Source: Lysinibacillus sphaericus
GTDB taxonomy: Bacteria > Bacillota > Bacilli > Bacillales_A > Planococcaceae
Direction of reading: 5' to 3'
Length of the DNA: 64,000 bases
NCBI RefSeq assembly: GCF_001629735.1
Contig: NZ_CP015224.1
Span: forward strand, 2,604,001 to 2,668,000
Positions within the stretch are counted from its first letter, which is position 1. Every line of letters starts with the position of its first letter. The position numbers and the translations under genes were made by a program. The notes beneath the pieces are model-generated. The model did no database searches. It saw nothing but the letters and a program-made list of their open reading frames with translations, and was not told the origin of the DNA. This document shows positions 1-64,000 of this stretch, in pieces.

Positions 1-501
1 TAATAATATTTCCTCGGAAATATAGAACGAGTCTTGCATGTCACGAGCAGGATGACCCTTTGGTAAATTTAATGCTTCAAAGTTATAGTAGTCCTTCTCT
101 ACTTCAGGACCCTCTGCAATTTCATAGCCCATGCCAATAAATAAATCTTCAATTTCTTCAATAACACGTGTCAATGGATGACGATTCCCGACTTTTATTG
201 CACGTCCAGGTAAAGTAACATCAATCGACTCACTTGCTAATTTTTCAGCAATAGCCGCTTCTTCAAGTACAGCAGCCTTTGACTCTAATACTGCCGTTAC
301 GTTTTCACGAACATTATTCACTAAAGCACCCATTTTTGGTCGCTCTTCAGCTGATAATTTACCCATACCTTTTAATAAATCAGTAATGGGCCCTTTTTTC
401 CCTAAATATGCAACACGTACTTCATTTAATTCTTTTAGACTTGCTGCCGCTTCAATTTTAGCAAGTGCTTCTTGCTCTAATTGCTTTAATTGCTCTTCCA
501 T
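1..501 (-). CDS. pheS: Phenylalanyl-tRNA synthetase alpha subunit, N-terminal part (cut by window edge)
   Basis: Translation from the ATG at 501 reads [19 protein letters not shown] and continues open to base 1, giving 167 residues. The N-terminal coiled-coil arm and the following segment with [16 protein letters not shown] are typical of bacterial PheS, which with PheT charges tRNA-Phe. The catalytic core lies mostly beyond the window. A T-box leader directly upstream and ysgA behind it, as in B. subtilis (sspI-ysgA-pheS-pheT), support the call. In this genome sspI is not at that place but about 10 kb away. Confidence 0.95.
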
Positions 502-540
502 GTTAAAACCTCCCTAGAAAATTAACGCCTGTTTTTAGGC

Positions 541-826
541 ATAAAAAAACTCGCCCCTAAAAAAGGGACGAGGACATATTCGCGGTACCACCCTAGTTAT
601 TGCAAGGCCCAATATCCTTACAATCACTTCATTGACATAACGACTTGATAAAGCCGGCTTACCTTTACAGCATTAGGCTGGTCCCGGTAGCTGCTCACGG
701 GCTGAATTCAAAATTGCATCGGTACGGCGTTGGCTCTCAATCTCCGGCCACACGCTCCCTGTCGTCCATTCACAATTTTTACTACTTCCCGGTCATAGCA
801 TTTCATATTTAAACTTACATTTTAGA
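541..826 (-). promoter_or_regulatory. T-box riboswitch leader of pheS
   Basis: On the minus strand the T-box core AGGGTGGTACCGCG lies at 594-581 and is followed by a GC-rich hairpin (CTCG arms at 550-572) with a T-run, the terminator. Upstream are stem I-like elements including a GAGAGCC stretch. A TTC triplet at 706-704 is a candidate specifier codon, fitting tRNA-Phe, but I could not fold stem I with certainty. Uncharged tRNA-Phe should favour the antiterminator and switch on pheS. Confidence 0.93.
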
Positions 827-830
827 GTTA

Positions 831-860
831 ATTATACAATAATAAACTGTTGCAAATCAA
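831..860 (-). promoter_or_regulatory. Sigma-A promoter of the pheS leader
   Basis: On the minus strand a TATAAT -10 box (836-831) follows TTGATT (860-855) with 18 bases between. The start point would lie just ahead of the T-box leader. Confidence 0.6.
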
Positions 861-892
861 GGGACAACTAGCAACAAGCATGAATCACTTAA

Positions 893-1657
893 TTATCTCA
901 CAAAACCATATAGAACTATACCGGTTGCAACAGCTACGTTTAGTGATTCTGCCTGACCCAAAATAGGAATGATTATATTTTGGTCTGTCATTGCTAAAAG
1001 CTGTGGCTGAATACCACTTCCTTCATTCCCCATTATAATCGCAAATGCACCAGTATGATGAATGTCGCTATAAGGCACCGCGTCTTCATCCAATGCCGTA
1101 CCAAATACAGGTACTCCTTGATCCTGTAAAAAGTCGACACATTCTGTTAATTCTTCACGTACTACAGGGATGTGGAAATGTGAGCCTTGTGCAGCTCGTA
1201 ATGTTTTAGGATTGTAGATATCGGCACAACCCTTCCCTAAAATAACAGCGTCTAACCCAGCAGCATCAGCTGTACGTATCATTGTCCCAATATTACCTGG
1301 ATCTTGAACAGCATCGATCAATAGCACTTTACGCCAAGATGTCTTCGCTTCCTCCTCTAAAACAGGCTGTTTACAAATAGCAAAAACACCTTGTGACGTT
1401 TCTGTTTCAGCAAATTCCTTCGCTACTACTGACGTCACCTCTACAATAGCGATTCCATCAATTGGCCATAGCATCGGTAAATCTACACCTTCACGCACAA
1501 TAATCTGTAGGACTTGCTCCTTATGTTTTAATGCTTCTTCTATGAGGTGAAAGCCTTCGACTATGAATTCACCTGATCGTTCCCGCTCTTTTCTTGTTGT
1601 CGCTAATTTTTTCCAATATTTCACTAACGCATTTTGCGTAGATTCGATTCTCTTCAT
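893..1657 (-). CDS. ysgA: TrmH/SpoU-family RNA 2'-O-methyltransferase, YsgA-like
   Basis: 254 residues. An N-terminal substrate-binding region (about 1-95) is followed by a SPOUT knot domain (about 105-254). The three SpoU motifs are visible: DAVQDPGNIGTMIRTADAAG, the central IIMGNEGSGI, and the C-terminal IPILGQAESLNVAVATGI. The family methylates ribose 2'-OH in rRNA or tRNA using S-adenosylmethionine. It precedes the pheS leader on the same strand, as ysgA does in B. subtilis. The exact target nucleotide cannot be read from the sequence. Confidence 0.88.
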   Translation of the reverse strand: MKRIESTQNALVKYWKKLATTRKERERSGEFIVEGFHLIEEALKHKEQVLQIIVREGVDLPMLWPIDGIAIVEVTSVVAKEFAETETSQGVFAICKQPVLEEEAKTSWRKVLLIDAVQDPGNIGTMIRTADAAGLDAVILGKGCADIYNPKTLRAAQGSHFHIPVVREELTECVDFLQDQGVPVFGTALDEDAVPYSDIHHTGAFAIIMGNEGSGIQPQLLAMTDQNIIIPILGQAESLNVAVATGIVLYGFVR

Positions 1658-1794
1658 TGCTACCTATTACCGCCTTTTTCCTATATATTGACCATTATTA
1701 TACCTTAGGAAATACCAAATTTCATAGCTATGTGAGAAAACTGTTATTTTTCTAAGACAAGTATAACTTTAGTACAGCTCTAATAAATCCATTA

Positions 1795-1803
1795 TGCTAT
1801 AAT
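1795..1803 (+). promoter_or_regulatory. Extended -10 promoter for the Nudix gene
   Basis: TGcTATAAT, an extended -10 box, lies about 45 bases ahead of the start codon at 1851. No convincing -35 box is present at 16-18 bases, which is acceptable for a TGn promoter. Confidence 0.5.
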
Positions 1804-1850
1804 CATACATATTTCTCAGTAATTTTACAGTATCAAAAAAGGGGATGCGG

Positions 1851-2246
1851 ATGAAAAAAACAATCCATGTAGTTGGTGCCATAATTGAAAATGATCGACA
1901 AGAAATTTTTTGTGCTTTAAGAAATACCCATATGGTGCTCGCTAATTATTGGGAATTCCCTGGTGGTAAAATTGAATCCGGCGAAACTCCTCAGCAAGCA
2001 CTTTATCGAGAAATCCTTGAAGAATTCAACTGCATCATTCAAGTTGGTGATCCAGTAACGCAAACTCTTTATGAATATGAACCATTTTTCGTTCACCTAG
2101 AAACTTATCTAGCCACTATTGTTGAAGGTACTCCACAAATATTGGAACACGCTGAAGCAAAATGGGTTCCTCGTCAGCAATTGCTTGAGCTTTCTTTCGC
2201 TCCTGCAGATTTACCTTCCATTCAAAAATTATTAGCGGAACAATAA
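1851..2246 (+). CDS. MutT-like Nudix hydrolase
   Basis: 131 residues from the ATG at 1851. A second ATG at 1845 directly abuts the GGGG of the ribosome binding site, so 1851 is the better start. The Nudix box is present at about residues 39-61: G39 with five residues to E45, then R53-E54 and E57-E58, the metal-binding glutamates. The box glycine after the EE pair is replaced by Asn60. The WEFPGGK lead-in is typical of 8-oxo-dGTP or related nucleotide diphosphatases (MutT/NudG group), which clean the nucleotide pool. The substrate is inferred only. The gene ends 7 bases from the convergent cyclase gene. Confidence 0.85.
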   Translation: MKKTIHVVGAIIENDRQEIFCALRNTHMVLANYWEFPGGKIESGETPQQALYREILEEFNCIIQVGDPVTQTLYEYEPFFVHLETYLATIVEGTPQILEHAEAKWVPRQQLLELSFAPADLPSIQKLLAEQ

Positions 2247-2253
2247 AACACAT

Positions 2254-3231
2254 TTACTTCATATCATAAAAATGGGTCACTTGGTTACGACCATTTTTTT
2301 TCGATGCATACAAGGCATCATCCGCATTCTTTAGCAAGGTCGTACCAGTATCTTTAGATGTGACGGTTGCCAAACCAATACTTATGGTCACTTGCCCAAC
2401 TGGCCAATGATCTAACGCAACGGTTTTTCTTATTTGCTCCCCTATCTCTTTTGCTGCGGCAATCTCGGTTTCCGGTAAAATCATAACAAATTCCTCACCA
2501 CCATAACGAACGACGGTATCTTCTTTACGCGCTCGTTGTGTTAATAGCTGTGCCAATTGAGCAAGAACATCGTCACCTACTTGATGTCCAAACGTATCAT
2601 TAACCTTTTTAAAGTGGTCAATATCAAGAATGCATAGAGAGAAAGGCTTAGCTGATTCATAATAACTATTGAGCTGTTGTTCAAGTTTTTCTTGGAAGAA
2701 TCTCCTATTTTTTAAACCCGTCAGTTTGTCTGTCTCCGATAATTCAACTAAGGAAGCATTCACGGTTAATAATTTTGCCTGTTGTTGTTCGATTTCTACA
2801 TATATTTGCTCCAAATTGGCTAACGCCTGTTCTTTTTCTTGGTAGGCTGCCTCTAGTAGCTTCTTAGCTGAACGTAACTCTTGTTCATAATCAATACGCT
2901 TTTGCATTTTGACTAAAATACAATCAATTCGCTCTACCGTATCTTCCGTATACAATCTAGCATTCATTAGAAAAGGTATGGCCATACCTTCCTTATGTTT
3001 GAGATGAATAAACAATTCCTCTACTTGCTGTTCTAAATTTATCGCCGGATAAAAATAGGAGTGAAAAATTAATTTATTAGGAGTAGATAGAAGTATTTCT
3101 AAATGTTGTTGTAGCAAATCCACCTGTTCAAAGCCTATCCATTTTAGTAAGGTGTGATTGACCTCGGCAATCAATCCTTCGTGAGTGATGGAAAGAAAAC
3201 CACAGGGCGCATCATTAAGTCGTTGTTCCAT
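2254..3231 (-). CDS. PAS-GGDEF diguanylate cyclase, partner of the RsbQ-like hydrolase
   Basis: 325 residues: a PAS domain (about 1-110) opening with LNDAPCGFLS, a coiled-coil linker (about 115-165), and a GGDEF domain (about 167-320). The active-site loop is GGEEF at 244-248, with DIDHFKKVND upstream for Mg-GTP binding. R235 and D238 form an RxxD inhibitory site five residues before GGEEF, so product inhibition by c-di-GMP is likely. The start overlaps the end of the rsbQ-like gene by 17 bases, with AAAGGATT ahead of the ATG, so translation is probably coupled. The PAS type resembles the sensor of RsbP, which in B. subtilis drives a PP2C phosphatase; here the output is a cyclase. No membrane segment is seen. 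Confidence 0.9.
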   Translation of the reverse strand: MEQRLNDAPCGFLSITHEGLIAEVNHTLLKWIGFEQVDLLQQHLEILLSTPNKLIFHSYFYPAINLEQQVEELFIHLKHKEGMAIPFLMNARLYTEDTVERIDCILVKMQKRIDYEQELRSAKKLLEAAYQEKEQALANLEQIYVEIEQQQAKLLTVNASLVELSETDKLTGLKNRRFFQEKLEQQLNSYYESAKPFSLCILDIDHFKKVNDTFGHQVGDDVLAQLAQLLTQRARKEDTVVRYGGEEFVMILPETEIAAAKEIGEQIRKTVALDHWPVGQVTISIGLATVTSKDTGTTLLKNADDALYASKKNGRNQVTHFYDMK

Positions 3232-4048
3232 TTACAATAATCCTTTCATTATCTTCTCTACAAAAATCCATAATACACTGAATGGTTTCATTTGGGTGAC
3301 TAATGTGAGGGTAATGTCCTTTCGCTTCCATTAAGCTAAAAGTACTGTCTTTAATATGTTTATGTAAATAATCTCCTACACTTATGGGCACAATACTGTC
3401 CTCGGAGCATTGTATAATTAAAACAGGGACTGTTACCTGTGATAATTCATTTCGATGATCCGATAAAAATGTTACCTCGGCAAATTCTCTCGCAATGACA
3501 GGATCTGCAGATTTAAATGTTTGTTTGAGTTCATCCGTTAATGCTGGATTTTCAGGATTGCTCATTGCGATAGGGGCCATATAACTTGCCCAACCCGCAA
3601 AGTTCATTTCCATCATCTCTAATAATTCCGAAATATCACTACGCTCAAATCCACCAATATATTCACCATCATTTAAATAACATGGAGAAGGACCAATCAT
3701 AATTAATTTTTTAAAGTATTCCGGTCTTTTGATGGATGCAAGTAATCCAATCATGGAACTAATAGAATGTCCTACAAAAACACTTTGCTGTAATTTTAAA
3801 GATTCAATAATATCCAATAAATCTTGCATGTAGCCTTCCAAATTTTTATATTTCTCTGATATATAGGCATTTTTATCTGATCTTCCAGAGCCGACATAAT
3901 CGAATAAGATAATTTTATATTTGTCCATAAATGCAGGCGTAATATAACGCCACATGTTTTGATCACAGCCAAAACCATGTCCAAAAATAATCGGTTGATC
4001 TCCTTGTCCAACTATTTTTACATGATTACGAACAACAATATTTTCCAT
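3215..4048 (-). CDS. RsbQ-like alpha/beta hydrolase
   Basis: 277 residues from the ATG at 4048, which has an AAAAGGAG site; the longer open frame back to 4258 lacks one and covers the upstream terminator. The catalytic triad can be read: Ser95 in VGHSIS, Asp217 in QCSEDS, and His245 in EAKGHYPH; GHGFGCD forms the oxyanion region. These contexts match B. subtilis RsbQ (269 residues), which supplies a small ligand to the PAS domain of RsbP in energy-stress activation of sigma-B. Plant strigolactone and karrikin receptors belong to the same fold group. The overlap with a PAS-GGDEF gene implies that here the hydrolase controls c-di-GMP synthesis. The ligand is unknown. Confidence 0.88.
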   Translation of the reverse strand: MENIVVRNHVKIVGQGDQPIIFGHGFGCDQNMWRYITPAFMDKYKIILFDYVGSGRSDKNAYISEKYKNLEGYMQDLLDIIESLKLQQSVFVGHSISSMIGLLASIKRPEYFKKLIMIGPSPCYLNDGEYIGGFERSDISELLEMMEMNFAGWASYMAPIAMSNPENPALTDELKQTFKSADPVIAREFAEVTFLSDHRNELSQVTVPVLIIQCSEDSIVPISVGDYLHKHIKDSTFSLMEAKGHYPHISHPNETIQCIMDFCREDNERIIVNGTTT

Positions 4049-4154
4049 CCAACTAACTCCTTTTAGAAATATATGTAATAGTTTTATTGTGAACTTTGGT
4101 ACGGTAATTATCAAGATTAATTTCCACTTGTAGATTGGACATACTTTGATCATT

Positions 4155-4186
4155 AAAAAGAGCAGCAATGCGTCCGCATACTGCTC
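4155..4186 (-). terminator. Terminator of the CotQ-like gene
   Basis: On the minus strand, GAGCAG and CTGCTC arms with inner ATGCG/CGCAT pairing are followed by TTTTT. It separates the oxidase from the rsbQ-like gene, so rsbQ should have its own promoter in 4050-4150. A TTGATA there is a weak -35 candidate. Confidence 0.8.
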
Positions 4187-4196
4187 ATCATATTGT

Positions 4197-5546
4197 CTAT
4201 AACCATTTTCTAATTGGCGGAATACTTTGCGGAAAGTGAAAAACATTAAATGGATCATATTTTGTTTTCACTTCTCTCAGCCTTCTAAAATTACGACCAT
4301 AATAGGCTGTTGGCCAATCCTGAATAAATCGATCTGGGAAATTGACATAATCACCAGTGGTATATGGAGATAAAGCTCTTCGTATGTTCTCCACCCATTC
4401 GATATTTTTCTTTTCTTCAGCTGGCTTTTTCCAAGAAGTATTGTATTCTTGAGCCATTATTGCATTTCGGTAATAATAGGCTGTGCGAGTTGGCGAAATT
4501 TCACTGATTGCTCCTCTTAAGGATTGTTGCCAAATTGTCGTATTTGGATTAGGGGCAAGCGTTAAAAAATCCTTCATTCTTTTAATGGCCTCAAAAGGAA
4601 GTGGTCTCTCTATAAAGGAACCTGATCTTTTATAGAGAACTGGTTGATTACCACTCGGTAGATCAAAAAATTCTACAGCCTTGATATAGGGTACTTCCTT
4701 TATCCATATATTTGTTGGTGAACCTGCCTTCCTTAGAGGTCGAAGAAGTTTTTTTAACTCAGCTGTAGGACCCACAAATTCCCCTTGTGCTACAACCTCT
4801 CCAACTTCCTTAGTCTTTAACTCAATTTGCGATGTCAAACGCTTATCGGTAAAGGGAGCCCATTTTTGCCAAGTATTAAAAGCAAGCTCAAAATCGTCCC
4901 ATCCCCATGTGATAGAAAAGAGCGAAACTTCACTGATAGCATGAAGCTTGAATGTTAATGAAGTAACAATCCCAAAATTACCGCCGCCGCCACCACAACT
5001 TGCCCAAAAGAGGTCATTATGATTTTGCCTATTTGCTTGGATGATTCTAGCCCCATCCTGTCCACTTGCCGTCACTATCTCTACTTCGAGGAGATTATCA
5101 CAAGTTAGCCCAAAAGGTCGTGACAGCATGCCAATCCCCCCACCAAGAGTTAAGCCAACTACACCAACGCTACTTTCTGTGCCAGCAGGTATCGTTACAC
5201 CATTTTCCCATAATTCTCTGTACACCTTTCCTAAATTGGCTCCAGCATCGATTTTGACCGACATATCTTGCAAATTAATAGCCATGTGATTCATATCACT
5301 TATATCAATGACAAGTCCTTTATTTAATATCGAATAATTTTCATAGCTATGGCGGCCACTGCGAACCCTGAAAGGTTCATTGTTTTCTCTTGCCCATCTC
5401 AAGGCATTCACCACATCTTTTGTTCTTTGACAAAATACAATTATTCTCGGATATTTTGGATTACTTAAATTATTATTCGTCCTGGCTTGTTCATAATTCG
5501 GATCTTCAGGAGTAACGATTCTGCCTGTAAGTTTCGCTTTTTTCAC
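4197..5546 (-). CDS. FAD-linked oxidoreductase, BBE type, CotQ/YvdP-like spore coat enzyme
   Basis: The FAD-binding PCMH domain covers about residues 35-210 and the C-terminal berberine-bridge segment follows. From the ATG at 5567 the protein would have 456 residues, and His73 in SGRHSYENYS is the residue that usually carries 8-alpha-histidyl FAD. The second attachment cysteine of bicovalent relatives (GTCP context) is Glu here (GTESSVG). I place the start at the GTG at 5546 (449 residues): it has AGGAAAGGGG six bases upstream, and the sigma-K-type promoter would begin the mRNA downstream of the ATG at 5567. CotQ is a B. subtilis coat protein of this family and about this length. The substrate is unknown. 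Confidence 0.82.
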   Translation of the reverse strand: MKKAKLTGRIVTPEDPNYEQARTNNNLSNPKYPRIIVFCQRTKDVVNALRWARENNEPFRVRSGRHSYENYSILNKGLVIDISDMNHMAINLQDMSVKIDAGANLGKVYRELWENGVTIPAGTESSVGVVGLTLGGGIGMLSRPFGLTCDNLLEVEIVTASGQDGARIIQANRQNHNDLFWASCGGGGGNFGIVTSLTFKLHAISEVSLFSITWGWDDFELAFNTWQKWAPFTDKRLTSQIELKTKEVGEVVAQGEFVGPTAELKKLLRPLRKAGSPTNIWIKEVPYIKAVEFFDLPSGNQPVLYKRSGSFIERPLPFEAIKRMKDFLTLAPNPNTTIWQQSLRGAISEISPTRTAYYYRNAIMAQEYNTSWKKPAEEKKNIEWVENIRRALSPYTTGDYVNFPDRFIQDWPTAYYGRNFRRLREVKTKYDPFNVFHFPQSIPPIRKWL

Positions 5547-5570
5547 CTCAAACCCCTTTCCTATCATACC

Positions 5571-5597
5571 TAACTTATGTCATATCCTATGCTAGGT
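5571..5597 (-). promoter_or_regulatory. Sigma-K-type promoter of the CotQ-like gene
   Basis: The minus strand has AC at 5597-5596, 16 bases, then CATAAGTTA at 5579-5571, matching AC-N16-CATANNNTA, the mother-cell sigma-K consensus. Transcription would begin near 5564. A second CATANNNTA match (CATAGGATA) overlaps it upstream but lacks AC at the right distance. Confidence 0.65.
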
Positions 5598-5711
5598 ATC
5601 ATAGGGAAAGAATTTGAAGTTTTAAGCATTTTACTTTTCTCTTATAAAAATACTCATTTCTTCATTTGAATCATATGATGCAGTAATGAACTATCATGTA
5701 GGAGGTGTTCT

Positions 5712-7121
5712 ATGATTATTCATGTAGTAAGTGCTGGGGAAACGCTATGGCATATTGCCAATCGTTATGGGGTATCTGTGCAATCTATTACCTTATTAAA
5801 TGCGTTAGCCACACCAGATCAATTAGCCATCGGACAATCACTTGTTATACCGTCACCCTATACCACCTATACCGTTAAAAGCGGAGATACATTATGGGCA
5901 ATTGCACAGCAATTTGGCGTTCCGCTAGAAGCCATCATTGCAGACAATCATCTAACTAACCCTGATATGTTAACCCCTGGCACTAAATTAATTATTCCAC
6001 CAATCATTCATATTGTGGAGCCTGGAGAAACTTTATGGCAAATAGCTCAAGAGTATGAGACGACCATCCAAGCAATTGTTGCTGTAAATCATATAAACAA
6101 CCCTAATATGATTTATGTCGGCGCTCAGTTAATCATCCCTAGAAAATTACCCCTCATTGAAGTAAATGCTTATTCTTACCAACCATCTGAGGAAGCGATT
6201 GATTCCATTAATGCCGTTGGTCATCTACTTACTTATTTTAGTCCTTTTGCATATATGATGAAGGAAGACGGTACACTACAGCCTATAAACGACGAAAAAA
6301 TGATAGCAGCTGCACAGGCTAAAAACATCATTCCTATGCTAACGCTCACTAATTTTACTTCTACAGAGGGTGGCTCTAATTTAGCACATGTTGTCTTGTC
6401 CAATGAAGATTTACGTGTCAAGGTGATGAATAATGTTTTGCAGGTAATGCAAGAGAAGGGCTATCAAGTTTTGAATATTGATTTTGAAAATGTTTTACCA
6501 GCAGATCGAGAAAATTACAATGCGTTTATACAATTAGCTGCGGATACGCTTCATCCAATGGGCTATCTCGTGTCAACTGCACTCGCACCTAAAACAAGTG
6601 CAACGCAAGCTGGAACGTTATATGAAGCACACGATTACGCGGCGCACGGTCGAATAGCAGATTTTGTGGTTTTGATGACCTATGAATGGGGGTATCGCTT
6701 TGGTTCTCCTCAAGCGATTTCCCCTATTAATGAGATGAGAAGAGTTGTGGAATATGCACTGACAGAAATACCAGCAAATAAAATTTTATTAGGCTTTGAG
6801 CTATATGCTCGTGATTGGCTATTACCCCATGTCAAAGGCCAAGAAGCCGAAACTTTTAGTCCACAGCAGGCTCTTAATCGAGCCATTGAATATGGCGCTA
6901 CTATCCAATTTGACCAAACAGCACAATCCCCATTCTATCGTTATGTCGATGAACAAGGGAGAAATCACGAGGTATGGTTTGAAGATGCAAGAAGTGCCCA
7001 AGCTAAATTTGACTTAGTCAAACAATATAACCTTCGAGGAATTAGTTATTGGGCTTTAGGTTTCCCATTTCCACAAAATTGGGTACTTTTAAATGAAAAT
7101 TTTTCTATAATAAAACCTTAG
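5712..7121 (+). CDS. LysM-GH18 spore cortex/peptidoglycan hydrolase, YaaH/SleL type
   Basis: 469 residues. Three LysM repeats (about 2-48, 52-97 and 99-144), each with an SGETLW- or PGETLW-like motif, are followed by a GH18 barrel (about 148-465). The catalytic motif is LNIDFENV with acid Glu259. SleL/YaaH enzymes of this build are spore N-acetylglucosaminidases that act on cortex fragments during germination; they usually carry two LysM repeats, so three is slightly unusual. There is no signal peptide, as is usual for proteins placed on the spore from the mother cell. The start has AGGAGGTG upstream. A CATATGAT box near 5672-5679 could be a sigma-E-type -10 but is weak. Confidence 0.88.
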   Translation: MIIHVVSAGETLWHIANRYGVSVQSITLLNALATPDQLAIGQSLVIPSPYTTYTVKSGDTLWAIAQQFGVPLEAIIADNHLTNPDMLTPGTKLIIPPIIHIVEPGETLWQIAQEYETTIQAIVAVNHINNPNMIYVGAQLIIPRKLPLIEVNAYSYQPSEEAIDSINAVGHLLTYFSPFAYMMKEDGTLQPINDEKMIAAAQAKNIIPMLTLTNFTSTEGGSNLAHVVLSNEDLRVKVMNNVLQVMQEKGYQVLNIDFENVLPADRENYNAFIQLAADTLHPMGYLVSTALAPKTSATQAGTLYEAHDYAAHGRIADFVVLMTYEWGYRFGSPQAISPINEMRRVVEYALTEIPANKILLGFELYARDWLLPHVKGQEAETFSPQQALNRAIEYGATIQFDQTAQSPFYRYVDEQGRNHEVWFEDARSAQAKFDLVKQYNLRGISYWALGFPFPQNWVLLNENFSIIKP

Positions 7122-7204
7122 CTTTTTCTTATTGTGTACTCAACTAATAAAGATATGCTACATTTTCCCGATTTTTTCCCATGATAAAAAGCTCATTTCA
7201 AAGC

Positions 7205-7211
7205 CATATTA
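7205..7211 (+). promoter_or_regulatory. Possible sigma-G-type -10 box for the 55-residue protein and sspH
   Basis: CATATTA fits the CATNHTA -10 pattern of forespore promoters. TGATAA lies 17 bases upstream but is a poor -35. The same CATATTA occurs at 10728-10734 ahead of sspI, again with a poor -35. Confidence 0.35.
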
Positions 7212-7241
7212 AGATATATCAATTTGAAAGGAGCAACTCAC

Positions 7242-7409
7242 ATGGGAAGAGACAATAAACAAGGTCAAAGTAACAATAAAGGTTCATTACCTCAAACACC
7301 AAAAAATCAGAAGATCGCCCCTAATAAGGTTAGCGAGGAATTTTCTCAAGAGTTCATGGAGCTGATTAATTCAGTAACCCAAAATCAGCACAATAAGAAG
7401 AAAAAATAA
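7242..7409 (+). CDS. Small hydrophilic protein, probably spore-associated
   Basis: 55 residues from the ATG at 7242, which has AAAGGAG nine bases upstream; an earlier TTG at 7224 would lie ahead of that site. The product begins MGRDNKQGQ and is rich in Asn, Gln and Lys, with a KKKK tail and a short helical EEFSQEFMELINSV stretch. I do not recognise the family. Composition, the MGR-type start, the CATATTA box upstream and co-transcription with sspH 12 bases downstream suggest a minor forespore protein. That role is inferred from context only. Confidence 0.65.
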   Translation: MGRDNKQGQSNNKGSLPQTPKNQKIAPNKVSEEFSQEFMELINSVTQNQHNKKKK

Positions 7410-7421
7410 GGGGGGCTTCTG

Positions 7422-7613
7422 TTGGATTATCAACGTGCACATGAAATTGTCGCCTCACCGTTAGAATATGAAGTGAGCTATAATGGTGTATCCGTTTGGA
7501 TTGATAAACTCCATGATGATGAGAAAACAGCGACTGTTCACCTACGACGCTCTTTAGAGGAGCGTTCTGAAGTAGATATATCCGAACTGAAGGAAGAATA
7601 TCTCGTTCACTAG
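7422..7613 (+). CDS. sspH: Small acid-soluble spore protein, H type
   Basis: 63 residues starting at TTG (7422), six bases after AAGGGGGG. The pattern DYQRAHEIVASP, then VSYNGVSVWIDKL, then an acidic stretch ending in SELKEEY matches SspH proteins (QRAKEI, then YNGxPIYI). These minor SASPs are made in the forespore; their exact role is not settled. It follows the 55-residue gene closely and is closed by a strong hairpin. Confidence 0.8.
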   Translation: MDYQRAHEIVASPLEYEVSYNGVSVWIDKLHDDEKTATVHLRRSLEERSEVDISELKEEYLVH

Positions 7614-7618
7614 AAAAG

Positions 7619-7651
7619 AAAGAACCTGCTTCATCACTAAGCAGGTTCTTT
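7619..7651. terminator. Bidirectional terminator between sspH and the phosphodiesterase gene
   Basis: Perfect 13-base arms AAAGAACCTGCTT and AAGCAGGTTCTTT with a 7-base loop. The arms end in T-rich sequence on both strands, serving both convergent genes. Confidence 0.85.
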
Positions 7652-7658
7652 GCATTGC

Positions 7659-9812
7659 TTACACACTATAATTTTCTTTATATTGAAGCTGCATCAAGAC
7701 GTCATTTACATGGTGGTGCAAATCATGAAAGGTTTCCGAAATTTGCTGAGGTGAAATCGGTTTACTAAATAAGTAACCTTGAATATAATCACATCCACCT
7801 TCCATCAGAAACGAAAGCTGTTCAACCTCTTCAATCCCCTCCGCCACAACCTTCAAGCGTAAATGCTTGGCCATCGAAATAATCATCGATACAAGTGCTT
7901 CATCATTTGGATTATGTGGAACATTTCTAATAAAAGTGCGGTCAATTTTTAGACAATCTATTGGAAAATCCTTTAAATAGGATAAAGATGAATATCCTGT
8001 TCCAAAATCATCTACTGCTATTTGAATGCCAAGCGCCTTTAATTCATGCAGTAGCTGTGTCATTTGATCAATATTCATTGTCATACTTTCTGTAATTTCT
8101 AATTGTAGATAATGAGCATCCAATTTTGAACGTTGTAATATTCCAGCCACCATTTCAACTAAATCCTGTTGAAATAATTGTCCAAGTGAAAGATTAACAG
8201 CTACTTTGATTGGAGGTAACCCTTGTTCCTCCCATTGTTTCGCTTGCTGACAGGCTGTTTCTAATATCCATTTTCCAAGAGGAATAATAAGACCACATTC
8301 TTCAGCAATCGGAATAAATAATTCAGGTGACACAAACCCCCGACTTGGATGTCGCCAGCGTACTAATGCTTCAACAGATTCAATCGCACCACTCTTTAAA
8401 TTTACCTGTGGTTGATAATCTAAATAAAATTCATTATTGGCTAATGCATTATGTAAATCTTGCTCAAGCAATATACGATCTGCAATTCCTTTAGACATGT
8501 ATGGCTTATAAAAAAGAAATCTTTGAGGTATTTGTCTAGACTCTCGCATGGCTAGTTGGGCATGCATCAATAGCTCTTCCCCCGACCACTTTTCCTCTTG
8601 TAGGGCAATTCCCATATTCAAATTGCCATTTAACGAAAATAATTGTACCTGTAAAGGTTTTTTCATGGCACTTTTTAGATTTAAGCAAAATTGTAATAGC
8701 TCCTCAACAGTCTTTACATGGTGAATGTAAATGACAAATTGGCCCTCTTGTAGTTTGGTCGCAAAATAGTGCGGTGGTAAAATCGTTTGAATACGGTCTG
8801 CCACTAACTTCATCATTTTATTAGAATGACTGATTCCTATGGAAGAACGAATGGCTGCAAACCGATCAATTTCTATCGCAATGATTGCCTTTTGAAGTTC
8901 GTTTTCATGTAATTTTTCCTTTAATGTTTTAAGTAATAAATGCTCATTTGGCAATAGTGTAATATCATCATGATAGGCTTGAAATTGAAGCTCCCGTTGT
9001 GATTGTTCAAGATCTTTTTTGATTTTCAACAGTTGTTGAAACGGCTTTTCAACCGATGTATAATAAATTGCCTTTAAGAAAAAGTAAAATGCTAAAAATT
9101 GATAAATAAGGGCGGAGAAATCCCAAATAGCATGTGTATCTTGGCTTATTATAAAAAGCGTATCACTTACAATAAGCGATATAGCCGCACTGATGAGCCA
9201 CATGGAACGCTTTGGCATTTTCTTAAAAAACCTACTAATAATATTTATTGTGATCAGTTGAAGAACAATAGAAAATAGGTGTACCATATTATCAATAGGA
9301 TCTATCCATTGTACTGGCAAAAATTTTGGTGAAATAAAAACTAGGAGAATACTTGCTATAACAAAAAGTAGAGAACCGCTATAACTAAGGATTCTATACT
9401 TTATTGTTAATTGTTTTTTAGGATATAAAATAATGAATAAAAAACCAAGTGATAAGTAAAAACGTATTAAGATATGTAAAGTGCCATCTATATAGTCCCA
9501 TTTAATATAATGGTTATGGCTAAAAAATAAACTTACTAATTCAAGTAATGCTAAAATAAAAAACACATTTCCTATGTATAAAGTCTGATTGGATAGTAAG
9601 TGAGAAAATACTAAATAGGATTGTATGGCTATTGCCATTGTAAACACAATAATCAATACTTGTATAATCAATTTTAAATTTGTATAAATTTCACCTTGAA
9701 AAACATCATATACTTGATTGCTAAAAATTAATAATGGTATGACCAGTAGTAATGGTAATACCATGTACCAAACCTCTTTTTTATCGATCTGATTAAACCA
9801 TTTGCCCAACAC
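7659..9812 (-). CDS. Membrane c-di-GMP phosphodiesterase with degenerate GGDEF and intact EAL
   Basis: 717 residues: an N-terminal membrane sensor of about eight hydrophobic segments (about 15-260, MASE3-like in look), a short coiled coil, a GGDEF-like domain (about 285-440) and an EAL domain (about 455-710). In the GGDEF domain the catalytic loop is replaced by LQEGQF, so cyclase activity is not expected. The EAL domain has its catalytic and metal-binding signatures: VEALVRW, the NLS segment, EITES, DDFGTGYSS, CLKIDR, VAEGIE and QGYLFSKP. It should hydrolyse c-di-GMP to pGpG at the membrane. It could oppose the PAS-GGDEF cyclase encoded about 4.4 kb away. Confidence 0.88.
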   Translation of the reverse strand: MLGKWFNQIDKKEVWYMVLPLLLVIPLLIFSNQVYDVFQGEIYTNLKLIIQVLIIVFTMAIAIQSYLVFSHLLSNQTLYIGNVFFILALLELVSLFFSHNHYIKWDYIDGTLHILIRFYLSLGFLFIILYPKKQLTIKYRILSYSGSLLFVIASILLVFISPKFLPVQWIDPIDNMVHLFSIVLQLITINIISRFFKKMPKRSMWLISAAISLIVSDTLFIISQDTHAIWDFSALIYQFLAFYFFLKAIYYTSVEKPFQQLLKIKKDLEQSQRELQFQAYHDDITLLPNEHLLLKTLKEKLHENELQKAIIAIEIDRFAAIRSSIGISHSNKMMKLVADRIQTILPPHYFATKLQEGQFVIYIHHVKTVEELLQFCLNLKSAMKKPLQVQLFSLNGNLNMGIALQEEKWSGEELLMHAQLAMRESRQIPQRFLFYKPYMSKGIADRILLEQDLHNALANNEFYLDYQPQVNLKSGAIESVEALVRWRHPSRGFVSPELFIPIAEECGLIIPLGKWILETACQQAKQWEEQGLPPIKVAVNLSLGQLFQQDLVEMVAGILQRSKLDAHYLQLEITESMTMNIDQMTQLLHELKALGIQIAVDDFGTGYSSLSYLKDFPIDCLKIDRTFIRNVPHNPNDEALVSMIISMAKHLRLKVVAEGIEEVEQLSFLMEGGCDYIQGYLFSKPISPQQISETFHDLHHHVNDVLMQLQYKENYSV

Positions 9813-9951
9813 AAACCCTCCATACTACTATGTAAAATCACTAGGTATTTTTAACTACTGCAACTGAATAATTTATGTAAAATTGTATTTTTCTTTGACT
9901 ACTTACAAATCATAACACTTTTATCGTAATTTGTATGCAGTCAAGAGAAGC

Positions 9952-9984
9952 ATGCTAATATTCATTTTGTTACAATATTAGCAT
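9952..9984. repeat. Perfect 11-base inverted repeat
   Basis: ATGCTAATATT (9952-9962) and AATATTAGCAT (9974-9984) flank an 11-base loop, just past the stop codon of the sigma factor gene. It may be its terminator, but no T-run follows on the minus strand. Confidence 0.6.
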
Positions 9985-9996
9985 ACTTTTGATATA

Positions 9997-10539
9997 TTAT
10001 TGCTTTTTTTCCACTCTAGAATCCTTATTTCTTAACTTCTTAATGATTCTTTCCCTTCTTTTTTTACTGGCTGCTACGGAAAAACCTAGTATATTAGCGA
10101 TGTCTTGATCACTGCGATCTTCTACATAATATAAATATAAGATGCTTCTTTCTACCTGTTTTAACTGTCCTATCAAATTCTCTAGAAAGTTGGAACTTTG
10201 TGGATGGTTATATTCCTCTCGCTCGAACTCACTACGAAGAAAATCAAGTGTTTCATCATCAACTGTTGCTATTTTCTCTAAATAGTTTTTTTCCTTTATT
10301 AATTCATTTAATATTTCTCCTTTTATGTTGGAATAAATATAACCAGATAATTGTCCTTTTGCTGGATCTGCTTTTAACCATGCCCTCCAAACAGCAATAG
10401 TCGCTACTTGGCGATAATAATCATAATCTTTATAAATTCTAAAGTTTGTAAGAATAGAACTAATCATCGGTTGCACACTTTCCAATATTTCCTCAAATGA
10501 TTGGGTAGTTGTGGGCTTTCGATTGTTATGGATAGTCAT
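9997..10539 (-). CDS. Sigma-70 family RNA polymerase sigma factor (orphan)
   Basis: 180 residues from the ATG at 10539, which has AGGAAGAG upstream; a longer open frame to 10677 exists but lacks a convincing site. A region 2-like segment (about 15-80: YYRQVATIAVWRAW, then SGYIYSNIKGEILNEL) is followed by an acidic linker and a region 4 helix-turn-helix (about 130-175: DRSDQDIANILGFSVAASKKRRERI). No anti-sigma gene lies next to it. It resembles small Bacillales sigma factors, but I cannot assign it to sigma-H, -I or -O. It stands divergent from sspI. Confidence 0.75.
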   Translation of the reverse strand: MTIHNNRKPTTTQSFEEILESVQPMISSILTNFRIYKDYDYYRQVATIAVWRAWLKADPAKGQLSGYIYSNIKGEILNELIKEKNYLEKIATVDDETLDFLRSEFEREEYNHPQSSNFLENLIGQLKQVERSILYLYYVEDRSDQDIANILGFSVAASKKRRERIIKKLRNKDSRVEKKQ

Positions 10540-10775
10540 TTGTCTCTTCCTGTCAACTATGCACAGTCCGATATTCCTAGGTGATGTTATCTTAAAATGG
10601 ATATATATAAAAATCGAATGTTCACTTTTATCATTTAATCGCTCAATATGATTCAAATTACTAGCAGTATTCATCATAATTACACCTTGTTTTTGTAAAA
10701 TTGAACTATTTTCTTTGGTATTTCGTACATATTAAAACGATACTTGGACAAATTACTATTAAGGAGGCGAAATAG

Positions 10776-10985
10776 ATGAATTTTCAAATTAGAGATGCGA
10801 TTACAGCCAATGTACACGGTCAATCTGCAGCAGAAATTAAAGATATTGTTGAAGATGCCATTAGCCGTGGAGAAGAGCATTTACTCCCAGGACTTGGGGT
10901 ATTTTTTGAAAAATGGTGGAAGCAATCAAGCTCTACTGAACAAGAAGCATTCGTTCAAAAGTTAGAAAAAGCATTTGCAAACTGA
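10776..10985 (+). CDS. sspI: Small acid-soluble spore protein I
   Basis: 69 residues beginning MNFQIRDAITANVHG, with the family core EDAISRGEEHLLPGLGVFFEKWW. This matches SspI (about 71 residues in B. subtilis), a minor forespore SASP. The ribosome binding site AAGGAGG is strong. CATATTA at 10728-10734 is a candidate sigma-G -10 box. In B. subtilis sspI neighbours ysgA-pheS; here about 9 kb of other genes separate them. Confidence 0.92.
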   Translation: MNFQIRDAITANVHGQSAAEIKDIVEDAISRGEEHLLPGLGVFFEKWWKQSSSTEQEAFVQKLEKAFAN

Positions 10986-11063
10986 TTTTTTATAAGCAAT
11001 GCATTCCCTTTCCAATAAATGCATGATAATGTTTTACTTATCAGAAAATTTGGAGGGATTGGA

Positions 11064-12443
11064 ATGACTGTTGTAGTAGAATTTATTGTCAATCAACTCA
11101 AACAGGTATTATTAGAAGAGCAAGTGTCAACAAACGAAACGGTACGACAGCTACATGGTAAGGATGAATCCCATCATGCGATGAGCTTACCTGATATCGT
11201 TGTTTTTCCACGTTCCACCGCTGATGTCAGTGCCATCTTAAAAGTCGCGCATGCACAACGTGTTCCGGTTGTACCATTCGGTGTTGGCTCAAGTCTAGAA
11301 GGAAATGCAATTCCCATTGCAAATGGTATTTCAATCGATTTCTCTGAAATGAATGCTATTTTAGAAGTTAGACCTGAAGACCTTCTTGTAAAAGTACAGC
11401 CAGGCGTCACACGTTCACAATTGAATAAAGAATTAAAAAAGCATGGGCTACAATTTACAGTGGACCCGGGTGCTGATGCCACACTAGGTGGTATGGCAGC
11501 TACTAATGCTAGTGGCACTACTGCTGTTCGCTACGGTGTTATGCGCGATCAAGTTCGTGATTTAGAGGTAGTATTGGCAGATGGCTCTGTGATTCATACT
11601 GGAAATTTAGCAGCGAAGTCCTCTTCTGGCTATCATTTAAACGGTTTATTCGTTGGCTCAGAAGGTACGCTTGGTTGCTTTACTGAGCTTACACTGAAAG
11701 TATATGGAATACCTGAATTTGTGACCGCAGGACGGGCTGTTTTTAATACAGTGGGCGATGCTGTCAGTTCCGTCACTGCATTATTACAAACAGGAATAAT
11801 GGTTGGTCGGGTGGAGTTAGTTGATGAAGCCTCCATTCAACAAGTCAATACTTATCATGACATATCCTTTAACGAAAAGCCGACACTATTTTTAGAGTTC
11901 CAGGGAAATGAGGCAGGTATGCATGCAGATATAGCATTTGCCACAGAAATTTTTAAGGATTTTCATTGCCTATCTGTTGAATTTGAACAGGATAATGCTG
12001 GACGTAATAAACTTTGGGAAGCACGCCATTCATTGGCCTATGCCTATATGCATGCTCATCCTGGTAAAAAGCTTATGTCAACAGATGTTTGTGTTCCTAT
12101 TTCCATGCTTGCCGAAACCATTTTATATGCAAGGGAGCAGCTAAATAATGTGGGACTAGTAGGAGGAATTGTCGGGCATGTAGGAGACGGTAACTTTCAT
12201 GCGCTATTAATGTTAAACCCCGATGATGCGGAGGAGCAGACAAAAGCCGATCGCTTCAACAAGCAAATTGTTCAATATGCTCTGCTTCGAGGTGGCACAT
12301 GTACAGGAGAACATGGTGTTGGCATTGGTAAGATGAAATATCAAGCTACTGAACATGGTACCTCTCTTGCAGTGATGAAAAGTATTAAGATAGCACTTGA
12401 CCCCCTTAACATAATGAATCCCGGGAAAGTCTTCTCCCTATAA
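11064..12443 (+). CDS. FAD-binding oxidase, GlcD / D-lactate dehydrogenase type
   Basis: 459 residues from the ATG at 11064, which has GGAGGG six bases upstream. The PCMH FAD-binding domain (about 35-215) shows PFGVGSSLEGNA and DPGADATLGGMAATNASGT. The FAD-oxidase C-terminal domain (about 220-458) ends with CTGEHGVGIGKM and LDPLNIMNPGKV. This architecture oxidises 2-hydroxy acids such as glycolate or D-lactate and passes electrons to the membrane chain. The FeS partner (GlcF) is absent nearby, which favours the single-subunit D-lactate dehydrogenase type. The substrate is not proven. Confidence 0.85.
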   Translation: MTVVVEFIVNQLKQVLLEEQVSTNETVRQLHGKDESHHAMSLPDIVVFPRSTADVSAILKVAHAQRVPVVPFGVGSSLEGNAIPIANGISIDFSEMNAILEVRPEDLLVKVQPGVTRSQLNKELKKHGLQFTVDPGADATLGGMAATNASGTTAVRYGVMRDQVRDLEVVLADGSVIHTGNLAAKSSSGYHLNGLFVGSEGTLGCFTELTLKVYGIPEFVTAGRAVFNTVGDAVSSVTALLQTGIMVGRVELVDEASIQQVNTYHDISFNEKPTLFLEFQGNEAGMHADIAFATEIFKDFHCLSVEFEQDNAGRNKLWEARHSLAYAYMHAHPGKKLMSTDVCVPISMLAETILYAREQLNNVGLVGGIVGHVGDGNFHALLMLNPDDAEEQTKADRFNKQIVQYALLRGGTCTGEHGVGIGKMKYQATEHGTSLAVMKSIKIALDPLNIMNPGKVFSL

Positions 12444-12451
12444 CCATAAAC

Positions 12452-12480
12452 AAACCGCCGATTCCAACAATCAGCGGTTT
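12452..12480. terminator. Terminator between the GlcD-like gene and the GNAT gene
   Basis: AAACCGCcGATT and AATCaGCGGTTT arms with a CCAAC loop, then TTATTT on the plus strand. It also closes the minus-strand operon from the other side. Confidence 0.8.
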
Positions 12481-12484
12481 TTAT

Positions 12485-12997
12485 TTATAAATCATAGCGG
12501 AAGCTCTTTACTAATATATCTCCCTTATAAAATTCCTTTGACTCGTCTCTTACAAAACCTAAAGATAAATAAAGATTAATAGCAGCCTGCATAATATCTC
12601 CTGAATGCAAGTATAGTGCCTGATCCTGTCTCTTTCTTGCAAAGGCAAAGCTTTCATGCAATAATTTCTTAGCAACTCCCTGCCCTCTTCCTTTTGGATG
12701 AACCCCCAATAAACGAACGATGGTCGATTGTATATTAAGCTCTGGCAGCCCATATGCTTTCTCTGCATCGGTAAATAATTGCAGTCCCCCTAAAATCTCA
12801 TCCCCTCTCCTTGCTATTAGAATAGTTTCGGCGTTTGGATTGCCAACGGATGCTCGAATATCATTTAAATAGGACGCCCATTGCTCTGGGTCCTTATAAT
12901 CCTTTTCATATTGCCCATAGCTTTCTACTAAAACCTTACGATAATCTGCATACTCTTCCTCTTGTAAATGTTCAATAACAATTTCCGCTGTTGTCAT
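12485..12997 (-). CDS. GNAT N-acetyltransferase, YtmI-like
   Basis: 170 residues. The GNAT acetyl-CoA loop is visible in VRLLGVHPKGRGQGVAKKLL (about 95-115), followed by FARKRQDQALYLHS and the C-terminal YLSLGF strand. In B. subtilis ytmI heads the ytmI-tcyJKLMN-ytmO-ytnIJ operon, whose products take up and degrade sulfur compounds related to cysteine; the acetylase is thought to acetylate the S-modified cysteine before C-S cleavage. Here it is the last gene, 17 bases after the permease. Assignment rests on the fold plus the operon. Confidence 0.8.
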   Translation of the reverse strand: MTTAEIVIEHLQEEEYADYRKVLVESYGQYEKDYKDPEQWASYLNDIRASVGNPNAETILIARRGDEILGGLQLFTDAEKAYGLPELNIQSTIVRLLGVHPKGRGQGVAKKLLHESFAFARKRQDQALYLHSGDIMQAAINLYLSLGFVRDESKEFYKGDILVKSFRYDL

Positions 12998-13014
12998 ATA
13001 TTTTCCCCTTTCAA

Positions 13015-13722
13015 CTAAAGCCCACTTTTACTATAGGCCATTACTCTTTTTTCAATACGATGTGAGATCGATTCTGTAATAATCGAAATCCCCCAATAAA
13101 TGATACCAACCGCAATGAAAGCCTCTAAAAATTTCAAGTTCACAGAAGCAACAATGTTCGCCACTCCTGTCAATTCTTTGATGGACAGAAAAAAAGCTAA
13201 TGATGTGGCATGTAAAAAACCAATAAAGACATTAGTAAAGTTAGGAATTGACTTACCAAATGCTTGTGGTAAAACATACCGTCGCATTGCTTGTGTAAAT
13301 GTTAAACCTATTGCATATGCCGCTTCTAATTGCCCTTTGGGGACACTTAAAATACCAGAGCGAATAATTTCCGATGCATATGCCCCTGCACTGAATGTGA
13401 ATGCAAGTATTACAAAAAATAATATAGGAATTGAACTGGATTGAAATGATAAGTGAAAAGTATTTACCACACCATCCACTAGCATGGGTAATCCAAAATC
13501 AACAAGCATGATATGCATAATAATAGGTGTGCCTCTGAAAAAGGAAACATAAAAATTTAAGAAGGGCGTCAAAAATTTTATTTGTTTTATCCGTACAAAG
13601 GCTACCATAATTCCAATTACAATACCCAAAAAAACTGGGGTAAATGTCATGAATAGTGTTAGCGGTATTACTTTACTAATTTCTCGTAAAGCCTCCATCA
13701 CAAATACAATATCAATGGTCAT
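13015..13722 (-). CDS. Amino acid ABC transporter permease, TcyM-like
   Basis: 235 residues with about five membrane helices. The HisMQ-type EAA loop, EAAYAIGLTFTQAMRRYVLPQA (about 130-152), docks on the ATPase. RGTPIIMHI matches the family motif (R)GTPxxxQ. It is paired with a second permease 11 bases upstream and a binding lipoprotein, as TcyL and TcyM are for cystine-like substrates. Confidence 0.87.
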   Translation of the reverse strand: MTIDIVFVMEALREISKVIPLTLFMTFTPVFLGIVIGIMVAFVRIKQIKFLTPFLNFYVSFFRGTPIIMHIMLVDFGLPMLVDGVVNTFHLSFQSSSIPILFFVILAFTFSAGAYASEIIRSGILSVPKGQLEAAYAIGLTFTQAMRRYVLPQAFGKSIPNFTNVFIGFLHATSLAFFLSIKELTGVANIVASVNLKFLEAFIAVGIIYWGISIITESISHRIEKRVMAYSKSGL

Positions 13723-13733
13723 AGCACATCCCC

Positions 13734-14438
13734 CTAATAAGTTTCAACTTCTTTTGGCATATAGCGATTGAAATAACGTTCATTGAATTTGAATATTTTT
13801 TCAAGAATTATGACAATCGCAAAGTAAACGATCGATAATGCCACATATATTTCAAAAGCCCGTGTTGTGGACGCAATTAAAGTCTCTCCGCGCCCAACCA
13901 TATCCATTACACCTATAGAAAAAGCGAGTGAGGTATCTTTTAATGAACTAATCATGGTGTTCGCTATATTTGGAAAAGCAACGCGGATTGCTTGAGGGAA
14001 AACAATTCGCAAAAAGGCTTGAGGCCCGTTTAAGCCCACGGAAAAGGCTGCTTCTATTTGCCCACGATCAACAGTTAATATGGCTGCACGAAATATTTCA
14101 GCAAAGGCTGCCGCATTGCTCAGTGTATACGTAATAATGACAAAATACATAGCATCCAATCGAGTAACATCAATATGAATGAACTTTAGGAGTGCTGGTA
14201 CTCCATAAAACACTAAAAACAATTGCACTAAGATTGGTGTGCCACGAATAAATGAAATATAAATTGTAATAATTTGCTTTAATAGCGCTACGTTTAAAAG
14301 CTTTGGTATTGCTAGCATAATTCCTAGCACTATACCAAAAATTATGGAGAACACTAGTATTTCTGCAGTTACTGGTAAATACTGAAGCAATGTTGGAAGT
14401 ACTTTCGCAATGAGTACAAAATCAAGATTATTATCCAT
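13734..14438 (-). CDS. Amino acid ABC transporter permease, TcyL-like
   Basis: 234 residues, about five membrane helices, RGTPILVQLFLVFYG after helix two and the EAA loop EAAFSVGLNGPQAFLRIVFPQA. It forms a heterodimeric channel with the TcyM-like protein by family knowledge. It follows the binding-protein gene by 24 bases on the same strand. Confidence 0.87.
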   Translation of the reverse strand: MDNNLDFVLIAKVLPTLLQYLPVTAEILVFSIIFGIVLGIMLAIPKLLNVALLKQIITIYISFIRGTPILVQLFLVFYGVPALLKFIHIDVTRLDAMYFVIITYTLSNAAAFAEIFRAAILTVDRGQIEAAFSVGLNGPQAFLRIVFPQAIRVAFPNIANTMISSLKDTSLAFSIGVMDMVGRGETLIASTTRAFEIYVALSIVYFAIVIILEKIFKFNERYFNRYMPKEVETY

Positions 14439-14462
14439 GCCTCTTTCTTCCTTCCTTGATTG

Positions 14463-15281
14463 TTAGAAGTCTACTGTATAATCATCACCTAACCATTTTT
14501 TACTTAGTTTGCTAATAACCCCCTCTTTCTTCAGCTCAACAATAGCCTCATCTAAACGCTCTTGTAACTTCACCTCATCCTTATTTAATAAGAAATAAAC
14601 CTTCGAATTTAATAATGCATCCCCAACAACCTTTTGCTGTGCTTCATTGCTTTCGTTATAGTATTTCACGGCAAAGGGTGTCGTAATAATGGCATCAATA
14701 CGGCCACTTGCTAGTTGATTATTGACATCGACTGAACCTGAAGAATACACGATATTCGCGCCTAAATGATGGTCCTTATTATATTTTTCAAGAAAGACAG
14801 CGGAGTTACTTGTTGGCGAAACACTTACGTTTTTCCCTTTCAAATCTTCAATAGATTGGATCTCATTATTTTTTTCATTTACTGTCACCTTTAATGGGAA
14901 AACATTATACGGTTCTTTATTAAATAAAAACTTTTCCTCTCGTTCACTATTAACTTCCATTTGATGGGCGATGAAATCTATTTTTCTTGTTTCTAAACTT
15001 AGTAATAAATTTGAAAATTCCATTGTTTTCAAGTCAAATTCATACTCAGGTAACTTTTCATCAATTGCTCGAACTAGCTCCACATCATAGCCGGTTAAGT
15101 TGCCTTTTTCATCTATAAAACAAATATTTGGAAACTGTGTACCTGTACCAACGATAATTTTTTGGACATCTTCTCCTCCTTGCGCTGTTTTTTGTTCATT
15201 CGAATCTCCGTCCGATTTTTCTACACATGCTGTTAAAAGCGCCGTCAGCAAAAGTAGCATATAAAATAATATTTTTTTCAT
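14463..15281 (-). CDS. Amino acid ABC transporter substrate-binding lipoprotein, TcyJ/TcyK-like
   Basis: 272 residues. A lipoprotein signal ends in LTAC with Cys19. The mature part is a family 3 solute-binding fold with GYDVELVRAI and KIDFIAHQMEVNSERE. It should capture cystine or S-modified cysteines outside the membrane. B. subtilis has two such genes (tcyJ, tcyK) in this operon; only one is present here. Confidence 0.87.
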   Translation of the reverse strand: MKKILFYMLLLLTALLTACVEKSDGDSNEQKTAQGGEDVQKIIVGTGTQFPNICFIDEKGNLTGYDVELVRAIDEKLPEYEFDLKTMEFSNLLLSLETRKIDFIAHQMEVNSEREEKFLFNKEPYNVFPLKVTVNEKNNEIQSIEDLKGKNVSVSPTSNSAVFLEKYNKDHHLGANIVYSSGSVDVNNQLASGRIDAIITTPFAVKYYNESNEAQQKVVGDALLNSKVYFLLNKDEVKLQERLDEAIVELKKEGVISKLSKKWLGDDYTVDF

Positions 15282-15300
15282 ATAATTCCCTCTCCTTCTT

Positions 15301-15579
15301 CTATGTTTGTGAGGGTAAGCTCACGGCAAGTGCATTCTTTACGTGTTCTAAACCAATTTCTGTTATGGCTCTATAGACACCACTTTCTCTCGAGCCAATT
15401 TCTACAATGGGCACGTAACGAACACCATATTTTAAGTCAAGAATATCTCTAAATGAATCATGATTTGTTACATCTACCGTTTTATAAGGAAGGTGCTGTT
15501 CTTGTAAATACGCTTTTATATCATCGCAATAGCTGCATCCCTGCTTTGACCAAACAATTATATCTCTAGTCACACTCAT
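15301..15579 (-). CDS. ytnI: Glutaredoxin-like protein, YtnI-like
   Basis: 92 residues with the redox pair CSYC at 15-18, a cis-Pro segment RYVPIVEIG, and a thioredoxin-like beta-alpha-beta pattern. It matches YtnI of B. subtilis in size and operon place between the monooxygenases and the transporter. It probably reduces a persulfide or disulfide intermediate of sulfur salvage, which is inference. It starts 12 bases after the ytmO-like gene ends. Confidence 0.82.
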   Translation of the reverse strand: MSVTRDIIVWSKQGCSYCDDIKAYLQEQHLPYKTVDVTNHDSFRDILDLKYGVRYVPIVEIGSRESGVYRAITEIGLEHVKNALAVSLPSQT

Positions 15580-15591
15580 TATTTTTCCTCC

Positions 15592-16605
15592 TTATCTTAC
15601 TGTTACTTGTTGCTGCAACTTTAAATGAATAGGACTTAAAAGTTCAAAGGAGCGTTGCCGTTCAAATTCCTTTCGTACAGGCGTGTGCAAAATGAACTCA
15701 TCTATTTGGTATTGAACGTGAAAATGATCAAGTAGATTTTTAATTTCTTCTGGTGATCCATAAACAATATCCGCATCATATTGTTTGACCGTATATTCCT
15801 CTCCAGACTCCTGCCCAAATTTTTCTGCTAGCTCTACGGATTGTAGAGTCAACGTCCTACCGCTTGCTAAATGAACTTTTGTAATTTTTTGGTCTTCTAT
15901 CAGTCCCTTTGCTTCTTTATTTGTAGGTGCTGCAACAGCTGCGATTGAGACCACAAAGTGGCCTTTAGGATGATGTTCACGATAAATACTAGACGCCTGT
16001 GCTAGTAATTCATTGTCACTATTAATAAATCGTGCAAAGACGAATGCAATACCAAGTCTTCCAGCAAGTTCTGCACTTTGTGGACTTGCCCCTAATAAGA
16101 ATAGTGCCGGACTTACTTTTGGGATAGGTGTGGCTTGCACACCATGAAGATCATGATCCGTAGGTACATTTTGTTCAATTAATTGCTGTAAAAATGTGAG
16201 TCTCTTTTCAAAATCCTCGCCTTGATTGAGCGTGCCATATTGTAAGGCTTTTGTAGAAAGCGGTAAACCACCTGGTGCCTTCCCAACACCTAAATCAACA
16301 CGCCCCGGCTCTAAGGATGAAAGGACATGAAAATTTTCAGCTACTTTGTATGGACTGTAATGCTGGAGCATGACTCCTCCAGAACCAATACGAATAGATG
16401 CGGTTTTTGCAAGTAAATAGGACACTAATACTTCGGGAGATGACCCTGCTAGTGCATCCGAATGATGATGTTCCGATACCCAAAAACGAGAGTAGCCTAA
16501 CTGCTCTGCATTCTGTGCCAATGCGACAGTTTTTTGTAATGTTTGCTCATTTGTAGCTCCATCCATAATTGGACTTTGATCTAATATGCCTAATGTATAA
16601 CTCAT
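15592..16605 (-). CDS. ytmO: Luciferase-like flavin monooxygenase, YtmO-like
   Basis: 337 residues from the ATG at 16605, which follows AAGGAGG by eight bases; the open frame to 16626 runs through that site. LLM-family marks are LGILDQSPI, RFWVSEHHHSDALAGSSPEVL, and VDLGVGKAPGG. MsnO8/YtmO proteins are reduced-flavin monooxygenases. In B. subtilis the gene belongs to the ytmI operon for use of S-modified cysteines. Confidence 0.85.
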   Translation of the reverse strand: MSYTLGILDQSPIMDGATNEQTLQKTVALAQNAEQLGYSRFWVSEHHHSDALAGSSPEVLVSYLLAKTASIRIGSGGVMLQHYSPYKVAENFHVLSSLEPGRVDLGVGKAPGGLPLSTKALQYGTLNQGEDFEKRLTFLQQLIEQNVPTDHDLHGVQATPIPKVSPALFLLGASPQSAELAGRLGIAFVFARFINSDNELLAQASSIYREHHPKGHFVVSIAAVAAPTNKEAKGLIEDQKITKVHLASGRTLTLQSVELAEKFGQESGEEYTVKQYDADIVYGSPEEIKNLLDHFHVQYQIDEFILHTPVRKEFERQRSFELLSPIHLKLQQQVTVR

Positions 16606-16651
16606 ACACAGCCTCCTTAATTTCACTTATTCAAATAAATTTACTAGGTTT

Positions 16652-17980
16652 TTAAACAGACTGTTTGATATACCTACTTTTCTTAAATGGCAATCCTAAA
16701 TTTCCACGCAATGTATCAGCTTCATAGTCTTCTCGATAAAGCCCTCTAGCTTGTAATATCGGTACTACTTTATCAACAAAATCCTCTAAGGCACCTGGTA
16801 CCGTTACACCGATTATGAAGCCATCTGCTGCCTCCTGCTCAAACCATTCCTGTACAAGATCAGCCACTTGCTCTGCCGTCCCAAAAAATGCCGTTTTCGG
16901 AGTCGCCTCACGTAAAGCAACTTGACGTAATGTAAGCCCCTCCTGCTTAGCATAGCGTTTAATATAATCAGTCGTACTTCTAAAGCTATTTGACCCAATT
17001 TCTCCCAGCTCTGGAAACGGCGCATTCACATCATACTGTGTAAAATCATGATGATCGAAGTAACGACCAAGATAAGCCAAAGCACGGTCAATGGAAACTA
17101 ATTCAACGATTTCCTGATACTTTGCCTCTGCCTCCTCTACTGTATCGCCAATGATTGGAGAAATACCCGGAAAAATCTTTACTTCATCTGGATTTCGCTT
17201 AAATGCTGCAACCTCAGTCTTTACTCTTTTATAAAACTTTTGTGATTCTTCTATAGATGTCCCATGTGTAAAAATGGCATCTGCATCCTTAGCAGCCAAT
17301 CGAATCCCAGCATCAGATGCACCCGCTTGGAATATAACTGGCTGGCCTTGCCTTGTTCGCCCAATATTTAGTGGACCTTGGACTGAAAAATACTGCCCTT
17401 TATGATGTAACGTGTGTAATTTTTCTGGATCAAAAAATTGGTCATTTTCGACATCTGCAATAAATGCATCATCTTCCCAGGAGTCCCATAATCCTTTAAC
17501 AACCTCTAAATATTCTTCGGCGATTTGATAACGTTCTGCATGACTAGGATGTTGATCTATTGTTTTATTGTAGTTCAAAGCTGTACTTTCTAAAGGAGTA
17601 GTTACCACATTCCAGCCTGCACGCCCTGCACTAATATGATCTAAAGAGGCAAATTGACGTGCCACTGTGAATGGTTCGCTATAGGATGTCGATACCGTTC
17701 CAACTAGCCCTATATTATTGGTTGCTAATGCTAATGCCGATAATATCGTAATAGGCTCAAAACGATTTAAAAAATGAGGAATCGATTTTTCATTAATAAA
17801 TAAGCCGTCCGCAATAAAAGCAACATCAAATTTCCCTTCCTCTGCTTTTTGAGCCTGCTGAATATAAAAAGGCAAGTTGACACTTTGATTGCTCGCTACC
17901 TTTGGATGACGCCAGCTTGAAATATTACCACCTACTCCGTGAATAATTGCTCCCAAACGAATTTTGTCTTGTCTAGCCAT
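16652..17980 (-). CDS. ytnJ: NtaA/SnaA-family FMN-dependent monooxygenase, YtnJ-like
   Basis: 442 residues, the same length as B. subtilis YtnJ. Family motifs include [17 protein letters not shown] at the N-terminus, [30 protein letters not shown] and [18 protein letters not shown]. These class C flavin monooxygenases cleave C-N or C-S bonds with FMNH2 and oxygen; YtnJ is linked to C-S cleavage in S-alkylcysteine-type compounds. It is the first structural gene of the operon, 185 bases downstream of the LysR gene. Confidence 0.88.
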
Positions 17981-18011
17981 ATCAATTCCTCCTTATTTTT
18001 ATTTTTTACTA

Positions 18012-18092
18012 AACATAGTGGTTAAGTATGTTTTCGAGTTAAAAAAATATTTATTTACGATCATTCATAAATAAATTTGGATTGAGAATGAT
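18012..18092. promoter_or_regulatory. Two inverted repeats in the promoter region of the ytnJ operon
   Basis: AACATA-N9-TATGTT (18012-18032) and ATCATTC-N19-GAATGAT (18060-18092) lie between the LysR gene and ytnJ. One or both could be operators for the LysR protein. No confident -35/-10 pair was found here. Confidence 0.4.
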
Positions 18093-18165
18093 ATTACAGT
18101 TCATTCAGACAATATGCAATAGGTTAAGTAATAGAAAAAATTTATCGGCTACATAAAAAATTTTA

Positions 18166-19062
18166 TCACTCCATCATTTGTCCCCTTTCAAAATCCTTCG
18201 CTGTATGACAAATTGTCTCCCAAAAATCTGAAATCAATGTATCTTTATTTTTATAAGTTAGGAATATATGTTGATTCATATCCAGTAAATGCTTCACATC
18301 TACCTCAACAAATTCGCCGCTTTCAAGCTCATTTTTGACACAAAGCTGTGGTAAAAAGCTAATATAGTTTTTTGTGCGAATGAAGGCCTTAGCGATTTCT
18401 AAATGATCTGTTCGAACCTCTATATTGGCTGCTACACCCTCTACCTCGAACATTTTATGCACATAATTCCAATCAAACGCTCCACACTCAAAAAACACCA
18501 TTTTCTGTTGTACCAATTCTTTCGCCTCGATGCATTCATATTGTGGTAAAGGATGTTCACAATGCTTCACAAGTTTCACTGCATTTTTTAATAATAACTC
18601 GTTGAATATTCCTTCTCTGTGCACATACTGAATGAAAGCTACATGTATTTGGTGACTCTCCAATTTTTCTAATAGCATAGCTGTTGAGCCTGTCACCAAT
18701 TGAAAACGCAAATTAGGAAATTGTTCTTTCCATTTAGGTAACGCATCCGCTAAAAAATACTGAGCTGTTACGCCATTTGCACCAATACATACATCGTCTG
18801 TTTCCTGTGTCTTTTCCAATTGCTTCTTTCCTTGCTGAAATGTTTGCACGATTTGAGTGGCGAAAGGTAAGAAATCTTTGCCTTTATCTGATAATGTTAC
18901 ACTTCGTCCCTCTCGATAAAATAATTCAACCCCTAGCTCCCTCTCCAATGATTTGATGCGTGCAGTCACCGTCGGTTGAGAAAGAAACAAAGCGTTGGCT
19001 GCCTTATGCGTACTCTTGTAATGGACAACATATAAAAAAGCCTCTATATGGTCTATATTCAT
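18166..19062 (-). CDS. LysR-family transcriptional regulator, YtlI-like
   Basis: 298 residues: a winged helix-turn-helix (about 1-60: HYKSTHKAANALFLSQPTVTARIKSLERELG) and a periplasmic-binding-like effector domain (about 88-290). In B. subtilis YtlI activates the ytmI operon and its gene is divergent; here the gene lies upstream in the same direction. It starts at the ATG at 19062. Its effector is not visible. An independent promoter for ytnJ must follow, because 103 bases plus inverted repeats separate the two genes. Confidence 0.82.
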   Translation of the reverse strand: MNIDHIEAFLYVVHYKSTHKAANALFLSQPTVTARIKSLERELGVELFYREGRSVTLSDKGKDFLPFATQIVQTFQQGKKQLEKTQETDDVCIGANGVTAQYFLADALPKWKEQFPNLRFQLVTGSTAMLLEKLESHQIHVAFIQYVHREGIFNELLLKNAVKLVKHCEHPLPQYECIEAKELVQQKMVFFECGAFDWNYVHKMFEVEGVAANIEVRTDHLEIAKAFIRTKNYISFLPQLCVKNELESGEFVEVDVKHLLDMNQHIFLTYKNKDTLISDFWETICHTAKDFERGQMME

Positions 19063-19174
19063 GTGAGTTCCATCCCTTCACTCCTTATTTAAATCTATTA
19101 TATAAATAATTTTTTATATTCTCTATGCTTTATAGGAAAACTTAGTTTTTAGTCCTCTATCACTCCATACAAAA

Positions 19175-19322
19175 GAAAAAAGTAACCCAGCGTCTCCCAG
19201 GTTACTTGACTATGTAGCGATGTAGCCATCCATCTTGACAACAAGCATCGCGCGTGGTGATCATCCCTCTGTCTGTCAGCCACTTGTAGGTTATTCATAT
19301 GGGCACCCTCTGTTGCGCATAT
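19175..19322 (-). ncRNA. Candidate structured RNA with two ACAGAGGG loops and its own terminator
   Basis: On the minus strand, hairpin 1 (ATATG.GC arms 19322-19315 and 19304-19297) shows ACAGAGGG in its loop (19313-19306). Hairpin 2 (GTGG.TGA/TCA.CCAC, 19283-19254) shows ACAGAGGG again (19272-19265). Hairpin 3 pairs GCGATG (19251-19246) with CATCGC (19222-19217). A terminator with 7-base arms (19206-19181) and TTTTTT ends it. It lies between argF and the LysR gene, both on the same strand. It could be a free small RNA, a processed argF 3' end, or a leader. TACAAT near 19335 is a possible -10 without a good -35. Confidence 0.6.
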
Positions 19323-19369
19323 AAACTCTATTTATTGTACTTTTCAACTCGAAAAGTATAGTTCAAATC

Positions 19370-20335
19370 TTACGCTAGAATTGATGCAAGAACTGCTTTC
19401 TGTGCATGAAGTCTGTTCTCAGCTTGCTCAAAAATGTAAGAATTAGGGCCATCAATAACAGATGTTGCCACTTCTTCCTCACGATGTGCTGGCAAGCAAT
19501 GCAGGAACATGTAGTTCGGTTTCGCATATGCTACAAGCTCATCATTGATTTGGTAATCTGCAAAATCTTGCAAACGTTTTGCTGCTTCTTCCTCTTGGCC
19601 CATCGAAGTCCAAACATCTGCATAAACAACATCTGCCTGTAATACAGCTTCCACAGGGTCATGTGTCACCATAATTGTACTGCCATTTGCCGCGGCAATT
19701 GCTTGTGCGTTAGCGATCACTTCCGCATCACATTCATAGCCTGCTGGTGTCGCCACAGCTACATTCATCCCAACATGTGCTGAAGCCACTATTAAAGAAT
19801 GTGCTACATTGTTGCCATCTCCTACATAGGCAATTTTAAGTCCCTTTAAAAAACCTTTGTTTTCTGCAATTGTTTCTAAGTCCGCTAAAGCTTGGCATGG
19901 ATGATAAATATCTGTTAATCCATTGATGACGGGAATAGCCGCATGCTCTGCTAGTTCCTTCACCATTGCGTGGGAATTTGCTCGGATCATAATCCCATCC
20001 AAATAGCCTGATAAGACATGTGCTGTATCGTAAATGGATTCACCACGGCCTATTTGTAAGTCACGTGCATGCATAAACATACTTTTTCCACCTAGCTGAT
20101 TCATACCAACTTCAAAGGAAATACGAGTACGCGTTGAATGTTTTTCAAAGATCATACCAAGTGTTTTGCCTTCTAGTAATCTTGGACATTTCCCCTCTTT
20201 GGTAATCATTTTAAGCTGAGTTGCTAATTCAATAAGTTCTTTAACTTCTTGACTTGTATAGTCAAGCAACGTTAATAGGTCTTTTCCTTTTAAACTAGAA
20301 ACTAACTTTAGCTGTACTTCTTCGAGTAATTTCAT
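19370..20335 (-). CDS. argF: Ornithine carbamoyltransferase
   Basis: 321 residues from the ATG at 20335, eight bases after AAGGAG; the open frame to 20476 runs through the operator region. Carbamoyl phosphate motif [13 protein letters not shown] for ornithine, and HCLPAHR in the C-terminal domain are all intact. It makes citrulline from ornithine and carbamoyl phosphate in arginine synthesis. It stands alone, away from other arg genes. ARG boxes upstream indicate repression by ArgR/AhrC. Confidence 0.95.
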
Positions 20336-20378
20336 GGCCTTCGCTCCTTGTTTCATTGCTGTTGAAATCAGTATATCA

Positions 20379-20467
20379 TGCATAAATATAAAATCAACTG
20401 AATTTTTATAATTTTTTTCGATAAATATTAAATGTGACAAAAATTCGTCATATTGAATATTTATGCA
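20379..20467 (-). promoter_or_regulatory. ARG boxes upstream of argF
   Basis: The 14-mer at 20454-20467 reads TGCATAAATATTCA on the minus strand and fits TGMATWWWWATKCA fully. Two weaker copies occur at 20399-20412 and 20379-20392. The spread of boxes ahead of and inside the leader is typical of ArgR/AhrC control. Confidence 0.7.
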
Positions 20468-20572
20468 TAATAACATTTTTTAAGATTGAATCCTTTGTAG
20501 TTTAATTATAGAAAGGGGTATGAATAAAGAAGGAACATGGGGCAGTTATTGAAAGAACTTGAAAACGTAAAA

Positions 20573-20600
20573 ACCTCCTAACATTAATTTGTTAGGAGGT
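20573..20600. terminator. Terminator of the cytolysin gene
   Basis: Perfect 10-base arms ACCTCCTAAC and GTTAGGAGGT with an ATTAATTT loop, then TTTTTAC on the minus strand. It closely resembles the hairpin at 22319-22344 on the other side of the gene. Confidence 0.85.
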
Positions 20601-20629
20601 AAAAATTCTTTATCTTTATATACGGCTAC

Positions 20630-22150
20630 TTACTCGATACTGCCTGTTGGGTATAATGTAGTTCCTCCAATGGAGACTTTGATTTCATTAGACAATGGAA
20701 CATTATATTCATCAATAACCGTTCTCCACCATTCCCAAGCAAGACCTGTACATTCTCTTGCATAAATTCTTATATTTTTCGAATTAGCCGGAAGCGGTAT
20801 GACTGTAGAAAAATGAGCTGTTTTATCTCTCCAGTTTCCATCCCACGTTTTATGAGTTAATACTTCATTTCCATTCTCATCATAGGAAAATTCGTCCCAT
20901 GCTATTTCAAATTGAGCAACGTATGCACCATAATGATCAAGGATGATCTTGCCTTTAGAATATTCTGTAGCTGTCGTCTCAATATAATCTGTATTATTAT
21001 GAACAGCAGCAATTGAATGATCCTTTAAGAAAACACTTGTATAGGAAATTGGATAAGCTGGATTTTTAAGACTAAATTCTCCATTATCTTTAATGACTTC
21101 TCTAATATCATTAAAGTCCTTTGAGACAATTTGATTATGCTTTTGTGAATCTCCGCCTAATACTACAGCGGTAAAGGAACTTTCCTCAAAAATATCCTTG
21201 TATTGTGCACTAGTTTCTACATTCGTGTTAACATTCTTCAGTAATGCTTTAAATGCTGCTTGTACATCCTTACTCTTAGAGCTTGTTTCTAATTTCACAT
21301 AAATTGTTCTACCATAAGCTACATTCGACACCATTACAGGAGGAGCATCATTGCTTACCCCTTTACGAGTTAGCTCTGCAAAATCAACACTATCATCGAA
21401 AAGATCTGATGGATTGTTAGGCAGTTCTGCACTTACCGTATAAAAAATTTGTTTATATGCGGCAACCATCACTTTTTTCTCTCCATTCGCAATCGCATTA
21501 AAGTCAATTCCCAGTGAATTGTCGAGAACTTGGGCGTTTACATTCAAAGCGCTTGCTATTTGAGATTTGCTATAAACCATTGATTCTGAATATTGTAGTC
21601 TTGCAGGTAAAGTATGTGTAGAGGAATATTTCTCGCTCCAAGTAGATACTAACTCATCCACGGCTCCAGATACATTACCATATGTTGGATTATCAACAGT
21701 CAAAGTATTTTCTCTTTTCATACCAGGTAAATCAATGCTAATATTTAGGGGTTTTCTTTTAGCCACCAATAAGTTGGGTTGATTGTCTACAAAAGCTTGG
21801 TTGGCAAGTTGTAGGGCTCCTGGATATGTACGATTCGCCATCGAATCAATAATTGATATATCCACTGGTGAAGTTGTCAGTGATTTCTTATTGCGCTCCA
21901 CCACTATAAATTTATCATTGGAGTTAAGCCCTTCTTTTGGAACAAAGCTATCAACTCTGTCACCATTCACTGCTAGTACTTCCCTGTTGTTGTAGTTCAA
22001 GTTTGCTATACCCGTATCAATGTCAGATTTGCTTTTTACACTAGAACTATTAGTATCAAGTGTTTCAGCAAATGAAATACTTGGATAATTTAGAATGCAT
22101 AAACTAATAGATAAACATAATATAAACTTGATTGTTTTTTTAATTCCCAA
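20630..22150 (-). CDS. Cholesterol-dependent cytolysin, sphaericolysin/alveolysin-like
   Basis: 506 residues starting at TTG (22150) after AAAGGAG. A signal peptide ends near SISFA (about residue 28). The conserved undecapeptide [11 protein letters not shown] is at about 466-476 and the cholesterol-recognising Thr-Leu pair is in GGTTLYPTG (about 498-499). The mature toxin is secreted, binds cholesterol in host membranes and forms large beta-barrel pores. The residues seen are intact, so a functional toxin is expected. Sphaericolysin from L. sphaericus is the closest known relative I can name. The gene is monocistronic, with terminators on both sides. Confidence 0.95.
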
Positions 22151-22174
22151 ATAAATCCACTCCTTTTATAGGAA

Positions 22175-22183
22175 ATTATACCA
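22175..22183 (-). promoter_or_regulatory. Extended -10 promoter of the cytolysin gene
   Basis: TGgTATAAT on the minus strand lies about 25 bases ahead of the TTG start; TTGAAA is 15 bases upstream, a short spacing. A regulator site was not recognised in the AT-rich 22190-22318. Confidence 0.55.
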
Positions 22184-22318
22184 TATAAAAATAATTTTCA
22201 AATATAGTATTTTCGTTTCATTTTTTATTGTGCAAATAATATGTACTTATGATTATTATGATAACTATTATGTTAATTTTGTGCGATATGTCTACTATCT
22301 TTTTTCATTAACAAAAAA

Positions 22319-22344
22319 GCCTTCTAACATTTTAGTTAGAAGGC
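22319..22344 (-). terminator. Terminator of ysdC
   Basis: 10-base arms GCCTTCTAAC and GTTAGAAGGC with a 6-base loop, followed by TTTTTTG on the minus strand. Confidence 0.85.
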
Positions 22345-22381
22345 AAAACTACTGTTTATCTATTTAGTTCTATCCATTCAA

Positions 22382-23470
22382 TCAGTCGAATGTAATTTTA
22401 TTGACTGCATCACGGTCTAATTTTTTAATGACTTCAACCATTAATTTAACAGCGTTGTCATAATCATCACGATGTAGGATACCTGCATGTGAATGGATAT
22501 AACGTGTCGCAATACCGATGGATAATGCTGGTACACCATTTGCTGTTACATGGATGGAGCCAGCATCTGTACCGCCGCCAGCCATTGCCTCAAATTGGTA
22601 TGGAATATTGTTTTCGTCTGCTACGTCTAATACGAATTCACGTAAGCCACGGTGTGAAACCATAGATGCATCATACACAACGATTTGAGGACCTGCCCCC
22701 ATTTTACTCGTTGATTCTTTAGCTGTTACTCCTGGAGTATCTCCTGCTACACCTACATCAACGGCAAATCCAATATCCGGTTGGATTTTATGTGTAGCTG
22801 TTTTAGCACCACGAAGTCCAACTTCTTCTTGCACATTTCCTACAGAGTAAAGAATATTAGGGTGTTTTTCATTTTGTAAAGCTTTCATTACATCAATAGC
22901 AATGGCACAACCAATACGATTATCCCAAGCTTTGGCCAATAAATATTTTTCATTTTTCATAACATTAAACTCGAAATATGGTGTTACCATATCGCCAGGA
23001 CGTACGCCCCATTCAAGCACTTCATCTTTAGAAGCTGCACCAATATCAATAAACATATCTTTAATGTCTACTACTTTATTGCGGACATCAGCAGGTAAAA
23101 TATGAGGTGGCTTTGAACCGATAACCCCTATTACTTCATCACCTTTACGTGTTGTAATTGTCACGCGCTGTGCCAGCATAACTTGGCTCCACCAGCCACC
23201 TACTGTTTGGAATTTGATAAAGCCTTTGTCATCAATTTGTGTAACCATGAAACCTACTTCATCTAAATGTCCTGCCACGACGATTTTAGGTCCGTTTTCA
23301 TCGCCTACTTTTTTAGCGATTACACTACCTAGGTTATCTGTTTCTACAGTATCTGCATACGGTGCAATATATTTTTTCATGACCTCACGCGGTGCACGTT
23401 CATTACCTGCAATACCATTTGCATCTGTTAAATCTTTAAACATTTGTAATGTTGGATCTAGTTGTGTCAT
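22382..23470 (-). CDS. ysdC: M42-family aminopeptidase, YsdC-like
   Basis: 362 residues. Metal-site motifs of M42 peptidases are visible: [30 protein letters not shown] with the catalytic Glu pair, [10 protein letters not shown], and the C-terminal [11 protein letters not shown]. These dodecameric cobalt/zinc enzymes trim peptides in the cytoplasm. Its place beside ysdB, ysdA and rplT is as in B. subtilis. A dUTPase gene is inserted between it and ysdB. Confidence 0.9.
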
Positions 23471-23567
23471 TCTTTTGCCTCCTACTTCTTATATCTATTT
23501 TATTATACTTCGTTTACCGAAATATTCCTAGCTTAATCGTCTGAAAATTGGTGTATTTCTTAATTAT

Positions 23568-24053
23568 TTAATATCCTGTACGCTGACGATTATAATTTTC
23601 TTGGTTTTTTTCAATATATGCATGAACTACATCTTCGAAAGTAAAACCAAGATTGTATGCAAGTAAACCATAGCATTGCCAAATTGCTAGATATCGATCC
23701 TCTGTCGGTTGCTCGATAAAAGCTAAAATAGCACTTTGTGTCTCTATAAATGTTGCTGTTAAATGTCTCTGTTCTTCTATCACAGGCCATTTTTCGATGG
23801 TTGTATAGTTCTTTAATAAGCCTAAGGAAAGGATAAAATGAATAGAATCCACATATTCTTCTAGAATGACTTCTCGTGCTGAAGGCCCTTTTGTACTCCA
23901 AAATTTAAAGCAGCGCGTTTCATTGGCTAGCTCAGCTAGCTCTACCAATAATGCTAGTCCTTTTTCTTGAAATACATCTTTCTGAATATTTTGAGTTTGC
24001 TCAATGAAATCATCCAGCTCTTTTTGCATCATAAACAATTGTTGTATATTCAT
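23568..24053 (-). CDS. Dimeric all-alpha dUTPase (MazG-like fold)
   Basis: 161 residues, all helical. The motifs ELAELANETRCFKFW, with a Glu-x2-Glu metal pair, and EEYVDSIHFILSLGL match the dUTPase_2 family, which hydrolyses dUTP to dUMP and keeps uracil out of DNA. There is no adjacent phage gene, although this family is common in phages. It is divergent from ysdB and lies on the same strand as ysdC. Confidence 0.8.
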   Translation of the reverse strand: MNIQQLFMMQKELDDFIEQTQNIQKDVFQEKGLALLVELAELANETRCFKFWSTKGPSAREVILEEYVDSIHFILSLGLLKNYTTIEKWPVIEEQRHLTATFIETQSAILAFIEQPTEDRYLAIWQCYGLLAYNLGFTFEDVVHAYIEKNQENYNRQRTGY

Positions 24054-24092
24054 TTTTTTCTCCTAAATTTCTAAAAAATATTTAAATAAAAG

Positions 24093-24119
24093 TGAAACTA
24101 TTTGACCTCCCCAATCGTA
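24093..24119 (+). promoter_or_regulatory. Sigma-W-type promoter of ysdB
   Basis: TGAAAC (24093-24098), 17 bases, CGTA (24116-24119) fits the sigma-W ECF consensus. In B. subtilis ysdB belongs to the sigma-W regulon, so the match is expected. Confidence 0.75.
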
Positions 24120-24158
24120 TAGGAAAGAATAACCTTTCTTCAAGGGGGAAATTTAAAC

Positions 24159-24551
24159 ATGTTGCCGTTACTAATTCGACTTGCTGTAATAGCGCTTATT
24201 ATTTATGTATTTTATAAAGCGATTCGTTATATAACTGATCCTAAACGCAAACTTGACGAAGCCTATGAAAAAGGCCAATATTACTTTTATGATGACGTTA
24301 AAAATGTCCGGAAAAATTTCTTTATTTCCTATAAGGGTGCTCTTTTTGAAGGCGAAAAATACTTAGGTACAACAGAGGATGCCTTCGAGGTTGTCACTAT
24401 TTTTGTCGGCGCACGTGATACTGCAACATTGCAGGGCTTTACAAAAGGCGACTTTGAATATTTACAGCAAGAAATACTATTGAATTATCCAAGTGCGAAA
24501 ATCAATTGGAAGCAGCCCATTGAACAGCTTATGCGTAACACATCCTCTTGA
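24159..24551 (+). CDS. ysdB: YsdB-like membrane-anchored protein of the sigma-W regulon
   Basis: 130 residues: one N-terminal membrane helix (about 3-24), then a soluble part beginning RYITDPKRKLDEAYEKG. This pattern and the neighbours match YsdB of B. subtilis, of unknown function. A strong AAGGGGG site precedes the ATG. A sigma-W-type promoter lies 40 bases upstream, suggesting induction by cell-envelope stress. Confidence 0.85.
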   Translation: MLPLLIRLAVIALIIYVFYKAIRYITDPKRKLDEAYEKGQYYFYDDVKNVRKNFFISYKGALFEGEKYLGTTEDAFEVVTIFVGARDTATLQGFTKGDFEYLQQEILLNYPSAKINWKQPIEQLMRNTSS

Positions 24552-24567
24552 TGAGGATGTGTGTTTT
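24538..24567 (+). terminator. Terminator overlapping the end of ysdB
   Basis: ACACATCCTC and GAGGATGTGT arms with a TTGAT loop, then GTTTT. The ysdB stop codon lies inside the hairpin. Confidence 0.8.
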
Positions 24568-24580
24568 AAAATGTTTTTAT

Positions 24581-24844
24581 TTATATCCAAAGCTGTACGA
24601 TAATAAAAATTTGGATGGCTGCCAGTAGAGGAAATCCAAAGGCAAAACTATTATGGCGTGTTTTGTGACGGAATAAATACATGCCAAGCACTCCACCTAC
24701 TGCCCCTCCTACGATGGCTAGTGTGAACAAAGTACGCTCTGCAATACGCCATTCATGCTTTTTAGCACGCGATTTGTCCATCCCCATTAAAATGAGCAAC
24801 ACAATCGATATAATACTCATATAAGCTAATACTGCTTGTCCCAT
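24581..24844 (-). CDS. ysdA: DUF1294 membrane protein, YsdA-like
   Basis: 87 residues with three hydrophobic helices and the family signature MDKSRAKKHEWRIAERTL, then GGAVGGVLGMYLFRHKTRH. The function of the family is unknown. It follows the rplT terminator on the same strand, the B. subtilis order. Confidence 0.88.
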   Translation of the reverse strand: MGQAVLAYMSIISIVLLILMGMDKSRAKKHEWRIAERTLFTLAIVGGAVGGVLGMYLFRHKTRHNSFAFGFPLLAAIQIFIIVQLWI

Positions 24845-24888
24845 TTTCTACTCCTTTATCAAAAAAACGTATATGATTAATCTAACAC

Positions 24889-24923
24889 AAAAAAGACTGA
24901 TGGAAAAATCCATCAGTCTTTTT
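24889..24923. terminator. Terminator of infC-rpmI-rplT
   Basis: AAAAAGACTGATGGA and TCCATCAGTCTTTTT arms form a long stem with an AAA loop and T-runs on both strands. Confidence 0.88.
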
Positions 24924-24978
24924 CTTCACCTATCGCATTCGCTTTCGGTGCAGAAATAATATTTAACTGAGTCAAATA

Positions 24979-25374
<396 letters not shown>

Positions 25375-25393
25375 TTAGTATTTTTGTAGTCAA

Positions 25394-25594
25394 TTATTTC
25401 ATGTAAACAAGTAAAGATTTGATGCGTTTGAAGTCACCAGATGAAACGATGTTTGCTTTACGTAAGTGACGTTTTTGTTTCGTAGATTTGTTTGCGAATA
25501 AGTGGCTTCCATAAGCACGGTCATATTTTAATTTACCTGAACCCGTTTTTTTGAAACGTTTCGCAGCTCCACGGTGAGTTTTCATTTTTGGCAT
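25394..25594 (-). CDS. rpmI: 50S ribosomal protein L35
   Basis: 66 residues beginning [20 protein letters not shown], the L35 signature, and highly basic. It lies 55 bases ahead of rplT and 31 after infC. Confidence 0.97.
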
Positions 25595-25625
25595 GTCGAA
25601 TTCCTCCTAAACTGTTCGTCTAATA

Positions 25626-26141
25626 TTATTTCTCGTTCTTTGGTTGAAGAACTAAGAACATGCTTCGGCCTTCCATCTTCGGTTTTTGTTCTACCGTTGA
25701 TACTTCAGCACAAGCTTCAGCAAAACGATCTAACACACGTTGACCAATATCTTTGTGTGTAATCGCACGACCTTTGAAACGTAGGCTACATTTTACTTTA
25801 TCGCCTTTTTCAAGGAATTTAATCGCATTACGTAGCTTCGTTTGGAAATCATGTTCATCGATTGTCGGGCTCAGACGAACCTCTTTCATTACGATGACTT
25901 TTTGATTTTTACGAATTTCACGGTCTTTCTTTTGCTGTTCAAACTTAAATTTACCATAGTCCATGATACGAGCGACTGGCGGCTTGGCTTGAGGGGCCAC
26001 AAGGACAAGATCCAAGTTTACACGAGCGGCGATTTCTAGCGCTTCATTACGTGTCTTTACACCAAGCTGGTCACCATTGTGATCGATTAATCGAAGTTCA
26101 CGTGCGCGAATGCCTTCGTTTACATACATGTCTTTGCTAAT
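25626..26141 (-). CDS. infC: Translation initiation factor IF-3 with ATT start codon
   Basis: 171 residues if started at the ATT at 26141 ([10 protein letters not shown]); the first in-frame ATG at 26129 has no binding site at a proper distance, while GGAGG lies nine bases ahead of the ATT. infC starts with AUU or a similar rare codon in most bacteria, which lets IF-3 limit its own translation. Motifs include [32 protein letters not shown] in the linker, and [14 protein letters not shown] in the C-terminal domain. IF-3 binds 30S subunits and checks start codons. Confidence 0.95.
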
Positions 26142-26155
26142 AGTAATCCACCTCC

Positions 26156-26398
26156 AAGTAGTTGTCGCGAATACATGGTTTGGGCAAAGCCTTGCCCGGT
26201 TGAACGGTACATCCTCTTGTCATGTCCATAAAAAAAGGACGGACATTTTGAAGATGTCCGCCCGCTATATGTGCATGCGCAAGTCTACGCAAAACAATTC
26301 AACGTGTCATACCTGTTCACAGCCTTTAAAGCGTTGTATCAGGTGAGAAGCGGGCAGCCTCTACTTCAACCACAAACTTTGTATTCATTAACCTTAAT
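26156..26398 (-). promoter_or_regulatory. infC-rpmI-rplT leader with attenuator (L20 leader)
   Basis: About 240 bases of structured leader. It contains a strong terminator hairpin: GGGCGGACAT (26263-26254) pairs with ATGTCCGTCC (26246-26237), followed by seven T. In Bacillales this leader is where L20 binds and causes premature termination. GGCTGTGAACAGG in the upstream part is a candidate for L20 contact. Confidence 0.85.
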
Positions 26399-26399
26399 T

Positions 26400-26428
26400 A
26401 TATTAGCATGTATATGATAAGCTGTCAA
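26400..26428 (-). promoter_or_regulatory. Sigma-A promoter of infC-rpmI-rplT
   Basis: TTGACA (26428-26423), 17 bases, TAATAT (26405-26400) on the minus strand. Confidence 0.75.
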
Positions 26429-26502
26429 ATACTAATTTTCTTATCATTTCTAGATTGACCTACTATTAAATAATTTATACAACAGCAAGATTCATTTTAT
26501 AC

Positions 26503-26534
26503 AAAAAACCTCACTTATGCAAGTGAGGTTTTTT
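26503..26534. terminator. Terminator of thrS
   Basis: AACCTCACTT and AAGTGAGGTT arms with an ATGC loop and A/T runs on both sides. Confidence 0.87.
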
Positions 26535-26542
26535 AAGAAAGA

Positions 26543-28474
26543 TTATTTTGTAATTTCTGCTTTTATAGCTGCTAGGAAATTCTCAAAGCTAATTGTTTCG
26601 GAATCTTTTGAGCCATAGCGACGAACATTAACACCTTTAGCTTCAACTTCTTTATCACCAATGACAAGCATATACGGAATCTTTTTCATTTGTGCTTCAC
26701 GAATTTTATAGCCTAATTTCTCTTCACGATCATCCATTTCCACACGTAAGCCCGCTGCTGTTAATTGCTCTTCGATTTGTTTTGCATAATCGAAGTGTGC
26801 TTCATTCGATACTGGAATGACTTCTACTTGGACAGGAGCTAACCAAGTTGGGAATGCACCTTTATATTCTTCAATTAAGAAGGCAACGAAGCGCTCCATT
26901 GTTGATACAACGCCACGGTGAATAACGACTGGACGATGTGGTTTGCCATCCTCCCCAACGTAGCTTAGGTCGAAACGTTCTGGTAATAAGAAGTCTAGCT
27001 GAACTGTTGATAAAGTTTCTTCTTTACCAATCGCTGTTTTTACTTGCACATCCAGTTTAGGACCATAGAATGCTGCTTCACCCTCAGCCTCGAAGTAATC
27101 TAAGCCAAGCTCATCCATTGCTTCTTTTAACATACTTTGTGCTTTTTCCCACATAGCATCATCATTAAAGTATTTTTCAGTATCAGCAGGGTCGCGATAT
27201 GATAAACGGAATGAATAATCATTTAAATCGAAATCTTTATACACCTCTAAGATTAACTGCACGACTTTTTGGAATTCTGCTTTAATTTGGTCTGGACGAA
27301 CAAAGATATGTGCATCATTTAAAGTCATCCCACGTACGCGCTGCAGGCCAGAAACTGCTCCCGACATTTCATAGCGGTGCATTGTTCCAAGCTCAGCAAT
27401 ACGTAATGGTAAGCTACGATAAGAATGCATGCTATTTTTGTAAACCATCATATGGTGAGGACAGTTCATTGGACGCATAATTAATGTCTCGTTGTCCATT
27501 TCCATTGGTGGGAAAATAGAATCTTGGTAATGATCCCAGTGACCTGAAGTTTGATAAAGCTCTTTTGAACCTAATACAGGTGTATAAACATGCTTATATC
27601 CAAGAGATAATTCTTTATCGACAATATAACGCTCAATAACACGACGAATTGTTGCACCATTTGGTAACCAAAGTGGTAAACCTTGGCCGACCTTTTGAGA
27701 AGTTGTAAATAGCTCTAATTCCTTCCCGATTTTACGGTGATCACGTTCTTTTGCTTCTTCTAGCATTTGTAGGTGATGTTTTAATTCTTCTTTTTTGAAG
27801 AACGCTGTACCATAAATACGTTGTAGCATTTTGTTATCAGAGTTCCCTCTCCAATAGGCACCTGCTAATGATAGCAGCTTGAATTCGCGAAGTTTACCAG
27901 TAGATGGTACGTGAATACCACGGCAAAGATCGAAAAATTCCCCTTGATAATAAATGGACACTTGCTCATCTGCAGGGATTGCCTCTAGTAATTCTAATTT
28001 ATATTCATCGCCAATTTCTTCATACATTGCTTGTGCTTCCGCACGACTTACATTTTTACGTTCTACCTCTAGATTTTCAGCAATAATTTTTTTCATTTCC
28101 TTTTCAATTGCTGGTAAATCCTCGGCAGTGATGGGTGTAGGAGAATCAATATCGTAGTAGAATCCTCCATCAATGACAGGACCAATACCAAGTTTTACAT
28201 CTGGGAATAAACGTTTAATTGCCTGTGCTGTTAAATGAGCTGTTGAGTGACGTAAAATCTCAAGTGCTTCTTCATCATCTTGTGTAATAATGGCAATTGT
28301 AGCATCTTCCTCGATTGGTGTTTTTAAATCTACCAATACATCATTAATTTTACCTGCATAAGCTTTTTTTCGTAAGCCAGGGCTGATTGATAAGGCTACG
28401 TCATCTGTTGATGTACCTTTTACAAATTCTTTTACTGCGCCATCTGGGAAAGTTAATTTAATCATTTCTGACAT
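26543..28474 (-). CDS. thrS: Threonyl-tRNA synthetase
   Basis: 643 residues: a TGS domain (about 1-62), the editing domain with [10 protein letters not shown] and the [12 protein letters not shown] motif, the class II core with motif 2 ([15 protein letters not shown]) and motif 3 ([18 protein letters not shown]), and the anticodon domain (about 540-640) with [14 protein letters not shown]. It charges and proofreads tRNA-Thr. A T-box leader precedes it. The order thrS-dnaI-dnaB is as in B. subtilis. Confidence 0.97.
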
Positions 28475-28599
28475 ATTCTTTGCACTCCTTTGTTAAGTTG
28501 AATACATAATGATTGATTGTAGACTAATAAAGTGATTCAGCTGCCAATATGAGCGCTCTCCACAATTGGACTAAGCGAAGTCTCCACATCTAAAATAAT

Positions 28600-28855
28600 A
28601 AAAAAAGCCCCGTCCCTCACAAAAGGGACGAAGCGTATGCTCGTGGTTCCACCCTTCTTCCTTCCGACTTATCAAGTCAGACGAAGCTCAAGGCTAGCTA
28701 ACGGGCTAGGGACCGGCGAAAGATTATCCCTTTCGCTGCTCAGCAGGTAGTAAATGATGCGTTCAAACTAGGAAGCTTTCAGCCGTTGACTTCCCTCTCT
28801 AGAAGCTGATACACAAAATTCATGTCCTCATCAATGCATATTGATATTTAGTATA
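28600..28855 (-). promoter_or_regulatory. T-box riboswitch leader of thrS
   Basis: The T-box core AGGGTGGAACCACG (28655-28642) is followed by a terminator (CGTCCC/GGGACG, 28634-28600) with a T-run. Upstream stem I shows AGAGAGGGAAG. ACT and ACC near the end of stem I, in TTTACTACCTG, are candidate Thr specifiers. A single T-box seems present; some Bacillales thrS genes have tandem ones. Confidence 0.93.
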
Positions 28856-28861
28856 TGAGTC

Positions 28862-28890
28862 AGTATACGCTCGATTGTCGAAAAATGCAA
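28862..28890 (-). promoter_or_regulatory. Sigma-A promoter of the thrS leader
   Basis: TTGCAT (28890-28885), 17 bases, TATACT (28867-28862) on the minus strand, right after the end of dnaI. Confidence 0.65.
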
Positions 28891-28899
28891 CTACCAATG

Positions 28900-29838
28900 T
28901 TACATCCTACGGTTATTGCCACGCATTTCAATTGGCTCTGTCAAGGCTTTAATACGCTCCATTATACGGCCTGCCTTAACAACCTCAATATCACCTTTTT
29001 GTGATTGAGCTAAATGGTGCTCTAATTCTCCATAATTAAAATTTGATGTAATAAACGTTGGCAATTGTTCCGCCATACGATAATGGAAAATAGTCCCTAA
29101 AATTTCATCCCGTGTCCAGGCGGTCATTGTTTCTGCACCTAAATCATCGAGCATTAAAACAGGTGCCTTTTTAATATAATCTATTTTTTCATTCAATGTA
29201 TTATCGCCAATAGCATTTTTCATTTCCCGTAAAAATTCTGGCACGAAGACAACCACTGAACGTATTTTAATAGACGCTAGCTCATTGGCAATTGCACCAA
29301 GCACAAAAGACTTCCCCACGCCGAATTTACCGTATAAGTAAAAACCCTTTGATGGTAAATGACCAGATTCTTTTGTCGCTTTTACAAATTGTGCTGCTTT
29401 TTGGGCAATCATCACCCGAGACTCATCATCGATACTTAAATCTTGAATAGTTGCTTGAAGCACATCTTTTGGCATATGCATACTTGCAATCATATTCGCG
29501 ACATCCCGACGCTCTTCTTCCCTGATCTTTTGCTCACAGCGTACATAATCAATTTCAACTGTATTCCGAACTACCCTTAGAGTAGGGAGGAAGCCTTTTA
29601 AATAGTTTGTACAATGTTCTGTGTTATCACAACCACAACATTCCGTAGATTGACTAATAAATTCATGCAGCTTAGGTAAATTTCGTTCGATATTATCATA
29701 GCTTAATTCATCTGCATGACGTGCAAGAAATTCCTGTACTCGGGGATTATCTAAAATTTCACGTCGCATAGCTTCATAGCGTTCTTGAAACGAGGGTACA
29801 TTAATAGCTCGTTTTAATGGTCCATTTATTGGTTCGAT
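28900..29838 (-). CDS. dnaI: Primosomal helicase loader DnaI, probable ATC start
   Basis: AAA+ loader of the replicative helicase: N-terminal helicase-binding part with a Cys cluster (CCGCDNTEHC), Walker A GKFGVGKS, Walker B VLMLDDLGAE, and a C-terminal arginine-rich region. The first ATG is at 29769 (289 residues) but lacks a binding site and cuts conserved sequence. The frame stays open to a TGA at 29850-29848. In it an ATC at 29838 begins IEPINGPLKRA, which lines up with the MEPI start of B. subtilis DnaI, gives 312 residues (311 there), and lies seven bases after AAGGTG. No ATG, GTG or TTG exists in between. The start begins 18 bases after the dnaB stop codon. Confidence 0.85.
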   Translation of the reverse strand: MEPINGPLKRAINVPSFQERYEAMRREILDNPRVQEFLARHADELSYDNIERNLPKLHEFISQSTECCGCDNTEHCTNYLKGFLPTLRVVRNTVEIDYVRCEQKIREEERRDVANMIASMHMPKDVLQATIQDLSIDDESRVMIAQKAAQFVKATKESGHLPSKGFYLYGKFGVGKSFVLGAIANELASIKIRSVVVFVPEFLREMKNAIGDNTLNEKIDYIKKAPVLMLDDLGAETMTAWTRDEILGTIFHYRMAEQLPTFITSNFNYGELEHHLAQSQKGDIEVVKAGRIMERIKALTEPIEMRGNNRRM

Positions 29839-29856
29839 TGTTGTTCACCTTCTTTA

Positions 29857-31221
29857 CTATTCACTTTTCCCTAGCATTTCTAATATTTTTTGACGTTCTT
29901 TTTCAAAATCTATCGTGCTAGAAGTACTTTCCTCTTGTTTCTCATCACGTTTATAAAACCACTCAGGAACTTTTTCTTCTCGTTGATGTCCTGAACGTCC
30001 CTTAACACGCTGACTCGTTTTAGTGGTCGTTTGAGGTTTATTTTTCCAAGTTGTATATTTATCATGCTCTTGGCGTGCAAGTTCCATTGCTTCTTTAGCG
30101 GTTTGAATATTTTTACGAACCCAATGATCCGCAATCGTTTCCACATATTTTTTAGGTAACTTCATATCCGTTGTTAACATAACATACTCTAGCAAAGCAT
30201 TGACTACCCCAACCGGCATGCCATGCTGTACAATCAAACTTTCCGCAAGTTGTACAGAGGTTTGCAAAGGTTCTTTTCCATTATTAATGTCACGTAACAC
30301 TTGAATAGGAGCTGTAGTCTCTAAATAGTGTTGTAGCTCCTGATCCTTCGTTTTTTGTCCCGTTTCTTCTAATGGCAACTGTTCGCTAACTCTCGCTATT
30401 TTGGGCGGCTCTTTTGACACAGTTAACTTATAGAAATCAGCAGCTGCCTTGCGTAAGCGCTCTTGAGAAATTCCTAAATCATCGTCTAAAGCAAGAATCA
30501 CCACTTTTTGCATATCGAGCGCTGTTAAATGATATAAAAATGCTAGCTTTGCGATAGCCTCACGAACTTCTAATGTCAGTAAACTAGACGGTACCAATTG
30601 CTCGGATAACCCTGCTTGTAACAAATCGAAGTCAAATTGCTCCAAATAAAAAGGATACACCCTTTGTTGTTTATCCTTACGATTCGTATCCACTTGTAAA
30701 TCTGATGGAATATTGGAATGAACGGGCTTATAGACATCTATAAAGGCACGAGATACATCCTTTAACTCCGCGTCCCTTACAGGGGATATAAAACGTTGAC
30801 GCAAATTACGATATGCCTGCTCTCCAATTTTGCTAAATAAAAACATCGACAACAACGGGTCTTTCATAAAGCTTTCTGCATCTAATGGACGCTGTAGCTC
30901 ATATAAAAAACTCCGCTCACCAGCATTTTCTTTTTTCCATGTACGTAGTAAACCAATCGCTTCAAGGGCTATTCGTGCCTCAAACACTTTACCAATGGGC
31001 AGACCAAGCACATTCATTAAATAATAATGTGTCATTTGCTGCTTTGGTATCTGCTCTGCTTCAGCCCATAAAGTTAAGTATAGGCTGATGGGGTCTGAGC
31101 CCGTTAACGGTTGATAGAATAATGTTACTAATTGACGCTCTTGAGTAGAAAATGCATGAGGTAGACGAATGTCAAAAGGATCGCCAGGCTGCAATTCCTT
31201 ATATAAATGAATCAACGTCAT
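29857..31221 (-). CDS. dnaB: Replication initiation and membrane attachment protein DnaB
   Basis: 454 residues. Two DnaB/DnaD-type helical domains are expected; the N-terminal stretch with ERQLVTLFYQPLTGSDPISLYLTLW and the C-terminal DDB2-like segment LAESLIVQHGMPVGVVNALLEYV can be read. It is the Gram-positive primosome protein that with DnaD and DnaI loads the helicase at oriC and restart forks, not the E. coli DnaB helicase. It is part of nrdR-dnaB-dnaI. Confidence 0.93.
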   Translation of the reverse strand: MTLIHLYKELQPGDPFDIRLPHAFSTQERQLVTLFYQPLTGSDPISLYLTLWAEAEQIPKQQMTHYYLMNVLGLPIGKVFEARIALEAIGLLRTWKKENAGERSFLYELQRPLDAESFMKDPLLSMFLFSKIGEQAYRNLRQRFISPVRDAELKDVSRAFIDVYKPVHSNIPSDLQVDTNRKDKQQRVYPFYLEQFDFDLLQAGLSEQLVPSSLLTLEVREAIAKLAFLYHLTALDMQKVVILALDDDLGISQERLRKAAADFYKLTVSKEPPKIARVSEQLPLEETGQKTKDQELQHYLETTAPIQVLRDINNGKEPLQTSVQLAESLIVQHGMPVGVVNALLEYVMLTTDMKLPKKYVETIADHWVRKNIQTAKEAMELARQEHDKYTTWKNKPQTTTKTSQRVKGRSGHQREEKVPEWFYKRDEKQEESTSSTIDFEKERQKILEMLGKSE

Positions 31222-31237
31222 TCATCCTCTCTATTTT

Positions 31238-31708
31238 CTATGATTTCTGCTCCGTTTGACGTTGAATAATATCTTTAATCTCCTCGATAAAGACATTGAT
31301 ATCTTTAAACTGTCGGTAGACCGATGCAAAACGGACATACGCCACCTCATCAATTTTGGCTAAGCGATCCATGACCAATTCACCGACATCTTCTGAACGT
31401 ACCTCCGAATTTCCAATACGACGAAGATCTTTTTCAATTGATAGGACAAGTTGCTCCAGTATATCAAGCGCAACTGGGCGTTTCTCACAGGCACGAATAA
31501 GGCCACGAAGTACCTTTTCACGGCTAAATTCCTCTCGTGAACCTTCTTTTTTCACTACAACTAATGGGGTCTCTTCAATTTTTTCAAACGTTGTAAAACG
31601 GAAGCCACATGACTCACATTCACGACGTCTACGAATTTCTTTGTTATCATCTACTGGCCTCGAATCCACAACACGCGTTCCGTTAAATTGGCAAGATGGA
31701 CATCTCAT
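31238..31708 (-). CDS. nrdR: Transcriptional repressor NrdR
   Basis: 156 residues: a zinc ribbon ([15 protein letters not shown], then CESCGFRF) and an ATP-cone (about 48-138: [20 protein letters not shown]). NrdR senses dATP/ATP and represses ribonucleotide reductase genes. It heads nrdR-dnaB-dnaI, 16 bases ahead of dnaB. In B. subtilis speD lies between gapB and nrdR; it is absent here. Confidence 0.95.
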
Positions 31709-31838
31709 ATAATTACTCTCCTGGTTTACAACAATTTAATATTTCTATTATAACAAATTTCCTACATATAAGAAAAGTGCATTCACGTAGTGAGCTCATG
31801 ATAAACCTAAAGCACCTAAAGTACAAGGAAAGTTTTTT

Positions 31839-31877
31839 AAAAAAAGCACATTGAAACCCGTTAGATTTCAATGTGCT
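31839..31877 (-). terminator. Terminator of gapB
   Basis: AGCACATTGAAA and TTTCAATGTGCT arms followed by TTTTTTT on the minus strand. Confidence 0.88.
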
Positions 31878-31893
31878 CAAGATAAAAATATTA

Positions 31894-32916
31894 TTATGCG
31901 TTAACTGTTTCTAATGCATTAGCTACTTTTTTCACTAGGTCCACAACACGCGCAGAGTAACCCCATTCATTGTCATACCAAGCAAGTACTTTCACTTTAC
32001 GGTTACCTAATACCATTGTGGAAAGCCCATCAACTGTTGATGAGTAAGTCGTTGTGTTGTAATCAGAAGATACTAGTGGTTCAACTGAGAAATTTAAAAT
32101 ACCTTTCATTGGACCTTCTGTTGCAGCTTTTACAAAAGCTGCATTAACAGCATCAACTGTTACATCTGTATTTAAATCTACTACAAGGTCCACTAAAGAA
32201 ACATTTGGTGTTGGAACGCGAAGTGCCATACCATGAATTTTACCTTCTAATTCAGGTAGAACTAATTTTAATGCTTTGGCAGCACCTGTAGATGTAGGAA
32301 TAATTGATTGTGCGCACCCACGTGCACGACGTAAATCTTTATGTGGATTATCTAAGTTCTTTTGATCGTTTGTATAAGCATGAACAGTTGTCATCAAACC
32401 ATTTTCAATACCAAATGTATCATTTAATACTTTTGCTACTGGTGCTAAGCAGTTTGTTGTACAAGAAGCGTTTGAAATTACATCATGTTTAGCAATATCA
32501 AGTTTGTCATCATTAACACCTAAAACAATTGTTACATCTTCGTTTTTACCAGGTGCTGTTAAGATAACTTTTTTTGCGCCAGCCTCTAAGTGCATTGCTG
32601 CTTTGTCACGTTCATTAAATTTACCTGTAGCTTCTATAACGATATCAACACCCATTGTAGCCCAAGGTAATTTTAATGGGTCGCGTTCGCTAATAATTTG
32701 AACTCGTTTGCCATTTACAACTAAAGCATCGCCTGCTGGTTCTACTGTACCTTCAAATGTTCCGTGATTTGTGTCATACTTAATCAAATGTGCTAACGTT
32801 TCTGCTGGATAGCTAGCGTTAATAGCAACAATATTTAAATTTTCTTGTACGATCGCTTGGCGGAAAACCATACGTCCGATACGTCCGAAACCATTAATAG
32901 CAATTGATACTGTCAT
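31894..32916 (-). CDS. gapB: Glyceraldehyde-3-phosphate dehydrogenase, gluconeogenic NADP type
   Basis: 340 residues, the length of B. subtilis GapB. The Rossmann motif INGFGRIGR and catalytic Cys152 in SNASCTTNC are intact. After the second beta strand the sequence is [10 protein letters not shown], where NAD-specific GapA has an Asp; this loss of the acidic residue fits NADP preference and a role in gluconeogenesis. The gene stands alone between nrdR and coaE, the GapB site in B. subtilis, with its own promoter region and terminator. Confidence 0.92.
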
Positions 32917-32931
32917 TTAAAAATCCTCCTG

Positions 32932-32982
32932 TGAGTACATACTCAGATTAATTATATACTTTATGGTGATTAGTATAACACA
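32932..32982 (-). promoter_or_regulatory. gapB control region: CcpN-like box, -10 box and palindrome
   Basis: TGTGTTATACT (minus strand, 32982-32972) fits TRTGHYATAYW, the pattern I recall for CcpN, the repressor of gapB and pckA in B. subtilis. TATAAT lies at 32956-32951. A perfect palindrome TGAGTACATACTCA (32932-32945) lies between it and the AGGAGGA site. Which -35 box is used is unclear. Confidence 0.5.
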
Positions 32983-33070
32983 ATTTTAAAAAAGATGAAC
33001 ATTATATACTCATATTATTAAAGTTCTTATTTTCTGAAAAATTATCTCTTATTATGGCATTCACCCATAA

Positions 33071-33105
33071 AAAATGTGTAGCAAGATGTACTTGCTACAC
33101 ATTTT
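33071..33105. terminator. Terminator of the polA-mutM-coaE operon
   Basis: AAAATGTGTAGCAAG and CTTGCTACACATTTT perfect 15-base arms, 5-base loop, T-runs on both strands. Confidence 0.88.
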
Positions 33106-33119
33106 TAGTCTGAAGCCAT

Positions 33120-33713
33120 TTAAATTACACCCCAGAAAGCTAGAATTTTCTTTAATTGTTCCTCTGTATTTTCCAGATTCTCATTATTATAAATGACTGC
33201 ATGAGCTCCCTTTTCTTTCACAGACATAGGCAACTGTGAATGCATGCGCGCCAAGGCATCCTCTTTTGTTAAATGATTGCGTTCCATTAAACGTCGAAGC
33301 TGAACCTCTTCACTTACCGACACTACAATGATACGCTCTACAAAATGCTGAAGCTTACTTTCAAATAACAGGGGAATATCCATGACAACATGTTCATGAC
33401 CGCCCTCTAAATAGGCATCCCGTTGACGTAGCATTTCCTTTCTAATGGCCGGATGCATAATATCATTTAAAATTTTTCGTTTGGCTGGCTCATGAAAAAT
33501 AATATTTCCAAGCATTGTCCGATTCAAATTGCCATCCTCTAGTAAAATATCTTGGCCGAAGTTTTCTGCAATAAATGCCAATGTCTCCGTTCCTGGTTCG
33601 ACAACATCTCGCGCTACAATGTCTGCATCCACAATCGGTAATCCTAGTTCGAGCATCATTTTTGCTACTGTACTTTTTCCGCTTGCAATACTTCCTGTAA
33701 GTCCGATAATCAT
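33120..33713 (-). CDS. coaE: Dephospho-CoA kinase
   Basis: 197 residues from the ATG at 33713, which follows AAAGGGGA; the open frame to 33770 overlaps mutM and has no such site. The P-loop is GLTGSIASGKST at 4-15, with DADIVARDVV and DIPLLFES following. It phosphorylates dephospho-CoA in the last step of CoA synthesis. It is the third gene of polA-mutM-coaE; ytaF, which lies near here in B. subtilis, is absent. Confidence 0.95.
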   Translation of the reverse strand: MIIGLTGSIASGKSTVAKMMLELGLPIVDADIVARDVVEPGTETLAFIAENFGQDILLEDGNLNRTMLGNIIFHEPAKRKILNDIMHPAIRKEMLRQRDAYLEGGHEHVVMDIPLLFESKLQHFVERIIVVSVSEEVQLRRLMERNHLTKEDALARMHSQLPMSVKEKGAHAVIYNNENLENTEEQLKKILAFWGVI

Positions 33714-33726
33714 TGTTAAATCCCCT

Positions 33727-34599
33727 TTAATGTTGACAATTTGGGCAAAAAGACGACGTCCGCCCACCAATCGTCATTTGACTTGTTGCTGTTTCACAGG
33801 CGGGGCATATTTTTTTCCCATACATTTTCAAACGATTCTGCATGCTCCCAGCTTCCCCATTAATATTTCGATAATCAGAGATAGTTGAACCACCTGCTTC
33901 AATACTTTGACGTAAAACAGCAACGATCTCCTCAAATAATGCTCGTTTGCGCTTCTCACTTATGCGGTTCATTTTTCGTGCAGGATGAATTTTCTGAGCG
34001 AATAGCGCCTCCGTTGCATAAATATTGCCACAACCCGAAATGACTTGACCATCCATAATCACTTCTTTTACGGCCTTATTCGCATATTTCGGTAATGTAG
34101 ATTTTGTTATAAAAAATTCACACGCTAATTCATCAAAGGGCTCTGGTGCCATTTTTGTTAATGGTATATGATCTTCAATTTTTGCCAAAAATCGTAGTTC
34201 ACCAAAACGTCGTATATCTGAATAAATTAAGTAACCACCATCAGCCATCTTAAATGTTGCATGTATATGCTTTTGGAATTTGGCTTCGTTGATGTCTTCT
34301 GGTGAATTTACAACAAACCATGCACCTGTCATTCCTAAGTGACTAACAAGAACATAAGGAACCTCATCTTTCAATAAATGAAAGAAAATATATTTCGCAC
34401 GTCGTTCAATTTTTGTAATCGTCATTTCAGACAATGTTAATTCAAATGCATCAGGCTCCGCTTGTTTAACAATACATTGTTTCCCCTCACTAAAAGAAAA
34501 GTGTACCCTTTCAGATAGCTGAACATGTTGAATTGTACGTCCTTCAACCTTTGGCTTCAATGCCTGGACGACACCTTCTACCTCTGGTAACTCAGGCAT
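33727..34599 (-). CDS. mutM: Formamidopyrimidine-DNA glycosylase
   Basis: 290 residues starting MPELPEVEGV, with catalytic Pro2 and Glu3, the helix-two-turn-helix, and a C-terminal zinc finger CPAC-x16-CPNC. It removes 8-oxoguanine and ring-opened purines and cuts the abasic site. It lies 12 bases after polA. Confidence 0.96.
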   Translation of the reverse strand: MPELPEVEGVVQALKPKVEGRTIQHVQLSERVHFSFSEGKQCIVKQAEPDAFELTLSEMTITKIERRAKYIFFHLLKDEVPYVLVSHLGMTGAWFVVNSPEDINEAKFQKHIHATFKMADGGYLIYSDIRRFGELRFLAKIEDHIPLTKMAPEPFDELACEFFITKSTLPKYANKAVKEVIMDGQVISGCGNIYATEALFAQKIHPARKMNRISEKRKRALFEEIVAVLRQSIEAGGSTISDYRNINGEAGSMQNRLKMYGKKICPACETATSQMTIGGRTSSFCPNCQH

Positions 34600-34611
34600 T
34601 TGAACCCCTCC

Positions 34612-37239
34612 TTATTTTGCTTCATACCATGTCGAACCATGGTTAAAATCTACTTTTAGCGGTACGGAAAGCTCAATCGCATTTTCCATTACCTCTGGTA
34701 CAATTTTTTCTAACATCGCAATCTCTTCCTTAGGTGCTTCAAAGATTAATTCATCATGCACTTGTAAGAGTAGCTTTGCCTGCATATTTTCCTTTTTTAG
34801 TCGAGCATCCATATCAATCATTGCTTTTTTAATAATATCCGCAGCACTTCCCTGAATCGGGGTATTCATAGCCGTACGCTCAGCAAAACTTCTTAAATTA
34901 AAGTTCGAGCTTGTGATATCTGGTAAATACCGACGTCTATTTAAAATCGTTGTGACATAGCCATTGAACTTCGCATTTTGCACAATATCATCCATATACT
35001 GTTTGACGCCTGGGAAACTAGCGAAATATTTCTCAATAAAAGTTGCCGCTTCCTTACGGGTAATATCTAGATTTTGTGATAGACCATAATCACTGATTCC
35101 ATAAACAATCCCAAAGTTCACAGCCTTTGCTGCACGACGCATATTACTATCAACTTCTTCTTCGGATACATGGAATACATCCATCGCTGTTCGTGTATGA
35201 ACATCCATCCCTTCACGGAAGGCCTCTACAAGGTTTTTATCTTCCGACATATGAGCGAGTACACGTAATTCGATTTGCGAATAATCCGCAGAAAACAGGA
35301 TCCAATCCTCTTTTGAAGGGACAAATGCTTGACGGATTTTACGTCCCTCCTCTAAACGGATAGGGATGTTTTGTAAATTTGGATCTGTCGAGCTTAGTCG
35401 TCCTGTAGCGGTTAGAGCTTGTTGGAAACGAGTATGCACCTTGCTATCCTTTTCATGTATTTCCTTTAGCAACCCTTCAATATAAGTAGATTGTAATTTA
35501 CCAAGCTGACGATATAACAGAATATATTCAATAATGGCATGCTCTGATTTTAATTTTTCTAATACATCAGCAGCCGTCGAATAGCCCGTCTTCGTTTTTT
35601 TAATAACAGGTAAGCCCAATTTATCGAATAAAATAACACCTAATTGTTTTGGTGAATTAATATTGAAGGTTTCTCCTGCCTCCGCATAAATTTCTTGTTC
35701 AAGTACGACAAGCTTATCGTTAAGCTCTTGTCCCATTTTTTCTAGCGTGGCACGGTTAACAGTAATGCCTTCACTTTCCATCTCACCTAAAATGGCTGCC
35801 AGAGGCAATTCCAACTCTTTATAAAGGTCAAATTGTTCATTTTCTTTTAATAATGCCTCTAGCTTCGGCTGTAATGACCATACAGCATAGGCTTTTCGGC
35901 TAACATGCTGAGCAAGCTTATCTATTTCAGGTACAGCACGTTTGGCTCCCTTTCCATAGACCGTTTCATCTGCTTGTACATCATAATACCCAAGCTCTCT
36001 TGCAAGAGTGGCAACATCATCTCCACTAAGTCCGGGATTATTAATATACGAAGCAAGCACTAAATCAAAATCAACGCCAGCTAATTGAATACCTGCTCGT
36101 TTTAATGCCGCTTTAGACGCTTTGGAATCAGACATATATTTTATTTTTGATGAATCCTCTAACCAGCGACGTAGTATATCTGATTTTGCCGCAATCTCAA
36201 AAGGAATGTATTGAGTCTTTGTTCCATCAGATAATGCCATCCCTAGTAGCGCACAAGTGTGGTAATGTTCATTCTCTAGCTCCACATGCACAGCCATCAC
36301 ATCTTGTAAGTCTTCTTGGCGTACTTCTTGAACTTGTTCAAAATCAAAAGGTGTTTGCTCTTGCTCTTGCACAGTAAAATCACTTTTCTCGAGCAGTGAT
36401 TTAAAGCCCAGCTCACGCCATACATTCATTAATTCTTCTTCATTTGGTCCGTTGTAAGCGAGATCAGTTAGTGAAATGGTAATTGGTGCATCTGTATAAA
36501 TCGTTGCCAGTTTCTTACTCATAATAGCCTGCTCTTCATTGGCTACCAGCTTTTCTTTCATTTTAGAAGCTTTCAATGTATCCATCGCCTCATAAAGTGC
36601 CTCAACGGAGCCATGCTCTTTTAATAGTTTGACGGCAGTCTTTTCACCAACACCTGGCACACCAGGAATATTATCTGAAGAATCACCCATTAAGCCTTTC
36701 ATATCAATAATCTGTAGCGGCGTTAAACCGTACTTTTCTGCAATAAAGGCCGGAGTATTTCTCTCAATTTCTGTAATCCCCTTTTTCGTTATATAAACTG
36801 TTACTTGCTCCGTCGCAAGCTGTGTTAAATCACGGTCACCAGAAACGATAATCACATCCATATCCTGTGATGAAGCTTCTTTCGCCAGCGTCCCGATAAT
36901 ATCATCCGCTTCATATAAATCTTGCTCGTATTGTTTTATTCCATAAGCATCAATTAGCTTTCGTATATAAGGGAATTGCTCCGATAATTCTGGTGGAGTC
37001 TTTTGTCGTCCACCTTTATATTCTGTAAAGGTTTCATGACGGAAAGTTGTTTTTCCTGCATCAAAAGCCACTAAAATTTTCGTTGGTTGTTCTTCCTCTA
37101 ATATTCTTTGTAGCATTGTTGTAAAGCCGTATACAGCATTTGTATGAATACCACTATCATTCGTCAACAATGGCAACGCAAAAAACGCGCGATATGCTAA
37201 ACTATTACCGTCCAATAATAGTAATTTTTCTTTTGTCAT
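34612..37239 (-). CDS. polA: DNA polymerase I
   Basis: 875 residues: a 5'-3' exonuclease domain (about 1-290; LLLDGNSLAYRAFFAL, SGDRDLTQL), a degenerate 3'-5' exonuclease-like domain (about 300-470) and a polymerase domain (about 480-875; DYSQIELRVLAH, RRAAKAVNFGIVYG, LLQVHDELIFE). The proofreading DxE motif is missing, as in B. subtilis and Geobacillus enzymes. It fills gaps in repair and Okazaki processing. GGAGG precedes the ATG. Confidence 0.97.
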   Translation of the reverse strand: MTKEKLLLLDGNSLAYRAFFALPLLTNDSGIHTNAVYGFTTMLQRILEEEQPTKILVAFDAGKTTFRHETFTEYKGGRQKTPPELSEQFPYIRKLIDAYGIKQYEQDLYEADDIIGTLAKEASSQDMDVIIVSGDRDLTQLATEQVTVYITKKGITEIERNTPAFIAEKYGLTPLQIIDMKGLMGDSSDNIPGVPGVGEKTAVKLLKEHGSVEALYEAMDTLKASKMKEKLVANEEQAIMSKKLATIYTDAPITISLTDLAYNGPNEEELMNVWRELGFKSLLEKSDFTVQEQEQTPFDFEQVQEVRQEDLQDVMAVHVELENEHYHTCALLGMALSDGTKTQYIPFEIAAKSDILRRWLEDSSKIKYMSDSKASKAALKRAGIQLAGVDFDLVLASYINNPGLSGDDVATLARELGYYDVQADETVYGKGAKRAVPEIDKLAQHVSRKAYAVWSLQPKLEALLKENEQFDLYKELELPLAAILGEMESEGITVNRATLEKMGQELNDKLVVLEQEIYAEAGETFNINSPKQLGVILFDKLGLPVIKKTKTGYSTAADVLEKLKSEHAIIEYILLYRQLGKLQSTYIEGLLKEIHEKDSKVHTRFQQALTATGRLSSTDPNLQNIPIRLEEGRKIRQAFVPSKEDWILFSADYSQIELRVLAHMSEDKNLVEAFREGMDVHTRTAMDVFHVSEEEVDSNMRRAAKAVNFGIVYGISDYGLSQNLDITRKEAATFIEKYFASFPGVKQYMDDIVQNAKFNGYVTTILNRRRYLPDITSSNFNLRSFAERTAMNTPIQGSAADIIKKAMIDMDARLKKENMQAKLLLQVHDELIFEAPKEEIAMLEKIVPEVMENAIELSVPLKVDFNHGSTWYEAK

Positions 37240-37568
37240 AATATGATCCTCCTGCGTTGTCTTCTACTTCCTTCTACTTTATCATAACAATACATTTCAA
37301 GTAAAAAAAAGCAGACGGTCATCCCCTTGGATATTCGCTACTTTCGAGTCGCTATCCGTCATTCTCTTGGTTTTACCCGTCACTTTTAAAATCCTATCCA
37401 TTACTTCTGTATTTCAATCTATAGCGACAAGCCAATCAGTGAAATTTTACTGATCATACAAAATAGAATGCGTTCAGTTATCGACCTTCTCTGAACAGTA
37501 AAGAAAGTTAATTATTTCCATATCAACAGGGTAGATGATTCTACGTATTCAATGCAAAAAACGTAAAA
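37240..37568. other. Intergenic stretch between polA and a small membrane gene
   Basis: About 330 bases hold the polA binding site and presumably its promoter. No confident -35/-10 pair, open frame or known RNA was found. On the minus strand GACGG and CCGTC arms (within 37313-37360) with a T8 run could form a weak hairpin. Confidence 0.4.
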
Positions 37569-37607
37569 AACTTTCATTCGTGGAGAAAACTCCTGTGAAT
37601 GAAAGTT
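37569..37607 (-). terminator. Terminator of the small membrane gene
   Basis: AACTTTCATTC and GAATGAAAGTT arms with inner GGAG/CTCC pairing, then TTTTTT on the minus strand. Confidence 0.82.
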
Positions 37608-37618
37608 CTATAATGGAT

Positions 37619-38035
37619 TTATTGATTAGCTGTTCGATAAAAAATTTCTTCATATATAATCGTTAAGATAAATGCATTCATAAAGGCAAATACTAAAAAT
37701 AATGGCATTCCACCCAGCTGTGGCTGTGTTAACTCTTTACTAAATACCATCACAGCACTAATTTGTGCTAAAAAGAAAATAAAGCCAATACCGACTTGCC
37801 ATATAGGACGCTTGACCTTCCGTTTTTCATACCAAAACAACTTTTTAAACAGATTTCTTACATCATTCGCAATAATAATACTCACTAAAAAGATACTGAC
37901 AAAAAATACAGGTATATGATAAACACTCTTTGTCATCCATGCAAAATCAGATAGGCGGAAAAAAAGAGTCAATAACGACGCTATACTACAAGCAATTCCT
38001 ACATTTTGGAGCCATGTGCTAATTCTTAATTTCAC
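37619..38035 (-). CDS. Small four-helix membrane protein of unknown function
   Basis: 138 residues if started at the GTG at 38035, which follows TTGGGGG by eight bases; an ATG at 38068 has no binding site. Four hydrophobic segments can be seen, at about 10-28, 40-58, 80-98 and 108-128, with a basic loop WYEKRKVKRP between the second and third. I do not recognise a family. It lies between polA and hflC in a region that differs from B. subtilis. Confidence 0.65.
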   Translation of the reverse strand: MKLRISTWLQNVGIACSIASLLTLFFRLSDFAWMTKSVYHIPVFFVSIFLVSIIIANDVRNLFKKLFWYEKRKVKRPIWQVGIGFIFFLAQISAVMVFSKELTQPQLGGMPLFLVFAFMNAFILTIIYEEIFYRTANQ

Positions 38036-38179
38036 AACTATTACCCCCAACAGTTCTTTTTTAAACATTATTATTCTATCAAATTATAGGCGGTTGGGGA
38101 ATAGAAATTTGTAAGTTTCTATTATTTTCACAATATAACAATCCAATTGTATGGATACTTATAATTTTCATATTTAAAA

Positions 38180-38211
38180 AAAGTCGCCCTCTTAATAGGA
38201 GAGACGACTTT
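38180..38211 (-). terminator. Terminator of hflK-hflC
   Basis: AAAGTCG and CGACTTT arms with imperfect inner pairing, then T-run on the minus strand. Confidence 0.82.
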
Positions 38212-38219
38212 ACTATCTA

Positions 38220-39230
38220 TTATTTTAAATAACCAGATAAAATTTTCGCATAAGGTGATGACGCTGGCAAAATAATGACCGTATCCTCTCCAACCGTTTT
38301 CTTATAGGATTCTAGCGTGCGGTATAGGGAGTAAAATTCAGGATCTTGAGAAAATGATTTATTGTATATTTTTGCAGCTTCTGCTTCTCCCTCAGCTTGA
38401 ATAATGGATGCCTCCTTATTCGCTGTAGCTAACATTGCCTGCACCTGTTGATCAGTTTGCGCTTCGATACGTCGTTTATCTGCATCCCCCTCAGAAAGAT
38501 ATAATTGAGCCGTTGATTCACGCTCTGAAATCATACGGGTAAATACAGATTGTTCATTTTCAGCGGGTAAGTCTGTACGACGAATACGTACATCCACTAC
38601 TTCTACGCCATATTTGTCGTTTTGTAACAATTCATTAACTCGCTCTGTTACACGATCGTTGATACTTCCTCGTGAGGAATTTTCATCATTAATAATTTCA
38701 TCGTATCGTAGTTGCCCTAGCTCTGTTCTAATTACTGAGTAAATAAACTCCTCCATTCGAGTCTCTGCCTTACTAAGTGTACCTGCATTCGATATTAAAG
38801 CTTTTGGATCCGTAATACGCCAAACAGCATAGTTATCGATGATAATTCGTTTCTTATCCTTTGTATTAATTTCTTCTTCTGAAATATTATAGGTCATCTG
38901 ATTTTTTGGTAATCGTGTAACACTTTGAATAAAAGGAATTTTCATTTTTAAGCCTGGATCTCGTTCAAATTTTACTACCTCTCCAAACTGGCGAACAACG
39001 GCATACTCAGATTCCTTTACAATATAAACATTAGCAAAGATAGTAAGGGCTGCCGCAAAGACAATTGTTAATGTAATGGCAAGAGACAGATATTTTTTAG
39101 GATTGAGCGTGCCTTTTTTCTCCATTTTCACGACATTGTCTCCCGAGTTACCGTCTGTTGGAGCCTTTTTTTTACTTTTTCCTGATAAAAAATTGAGGAA
39201 TTTGTCAAGGTCCTTATTTTTTTGGTCCAT
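38220..39230 (-). CDS. hflC: SPFH/band 7 protein HflC (FtsH modulator)
   Basis: 336 residues: a hydrophilic N-terminus of about 45 residues, one membrane helix (about 48-70), then an SPFH domain opening with YIVKESEYAVVRQFGEVV, and a C-terminal helical part with QAEGEAEAAKIYNKSF. HflC-HflK complexes cage FtsH in the membrane and limit its proteolysis. Its start overlaps the hflK stop (TAATG). The long charged N-terminus is unusual for HflC. Confidence 0.88.
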   Translation of the reverse strand: MDQKNKDLDKFLNFLSGKSKKKAPTDGNSGDNVVKMEKKGTLNPKKYLSLAITLTIVFAAALTIFANVYIVKESEYAVVRQFGEVVKFERDPGLKMKIPFIQSVTRLPKNQMTYNISEEEINTKDKKRIIIDNYAVWRITDPKALISNAGTLSKAETRMEEFIYSVIRTELGQLRYDEIINDENSSRGSINDRVTERVNELLQNDKYGVEVVDVRIRRTDLPAENEQSVFTRMISERESTAQLYLSEGDADKRRIEAQTDQQVQAMLATANKEASIIQAEGEAEAAKIYNKSFSQDPEFYSLYRTLESYKKTVGEDTVIILPASSPYAKILSGYLK

Positions 39231-40192
39231 TAATTCCCACTCCCTTCTTTTTTATCTGTTTGTGGCTGCTGAGGCTGTAATGGCTGTAGCGGTAAGTACT
39301 TCATTGTACTACCATCATCATTCATAATATATATTTGCGCCTTCGGTAAAACATTTTCAAGTGTCTCTAAAATTAATCGTTCTCGTGTAATTTGTTGATT
39401 CCCCTTATATTGCTCATACATCTTATTAAAGACAGCTACATCACCTTGAGCTTGCTCAATACGGGCTGTTTTTGCACCTTGTGCCTTGGAAATAATAGCA
39501 TCTTTTTCACCCTCAGCTTCACTTTTACGCTGATTCATATACTTTTGTGCCTCATTCGTTTTTGTATTCTTTGTTTCACGTGCATCTGTTACTGCTGTAA
39601 AGGCAGCTCGCACTTCCTTGTTCGGTAATTCAACATCTTGCAACTTCACACCTAATACGCCAATACCAATATCATATTTTTCGATTAAGGACACTAGTAA
39701 ATCGCGTGTTTTTGCTTCAATTTCAGCCTTCCCATCTGTTAATGCTGCATCAATTGTAGAGCTACCAATAATTGAACGAATGGCGCTTGATGTGGCGCTA
39801 TGTAAAATTTCTTCGGGGCTTTGCGCGTTAAATAAAAATTTACGAGGATCAGTAATTTTCCATTGTACAACAAGGTCAGTTAATACAATATATTCATCGC
39901 CTGTAATCATCTTTGTCTCAGCATCATAGGCCTCTAGCTCTCCTGCCTTATTTTGCTTATAGCCAAACTGTAAACTGAACGTTTCTTTCGATAAAATTTC
40001 AACTGATTGAACTGGCCAAGGTAATTTAAAATGTAGTCCTGGGTTTGTAACCATTTCATCGGCACGACCAAATGTAATGACAACCGCTTGTTCTGATTCA
40101 TCTACAGTGTACCAAGATGTAAATACGGTAATAAGTGCAATAACTCCAAAAATCCCAAGTCCAACCATCATTAGTGTCCTTTTCACACTCAT
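39230..40192 (-). CDS. hflK: SPFH/band 7 protein HflK (FtsH modulator)
   Basis: 320 residues with an N-terminal membrane helix (about 8-28) and an SPFH domain from VDESEQAVVITFGRADE, followed by a coiled coil ending in a Gln/Pro-rich tail (about 300-315). It should form the ring with HflC outside the membrane around FtsH. No homologous pair is found at this place in B. subtilis. Confidence 0.87.
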   Translation of the reverse strand: MSVKRTLMMVGLGIFGVIALITVFTSWYTVDESEQAVVITFGRADEMVTNPGLHFKLPWPVQSVEILSKETFSLQFGYKQNKAGELEAYDAETKMITGDEYIVLTDLVVQWKITDPRKFLFNAQSPEEILHSATSSAIRSIIGSSTIDAALTDGKAEIEAKTRDLLVSLIEKYDIGIGVLGVKLQDVELPNKEVRAAFTAVTDARETKNTKTNEAQKYMNQRKSEAEGEKDAIISKAQGAKTARIEQAQGDVAVFNKMYEQYKGNQQITRERLILETLENVLPKAQIYIMNDDGSTMKYLPLQPLQPQQPQTDKKEGSGN

Positions 40193-40278
40193 GTCTATTC
40201 CTCCCTTTTATTATTTACTTATGTTTACGGGAAAGTCTTATAAAAAGTTTCAAAATATAGTGAATTTAGCATAAAAAA

Positions 40279-40306
40279 ATCCTGCTACCTTTTATGGTAA
40301 CAGGAT
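40279..40306 (-). terminator. Terminator overlapping the end of lrgB
   Basis: ATCCTG/CAGGAT with inner TACC/GGTA pairing and T7 on the minus strand. The lrgB stop codon lies in the loop. Confidence 0.82.
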
Positions 40307-41005
40307 ATTAATAACTAGATGTTCAAAGACTGGGAAAATGGTTGTGGTTAATACAATGCTAATTAAAGCAGCCACAATCATTGCTAAACTGGCAAATGTT
40401 CCTTCTAGTTCACCAAATTCAAAAGCTCTTGATGTACCTGCCCCATGTGCGCCCATTCCTAACATTAAGCCTCTAGACGATGGGTTGTGGAATCGACATA
40501 TTTTAATAACGATAGGTGCTAATAGGCTTCCTAAAATGCCTGTCGTCATAACAAAGACAGCTGTTAGAGTAGGGGAGCCCCCAATCATATTTGAAATGTC
40601 CATTGCAATAGGTGTTGTCACTGAACGTGGCACTAAACTATGCACAAGCTCATTGTTTAACCCTACTACTATGGCCATAATAAAAGATGAAATAATAGCA
40701 ACTGTTGAACCAACCGCAATACTTATAAATATTTCGAAGGCATGTTTTTTTAATAAATTGATGTTTTTATAGATAGGAACCGCAAAAGCAACTGTTGCTG
40801 GTCCTAGTAAATTTGTTAAAACACTGGCTCCTGCATTATAAGATTTATATGGTATACCTGTTAGTAATAATAAGATAATAATGACAATTGGCGTCACCAG
40901 CATCGGTGTCAGCCATTCTTTTTTATATTTCTTATAAATCATTTTACAAATATAAAAAATAATAATTGTTCCAAGTAAGCTAATACCGGCTATCCCAAAA
41001 CTCAT
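40292..41005 (-). CDS. lrgB: LrgB/CidB-family membrane protein
   Basis: 237 residues, about seven hydrophobic helices, with the family segments LLGPATVAFAVPIYKN, SLVPRSVTTPIAM and GMGAHGAGTSRAFE. LrgB works with LrgA; homologues are described as antiholin or holin-like proteins and as pyruvate/acetate-linked transporters. It overlaps the lrgA stop by four bases (ATGA). Confidence 0.9.
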   Translation of the reverse strand: MSFGIAGISLLGTIIIFYICKMIYKKYKKEWLTPMLVTPIVIIILLLLTGIPYKSYNAGASVLTNLLGPATVAFAVPIYKNINLLKKHAFEIFISIAVGSTVAIISSFIMAIVVGLNNELVHSLVPRSVTTPIAMDISNMIGGSPTLTAVFVMTTGILGSLLAPIVIKICRFHNPSSRGLMLGMGAHGAGTSRAFEFGELEGTFASLAMIVAALISIVLTTTIFPVFEHLVINILLP

Positions 41006-41370
41006 ACCGTATCACCCTTCTTTCGATGTTCTAGCCATTGTGCCGTATAGCCCGTTACAAACATCACAATAATCGCGCTTCCAACAATGACCAATACAAC
41101 CTTCATGCCTTGGACACCGAATAATGCATCATAATCGATGACACCAATAGCAGATGGGATGAAGAAGAGTAAAAGTTCACTTAGTAATAATGCTGCCCCT
41201 AGCTCAATCCATTCAAGCTTGATAATATGAAACTGTAAAAGTAAAAATAATAGAACGAGTCCTATTATGCTCCCTGGAATCGGCAAGTGAAGTAGGCGTG
41301 CAATACTATTTCCAATCAATAAAAGGAAATAAAGAAAGCCAATTTGCACGATACTTTTGACGATTTTCAT
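41002..41370 (-). CDS. lrgA: LrgA/CidA-family holin-like membrane protein
   Basis: 122 residues from the ATG at 41370. An ATG two codons earlier (41376) touches the AGAAGG binding site, so the second fits better. Four helices; the motif RLLHLPIPGSIIGLVLLFLLL is the LrgA/CidA signature. Whether this pair belongs to the Lrg or Cid type cannot be told. No LytTR-type regulator is adjacent. Confidence 0.9.
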   Translation of the reverse strand: MKIVKSIVQIGFLYFLLLIGNSIARLLHLPIPGSIIGLVLLFLLLQFHIIKLEWIELGAALLLSELLLFFIPSAIGVIDYDALFGVQGMKVVLVIVGSAIIVMFVTGYTAQWLEHRKKGDTV

Positions 41371-41548
41371 GGTCATCCTTCTCTCATTTTTTTCTCTGCT
41401 TCAACAGTCAGAAAACACGATTCAAATGAAAAGAAGTTATGCTTTCACTGACTGTTCAAGCTGTAATTTGACAAACAATCTACAATGGATTGATGTTAAA
41501 CTTTTATGCTACTATACTTTACACCTATTTACCCTCTCTGTAAAACAG

Positions 41549-41587
41549 AAAAAAGAATCTAGTGCCTAATCATTAGACAATAGATTC
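41549..41587 (-). terminator. Strong terminator ahead of lrgAB
   Basis: GAATCTA and TAGATTC arms with further inner pairs (TG/CA, TCTAA/TTAGG) make a stem of about 14 pairs, then TTTTTT on the minus strand. It is the second hairpin after phoR. Being 170 bases upstream of lrgA, it could also be a leader attenuator. Confidence 0.75.
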
Positions 41588-41614
41588 TCTGTAGTGAAAA
41601 ATAAAGCAGTTATT

Positions 41615-41652
41615 AAAAAATCCCCCAACACAAAGATGGTGAGTGATTTTTT
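41615..41652 (-). terminator. Terminator of phoPR
   Basis: AAAAAATC and GATTTTTT arms with partial inner pairing about 95 bases after the phoR stop. The remaining 41377-41548 is AT-rich with no gene; it should hold the lrgAB promoter, which I could not place. Confidence 0.65.
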
Positions 41653-41745
41653 AGGTTAAAGTCTTAACAATCATATAAGGGGGTTTCTACTGACAAGTAT
41701 AGTCCCCAAATATGAATGTAACATTTTGTTCATGTAAAGGATTTG

Positions 41746-43278
41746 TTAATTTTTCGGAATCATCACAATCATTGTTGTCCCTACTCCAACTTCACTTTCT
41801 ACTTGAATACGTCCATGATGGGCCTCAACAAGATGCTTTACAATCGCTAAACCTAGACCTGTGCCGCCTGAATTTCTGCTTCTCGCGCGATCAACACGAT
41901 AAAAGCGCTCAAACACGCGGGCAATTTCATGCTTTTCAATGCCGATTCCTTGATCTTCAATTTCAATAATGCCATATGTTTCATTTTCCTTTAAACGAAT
42001 AGACACCGTTGTATTTTCTGGGGAATAGGTGATCGCATTGGTAATTAAATTCGTCACTATTTGAATAATACGATTGGCATCTCCCATTACTTGTACGTCA
42101 CCGTCAATATCCACTTGAAAGCTCATATTTTTTTCATCTAAGCGTGGCGCTGTTAGCTCTGCTCCACGAATCAGCACATCCTGCAAGCCCATTGGCATAA
42201 TGTTAACCGTGAAGCCATGCTGCTCAATCTTAGAAAGCTCTAATAAATCCTGAATGAGCATTTGAAGACGATTACTTTCTTTATAAATAATTTCTAAGAA
42301 AGATATTAACATTTTTTCGTCTTTATAGGCTCCATCCAATAAAGTTTCGGAAAAACCTTTAATAGAGGTAATCGGCGTTCGCAATTCATGTGATACATTG
42401 GCAACAAAGTCTTTGCGAATTTGCTCTAAACGGACAAGCTCCGTTATATCATGCATAACGATAACAACGCCTAGCCATCGTCCATGGTCCCCTATTACAG
42501 GTGCTCCATATACTTCTTTATTATATAGCTCCTGCTTTATCTCCATTTTAATCTGCTGTCGATAAGGCATCTCTGTAAGAAATACGTGATCGATAAACTG
42601 CTCTAATGATTTGGGTAAACCAATTGTCCGGAAGACCTTTCCCTGAACTTCATCAATCTGCATACCAAATCGCTCTAAAAAAACGCGATTTACGATTGAA
42701 ATATTGCCTTCACGCCCAATCATCATGAGAGAGCTGCCCATATTTTCGATTAACGTTTTCAGCCTCTCTTCCTCTACTTCACGGACAGTCGTAATATCCT
42801 GTAAATTACGAGCTAAAATATTAATCGAATGACTTAATGGTATCATGCGTTCATATTCATTTTCCTGTGCACGTGCACGATAGTTCCCCTTTGCAAGTTC
42901 AAGAGCCGTTTCCGTAACATTATCGATTGGTGCTGTAAAATTTCGAATCATATAGCGACTGACAATTCCGATTAAAATCAGTGTGATAGTGAAGAGAATT
43001 GCCAATATGATATAGAGCCTCGCCCGCACAAAGGTCAAAGAATCCTCTTGATCCAAGCTCAGTGGTGCAATTAATGCTTCTTGATCTTCCTGTGAAAGTT
43101 GAATCTTGCGTTCATCTATTATTTGAGTCATTAATGCTTGTTTATGAGTATTTGCTTCCTCATTGTGTTGCTTAATATAAACAGGAAAAAGCTGACCTAT
43201 AACAATCATTAGGACAGCTAGTATCGTTCCAAGTAAAAACATGAATGTCAAAAATAAGCGGTTGCTCATTGATTTCAT
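41746..43278 (-). CDS. phoR: Phosphate sensor histidine kinase PhoR
   Basis: 510 residues: two membrane helices (about 7-28 and 85-108) around a short extracellular part, HAMP (about 110-160), PAS (about 175-280), HisKA with the phosphorylated His in VSHELRTPITSIKGF, and HATPase (about 395-508; NLITNAITYSP, DQGIGI, GGTGLGLAIVK). The short external loop of about 55 residues is smaller than in B. subtilis PhoR (579 residues). It overlaps phoP by four bases. Confidence 0.92.
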   Translation of the reverse strand: MKSMSNRLFLTFMFLLGTILAVLMIVIGQLFPVYIKQHNEEANTHKQALMTQIIDERKIQLSQEDQEALIAPLSLDQEDSLTFVRARLYIILAILFTITLILIGIVSRYMIRNFTAPIDNVTETALELAKGNYRARAQENEYERMIPLSHSINILARNLQDITTVREVEEERLKTLIENMGSSLMMIGREGNISIVNRVFLERFGMQIDEVQGKVFRTIGLPKSLEQFIDHVFLTEMPYRQQIKMEIKQELYNKEVYGAPVIGDHGRWLGVVIVMHDITELVRLEQIRKDFVANVSHELRTPITSIKGFSETLLDGAYKDEKMLISFLEIIYKESNRLQMLIQDLLELSKIEQHGFTVNIMPMGLQDVLIRGAELTAPRLDEKNMSFQVDIDGDVQVMGDANRIIQIVTNLITNAITYSPENTTVSIRLKENETYGIIEIEDQGIGIEKHEIARVFERFYRVDRARSRNSGGTGLGLAIVKHLVEAHHGRIQVESEVGVGTTMIVMIPKN

Positions 43279-43991
43279 GACGTTTTCGGCTCCTCAAATT
43301 TATAGCCCAGCCCTCTAATTGTTTTAATAAACATTGGCTTACGACTATTTTCCTCTATTTTATCGCGAAGGTGGCTAATATGAACATCCACAATTCGAGT
43401 ATCGCCAGCAAAATCGTATTTCCATACAGCGCTTAATAGCTGATCACGTGTTAATACACGATTTTTATTTTCTAGTAAGTAAATGAGTAATTCAAATTCC
43501 TTTGGTGTAAACTCCAATGCTTCATCTTGTAAAAAGACTTCAAAGCGCTCTGGAAATACACGCAATTGCCCAAACTCAAACATTTTCTCTTGAGGCTCAT
43601 CTTTCTCATCTGATACAACATTTTGTGTAAAACGTCTTAAAACAGCCTTAACTCGTGCTAATACTTCCCGCGGACTAAAGGGTTTAGTCATATAATCATC
43701 TGCACCTAATTCTAGACCAAGTACTTTATCAAATTCATCATCTTTTGCTGTTAACATAATAATGGGCGTATTCATACGCTGCTGACGTATTTGTTTGCAT
43801 ACTTCCATACCATCTAGTTTTGGTAGCATCAAATCTAACAGGATTAAATTAGGCTGTATGTCAATTGCTTTTTCCAGACCTTCTTGTCCATCCGCAGCTG
43901 TTTCCACTAAATAGCCAGCCTGTTCTAAATTATATTTCAATAATGTTGCGATTGAAAATTCATCTTCAATAACTAATATCGTTTTTGTCAT
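43275..43991 (-). CDS. phoP: Phosphate response regulator PhoP
   Basis: 238 residues: a receiver domain with the phospho-Asp in LILLDLMLPKLDG (about Asp54) and Lys in MTKPFSPREVLARVKAVLRR, and an OmpR-type winged helix (about 135-235; YLLENKNRVLTRDQLL, then VDVHISHLRDKIE). It activates phosphate-starvation genes. A perfect 9-base hairpin lies 20 bases ahead of its binding site. Confidence 0.93.
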   Translation of the reverse strand: MTKTILVIEDEFSIATLLKYNLEQAGYLVETAADGQEGLEKAIDIQPNLILLDLMLPKLDGMEVCKQIRQQRMNTPIIMLTAKDDEFDKVLGLELGADDYMTKPFSPREVLARVKAVLRRFTQNVVSDEKDEPQEKMFEFGQLRVFPERFEVFLQDEALEFTPKEFELLIYLLENKNRVLTRDQLLSAVWKYDFAGDTRIVDVHISHLRDKIEENSRKPMFIKTIRGLGYKFEEPKTS

Positions 43992-44011
43992 AATATAATG
44001 CCTCCGTTAGT

Positions 44012-44035
44012 GATTTGAAACCCCCATTTCAAATC
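44012..44035 (-). repeat. Perfect hairpin directly upstream of phoP
   Basis: GATTTGAAA and TTTCAAATC arms with loop TGGGGG on the minus strand, between the MaoC-like gene and the GGAGG of phoP. No T-run follows, so it is not an ordinary terminator. Confidence 0.7.
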
Positions 44036-44044
44036 TCAAGACGT

Positions 44045-44485
44045 CTATAATGCAAGTGGTGGTGTCACCAACAACATACCTTCAATCACAAGCTGCTTTT
44101 GCTCATTATAAGAGTGAACAGACACAGTAATCGTATTTTCGTATTTATTAACTGCTGTTACCTCTAAAAGCGTATCAAACAATTCATAATGATAGAGAGG
44201 ACCTAAATATTTTAAATGTTGCTCAATAATTCGTGCACCTGGTCCAGGAATATACTTTGACACAGCTGATGTAATAATACCATTTAACATGATGGTCGGG
44301 ACAATCGGTTTTTCAAAAGGTGTCATCGCCGCATAATCATGTTGAATGTATAGTGGATTACTATCATTCGTGAGCCCCAAATACAACAACAGATCCCTAT
44401 CCTCAATCTTTTCAGTGATATGGATCTTTTCGCCAACTGTAATTTCATCAATTGTCAGACCAAGTTTACTATTTTTTTGAAGCAA
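44045..44485 (-). CDS. MaoC-like hotdog protein with altered active site
   Basis: 146 residues of a single hotdog domain. The (R)-hydratase signature D-x4-H appears as D41-SNPL-Y46, so the catalytic His is Tyr; the following HDYAAMTPFEKPIVPTIMLNG keeps the family shape. It may bind acyl-CoA without hydrating it, or act differently. It lies ahead of phoP, between mdh and phoPR. The role is unknown. Confidence 0.75.
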   Translation of the reverse strand: MLQKNSKLGLTIDEITVGEKIHITEKIEDRDLLLYLGLTNDSNPLYIQHDYAAMTPFEKPIVPTIMLNGIITSAVSKYIPGPGARIIEQHLKYLGPLYHYELFDTLLEVTAVNKYENTITVSVHSYNEQKQLVIEGMLLVTPPLAL

Positions 44486-44590
44486 AGATACGCCAACCCC
44501 TTTTCTATCATACTACATTCATAGTATCAATTTTATGCCAAAAGTACAACGAAAAGCCGAAGTACCCTAAGTCTCACAACACGTATACAT

Positions 44591-44622
44591 AAAAAAACGA
44601 GCAGGAGTTACCTACTCGTTTT
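44591..44622. terminator. Terminator after mdh
   Basis: AACGAG/CTCGTT with inner AGG/CCT pairing and T7 on the minus strand. It lies about 150 bases after the mdh stop; nothing recognisable lies between them. Confidence 0.75.
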
Positions 44623-44769
44623 CTTAATCCAGCAAATACTCATGTACCACTGTTGAACTTCAGATACACAGACACTGCTATATATTTTTTCAATAGCTGA
44701 AATAAAGAGAGATCGATATGCTCCCCTAAAGTTTCTGACGGACAGCACCTTGAGTCGGACATTATTAAC

Positions 44770-45708
44770 CTACACTAGAATTTTCATCACGCTGCGTACT
44801 GCATCTGCCGATTGGTCTAAAGCTTCTTTTTCTTTGTCTGTTAACTCAAGCTCAAAGATTTTTTCAATACCATTTTCGCCAAGTAATGTAGGAACACCCA
44901 GATATAAATCGCTATAGCCATATTCACCTTCTAAATAAGCAATAGATGGAAGAATACGCTTCTGATCTTTTATAATAGCTTCTGCCATTTCAATCAATGC
45001 TGCAGCAGGTGCATAGTACGCTGAACCGTTACCAAGTAAGTTAACGATTTCAGCACCACCATTACGTGTGCGATCTACAATTGCTTCTAGACGTTCAGCA
45101 GAGATTAATGATTCTAATGGAATACCACCTGCAAACGAATAACGTGTTAAAGGCACCATCGTATCTCCATGACCACCTAATACAAAACCAGTAATGTCTT
45201 TCACTGACACATTCAACTCTTCTGCGACAAATGCACAGAAACGCGCCGTATCAAGAACACCGGATTGTCCGATCACACGATTTTTTGGGAAACCAGTTTC
45301 TTTATAGACTGTATAGGTCATGGCATCCACTGGATTGGTAAGTACGATAATTGTGGCATTTGGTGAATGTTTGGCAATCTCTTTGGACACCGTTTTCATG
45401 ACGCCTTGGTTGATTTGTACAAGATCATCACGACTCATACCTGGTTTACGGGCTACTCCAGCTGTAATAATGACTACGTCAGAATCCGCTGTATCCGCAT
45501 AATCGGAAGTACCTTTTACATACGCATCATACCCTTGTATAGGCGCTGCTTCCCACATATCTAAAGCTTTTCCCTTTGTAGGATTTTCTGCTTGAGGGAT
45601 ATCTACTAATACAACGTCACCAAGTTCTTTCTGAGCTGCTAAGAACGCTGCTGTAGCACCTGTAAATCCTCCACCGATTACTGATAATTTTTTACGTTTC
45701 AGAGACAT
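44770..45708 (-). CDS. mdh: Malate dehydrogenase
   Basis: 312 residues from the ATG at 45708, seven bases after AAAGGAG; the open frame to 45771 lacks a site. The motif [16 protein letters not shown] is the Rossmann turn (GxGxxG appears as GGGFTG), with [30 protein letters not shown] and catalytic His in [15 protein letters not shown]-like NAD-dependent malate dehydrogenase of the TCA cycle, downstream of icd and citZ. Confidence 0.95.
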
Positions 45709-45891
45709 TTGAATACGCTCCTTTAAAATGGGGTTATATATTTTAAAAGAGGGAGGAGAAATACATCTCACTCCCTCGATTAAACAAGTTCATCGTAAAT
45801 ATTTTATTTAACGAAAATTCACTTTTACCCTAATTATATCGGCATTTATAAGCACACTTTTACGTGAAAATTTCTATATCAGAATAGAAAA

Positions 45892-47154
45892 TTATAAGTT
45901 TTTGATTAACTCATTAGCGAATTCTGAACATTTCACTTCTGTAGCGCCATCCATTAAACGAGCAAAGTCATAAGTTACAACTTTAGAAGAAATTGTTTGC
46001 TCAACAGATTTAGTGATCATGTCAGCAGCCTCTTGCCATCCTAAGTGTTCAAGCATTAATACACCTGAAAGTAATACTGAAGATGGGTTTACTTTATCTA
46101 AACCAGCATATTTTGGAGCTGTACCGTGAGTAGCTTCGAAGATCGCATGTCCAGTTACATAGTTAATGTTAGCTCCTGGAGCGATACCGATACCACCAAC
46201 TTGTGCAGCAAGTGCATCAGAAATATAGTCACCATTTAAGTTCATTGTAGCTACTACATCGAACTCAGTTGGACGAGTTAAGATTTGTTGTAAGAAGATA
46301 TCTGCGATAGAATCTTTTACTAAGATTTTACCTGCTGCTAAAGCATCAGATTGTGCTTTGTTTGCTGCTTCTTCACCTTGTTCAGCTTTGATTGCATCGT
46401 ATTGATTCCAAGTGAAAGTTTGATCAGCAAATTCTTTTTCTGCTAATTCATAACCCCATTTTTTGAATCCACCTTCAGTGAATTTCATGATGTTACCTTT
46501 ATGAACTAAAGTAACAGATGGGCGTTTATGTTTAATTGCATATTCAATAGCAGAACGTACTAAACGCTCAGTACCTTCTTTAGATACAGGTTTTACACCG
46601 ATACCAGAAGTTTCTGGGAAGCGGATTTGATTTACACCAAATTCAGATTGTAGGAAGTTGATGATTTTTTGAGCTTGTTCTGAACCAGATTCGAATTCAA
46701 TACCAGCGTAGATGTCTTCTGTGTTTTCGCGGAAGATAACCATATCAACGTCTTCTGGGCGTTTAACTGGAGAAGGCACTCCATCAAAGTGACGTACTGG
46801 GCGTAAGCATACATATAAGTCAAGTTGTTGACGTAATGCTACGTTAAGAGAGCGGATACCACCACCGATTGGTGTAGTAAGAGGACCTTTGATTGCAATT
46901 AAGTATTCATTAATTTTGTCTAAAGTTTCTTGTGGTAACCATTCACCAGTTTGGTTAAATGCTTTTTCACCAGCTAAAACTTCTAACCATTCAATTTTCT
47001 TTTCACCGTTATAAGCTTTTTCTACTGCTGCGTCGATTACGCGTGATGCTGCTGCCCAGATATCTGGACCAATTCCATCACCTTCGATGAAAGGAATTAC
47101 TGGATTATTTGGTACATTAAGTACGCCATTTTCAACTACAATTTTGTTTGACAT
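45892..47154 (-). CDS. icd: Isocitrate dehydrogenase (NADP)
   Basis: 420 residues from the ATG at 47154, after AGGAGG. Motifs: [12 protein letters not shown], the regulatory/active-site Ser in [33 protein letters not shown], and [12 protein letters not shown] for cofactor. It makes 2-oxoglutarate and NADPH. A strong hairpin sits between citZ and icd. Confidence 0.96.
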
Positions 47155-47182
47155 TCTGTTGCCTCCTAAATTCATAATCATA

Positions 47183-47208
47183 GGACTGTGTTAGTGATAA
47201 CACAGTCC
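47183..47208. repeat. Perfect intercistronic hairpin between citZ and icd
   Basis: GGACTGTGTTA and TAACACAGTCC, 11-base arms, 4-base loop. No T-run follows, so it should not terminate strongly; it could protect or separate the citZ and icd mRNAs. Confidence 0.8.
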
Positions 47209-47233
47209 CAAACATTCTAGCATATTTTCCAAA

Positions 47234-48349
47234 TTAGCGCTCGCTGATTGGAACATATTTTTGCATGCCTGGTCCAACATACTCAGCACGTGGACGGATT
47301 AGGCGGTTATTTGCATATTGCTCAAGGATGTGTGCCACCCAACCTGAAGTACGTGATACTGCGAAAATTGGTGTGAACAGGTCATGATCAATACCTAAAG
47401 AATCATACACTGACGCAGAGAAGAAATCTACGTTAGCTGGTAATTTCTTTTGTTCTACGATCATGTCATGGATTTTAACTGACATTTCATAAAGCTCTGG
47501 TTTACCAGTTAGTTCAGTTAATTTTTTAGACATTACGCGTAAATGTGGTGCACGAGGGTCGCCTTTGCGATATACACGGTGACCGAAGCCCATGATTTTT
47601 TCTTTGTTGTCTAATTTATTTTGAATGTAAGATTCAACATTTTCAAGTGAGCCAATTTCAGTTAACATTTTCATAACTTGCTCATTTGCTCCACCATGAA
47701 GTGGCCCTTTTAACGCGCCGATTGCCGCAGTTACCCCTGAATAAACATCTGATAATGTAGCTACACATACACGTGCAGTGAATGTAGATGCATTTAACTC
47801 ATGGTCAGCATGCAATACTAATGCTTTGTCGAAAGCTTCAATTTCAATATCTGCTGGCTCTTCGCCTTTAAGCATGTATAAGAAGTTTGCCGCATATCCT
47901 AGTTCAGGTTTTGGTGAAACTGGTTCTAAACCTTTACGAACACGCGCAAATGCAGTCACTACTGTAGCAATTTTAGCTTGAAGACGAATTGCTTTACGGT
48001 AGTTTGCTTCTGGGTCCATAACATCCGCTTCTTCATCGAATACACCAAGTAAAGATACTGCAGTACGTAGTGCAGCCATTGGATGTACAGTTGAAAGTGG
48101 GTATGTTTTGAATTGGTCGACAATCGCTTGCGGAATTGACATATTGTCTGCCAATTGTTGTTTTAATTCAGCTAGCTCGTCCGCTTTTGGTAAACGAGTA
48201 TGCCATAACAAGTAAATTACCTCTTCAAATGACGCATTTTGTGCTAAATCATCAATGTTGTAACCAACATATGTAAGTGTGTCATCGATAATTGAACTGA
48301 TTTTAGATTCCGCTGCTACGATACCTTCTAAACCTTTAGTTGCTGACAT
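47234..48349 (-). CDS. citZ: Citrate synthase
   Basis: 371 residues. The motifs GPLHGGANEQVMKML, GFGHRVYRKGDPRAPHL and the catalytic Asp region NVDFFSASVYDSLGI are present. The protein starts MSATKGLEGIVAAESKIS, like B. subtilis CitZ. First gene of citZ-icd-mdh. Controls upstream include a cre-like site at the start of transcription and a leader hairpin. Confidence 0.96.
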   Translation of the reverse strand: MSATKGLEGIVAAESKISSIIDDTLTYVGYNIDDLAQNASFEEVIYLLWHTRLPKADELAELKQQLADNMSIPQAIVDQFKTYPLSTVHPMAALRTAVSLLGVFDEEADVMDPEANYRKAIRLQAKIATVVTAFARVRKGLEPVSPKPELGYAANFLYMLKGEEPADIEIEAFDKALVLHADHELNASTFTARVCVATLSDVYSGVTAAIGALKGPLHGGANEQVMKMLTEIGSLENVESYIQNKLDNKEKIMGFGHRVYRKGDPRAPHLRVMSKKLTELTGKPELYEMSVKIHDMIVEQKKLPANVDFFSASVYDSLGIDHDLFTPIFAVSRTSGWVAHILEQYANNRLIRPRAEYVGPGMQKYVPISER

Positions 48350-48381
48350 AAATTATCGCTCCCTCATATTTATATTTTGTT

Positions 48382-48408
48382 GTAAATGCGTTTTTTTCTT
48401 GCATTTAC
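48382..48408 (-). promoter_or_regulatory. Leader hairpin of citZ mRNA
   Basis: GTAAATGC (48382-48389) and GCATTTAC (48401-48408) are perfect arms around 11 bases, 33 bases ahead of the citZ ATG. It may be a dyad for CcpC-like control or an RNA target, since B. subtilis aconitase is reported to bind the citZ leader. Both readings are inference. Confidence 0.5.
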
Positions 48409-48433
48409 GGATTTTGCTCATATGAACCATTAA

Positions 48434-48481
48434 GTAAATCGCTTACATTGCTATTATAATCATTTTTGACAGCTTTGTGAA
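48434..48481 (-). promoter_or_regulatory. citZ promoter with overlapping cre-like site
   Basis: TTCACA (48481-48476), 17 bases, TATAAT (48458-48453) on the minus strand. TGTAAGCGATTTAC (48447-48434) matches the cre consensus WTGNAARCGNWWWCAW except at the final CA and would cover the start point near 48446. Repression by CcpA is likely. Confidence 0.65.
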
Positions 48482-48587
48482 TGAAAATCCTCCAAATAAA
48501 GAAAAAGACGTCCGAACGACTATATATATGCCCTAAAGAGTTTTTTTTGTATTTTTTGACATTATGATTTGAGGTGATTTTGTTAAA

Positions 48588-49553
48588 ATGAGGAATTTAA
48601 AGTATTTTTCATACGAAAGAACCACAAGTATTTTACTGTTTATCTTTTATTTAGTCATACTTTGGTTCGTGCTGCCAGTTTCACTCGCGATTTTTTTATC
48701 ATTTTCGACGTATCCTATCATAAATTTTTTGCATAAATATTGTAGGATCGCCTATTGGATAGCAGCAATAATTGTGGAGGTATTGATTTTAACTTGTATT
48801 TTTTTGCTTGTTGTCATATCCATCAACAGTGTAATTGTCATCTTTCCGGAGATACGTAATACATTACAAAACTTCCCACTTTTCAGTGAATATGAATCGA
48901 TGTTTATACAAGTTTTAAAGGAGAAATCACTTTCTATTTTTGATTCGATCATTATATATACAGCTGATCTTTTCCAATTATTAATGAAACATGTCATTGA
49001 GGTATTCATTTTCTTGGTAGCTTATTATTTCGCTTTACTTGAAACACGTAAATCACGCTATTGGTTTTTTCAATATGTGCCAAAGAAATATCGTCATGAG
49101 TGGCAATCACATTTTGCGAAAATCATGCAACTTTTTCATTATTTTATATTTGTGGAATTTCAATTATTTACAATTACCTTACTTATTCTTTGTGGAGGCT
49201 TTATGATCCTTCAGTTTGAACAAGCTATTATTAAAGCTTTTATTGTCGCATTTGCAGATGTACTGCCATTTTTCGGTATTGGTGTATTTCTTGTACCGAT
49301 GAGTATTTATTTTTATTTCAATGGTAATACATTTTTATGTGTAGCCATTTTACTATTGTATTTATTTGTACAATTAACAAGGCAGCTAGCTGACTCCATG
49401 CTTTGGTCCAACACGCTTCAATTACGTACATTCCATACATTTTTCATCAGCGCCGCCTCTATTCTATTATTTGGCTTTTATGGAATATTACTTAGCCCAA
49501 TCTTTTTATTTTTAGCAGTTAAGCTAAAAGAAAACTCTATCTTTGAACGATAA
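48588..49553 (+). CDS. ytvI: PerM/AI-2E-family membrane protein, YtvI-like
   Basis: 321 residues with about seven to eight helices in the family pattern: two N-terminal pairs, a hydrophilic middle (about 90-125), then YYFALLETRKSRYWFFQYVP and the C-terminal cluster with FADVLPFFGIG. In B. subtilis ytvI sits between citZ and fxsA, as here. It is about 50 residues shorter than usual YtvI proteins (371). The transported solute is unknown. It overlaps fxsA convergently by 17 bases. Confidence 0.8.
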   Translation: MRNLKYFSYERTTSILLFIFYLVILWFVLPVSLAIFLSFSTYPIINFLHKYCRIAYWIAAIIVEVLILTCIFLLVVISINSVIVIFPEIRNTLQNFPLFSEYESMFIQVLKEKSLSIFDSIIIYTADLFQLLMKHVIEVFIFLVAYYFALLETRKSRYWFFQYVPKKYRHEWQSHFAKIMQLFHYFIFVEFQLFTITLLILCGGFMILQFEQAIIKAFIVAFADVLPFFGIGVFLVPMSIYFYFNGNTFLCVAILLLYLFVQLTRQLADSMLWSNTLQLRTFHTFFISAASILLFGFYGILLSPIFLFLAVKLKENSIFER

Positions 49554-49926
49554 TAAATTGACCTTTTTTCATTTTTTTACGCATCCAATAATAGACAACT
49601 GGTTGGAACATTTTTCGTGAAAAAGGCAGAAGCAGTAGTAAGCCAATAATATCTGTAATAAACCCTGGTAATGCTAAAAGTAGCCCACCACTAAAAGTTA
49701 ATAATGTATCTACCAACGCAGATCCCGGAGCCTCTCCACGTGCTAATGTATTTTTTACACTTTGGACAGAATTCATACCTTTATTTTTCATTACATAAAT
49801 CCCAAGTACACTAGTGACAATAATGAGTAATAATGTACTTAAAACACCAATGTTTTGTCCAATAACTATTAATAACGCCAATTCGGCTAATGCGTAGACA
49901 ATGAAACCAAGAAAAATTTTTCGCAT
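49537..49926 (-). CDS. fxsA: FxsA-family membrane protein
   Basis: 129 residues from the ATG at 49926, after AAAGGAG; the frame to 50070 is open but has no site. Two N-terminal helices, GIYVMKNKGM, then LTFSGGLLLALPGFITDIIGLLLLLP, the FxsA signature. In E. coli FxsA overproduction relieves phage T7 F exclusion; the native role is unknown. Called YtwI in B. subtilis. Confidence 0.9.
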   Translation of the reverse strand: MRKIFLGFIVYALAELALLIVIGQNIGVLSTLLLIIVTSVLGIYVMKNKGMNSVQSVKNTLARGEAPGSALVDTLLTFSGGLLLALPGFITDIIGLLLLLPFSRKMFQPVVYYWMRKKMKKGQFIIVQR

Positions 49927-50107
49927 ATTTTTCTCCTTTCTACTTGAAAAGGTATACCTTATATACGTTATTATAGCCCATTTAGTTTCATAAAAAAATG
50001 AATGCCTCTCATCAAATAATACCAAATCACTTTTGTTTATTAATGGAGATATAATTAAGAAGCTTTCCATATAGCACTTAATATAGTTAATTTGTACAAC
50101 CCTTATT

Positions 50108-50145
50108 AAAAAGCTCTAGTACAACAAATCACACTAGAGCTTTTT
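50108..50145. terminator. Terminator of pyk
   Basis: AAAAAGCTCTAGT and ACTAGAGCTTTTT perfect 13-base arms with a 12-base loop. Confidence 0.88.
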
Positions 50146-50153
50146 GTTTATTA

Positions 50154-51914
50154 TTAAAGAACGCTAGCATGTCCTTTATAGATAACGCCTGTTTCAGCAT
50201 CCATCGTAATTTCTTGACCATGGCGTAATAATGTTGTTGCTTCTTTTACACCAACAATTACAGGGATACCAAGACTTAGTCCAACTACTGCAGCATGACT
50301 CGTTAGTCCACCTTCTTCAGTAATTAGCCCTATACAATTTTCTATTGCTGGCATCATTTCACGGTCTGAACCCACTGTTACAAGAATACTTCCTTCTGTA
50401 TCATAAGCAAGTGCTTCAGCTGCATTTTTAGCGATTACCGTTTTACCTACAACGGATGCCTTGCCAATTCCTTGACCACGAGCAAGTAAATCGCCAATAA
50501 TGTGTACTTTCATTAGGTTTGTTGTTCCTGCTTCTCCAACAGGCACACCTGCTGTAATTACAACAGCATCACCATGTGTGACGAAACCATGCTTCAAGCT
50601 TTCATCCACAGCTAATTCTAAAATCTCATCTGTTGTTGTAACACGTTGGCAAACAATTGGATGCACACCCCATACTAAAGTTAATGTTTGGGCTGTATTT
50701 GTTGAGCCTGTTACTGCAACAATTGGTACACCAGGTCGATATTTGGCAATCATTCTAGCTGTATTACCACTTTCTGTTGGTGCTAATACGGCTTTAACAC
50801 CTAAATTAATGGATGTATACGCGACTGCTTGTGAAATAGCTTCTGTCATATTGGCTTCTTTTTCACGACTACGTGTAGAAACAATCGATTTATAATCTAA
50901 CGAATTTTCAGTACGTTGAGCAATTTTATTCATGGTTTGTACTGACTCCACTGGATATAGACCTGCAGCAGTTTCTCCTGACAACATAATCGCATCTGTA
51001 CCATCAATGATTGCATTCGCTACATCACTTGCTTCTGCACGTGTTGGACGTGGGTTACGTTGCATTGAATCCAACATTTGAGTGGCCGTAATAACGGGTT
51101 TCCCTACTTGATTACATTTTAAAATTAATTTCTTTTGTACAAGTGGTACTTCTTCTGCTGGAATTTCAACACCAAGATCTCCACGTGCTACCATTAATCC
51201 ATCAGACACAAGGATAATCTCATCTATATTATCGACACCCTCTTGGTTTTCAATTTTAGGAATGATTTGGATATGCCCACCGCCATTTTGCTCAAGCAAC
51301 TCACGAATTTCTAGTACATCTTTTGCGCGACGAACGAATGAAGCAGCAATGAAGTCAACGCCTTGCTCAATACCAAATAAAATATCCTGTGCATCCTTTT
51401 CTGTAATACCTGGAAGCTGTACAGATACACCTGGTACGTTAACACCCTTTTTATTTTTTAAAACACCAGCATTTTCTACAATCGTATGAATTAAACCTTT
51501 TTCAACATCTGTAGCTAATACACGTAATTGAATAAGACCATCATCAAGTAAAATAATGGAGTTTTGTTCAACATCTTCTACTAATTGCTCATACGTAACA
51601 GAAAAGCTTGTCTCCGTGCCTTCCACTTCAGTCATTGAAATATCAATCACTTGACCAGCTGTTAAATGAAGCTCACCATTTTTCATGTTATGCGTACGAA
51701 TTTCAGGACCTTTTGTGTCTAATAAAATTCCTACTGGTTTATTTAACTTTTGTGCCACTTCACGAATTAAATGAATTCGCCCCGCATGCTCTTCATGAGA
51801 GCCATGTGAAAAATTCAAGCGGGCTACATTCATACCTGCTTCAATTAATTTTTCTAATGTTTCTGATGACTCACTTGCAGGTCCAATTGTACATACGATT
51901 TTTGTTTTTCTCAT
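50154..51914 (-). CDS. pyk: Pyruvate kinase with extra C-terminal PEP-utilising domain
   Basis: 586 residues. The core (about 1-470) has [14 protein letters not shown], the K+/Mg2+ site [17 protein letters not shown], and [12 protein letters not shown]. The last about 110 residues carry the phosphohistidine swivel-like domain found in Bacillales ([14 protein letters not shown], where the His is conserved). It makes ATP and pyruvate from PEP. It follows pfkA by 26 bases and is probably co-transcribed. Confidence 0.96.
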
Positions 51915-51940
51915 TTTTTGCCCACTCCGTTTATAACAAA

Positions 51941-53211
<1,271 letters not shown>

Positions 53212-54168
53212 TTATACTTCTGTATATTGTCCGATTTTTTTGAACTTTTCATAACGATCGTTAATTAATTGTTCTCCATTTAGAGAATTTAATGCATGAA
53301 GTGTAGTGCTAATGCATTCTTTAATATAAAGTGCCTGTTTTGCTACATTGCGATGCGCACCACCAATAATCTCAGGTATGATACCATCTATAACACCAAG
53401 CTCTTTTAAATCCGGTGCTGTTATTCGCATTGCTTCAGCCGCTTGCTTAGCAAGGCTACCATCACGCCATAAAATCGACGCTGCTCCTTCTGGAGAAATA
53501 ACGGAATATGTTGAGTTTTCAAGCATAAAGACACGGTTTGCTACACCTAATGCTAAGGCACCGCCACTTCCTCCTTCTCCAATCACAATACTGATGACTG
53601 GAACTGTTAAGCCTGCCATTTCAACAAGGTTTCTAGCAATTGCTTCACTTTGCCCTCGTTCTTCTGCAGCTTTACCTGGATAAGCACCTTTTGTATCGAT
53701 AAAACAAATAATTGGCCGTTTGAATTTTTCTGCTTGCTTCATCAAACGTAAGGCTTTACGATACCCTTCTGGGTGAGGCATACCAAAATTACGTCGTATA
53801 TTTTCTTTTGTAGATTTCCCACGTTGGTGTCCGATTATTGTTACAGGTTGCCCTTCAAAAATACCAATTCCACCAAGGATTGCAGCATCATCACCAAAAG
53901 TACGATCTCCATGCAACTCAATAAAATTCTCACATATCGCTTCAATATATTGTAAAGTAGTAGGTCTTTCTGGATGTCTTGCTACTTGCACACGATCCCA
54001 CGGCTTCATATTCGCATAAATAGATTGCTCTAATTGTGATAACCGTGTTTCTAATTTCTCAATCTCACCTGTCATATCTACATCTGCTTCAGTAGCAATT
54101 GTTTTTAATTCATCAATTTTTTCTCGTAGTTGGATAACTGGTTCTTCAAAAGCTAAATTTTTAGACAT
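53212..54168 (-). CDS. accA: Acetyl-CoA carboxylase carboxyltransferase alpha subunit
   Basis: 318 residues. A coiled N-terminal arm (about 5-50) precedes the crotonase-like domain with [55 protein letters not shown] (in adjoining parts) and [13 protein letters not shown], the oxyanion region. With AccD it moves CO2 from biotin to acetyl-CoA. It overlaps accD by eight bases. Confidence 0.96.
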
Positions 54169-55018
54169 GTTGCACGCCGCCTTTCGTATGCATTTTTACA
54201 AGTAATGAAACTTGTTTACGTAAATCTTTGCGAGGGAAAATGGCATCCAATTGGCCATGCTCTAATAAAAATTCGGCTGTTTGGAAATCATTCGGTAGTT
54301 TTTCTCTTACAGTTTCTTCAATGACACGACGACCAGCAAAGCCAATCAATGCTTGTGGTTCTGCAATATTTATATCACCTACAGAGGCAAAGCTTGCTGA
54401 AACCCCACCAGTTGTAGGATGCGTTAAAATAGAAATAAACAATAAGCCTTGATCACTATGACGCTTTAAAGCAACACTTGTTTTTGCCATTTGCATTAAA
54501 GATAGTACACCTTCTTGCATACGTGCACCACCACTAGCCGTAAAGATAATAAAAGGCACACCTAATTCAGTTGCTTTTTCTACTGCACGAGTAATTTTTT
54601 CGCCCACAACTGAACCCATGGAACCCATACGGAAGTGAGAATCCATAATGGCCACAACAATTTCCTCTCCGTCTAATGTACCAACACCCGTTAGCACAGC
54701 TTCATTCAAGCCCGTTTTTTCTTGGTCAGCTGAAATTTTCTCCACATATGCTGGGAAGTTTAATGGATTGCTTGTTTGTAAATGGTCATCCATCGAAACA
54801 AATGAACCTTCATCCAAGAAGTAGTCTACACGTTCTTGTGCAGTCATTTTGAAATGATGACTACATTTCGTACACACTTTATGATTTTTTTCTAGTTCTT
54901 TCGTTAATTGAATATGGCGGCATTCAGGACATTTTGTCATTAATCCTTCTGGAAATGCTTTTTCCTGTCCATCCTCTTTCTTTTTTCGGTTACCACTAAA
55001 TAAGCTACGTATTGCCAT
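54161..55018 (-). CDS. accD: Acetyl-CoA carboxylase carboxyltransferase beta subunit
   Basis: 285 residues with the N-terminal zinc ribbon CPEC-x15-CTKC and the carboxyltransferase core [18 protein letters not shown] and [12 protein letters not shown]. First step of fatty acid synthesis. It follows the GntR gene by 24 bases, so the regulator probably shares its transcript. Confidence 0.96.
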
Positions 55019-55042
55019 GTTTGACTCCCCCTTTGTTGTTGT

Positions 55043-55684
55043 CTAAGTGCTTTGTACAGTACTCATCCACTGCTCATAAGCTTTTAGTGCTTCTTTTTCG
55101 TACCCTAGCTGCATCGATTTCAACATGGTTTGAATGATTATTTTTTCATCTTCTGTTGAGTTTCGATTTAAACGGTCGCCATCGTAAGCTGCCAACTGAA
55201 ACCAGATTTTTAATGATAAACGATTGCCTGTTGTGATTAGAAGTTCTCGCAATATATCACGACAATTAATCATACCTTCTAATTCTAGTTTCACAAAAAA
55301 ACTATCCCACACAGGTAGTGTGCGAAGAATCTCTGTACAACTTATTACGCGAATAGCTTCCTTTTCATGAATTTGTCGCGTAAATTCGACATCTTTTTTC
55401 GATTTTTCATCTTCTAATATAAACATCGACAGTATTTCTACAAGCTGATGCTTATGTGTGGAAGCAAGAAAAGTACCACCACCATGTCTCGTTTCAATAA
55501 GACCTAGTAATTCTAGACTTCGCAATGCCTCTCTGACAGAGGATCGCCCGACACCTAGACGCTCCGATAAGACTCGTTCGGAGGGAAGCTTTTCACCTGC
55601 TTGTATTTTTTCCATTTTAATGAGTTGACGTAGTTGTTGGACGATTTCTAAAAACACTTTTTTTTGTTCGGTTTTTTTATCCAT
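55043..55684 (-). CDS. GntR/FadR-family transcriptional regulator
   Basis: 213 residues: a winged helix-turn-helix (about 10-75; AGEKLPSERVLSERLGVGRSSVREALRSLELLGLIETRHGGGTFL in adjoining parts) and a helical C-terminal domain (about 85-213) of the FadR/FCD group but without a clear set of metal-binding His. A 21-base palindrome just ahead of it is a likely operator. As it sits in front of accDA it may tie fatty acid synthesis to acyl-CoA or a carbon signal. B. subtilis has ytsJ near this place instead. Confidence 0.85.
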   Translation of the reverse strand: MDKKTEQKKVFLEIVQQLRQLIKMEKIQAGEKLPSERVLSERLGVGRSSVREALRSLELLGLIETRHGGGTFLASTHKHQLVEILSMFILEDEKSKKDVEFTRQIHEKEAIRVISCTEILRTLPVWDSFFVKLELEGMINCRDILRELLITTGNRLSLKIWFQLAAYDGDRLNRNSTEDEKIIIQTMLKSMQLGYEKEALKAYEQWMSTVQST

Positions 55685-55705
55685 ACGACTAACTCCCCTT
55701 ATCAG

Positions 55706-55726
55706 AAAAGTGGTCTGACCACTTTT
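55706..55726. promoter_or_regulatory. FadR-like operator of gntR-accDA
   Basis: AAAAGTGGTC-T-GACCACTTTT is a perfect palindrome with 10-base arms. Its core TGGTCTGACCA matches the operator style of FadR-type GntR proteins. It lies 22 bases ahead of the start codon, so binding should block transcription or elongation. Confidence 0.75.
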
Positions 55727-55768
55727 TAACGTTGACTCTAGCTTACAGAATAACTGTTAAAAAGTAAA

Positions 55769-55798
55769 GAAAAAACTGCATAAAATTCAATGCAGTTT
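55769..55798 (-). terminator. Terminator of dnaE
   Basis: AAACTGCAT and ATGCAGTTT arms with an 8-base loop and T-rich tail on the minus strand. Confidence 0.85.
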
Positions 55799-55816
55799 CT
55801 TAATTCTTGTTTCATT

Positions 55817-58800
55817 TCATATCTTTTTCGTCGCTTGCGCATGTTTTACTTTAATTTGCGGTTTTCCAAAACGTCTTTCTAGATTCCCTTCTACAACCAG
55901 AATTTCATCTTCTACTAACAAATCTTGAACGAATTGAAAAACTTGTGGAAATAATGTAGCAGAAACAGATCCATGCTCATCCTGTAACTGGACAAAGGCC
56001 ATCTGCTCCCCTTTTTTGGTACGAATTTTTTTTACTTCTTCCATGACACCAATCATTTTCACATACGTACCATCTCGCATTTGCTTTAACTCACGACTTG
56101 TACAATTCACATCAGCCCAATATGGTCTTTCTTGCGTAACCGGATGGGCAGAAATGTAAAAGCCTAAACTTTCCTTCTCATGTATCAATTTTTCCTTTTG
56201 TGGCATATCATCAACTTGCATATATTTTGGCTTTCCAAAGTTAAATTCTGTAGCAGTTGATATATCAATATCCTCATTTGGCCGTAGTAGTTCAGCGTGT
56301 TTTAAGGCAGCATCTATTGTCATGATTAGTACTGCACGGTCCTTTTCTAGATAATCTAGGGCTCCAGCATAAATTAATGATTCTATTACTTTCGGTTTAA
56401 AATGCTGTGCACTTAATGCCACAGCTAAATCAAAAAGGTTATATAATGCCTGAGGGTTCGTTTGGCGCAATGTATTGATACTTTCAATAAAAGTATGAGG
56501 GACGCCTTTAATCCCTGCTAAACTATAACGGATCCCCTCCTGCTCAACCGTAAAATATTTTGTACTGTCCTTTAATGAAGGTGGATAAAACGGGATACCT
56601 TTGTCTTTGGCCTCTTGTACTAGCTGTTGAATTTTATCTACATTTCCCGTTGCATTAGATAATAATGCAGCATAAAAGCTTTGAGGGAAATGTGCCTTTA
56701 AATAAGCCATTTGATAAGAAATAATACTATAAGCTACAGCATGACTTTTAGGAAATCCGTAATCAGCAAAGCGGACAATTAATTCATACACCTCTGTCGC
56801 CACATGCTGATCATAGCCTTGTTTTAATGCCCCTTGTACAAAGGTAACCTGTTGCTCCTCCAGGACTTGACGATTTTTTTTGCTAACGGCACGGCGAAGT
56901 AAATCTGCTTGACCCATTGAAAATCCTGCTAGCACAGAGGCAATCTTGATAATCTGCTCTTGATAGACAATAACTCCAAAAGTCTCTTGTAGAATTGGCT
57001 CTAACACAGGGTGAGGCATAACCACTAATTCTTTACCGGCTTTTCGTCTAGCATAGACAGGTATAAATTCCATTGGACCCGGACGATAAAGTGCGTTCAC
57101 AGCCACAATATCTAAAAATTGTGTAGGATGAATGTCTCGTAATGCTTGTTTCATTCCTTCCGATTCTAATTGGAAAATACCTGATGTATCACCACTTTGC
57201 AATAATTGAAAAGTTTTTTCATCATGCATAGGAATTCGTTCAAAATCAATCCAAGGTCCACCCGCTTTATAAATGGACCAACGAATTTGCTCTAAAATAG
57301 TTAGATTGCGTAAACCTAAAAAATCCATTTTGACAAGCCCACTCGCCTCTACATCACCCATCGGCCATTGTGTGCAATATATGCCTTCATGTCCATCCTC
57401 AATAGGGACTGTATTGACTAAGGAGGAAGGAGCAATAACGATGCCTGCCGCATGGGTAGAGGAATTTCTAGGCAGACCTTCTAATTTTTGCGCTACTTCG
57501 AACCAACGCTGATGCTGGTGATCCTCAGAGAGCCACTCCTGTAAATCATATGATTCTTCTAAAGCCTTTTGCAATGTAATCCCCGGTTTATTCGGAATCA
57601 TTTTTGAAATTTTCTCTAATACCTCTGCACCAAAACCAAATACTCTTGCGACATCTCGAGCCACTGCTTTGGCAGACAATGTACCGAATGTAATGATTTG
57701 GGCGACATTGCCTTTACCATATTTTTGTGCAACGTACTGAATCACTTGATGTCGTTTACTATCGACAAAATCAATATCAATATCAGGTAAGGATATCCGT
57801 TCAGGGTTTAAAAATCGTTCAAATAATAAACCATAGGCGAGTGGATCTACTTGCGTAATAGCTAGACTATAGGCAACTAGTGACCCAGCGGAGGAACCAC
57901 GACCTGGTCCAGTTAAAATGCGATTGTCTTTGGCAAAGCGCATAAAATCAGCTACAACTAAAAAATAATCAGCGAAGCCCATTGAACATATTATTTCAAG
58001 CTCATATCGTAGTCTTTCTCGGTAACCATACGGAATGTCCAGCTGGTTAAATCGTTCCTCTAATCCAGAAAATGCTTCTTTAACAAGTAAACTCTCAGCT
58101 GTTTCACCTACTGGCACAGGAAATTTAGGCATTTGTACAGACATTTCAGGAATGATAGCACGACAGCTAGCAAGCATTTGTCCACAGGTCTCAAGCCATT
58201 CTGGTCGATCAGTAAACCAACTTTGCCACTCTTGTGCTGTTGGTGCAAAATAACCCTGTAATTTAGCTGTTAGCATCGTATCTCCAAGCTTGTCTCCCGT
58301 ATCGATTGCTCTTGCTACTTCGTATGCAAAATGATCTTCAGGTCGTAAAAAATAACAGCTCTGAACAGCTACAAGTGGAATCCTCTGTCCCTCACACCAC
58401 TCTACAAGCTCATTCTCATTAGCTAGCGCCACCCCTCCAGGTCTGGTAATTCCCATATAAAAGTGATGCTGAAAGAGATGAGCTAAGGCAGATACTACTC
58501 CATGCCAATCTTTTAATTCGGCTAAATCATCGGATGAAAGCAATGCCAAGCAGCCTGCTGCATAGCCCTCTAGCCATTTCCAAGGTAGCACTCCGTCTTC
58601 CCTAATTGAAGCCGCACTGCTAATTTTCAATAACTGTTGATAGCCCTCCTGAGACTGTGCATACAGTACAAGAGGAAGCGTTGTGTCATGCCATTGCACA
58701 TTAACAGAAAGCCCCATGACGGCATGTATTTTTGCTTGCTGCATGGCTTTACAAAAAGGCAAAAGCCCGTACAATTTCGTATTTACGATTGCACAGGCCT

Positions 58801-58900
58801 GCGTCTTTTGTTCTAGTAAAAAAGGAATCAATTGCTCAAGCCGAATTGTGCTTTTCAATAAATCCGCGCTCGTATGCATCTTTGTGTATACATGTGTCAA
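55817..58900 (-). CDS. dnaE: DNA polymerase III alpha subunit DnaE
   Basis: 1027 residues: a PHP domain (about 1-270), the C-family palm with GPGRGSSAGSLVAYSL and catalytic Asp in LPDIDIDFVDSKR, the finger and beta-binding parts, and an OB-fold near the C-terminus (about 925-1010). It is the DnaE type that extends RNA primers on the lagging strand before PolC takes over. It is shorter than B. subtilis DnaE (1115), and PHP metal residues look reduced at the N-terminus (MHTSADLLKS). Confidence 0.95.
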   Translation of the reverse strand: MTHVYTKMHTSADLLKSTIRLEQLIPFLLEQKTQACAIVNTKLYGLLPFCKAMQQAKIHAVMGLSVNVQWHDTTLPLVLYAQSQEGYQQLLKISSAASIREDGVLPWKWLEGYAAGCLALLSSDDLAELKDWHGVVSALAHLFQHHFYMGITRPGGVALANENELVEWCEGQRIPLVAVQSCYFLRPEDHFAYEVARAIDTGDKLGDTMLTAKLQGYFAPTAQEWQSWFTDRPEWLETCGQMLASCRAIIPEMSVQMPKFPVPVGETAESLLVKEAFSGLEERFNQLDIPYGYRERLRYELEIICSMGFADYFLVVADFMRFAKDNRILTGPGRGSSAGSLVAYSLAITQVDPLAYGLLFERFLNPERISLPDIDIDFVDSKRHQVIQYVAQKYGKGNVAQIITFGTLSAKAVARDVARVFGFGAEVLEKISKMIPNKPGITLQKALEESYDLQEWLSEDHQHQRWFEVAQKLEGLPRNSSTHAAGIVIAPSSLVNTVPIEDGHEGIYCTQWPMGDVEASGLVKMDFLGLRNLTILEQIRWSIYKAGGPWIDFERIPMHDEKTFQLLQSGDTSGIFQLESEGMKQALRDIHPTQFLDIVAVNALYRPGPMEFIPVYARRKAGKELVVMPHPVLEPILQETFGVIVYQEQIIKIASVLAGFSMGQADLLRRAVSKKNRQVLEEQQVTFVQGALKQGYDQHVATEVYELIVRFADYGFPKSHAVAYSIISYQMAYLKAHFPQSFYAALLSNATGNVDKIQQLVQEAKDKGIPFYPPSLKDSTKYFTVEQEGIRYSLAGIKGVPHTFIESINTLRQTNPQALYNLFDLAVALSAQHFKPKVIESLIYAGALDYLEKDRAVLIMTIDAALKHAELLRPNEDIDISTATEFNFGKPKYMQVDDMPQKEKLIHEKESLGFYISAHPVTQERPYWADVNCTSRELKQMRDGTYVKMIGVMEEVKKIRTKKGEQMAFVQLQDEHGSVSATLFPQVFQFVQDLLVEDEILVVEGNLERRFGKPQIKVKHAQATKKI

Positions 58901-58921
58901 ATGAATCCCTTCCTTTTCTTT

Positions 58922-59866
58922 TTAATGATACGCTTTACAAATCTCTTGTAATCTTGTGATGACGTTATCTGCTTCTTTCCATGAATAAGCCGTAGCTCCA
59001 GAAGCCAGCGGATGTCCACCACCATTAAACTCTTTTGCTAATGTATTAATAATAGGACCCTTCGAACGTAAACGTACACGAATTTGATCTACCTCTTCAA
59101 TGAATACAACCCACGAGCAAATCCCCTTAACACTACCTAGGCAACCTACTAGCAGTGATGCTTCTGACGGTACAATATCATGTTCTGCTAATAATTCTTT
59201 TGTTAGCTTCACATGAGCTGCTCCATATTCATCCATTTTAAAGTTTTGATAAATATAACCTTGTAAATTAAGCAGTTTTTGCTCCATTTCATACATACCA
59301 TCAAAAATTTGATTTCGATCAAAATCATATGTAATCAGGTCTGCAGCCACTTTAAATGTTTTAGCCGTAGTACTTGGGAATTGGAATCTACCTGTATCTC
59401 CTACAATTCCAGCAAATAATAATCGTGCAGCAGTATCAGACATTTGCCAGTTAGCCACTTCCTTACCTTCCTCATACAGTTCGTAAATCATTTCACTGCA
59501 AGAACTTGCTGTCGTATCGACCCATAAAAGGTCACCATAGGCATCATCATTAGGGTGATGATCAATTTTAATAATCATTTTCCCCTTAGTATAGCGTGGA
59601 TCGTCAACACGTTCGGTATTGGCCGTGTCAGTCACAATTACTAAAGCATGGTCATAAACATCATCAACTACTTGATCAGGCTGTGCCATAAATGTTAAGG
59701 AAGTATCATGCTCACCTACAGCAAAAACCTTTTTATCTGGATAATTTGTTAAAATCAATTCTTTTAATCCTTGTTGTGAGCCATAAGCATCTGGATCTGG
59801 TCGTACATGACGATGAATAATGATTGTTTCATAGGCAGCAATTGTGTCGATGATTTGTCTTTTCAC
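58922..59866 (-). CDS. nrnA: Bifunctional oligoribonuclease / pAp phosphatase NrnA
   Basis: 314 residues from the GTG at 59866, which has GGAGG nine bases upstream; the frame open to 59905 has no site ahead of it. A DHH domain (RHVRPDPDAYGSQ, VTDTANTERVDD, KIDHHPND) and a DHHA1 domain with GGGHPLASGA are present. NrnA removes nucleotides from 2-5-mer RNA and pGpG and dephosphorylates pAp. As a nanoRNase it may finish c-di-GMP breakdown from the EAL enzyme at 7.7-9.8 kb. Confidence 0.93.
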   Translation of the reverse strand: MKRQIIDTIAAYETIIIHRHVRPDPDAYGSQQGLKELILTNYPDKKVFAVGEHDTSLTFMAQPDQVVDDVYDHALVIVTDTANTERVDDPRYTKGKMIIKIDHHPNDDAYGDLLWVDTTASSCSEMIYELYEEGKEVANWQMSDTAARLLFAGIVGDTGRFQFPSTTAKTFKVAADLITYDFDRNQIFDGMYEMEQKLLNLQGYIYQNFKMDEYGAAHVKLTKELLAEHDIVPSEASLLVGCLGSVKGICSWVVFIEEVDQIRVRLRSKGPIINTLAKEFNGGGHPLASGATAYSWKEADNVITRLQEICKAYH

Positions 59867-59956
59867 AATAAATTCCTCCAAAATGATAGTAAGAACCGTT
59901 AGCATTTTTCCAGAATTATCGTTACAATAATGTCTAGTTATGCTAGGAGGTTTACT

Positions 59957-60262
59957 ATGCTCAATTTAATATTTGTGTTTGCGATAATTATATCTTTTGT
60001 CTTTTATTTTTATTTTAAAACAAAACAGTTCCGTTCATCATTACCAATCGCTAAAAATTGGTATAAAAGTAAGGCGAATATCGGCTTCGGTTCCTTCCTA
60101 CTGTTTTTCGGATTTAATCAAGCCTATTTATTCCCTAGCTTATATACATTTGTAATTGTAGCAATTCTTGTCGTGCTAGGCATCTTTGTCGTAGTAGAAA
60201 ATACGAAAAAAGCGCGTCATTATGGTCAATTTGTTGAAGAAGAATTCCGCATTAATCGATAA
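59957..60262 (+). CDS. ytpI: YtpI-like small membrane protein
   Basis: 101 residues from the ATG at 59957, after AGGAGG; an earlier ATG at 59930 lies ahead of that site. Three hydrophobic helices with YFKTKQFRSSLPIAKNWYKSKANIG between the first and second and a charged end VVENTKKARHYGQF. It matches YtpI of B. subtilis in size and place between ytqI (nrnA) and ytoI. The function is unknown. Confidence 0.85.
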   Translation: MLNLIFVFAIIISFVFYFYFKTKQFRSSLPIAKNWYKSKANIGFGSFLLFFGFNQAYLFPSLYTFVIVAILVVLGIFVVVENTKKARHYGQFVEEEFRINR

Positions 60263-60270
60263 TATGTAAC

Positions 60271-60309
60271 AAAGGGATGACCAAGCAATTGCGCTAGGCC
60301 ATCCCTTTT
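60271..60309. terminator. Bidirectional terminator between ytpI and ytoI
   Basis: AAAGGGATG and CATCCCTTT arms with partial inner pairing, TTTTAAT on the plus strand. Confidence 0.75.
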
Positions 60310-60314
60310 AATAC

Positions 60315-61622
60315 TTAACGTTCTAAAAGCTGGAACATCATCATTGCCTTACCAACAAGTATTTGTTGATTATACACTTCAAAATCCATTTTCACAAACT
60401 TACGACTCATGTCTAAAATTCGTGGCTTGACTGTAAGTGTACTTTCCATCTGTACCGGTTTAATAAAATAAATGGTCATATTCTCAGCTACTGCATCCCC
60501 TCGTTTGCGACGCTTTAATGCAAATGAACCCACTTCAGCAAGTAGAGTGGTGAAAGCACCGTAAGAAATTGCCCCGTATTGATTTGTCATTTGAGGTGTA
60601 ACTTTAAATTCCACGACCAGCTCATCATCACCAAGTACCTTCATCTCATTTTTCACTAAATCATCTATAGTTTCACCATGCTGTGGCTGCCTTTGAGCTA
60701 GCTGCAATGCTTTAAGCACGTCCTGACGACTAATGACACCCTGTAAAATGTTGTCGTCATCTACGATAGGTAACAGATCAATCCCTTCCCAAATCATACG
60801 ATGCCCAGCTGAAGCAACACTCATTTTCATGGAACCAGCAATTGGATTCTTCGTCATAACCTTTTCAACTAACTCATTTTCTTCTCGACCAATAACGTCT
60901 TTTACAGTAATCATTCCGACAAGTTTATTTTGATGAGTGACAACTGGAAATGCACCATGTGTGGTGCGTTCATTTAACTTCTGGAAATGACGGATGGTCT
61001 CATCATTTTTTAACGCTGCTGTGTCAGTCATTGGAACATAAATATCTTCAATAAATAAAATATCCTTTTTGATGAGCTGATCATAAATAGCTCGGTTAAT
61101 CATCGTTGCTACAGTAAACGTATCATAGCTAGTTGAAATTATAGGTAAATCTAATGAATCAGCCAGTTGTTTATTGGCATCTGTTGTATCAAAACCCCCT
61201 GTAATTAAAACAGCAGCACCTGCTCGAAGTGCATTTTCATGGGCTTTAAAACGATTCCCTACAATCAATAAGCTACCCGCATCTGTATACCGCATCATAT
61301 CTTCTAATTGCATTGCCCCTATAACAAATTTCGTTAACGTTTTATGTAGACCTGATTTTCCACCTAAAACTTGACCATCTACGATGTTGACAATTTCTGC
61401 AAAAGTTAAACGTTCAATGTTTTCTTTCTTTTTCTTTTCAATACGAATTGTTCCAACACGTTCAATTGAACTTACTAAGCGACGGTTTTCTGCTTCTTTT
61501 ATAGCACGATATGCAGTCCCTTCACTCACTTGCATTTCTTTCGCAATTTGACGTACTGAAATTTTATCGCCCACAGGTAGTGACTCGATGTATTGTAAAA
61601 TTTTCTCATGTTTTGTAGACAA
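60315..61622 (-). CDS. ytoI: HTH-DRTGG-CBS-hotdog protein YtoI
   Basis: 435 residues: an N-terminal winged helix (about 1-65; ISVRQIAKEMQVSEGTAYRAIKEAENR), a DRTGG domain (about 75-180), a CBS pair (about 195-310; FPVVTHQNKLVGMITVKDVIG, LLPIVDDDNILQGVISRQDVL) and a thioesterase-like hotdog domain (about 325-432). This unusual fusion is known from YtoI of B. subtilis. It suggests a nucleotide-sensing regulator tied to an acyl-CoA-like ligand, which is inference. Confidence 0.9.
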   Translation of the reverse strand: MSTKHEKILQYIESLPVGDKISVRQIAKEMQVSEGTAYRAIKEAENRRLVSSIERVGTIRIEKKKKENIERLTFAEIVNIVDGQVLGGKSGLHKTLTKFVIGAMQLEDMMRYTDAGSLLIVGNRFKAHENALRAGAAVLITGGFDTTDANKQLADSLDLPIISTSYDTFTVATMINRAIYDQLIKKDILFIEDIYVPMTDTAALKNDETIRHFQKLNERTTHGAFPVVTHQNKLVGMITVKDVIGREENELVEKVMTKNPIAGSMKMSVASAGHRMIWEGIDLLPIVDDDNILQGVISRQDVLKALQLAQRQPQHGETIDDLVKNEMKVLGDDELVVEFKVTPQMTNQYGAISYGAFTTLLAEVGSFALKRRKRGDAVAENMTIYFIKPVQMESTLTVKPRILDMSRKFVKMDFEVYNQQILVGKAMMMFQLLER

Positions 61623-61774
61623 AATATCACCTATTTCCTAAGCTTCAATTCTGCTCTTAGTGTACCATATTTTTTATAAAAATATTTAATATAAAGTGAT
61701 CAAATTGTTTAAAAAACCCTATCATTCCAACTACCAGCGTGGTGTCAATTCATATAGTACAGCATAATCAACGA

Positions 61775-62458
61775 TTAGAAACAGTTTACTTTCTCACCAG
61801 CTTTTAAAATTTGAACCTCTGAGTTTTGTACTAAATCAGCAAAAATCTGTGGATCTTGCTCGATAGGTGGGAATGTATTGTAATGAATAGGTACAACTAT
61901 TTTAGGCTGTAAGAATGAAACTGCGCATGCAGCGTCTTCTGGACCCATTGTAAAATTATCACCAATTGGTAGGAATGCTATATCTATTGGATGTCGCTCC
62001 CCAATTAATTTCATATCACTAAATAGAGCTGTGTCACCTGCATGATAAATCGTTAGCCCTTCAACAAATAGTAATATCCCAGCTGGCATTCCCATATAAA
62101 TAATTTCTTTTGTATCTGTTACATAAGAAGAGCCATGGAAAGCCTGCGTAAACTTTACCTTCCCAAAATCGAATTCCTTAGCCCCTCCAATATGCATTGG
62201 GTGTGTTTTAACTCCTTGCCAGGAAATCCAATTGGCTAATTCATTTGGAGCAATGACTAGCGCATCTTTTTTCTTCGCTAGTTCTATGGTGTCTCCAACA
62301 TGATCATTATGACCATGTGTTAATAAAATAATATCTGGTGCTTCTTCAGCAACCTTTAAATCTGTTTGTCCATTACCGTTAATAAAAGGATCAATTAAAA
62401 TTGTTTTCCCATTTGTTTGAATTTTGACAATTGAATGTCCATGATAGCTTATTTCCAT
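61775..62458 (-). CDS. ytkL: Metallo-beta-lactamase fold hydrolase YtkL (UPF0173)
   Basis: 227 residues from the ATG at 62458, after GAGGAGGAC; the frame to 62497 runs through that site. The metal-binding motif [10 protein letters not shown] and later His/Asp residues ([22 protein letters not shown]) are intact. Family substrates are unknown. It is divergent from the M24 peptidase gene. Confidence 0.9.
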
Positions 62459-62689
62459 CTTAATGTCCTCCTCGTTTATAAATGACAACCCCTCCATTTT
62501 AATTCGCTACCCATGCGCTTTTTTCCTTTTTTTGATATGCTTGTACAGAGAATAATCGTATCACTCTCTAACAATTTTATACTTTGTTAGATCACAATTA
62601 TTCAGTGATAAAAAGGAACAGCCCTTTTCTTTAGAAAGTCGAAGGTTCCTCATTAAAATTTTCCATGTACTAAAAAGGAGGACATATTT

Positions 62690-63778
62690 ATGTCAAAGGT
62701 TGAAGAAATCCAAAGTTATTTACAGCAAAATCACATTGATGCAGCATTTATCACTACACCTGACAATGTTTTTTACGTTTCAGGCTTTAAAAGTAATCCA
62801 CATGAGAGATTACTAGGTGTCATGATTTTTAAAGATGCTGAACCTTTTCTAATTTGTCCGCAAATGGAGATTCCAGATGCAAAAGCGGCTGGTTGGTCTT
62901 ATGAGGTTATTGGTCACCAAGATACTGACAATTCGATGGAAGTGCTTGCACAAGCCATTACATCACGTGAAATTCAACCAACTACGTTTGCCATTGAAAA
63001 AGCACAGCTCATTGTGGAACGCTTAGAGGCACTACAGCAATCCTTCCCACAAGCAAATTTTGTACGTTTAGACGAAAAAATTAATGCAATGCGCGTAATT
63101 AAGGATGAAAGTGAATTAGACAAATTACGCAAAGCTGCGGAGTTAGCTGATTATGCTATTGAAATCGGTTGCAAGGAAATTGCTGAAGGTAAAACAGAAA
63201 TGGAAATTTTAACAGCCATTGAAAATGCTATTCAAGATAAAGGCTGTAAAATGTCCTTTGAAACAATGGTACTAAGTGGACCAAAAACAGCCTCTCCTCA
63301 TGGTCATCCAGGCGCACGTAAAATAGAAAAAGGGGATATGGTGCTATTTGACCTTGGTGTCATTTATGATGGCTATTGCTCTGATATTACACGTACAGTT
63401 GCCTTTGGTGAGCCAAGTGAAGCACAAAAAGAAATTTATCATGCTGTGTTAGCAGCTAACCAAAATGCTGTTTCAGCTGTGAAGCCTGGTGTACGTGCTA
63501 TGGACTTAGATAAAATCGCACGCGATACGATTACAGAAGCCGGTTTTGGAGAATATTTCACACATCGTCTTGGACATGGTCTTGGTATTTCTGTACATGA
63601 ATTCCCATCTGTTACAGGAACAAACGACATGACAATGGAAGAGGGTATGGTCTTTACGATTGAGCCTGGAATATATAAATCAGATGTAACAGGTGTACGT
63701 ATCGAGGATGATGTTGTTGTAACAAAAGATGGTGTGGAAGTACTAACAAAATTCCCGAAAGATTTAATCATTCTATAA
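62690..63778 (+). CDS. M24-family Xaa-Pro peptidase
   Basis: 362 residues: a creatinase N-terminal domain (about 1-130) and a pita-bread catalytic domain (about 135-355). The five metal ligands can be placed: two Asp in FDLGVIYDGYCSDITRT, His in HRLGHGLGISVHE, Glu in FTIEPGIY and Glu in VRIEDDVVV. It should split Xaa-Pro dipeptides or aminoacyl-Pro N-termini in the cytosol. AAAGGAGG precedes the ATG. An imperfect hairpin (AGGAAC/GTTCCT at 62609-62652) lies in its leader. Confidence 0.92.
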   Translation: MSKVEEIQSYLQQNHIDAAFITTPDNVFYVSGFKSNPHERLLGVMIFKDAEPFLICPQMEIPDAKAAGWSYEVIGHQDTDNSMEVLAQAITSREIQPTTFAIEKAQLIVERLEALQQSFPQANFVRLDEKINAMRVIKDESELDKLRKAAELADYAIEIGCKEIAEGKTEMEILTAIENAIQDKGCKMSFETMVLSGPKTASPHGHPGARKIEKGDMVLFDLGVIYDGYCSDITRTVAFGEPSEAQKEIYHAVLAANQNAVSAVKPGVRAMDLDKIARDTITEAGFGEYFTHRLGHGLGISVHEFPSVTGTNDMTMEEGMVFTIEPGIYKSDVTGVRIEDDVVVTKDGVEVLTKFPKDLIIL

Positions 63779-63900
63779 TATAAAAAAGGAAGCATCGAAT
63801 TTGTCTTCCTACAGACTGTAGACAAACACAAAATTTTTGAGAGCTTGCCTATAAAAGCGTCGTTGATCTTTACTTGGGAAATGTTTGTAAGAAAAATAAC

Positions 63901-63936
63901 AAAATCCTTCGAGAGTGAATTTCTCGAAGGATTTTT
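63901..63936. terminator. Bidirectional terminator after the M24 peptidase gene
   Basis: AAATCCTTCGAGA and TCTCGAAGGATTT perfect 13-base arms, T-run on plus and A/T on minus. Confidence 0.88.
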
Positions 63937-63951
63937 CATTTTTACAGGAAA

Positions 63952-64000
63952 TTATTGAATAAGCTCATCCACATTGACATATGGAATTCCTTGTGAATCT
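63952..64000 (-). CDS. Possible 3' end of a minus-strand gene (cut by window edge)
   Basis: Reading the minus strand from 64000, one frame gives DSQGIPYVNVDELIQ and then TAA at 63954-63952, just ahead of the bidirectional terminator. Fifteen residues are too few to name the product. Confidence 0.45.
   Translation of the reverse strand, partial: DSQGIPYVNVDELIQ

What the first reader, a model, noticed from the sequence alone, without database searches (positions are those of the whole stretch)
2254..4048. RsbQ-type hydrolase overlapping a PAS-diguanylate cyclase: a hydrolase-gated c-di-GMP switch
An alpha/beta hydrolase with the full RsbQ triad (Ser95, Asp217, His245) overlaps by 17 bases a PAS protein whose output is GGDEF, not the PP2C phosphatase of B. 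subtilis RsbP. The cyclase keeps GGEEF and an RxxD feedback site. Pairings of RsbQ-like hydrolases with PAS proteins of varied output have been noted in comparative studies, but the ligand and the c-di-GMP branch remain little described. A strigolactone-receptor-like enzyme would make a signal for second-messenger synthesis.
Basis: partly seen in the sequence, partly recalled or inferred. Interest (0 to 1): 0.72.

Follow-up and report, generated by a model that had tools for sequence, protein, structure and literature searches.

The report
RsbQ hydrolase paired with c-di-GMP cyclase
A bacterial enzyme related to plant hormone receptors sits in front of, and is kept or lost together with, an enzyme built to make the signalling molecule c-di-GMP; the pairing belongs to a sensor class described in 2011, but how its c-di-GMP branch works is still untested.

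Summary
An RsbQ-type hydrolase (3215-4048, -) with an intact Ser95/Asp217/His245 triad overlaps by 17 bp a PAS, long-helix, GGEEF cyclase (2254-3231, -) with an RKED inhibitory site. The genus is Lysinibacillus. The kind is already published: PMC3183031 (2011) listed 45 RsbQ-PAS pairs with phosphatase, histidine-kinase or diguanylate-cyclase outputs. So this is a new member of a known kind.

I add evidence that the two genes work as one unit. Of 32 Lysinibacillus genomes, 14 keep both, one has both decaying, 17 have neither at my thresholds. Two of 12 module-free sites hold scraps of the cyclase, one also of the hydrolase. In 398 class genomes 47 of 52 hydrolase copies have the PAS beside them. 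In 3 of 275 genomes of one Halomonadaceae family search, hydrolase and PAS are fused. The 17-bp overlap is absent in the nearest relative.

Most likely the hydrolase binds the PAS and lets the cyclase make c-di-GMP. Ligand, direction of control and output remain untested. No second RsbP-type PAS was found in this genome.

The parts
3215..4048 (-). RsbQ-type alpha/beta hydrolase, 277 aa; ribosome-binding-like AAAGGAG before the ATG
   Evidence: Pfam Abhydrolase_1; RsbQ 1wom E 1.9e-100
3764..3766 (-). catalytic Ser95 codon (GHSIS)
   Evidence: conserved in 115 of 116 aligned rows, the other (L084) misread by me and intact on its right strand
3398..3400 (-). catalytic Asp217 codon
   Evidence: as for Ser95
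3314..3316 (-). catalytic His245 codon
3215..3231 (-). 17-bp overlap of the two genes; not conserved in the nearest relative
2254..3231 (-). PAS - signalling helix - GGDEF diguanylate cyclase, 325 aa
2899..3231 (-). RsbP-type PAS domain (residues 1-111) with PCG motif and conserved F-alpha region (residues 50-67 helical in the model)
   Evidence: Pfam PAS weak
2737..2898 (-). predicted single long helix 112-165 (candidate parallel coiled coil)
   Evidence: AlphaFold2 model
2281..2736 (-). GGDEF catalytic domain (residues 166-317)
   Evidence: Pfam; Foldseek
2518..2529 (-). RKED, candidate inhibitory (I-) site RxxD
2488..2502 (-). GGEEF active-site motif
4155..4186 (-). hairpin (4160-4186) plus TTTTT (4155-4159), terminator-like, between the upstream oxidase gene and the hydrolase; the simple scan did not list it
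   Evidence: read; fold of 4145-4196 -15.8 kcal/mol, z -3.1

Best explanation
This is a two-gene RsbQ-PAS sensor module with a diguanylate-cyclase output. The soluble hydrolase binds (and probably hydrolyses) an unknown small molecule and directly contacts the PAS domain of a cyclase dimer. The contact is passed through the long helix 112-165 and aligns the two GGEEF domains, so that c-di-GMP is made; product bound at RKED limits the reaction. Steps shown here: the domain anatomy, intact catalytic residues in both proteins, and inheritance, decay and occasional fusion of hydrolase and PAS as one unit. Steps inferred from B. subtilis RsbQP (PMC3183031): need for the triad, direct hydrolase-PAS contact, activation. 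Unknown: ligand, sign of control, downstream target.
For: Family: 1wom RsbQ E 1.9e-100. Genus co-occurrence: hydrolase in 15 of 32 genomes (E 1e-50), PAS in the same 15 of 32 (E 1e-6); in G028 both are broken by stops or frame breaks. Of 12 module-free genomes whose site was fetched (L191-L202), two hold scraps between oxidase and MutT: G011 of both genes, G014 of the cyclase. Class: 47 of 52 hydrolase copies and 47 of 49 PAS copies adjacent; the two unpaired PAS copies lie beside hydrolase remnants. Fusion: one ORF in Modicisalibacter luteus and two more genomes, 3 of 275 searched. Catalytic conservation: triad in 116 of 116 hydrolases once L084 is read on its right strand; GGEEF in 62 of 63 cyclase rows, the other a gap. 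Purifying selection: dN/dS 0.07-0.23 for the hydrolase in 9 Lysinibacillus pairs. Class residues of RsbP-PAS (definition). Partner-driven or PAS-driven cyclases of similar layout exist: SiaD-SiaC 7e6g and LOV-activated 8c05 among the Foldseek hits.
Against: No biochemical data. F55, whose alanine change breaks RsbQ binding in B. subtilis (PMC3183031), is Ile55 here (Ile in 24 and Phe in 27 of 63 cyclase rows), so contact chemistry may differ. The model of the natural fusion folds both domains well but not their docking (pTM 0.73, residues 272-277 of the linker below pLDDT 50). Adjacent genes can be deleted together for trivial reasons; only G028 shows decay of both by small lesions, and its GGDEF part is still open. 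Ten of 12 module-free sites showed no scrap, and five further module-free genomes were not examined. Five of 52 class hydrolases pair with a STAS gene instead of a PAS. PAS dN/dS is noisy (0.09-0.66).
Confidence: 0.75

Rival explanations
1. The hydrolase makes or destroys a diffusible ligand that the PAS binds, without stable protein contact; the PAS is the true sensor (Model 1 of Nadezhdin et al. in a weak form).
For: Intact triad in 116 of 116 hydrolases; PAS fold present; co-inheritance fits equally well.
Against: Natural fusions of hydrolase and PAS in 3 genomes and the B. subtilis two-hybrid and pull-down data (PMC3183031) favour contact.
Confidence: 0.2
2. The hydrolase restrains the cyclase, and ligand or hydrolysis relieves it (negative control).
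For: I found no test of the sign of control for a cyclase-type pair; in G028 the sensor half is broken while the GGDEF half remains open with RVGN in place of RxxD.
Against: RsbQ is an activator in B. subtilis (PMC3183031).
Confidence: 0.15
3. Neighbours without functional link, kept together by short distance only.
For: The genes are adjacent, so single deletions remove both.
Against: Adjacency recurs in Bacillota, Cyanobacteriota, Bacteroidota, Acidobacteriota, Gemmatimonadota and Pseudomonadota with different outputs; 47 of 52 and 47 of 49 copies paired; fusions.
Confidence: 0.03
4. A three-gene unit in which the upstream FAD/berberine-type oxidase makes the ligand precursor.
For: Oxidase lies upstream on the same strand and beside the module in 12 of the 15 module-bearing Lysinibacillus genomes, G013 being unreadable at a contig end.
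Against: Oxidase occurs in 25 of 32 genomes, 12 of them without the module, and has no match at E 1e-150 in G005 and G016, which have the module; not found beside the module in the non-Lysinibacillus loci scanned; a terminator-like hairpin separates them.
Confidence: 0.04

Closest known systems
RsbQ-PAS modules with diguanylate cyclase output (Nadezhdin, Brody, Price 2011, PMC3183031)
   Same: Gene order, N-terminal RsbP-type PAS, predicted helical linker, GGDEF output, RsbQ upstream
   Different: The word Lysinibacillus is not in that paper's main text, but its Figure 2, which names the 45 proteins, is not held, so this genus or an older name may be there; otherwise the same kind
B. subtilis RsbQ-RsbP (energy-stress activation of sigma-B)
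   Same: Hydrolase (1wom) with triad and cavity residues; PAS with hPhG region, E72, P86; two-gene operon
   Different: Output is a PPM phosphatase there, GGEEF cyclase here; F55 is Ile55 here
KAI2 / D14 karrikin and strigolactone receptors
   Same: Same alpha/beta hydrolase branch; best KAI2 chain E 8.2e-67
   Different: Plant proteins acting through F-box partners (recalled); no evidence for a butenolide ligand here
SiaC-SiaD (7e6g; PMC8457831 seen in search listing only) and RsbT-controlled cyclase of Moorella (passage in PMC12143880)
   Same: Diguanylate cyclase controlled by a separately encoded binding protein
   Different: Activator proteins are not hydrolases (recalled)
LOV-activated diguanylate cyclase 8c05
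   Same: PAS-family domain, helix, GGDEF; top Foldseek hit
   Different: Light/flavin input rather than a hydrolase partner

Membership tests
RsbQ-PAS module (PMC3183031) | RsbQ homologue encoded immediately upstream | tested here: met
[quoted passage not shown]
   residues 1-111
RsbQ-PAS module (PMC3183031) | Nine class residues C10, L13, L48, Q53, F55, C56, Y59, E72, P86 | tested here: met
   Six of nine identical (C10, L13, L48, Y59, E72, P86); K53, I55, F56 differ from B. subtilis but fit basic/hydrophobic/aromatic consensus classes (which class belongs to which position is my inference). Numbering is by gap-free position: I did not align RsbP itself. Window residues and counts
RsbQ-PAS module (PMC3183031) | No DIT motif at the end of the PAS | tested here: met
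   PAS ends KMQKRIDYEQEL (read by eye)
RsbQ-PAS module (PMC3183031) | Coiled coil of at least 21 residues to the output domain (36 of 45 in that paper) | tested here: inconclusive
   one 54-residue helix predicted, 112-165; coiled coil or dimer not tested
RsbQ-PAS module (PMC3183031) | Direct hydrolase-PAS contact needed for signalling | not testable with these tools
   fusion genes are indirect support; docking unresolved
RsbQ hydrolase | Catalytic triad and cavity residues F27, V97, F136, F196 (B. subtilis numbers) | tested here: met
   S95, D217, H245; F26, I96 (conservative), F134, F194 (numbers)
Diguanylate cyclase | GG[DE]EF with metal-binding Asp and RxxD I-site | tested here: met
   GGEEF 244-248, DID 203-205, RKED 235-238
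Diguanylate cyclase | Makes c-di-GMP from GTP | not testable with these tools
   needs enzyme assay
RsbP (sigma-B energy-stress phosphatase) | PPM phosphatase output | tested here: not met
   GGDEF output; the genome's only RsbP-type PAS match at E 1e-6 is this one. Of its four SpoIIE-type hits two were read: a 335-aa RsbU-like and a receiver-type protein

The most novel reading that the evidence does not exclude
Hydrolase plus RsbP-type PAS is a self-contained, transferable receptor unit that evolution plugs into cyclases and kinases, that is fused into one polypeptide in some Halomonadaceae and left without any output domain in some Paenibacillaceae; in Lysinibacillus it redirects the signal that drives sigma-B in B. 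subtilis into c-di-GMP, while sigma-B there is left to RsbU.
Probability: 0.4. Interest if true: 0.6.

Novelty: new member of a known kind. Interest (0 to 1): 0.38.

Why it matters
The ligand and mechanism of RsbQ, a bacterial relative of plant hormone receptors, were reported unknown in 2011 (PMC3183031) and I found no later answer. A cyclase output would give a direct enzymatic readout (c-di-GMP from GTP), and the natural fusions and output-free PAS proteins found here are ready-made material for binding and structural work.

Tried and rejected
Three-gene unit with the upstream oxidase: rejected. Chance adjacency: rejected. Promoter scan: uninformative, 16 promoter-like sites against 15.6 expected. 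Rfam on the window: no match at gathering thresholds. Plasmid DNA search: three Vibrio records, 5% of the query each. The first alignment for that job (A1) put PAS rows on the hydrolase and was discarded.

Corrections of my own steps: one search read minus-strand loci in the wrong direction and is superseded. L084 was read on the wrong strand; one search shows its triad region intact and a kinase downstream, and that it was the only row missing S95 and D217. One search also assigned L107 and L127 (kinase) and L111 (PAS upstream of the hydrolase). Dropped before the counts: L019 (decayed) and 4 duplicate loci; a length filter of 200 aa removed none. The tree left out L078, L084, L107, L111 and L127. 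The tree's place for B. subtilis RsbQ is on a long branch and unsure.

Full report
Observation. The window carries, on the minus strand, a 277-aa hydrolase gene (3215-4048) overlapping by 17 bases a 325-aa PAS-GGDEF gene (2254-3231). S95, D217 and H245 stand where stated; GGEEF is at 244-248 and RKED at 235-238. Pfam finds Abhydrolase_1, a strong GGDEF (2.5e-47) and a borderline PAS (22.7 bits, cut-off 22.6). An AlphaFold2 model of the cyclase (24 sequences, mean pLDDT 90.2, pTM 0.56) shows PAS-type strands, one helix 112-165 and a GGDEF fold; the best Foldseek hit is a LOV-activated cyclase, 8c05. The closest solved hydrolase is B. subtilis RsbQ, 1wom (E 1.9e-100), then 3qvm (1.1e-70) and the plant receptor KAI2 (8.2e-67).

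Organism. The window lies in a 4.69-Mb genome. Two 'same genus' genomes (G003, G002) have contigs of the same length, with the same module sequences, as records of Lysinibacillus capsici and L. boronitolerans, so the genus is Lysinibacillus.

Prior knowledge. PMC3183031 (read: abstract, sections 5, 6, 11 part 1 of 2, 19, and passages) reports 45 adjacent RsbQ/RsbP-PAS pairs with phosphatase, histidine-kinase or diguanylate-cyclase output. Triad residues of RsbQ and F55 and Y59 of the PAS matter in B. subtilis; the signal is unknown, and only for B. subtilis was the target known. PMC12143880 (passages only) cites the cyclase branch again and proposes a common dimeric-linker architecture. Searches for RsbQ with GGDEF; RsbQ, RsbP, PAS domain and hydrolase; RsbQ with karrikin, strigolactone and bacteria; RsbQ alone since 2012; and RsbP, hydrolase, PAS and diguanylate cyclase since 2012 showed no functional study of a cyclase-type pair among the titles and abstract starts listed (40 of 117 listed). 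That is a statement about this open-access library only.

Co-inheritance in the genus. At E 1e-50 the hydrolase is in 15 of 32 Lysinibacillus genomes; the PAS region at E 1e-6 is in the same 15 of 32. Fourteen are intact with a GGEEF gene downstream. In G028 both genes are broken by stops and frame breaks while the GGDEF part stays open (188 aa). The gene order around the module (LysM glycosidase, oxidase, hydrolase, cyclase, often MutT, SpoU) is widely shared. I fetched the site in 12 of the 17 module-free genomes, those with the oxidase (L191-L202). G011 keeps short scraps of both genes and G014 a scrap of the cyclase between oxidase and MutT; the other ten show none. So in at least two the module was once present. 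None of the 32 keeps one intact gene without the other at these thresholds.

Co-inheritance in the class. In 398 genomes drawn evenly from the class, 52 hydrolase copies (48 genomes, E 1e-40; up to six candidates scored per genome) and 49 PAS copies (46 genomes, E 1e-6) were found. Forty-seven are adjacent pairs on the same strand. The five unpaired hydrolases are followed by a STAS-type gene instead (Pfam run on two; the others by sequence likeness). The two unpaired PAS copies sit beside hydrolase remnants (G395, G253).

Outputs elsewhere. For 80 genome-contig loci (the best 80 of at least 587 relatives), together give: cyclase 28, histidine kinase 44, PAS without output 4 (L085, L104, L112, L140), fused 1 (L118), PAS upstream of the hydrolase 1 (L111), a probable kinase with a frame break 1 (L075), and 1 cut off by the contig end (L078). 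In one search a PAS like the window's was recognised in 67 of 68 cyclase and 39 of 41 kinase genes. On a tree of 122 hydrolases the window sits in an all-cyclase Bacillota clade, away from B. subtilis RsbQ (long branch, place unsure); output labels need at least 10 changes against a shuffled mean of 48.7. Outputs are therefore mostly inherited but have been exchanged several times.

Fusion. In Modicisalibacter luteus one 390-aa frame holds hydrolase and RsbP-type PAS without any output domain. Of 275 genomes of its family searched, 52 have a relative at E 1e-30, and two further genomes (G574, 87%; G615, 66%) carry the same fusion. An AlphaFold2 model folds both domains (mean pLDDT 92.1), but pTM 0.73 and linker residues below pLDDT 50 leave the docking open. 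None of the passages found with 'fusion' and 'fused' in PMC3183031 concerns such a gene fusion.

Conservation and selection. In 116 aligned hydrolases the triad is complete in 115, and in L084 too once read on its right strand. In 63 cyclase rows GGEEF is present in 62 (one gap), RxxD's R in 55 and D in 58. dN/dS in nine Lysinibacillus pairs is 0.07-0.23 for the hydrolase, 0.09-0.66 for the PAS (the extreme from a pair with dS 0.05), 0.08-0.32 for GGDEF, and 0.02-0.07 for the neighbour SpoU. Both genes are under purifying selection, less strict than that neighbour.

Not part of it. The upstream oxidase is in 25 of 32 genomes, 12 of them without the module, and has no match in two with it; a terminator-like hairpin with TTTTT lies between it and the hydrolase. 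The 17-bp overlap comes from a longer hydrolase end in this genome than in G006.

Setting. The genome has 20 GGDEF matches, 2 PilZ matches and one c-di-GMP-I riboswitch about 70 bases before a chemotaxis-receptor-like gene (the gene name is my reading, not a scan). Four SpoIIE-type matches exist: a 335-aa RsbU-like protein near an RsbW-like gene and a receiver-type protein were read (names by reading); a 794-aa frame and a weak hit were not. The only RsbP-type PAS match in the genome at E 1e-6 is the one at this locus. So the cyclase is the hydrolase's only visible partner.

Mechanism. Most likely the hydrolase, on binding or cleaving its ligand, contacts the PAS of the cyclase dimer, and the helix 112-165 transmits the change to the GGEEF domains, with RKED as product brake. 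Anatomy and co-inheritance are shown here; contact and need for the triad are carried over from B. subtilis; direction, ligand and target are inference or unknown. Ile55 in place of the F55 that matters in B. subtilis is a real difference, though Ile is common among cyclase-type rows (24 of 63).

Verdict. Ordinary in kind (a new member of a class described in 2011), well supported as a functional unit, and a convenient system for the open question of what RsbQ senses.

Noticed in passing
L177:2346-3203, L181:8981-9868; also L176, L178, L179: In five copies from genomes of the window's family an RsbQ-like hydrolase is followed, 73-123 bp after the matched end, by a 284-295-aa protein with a C-terminal STAS domain (Pfam run on two; RsbR/stressosome-like by reading) and no PAS. 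The word STAS does not occur in the main text of PMC3183031.
   Followed up: partly
L118:4983-6155 (+), L209:1501-2667, L210:1501-2661: Natural fusion of RsbQ-type hydrolase and RsbP-type PAS in one frame without output domain, in 3 of 275 genomes of the family.
   Followed up: yes
L104:5815-6306, L140:5843-6301, L112:5815-6186, L171:2166-2684, L173:2236-2667, L174:2394-2933, L175:2641-3165, L085 from 5833: Paenibacillaceae-type pairs in which the PAS gene (about 120-180 aa) has no output domain; Pfam found no family in L175. Adaptor or partner for another protein?
   Followed up: partly
L180 (G253), minus strand, ORF of 292 aa: A deletion has joined the N-terminal half of the hydrolase to the end of the PAS and the GGDEF domain in one open frame.
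   Followed up: no
L182 (G028) 3494-5223, minus strand: Decaying copy: hydrolase and PAS hold stops and frame breaks, GGDEF part still open, with RVGN in place of RxxD.
   Followed up: partly
window 7659-9812 (-): MASE3-GGDEF-EAL protein 3.6 kb upstream of the hydrolase gene; EALVRW intact, GGDEF motif degenerate (EGQF by reading), so a likely c-di-GMP phosphodiesterase near the cyclase.
   Followed up: no
L238 (G000:C1:3210588-3210673, -): The genome's only c-di-GMP-I riboswitch match lies before a chemotaxis-receptor-like gene: a possible readout.
   Followed up: partly
L222:2-2301 and other Halomonadaceae loci L210-L237: RsbQ-like hydrolase directly downstream of a GGDEF-EAL gene (order reversed) in L222; a GGDEF stretch lies within 24 of 30 fetched loci, only L222 read in full.
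   Followed up: no
L111:3973-4305 and 4986-5792: Planktothrix locus with the RsbP-type PAS upstream of the hydrolase rather than downstream.
   Followed up: no
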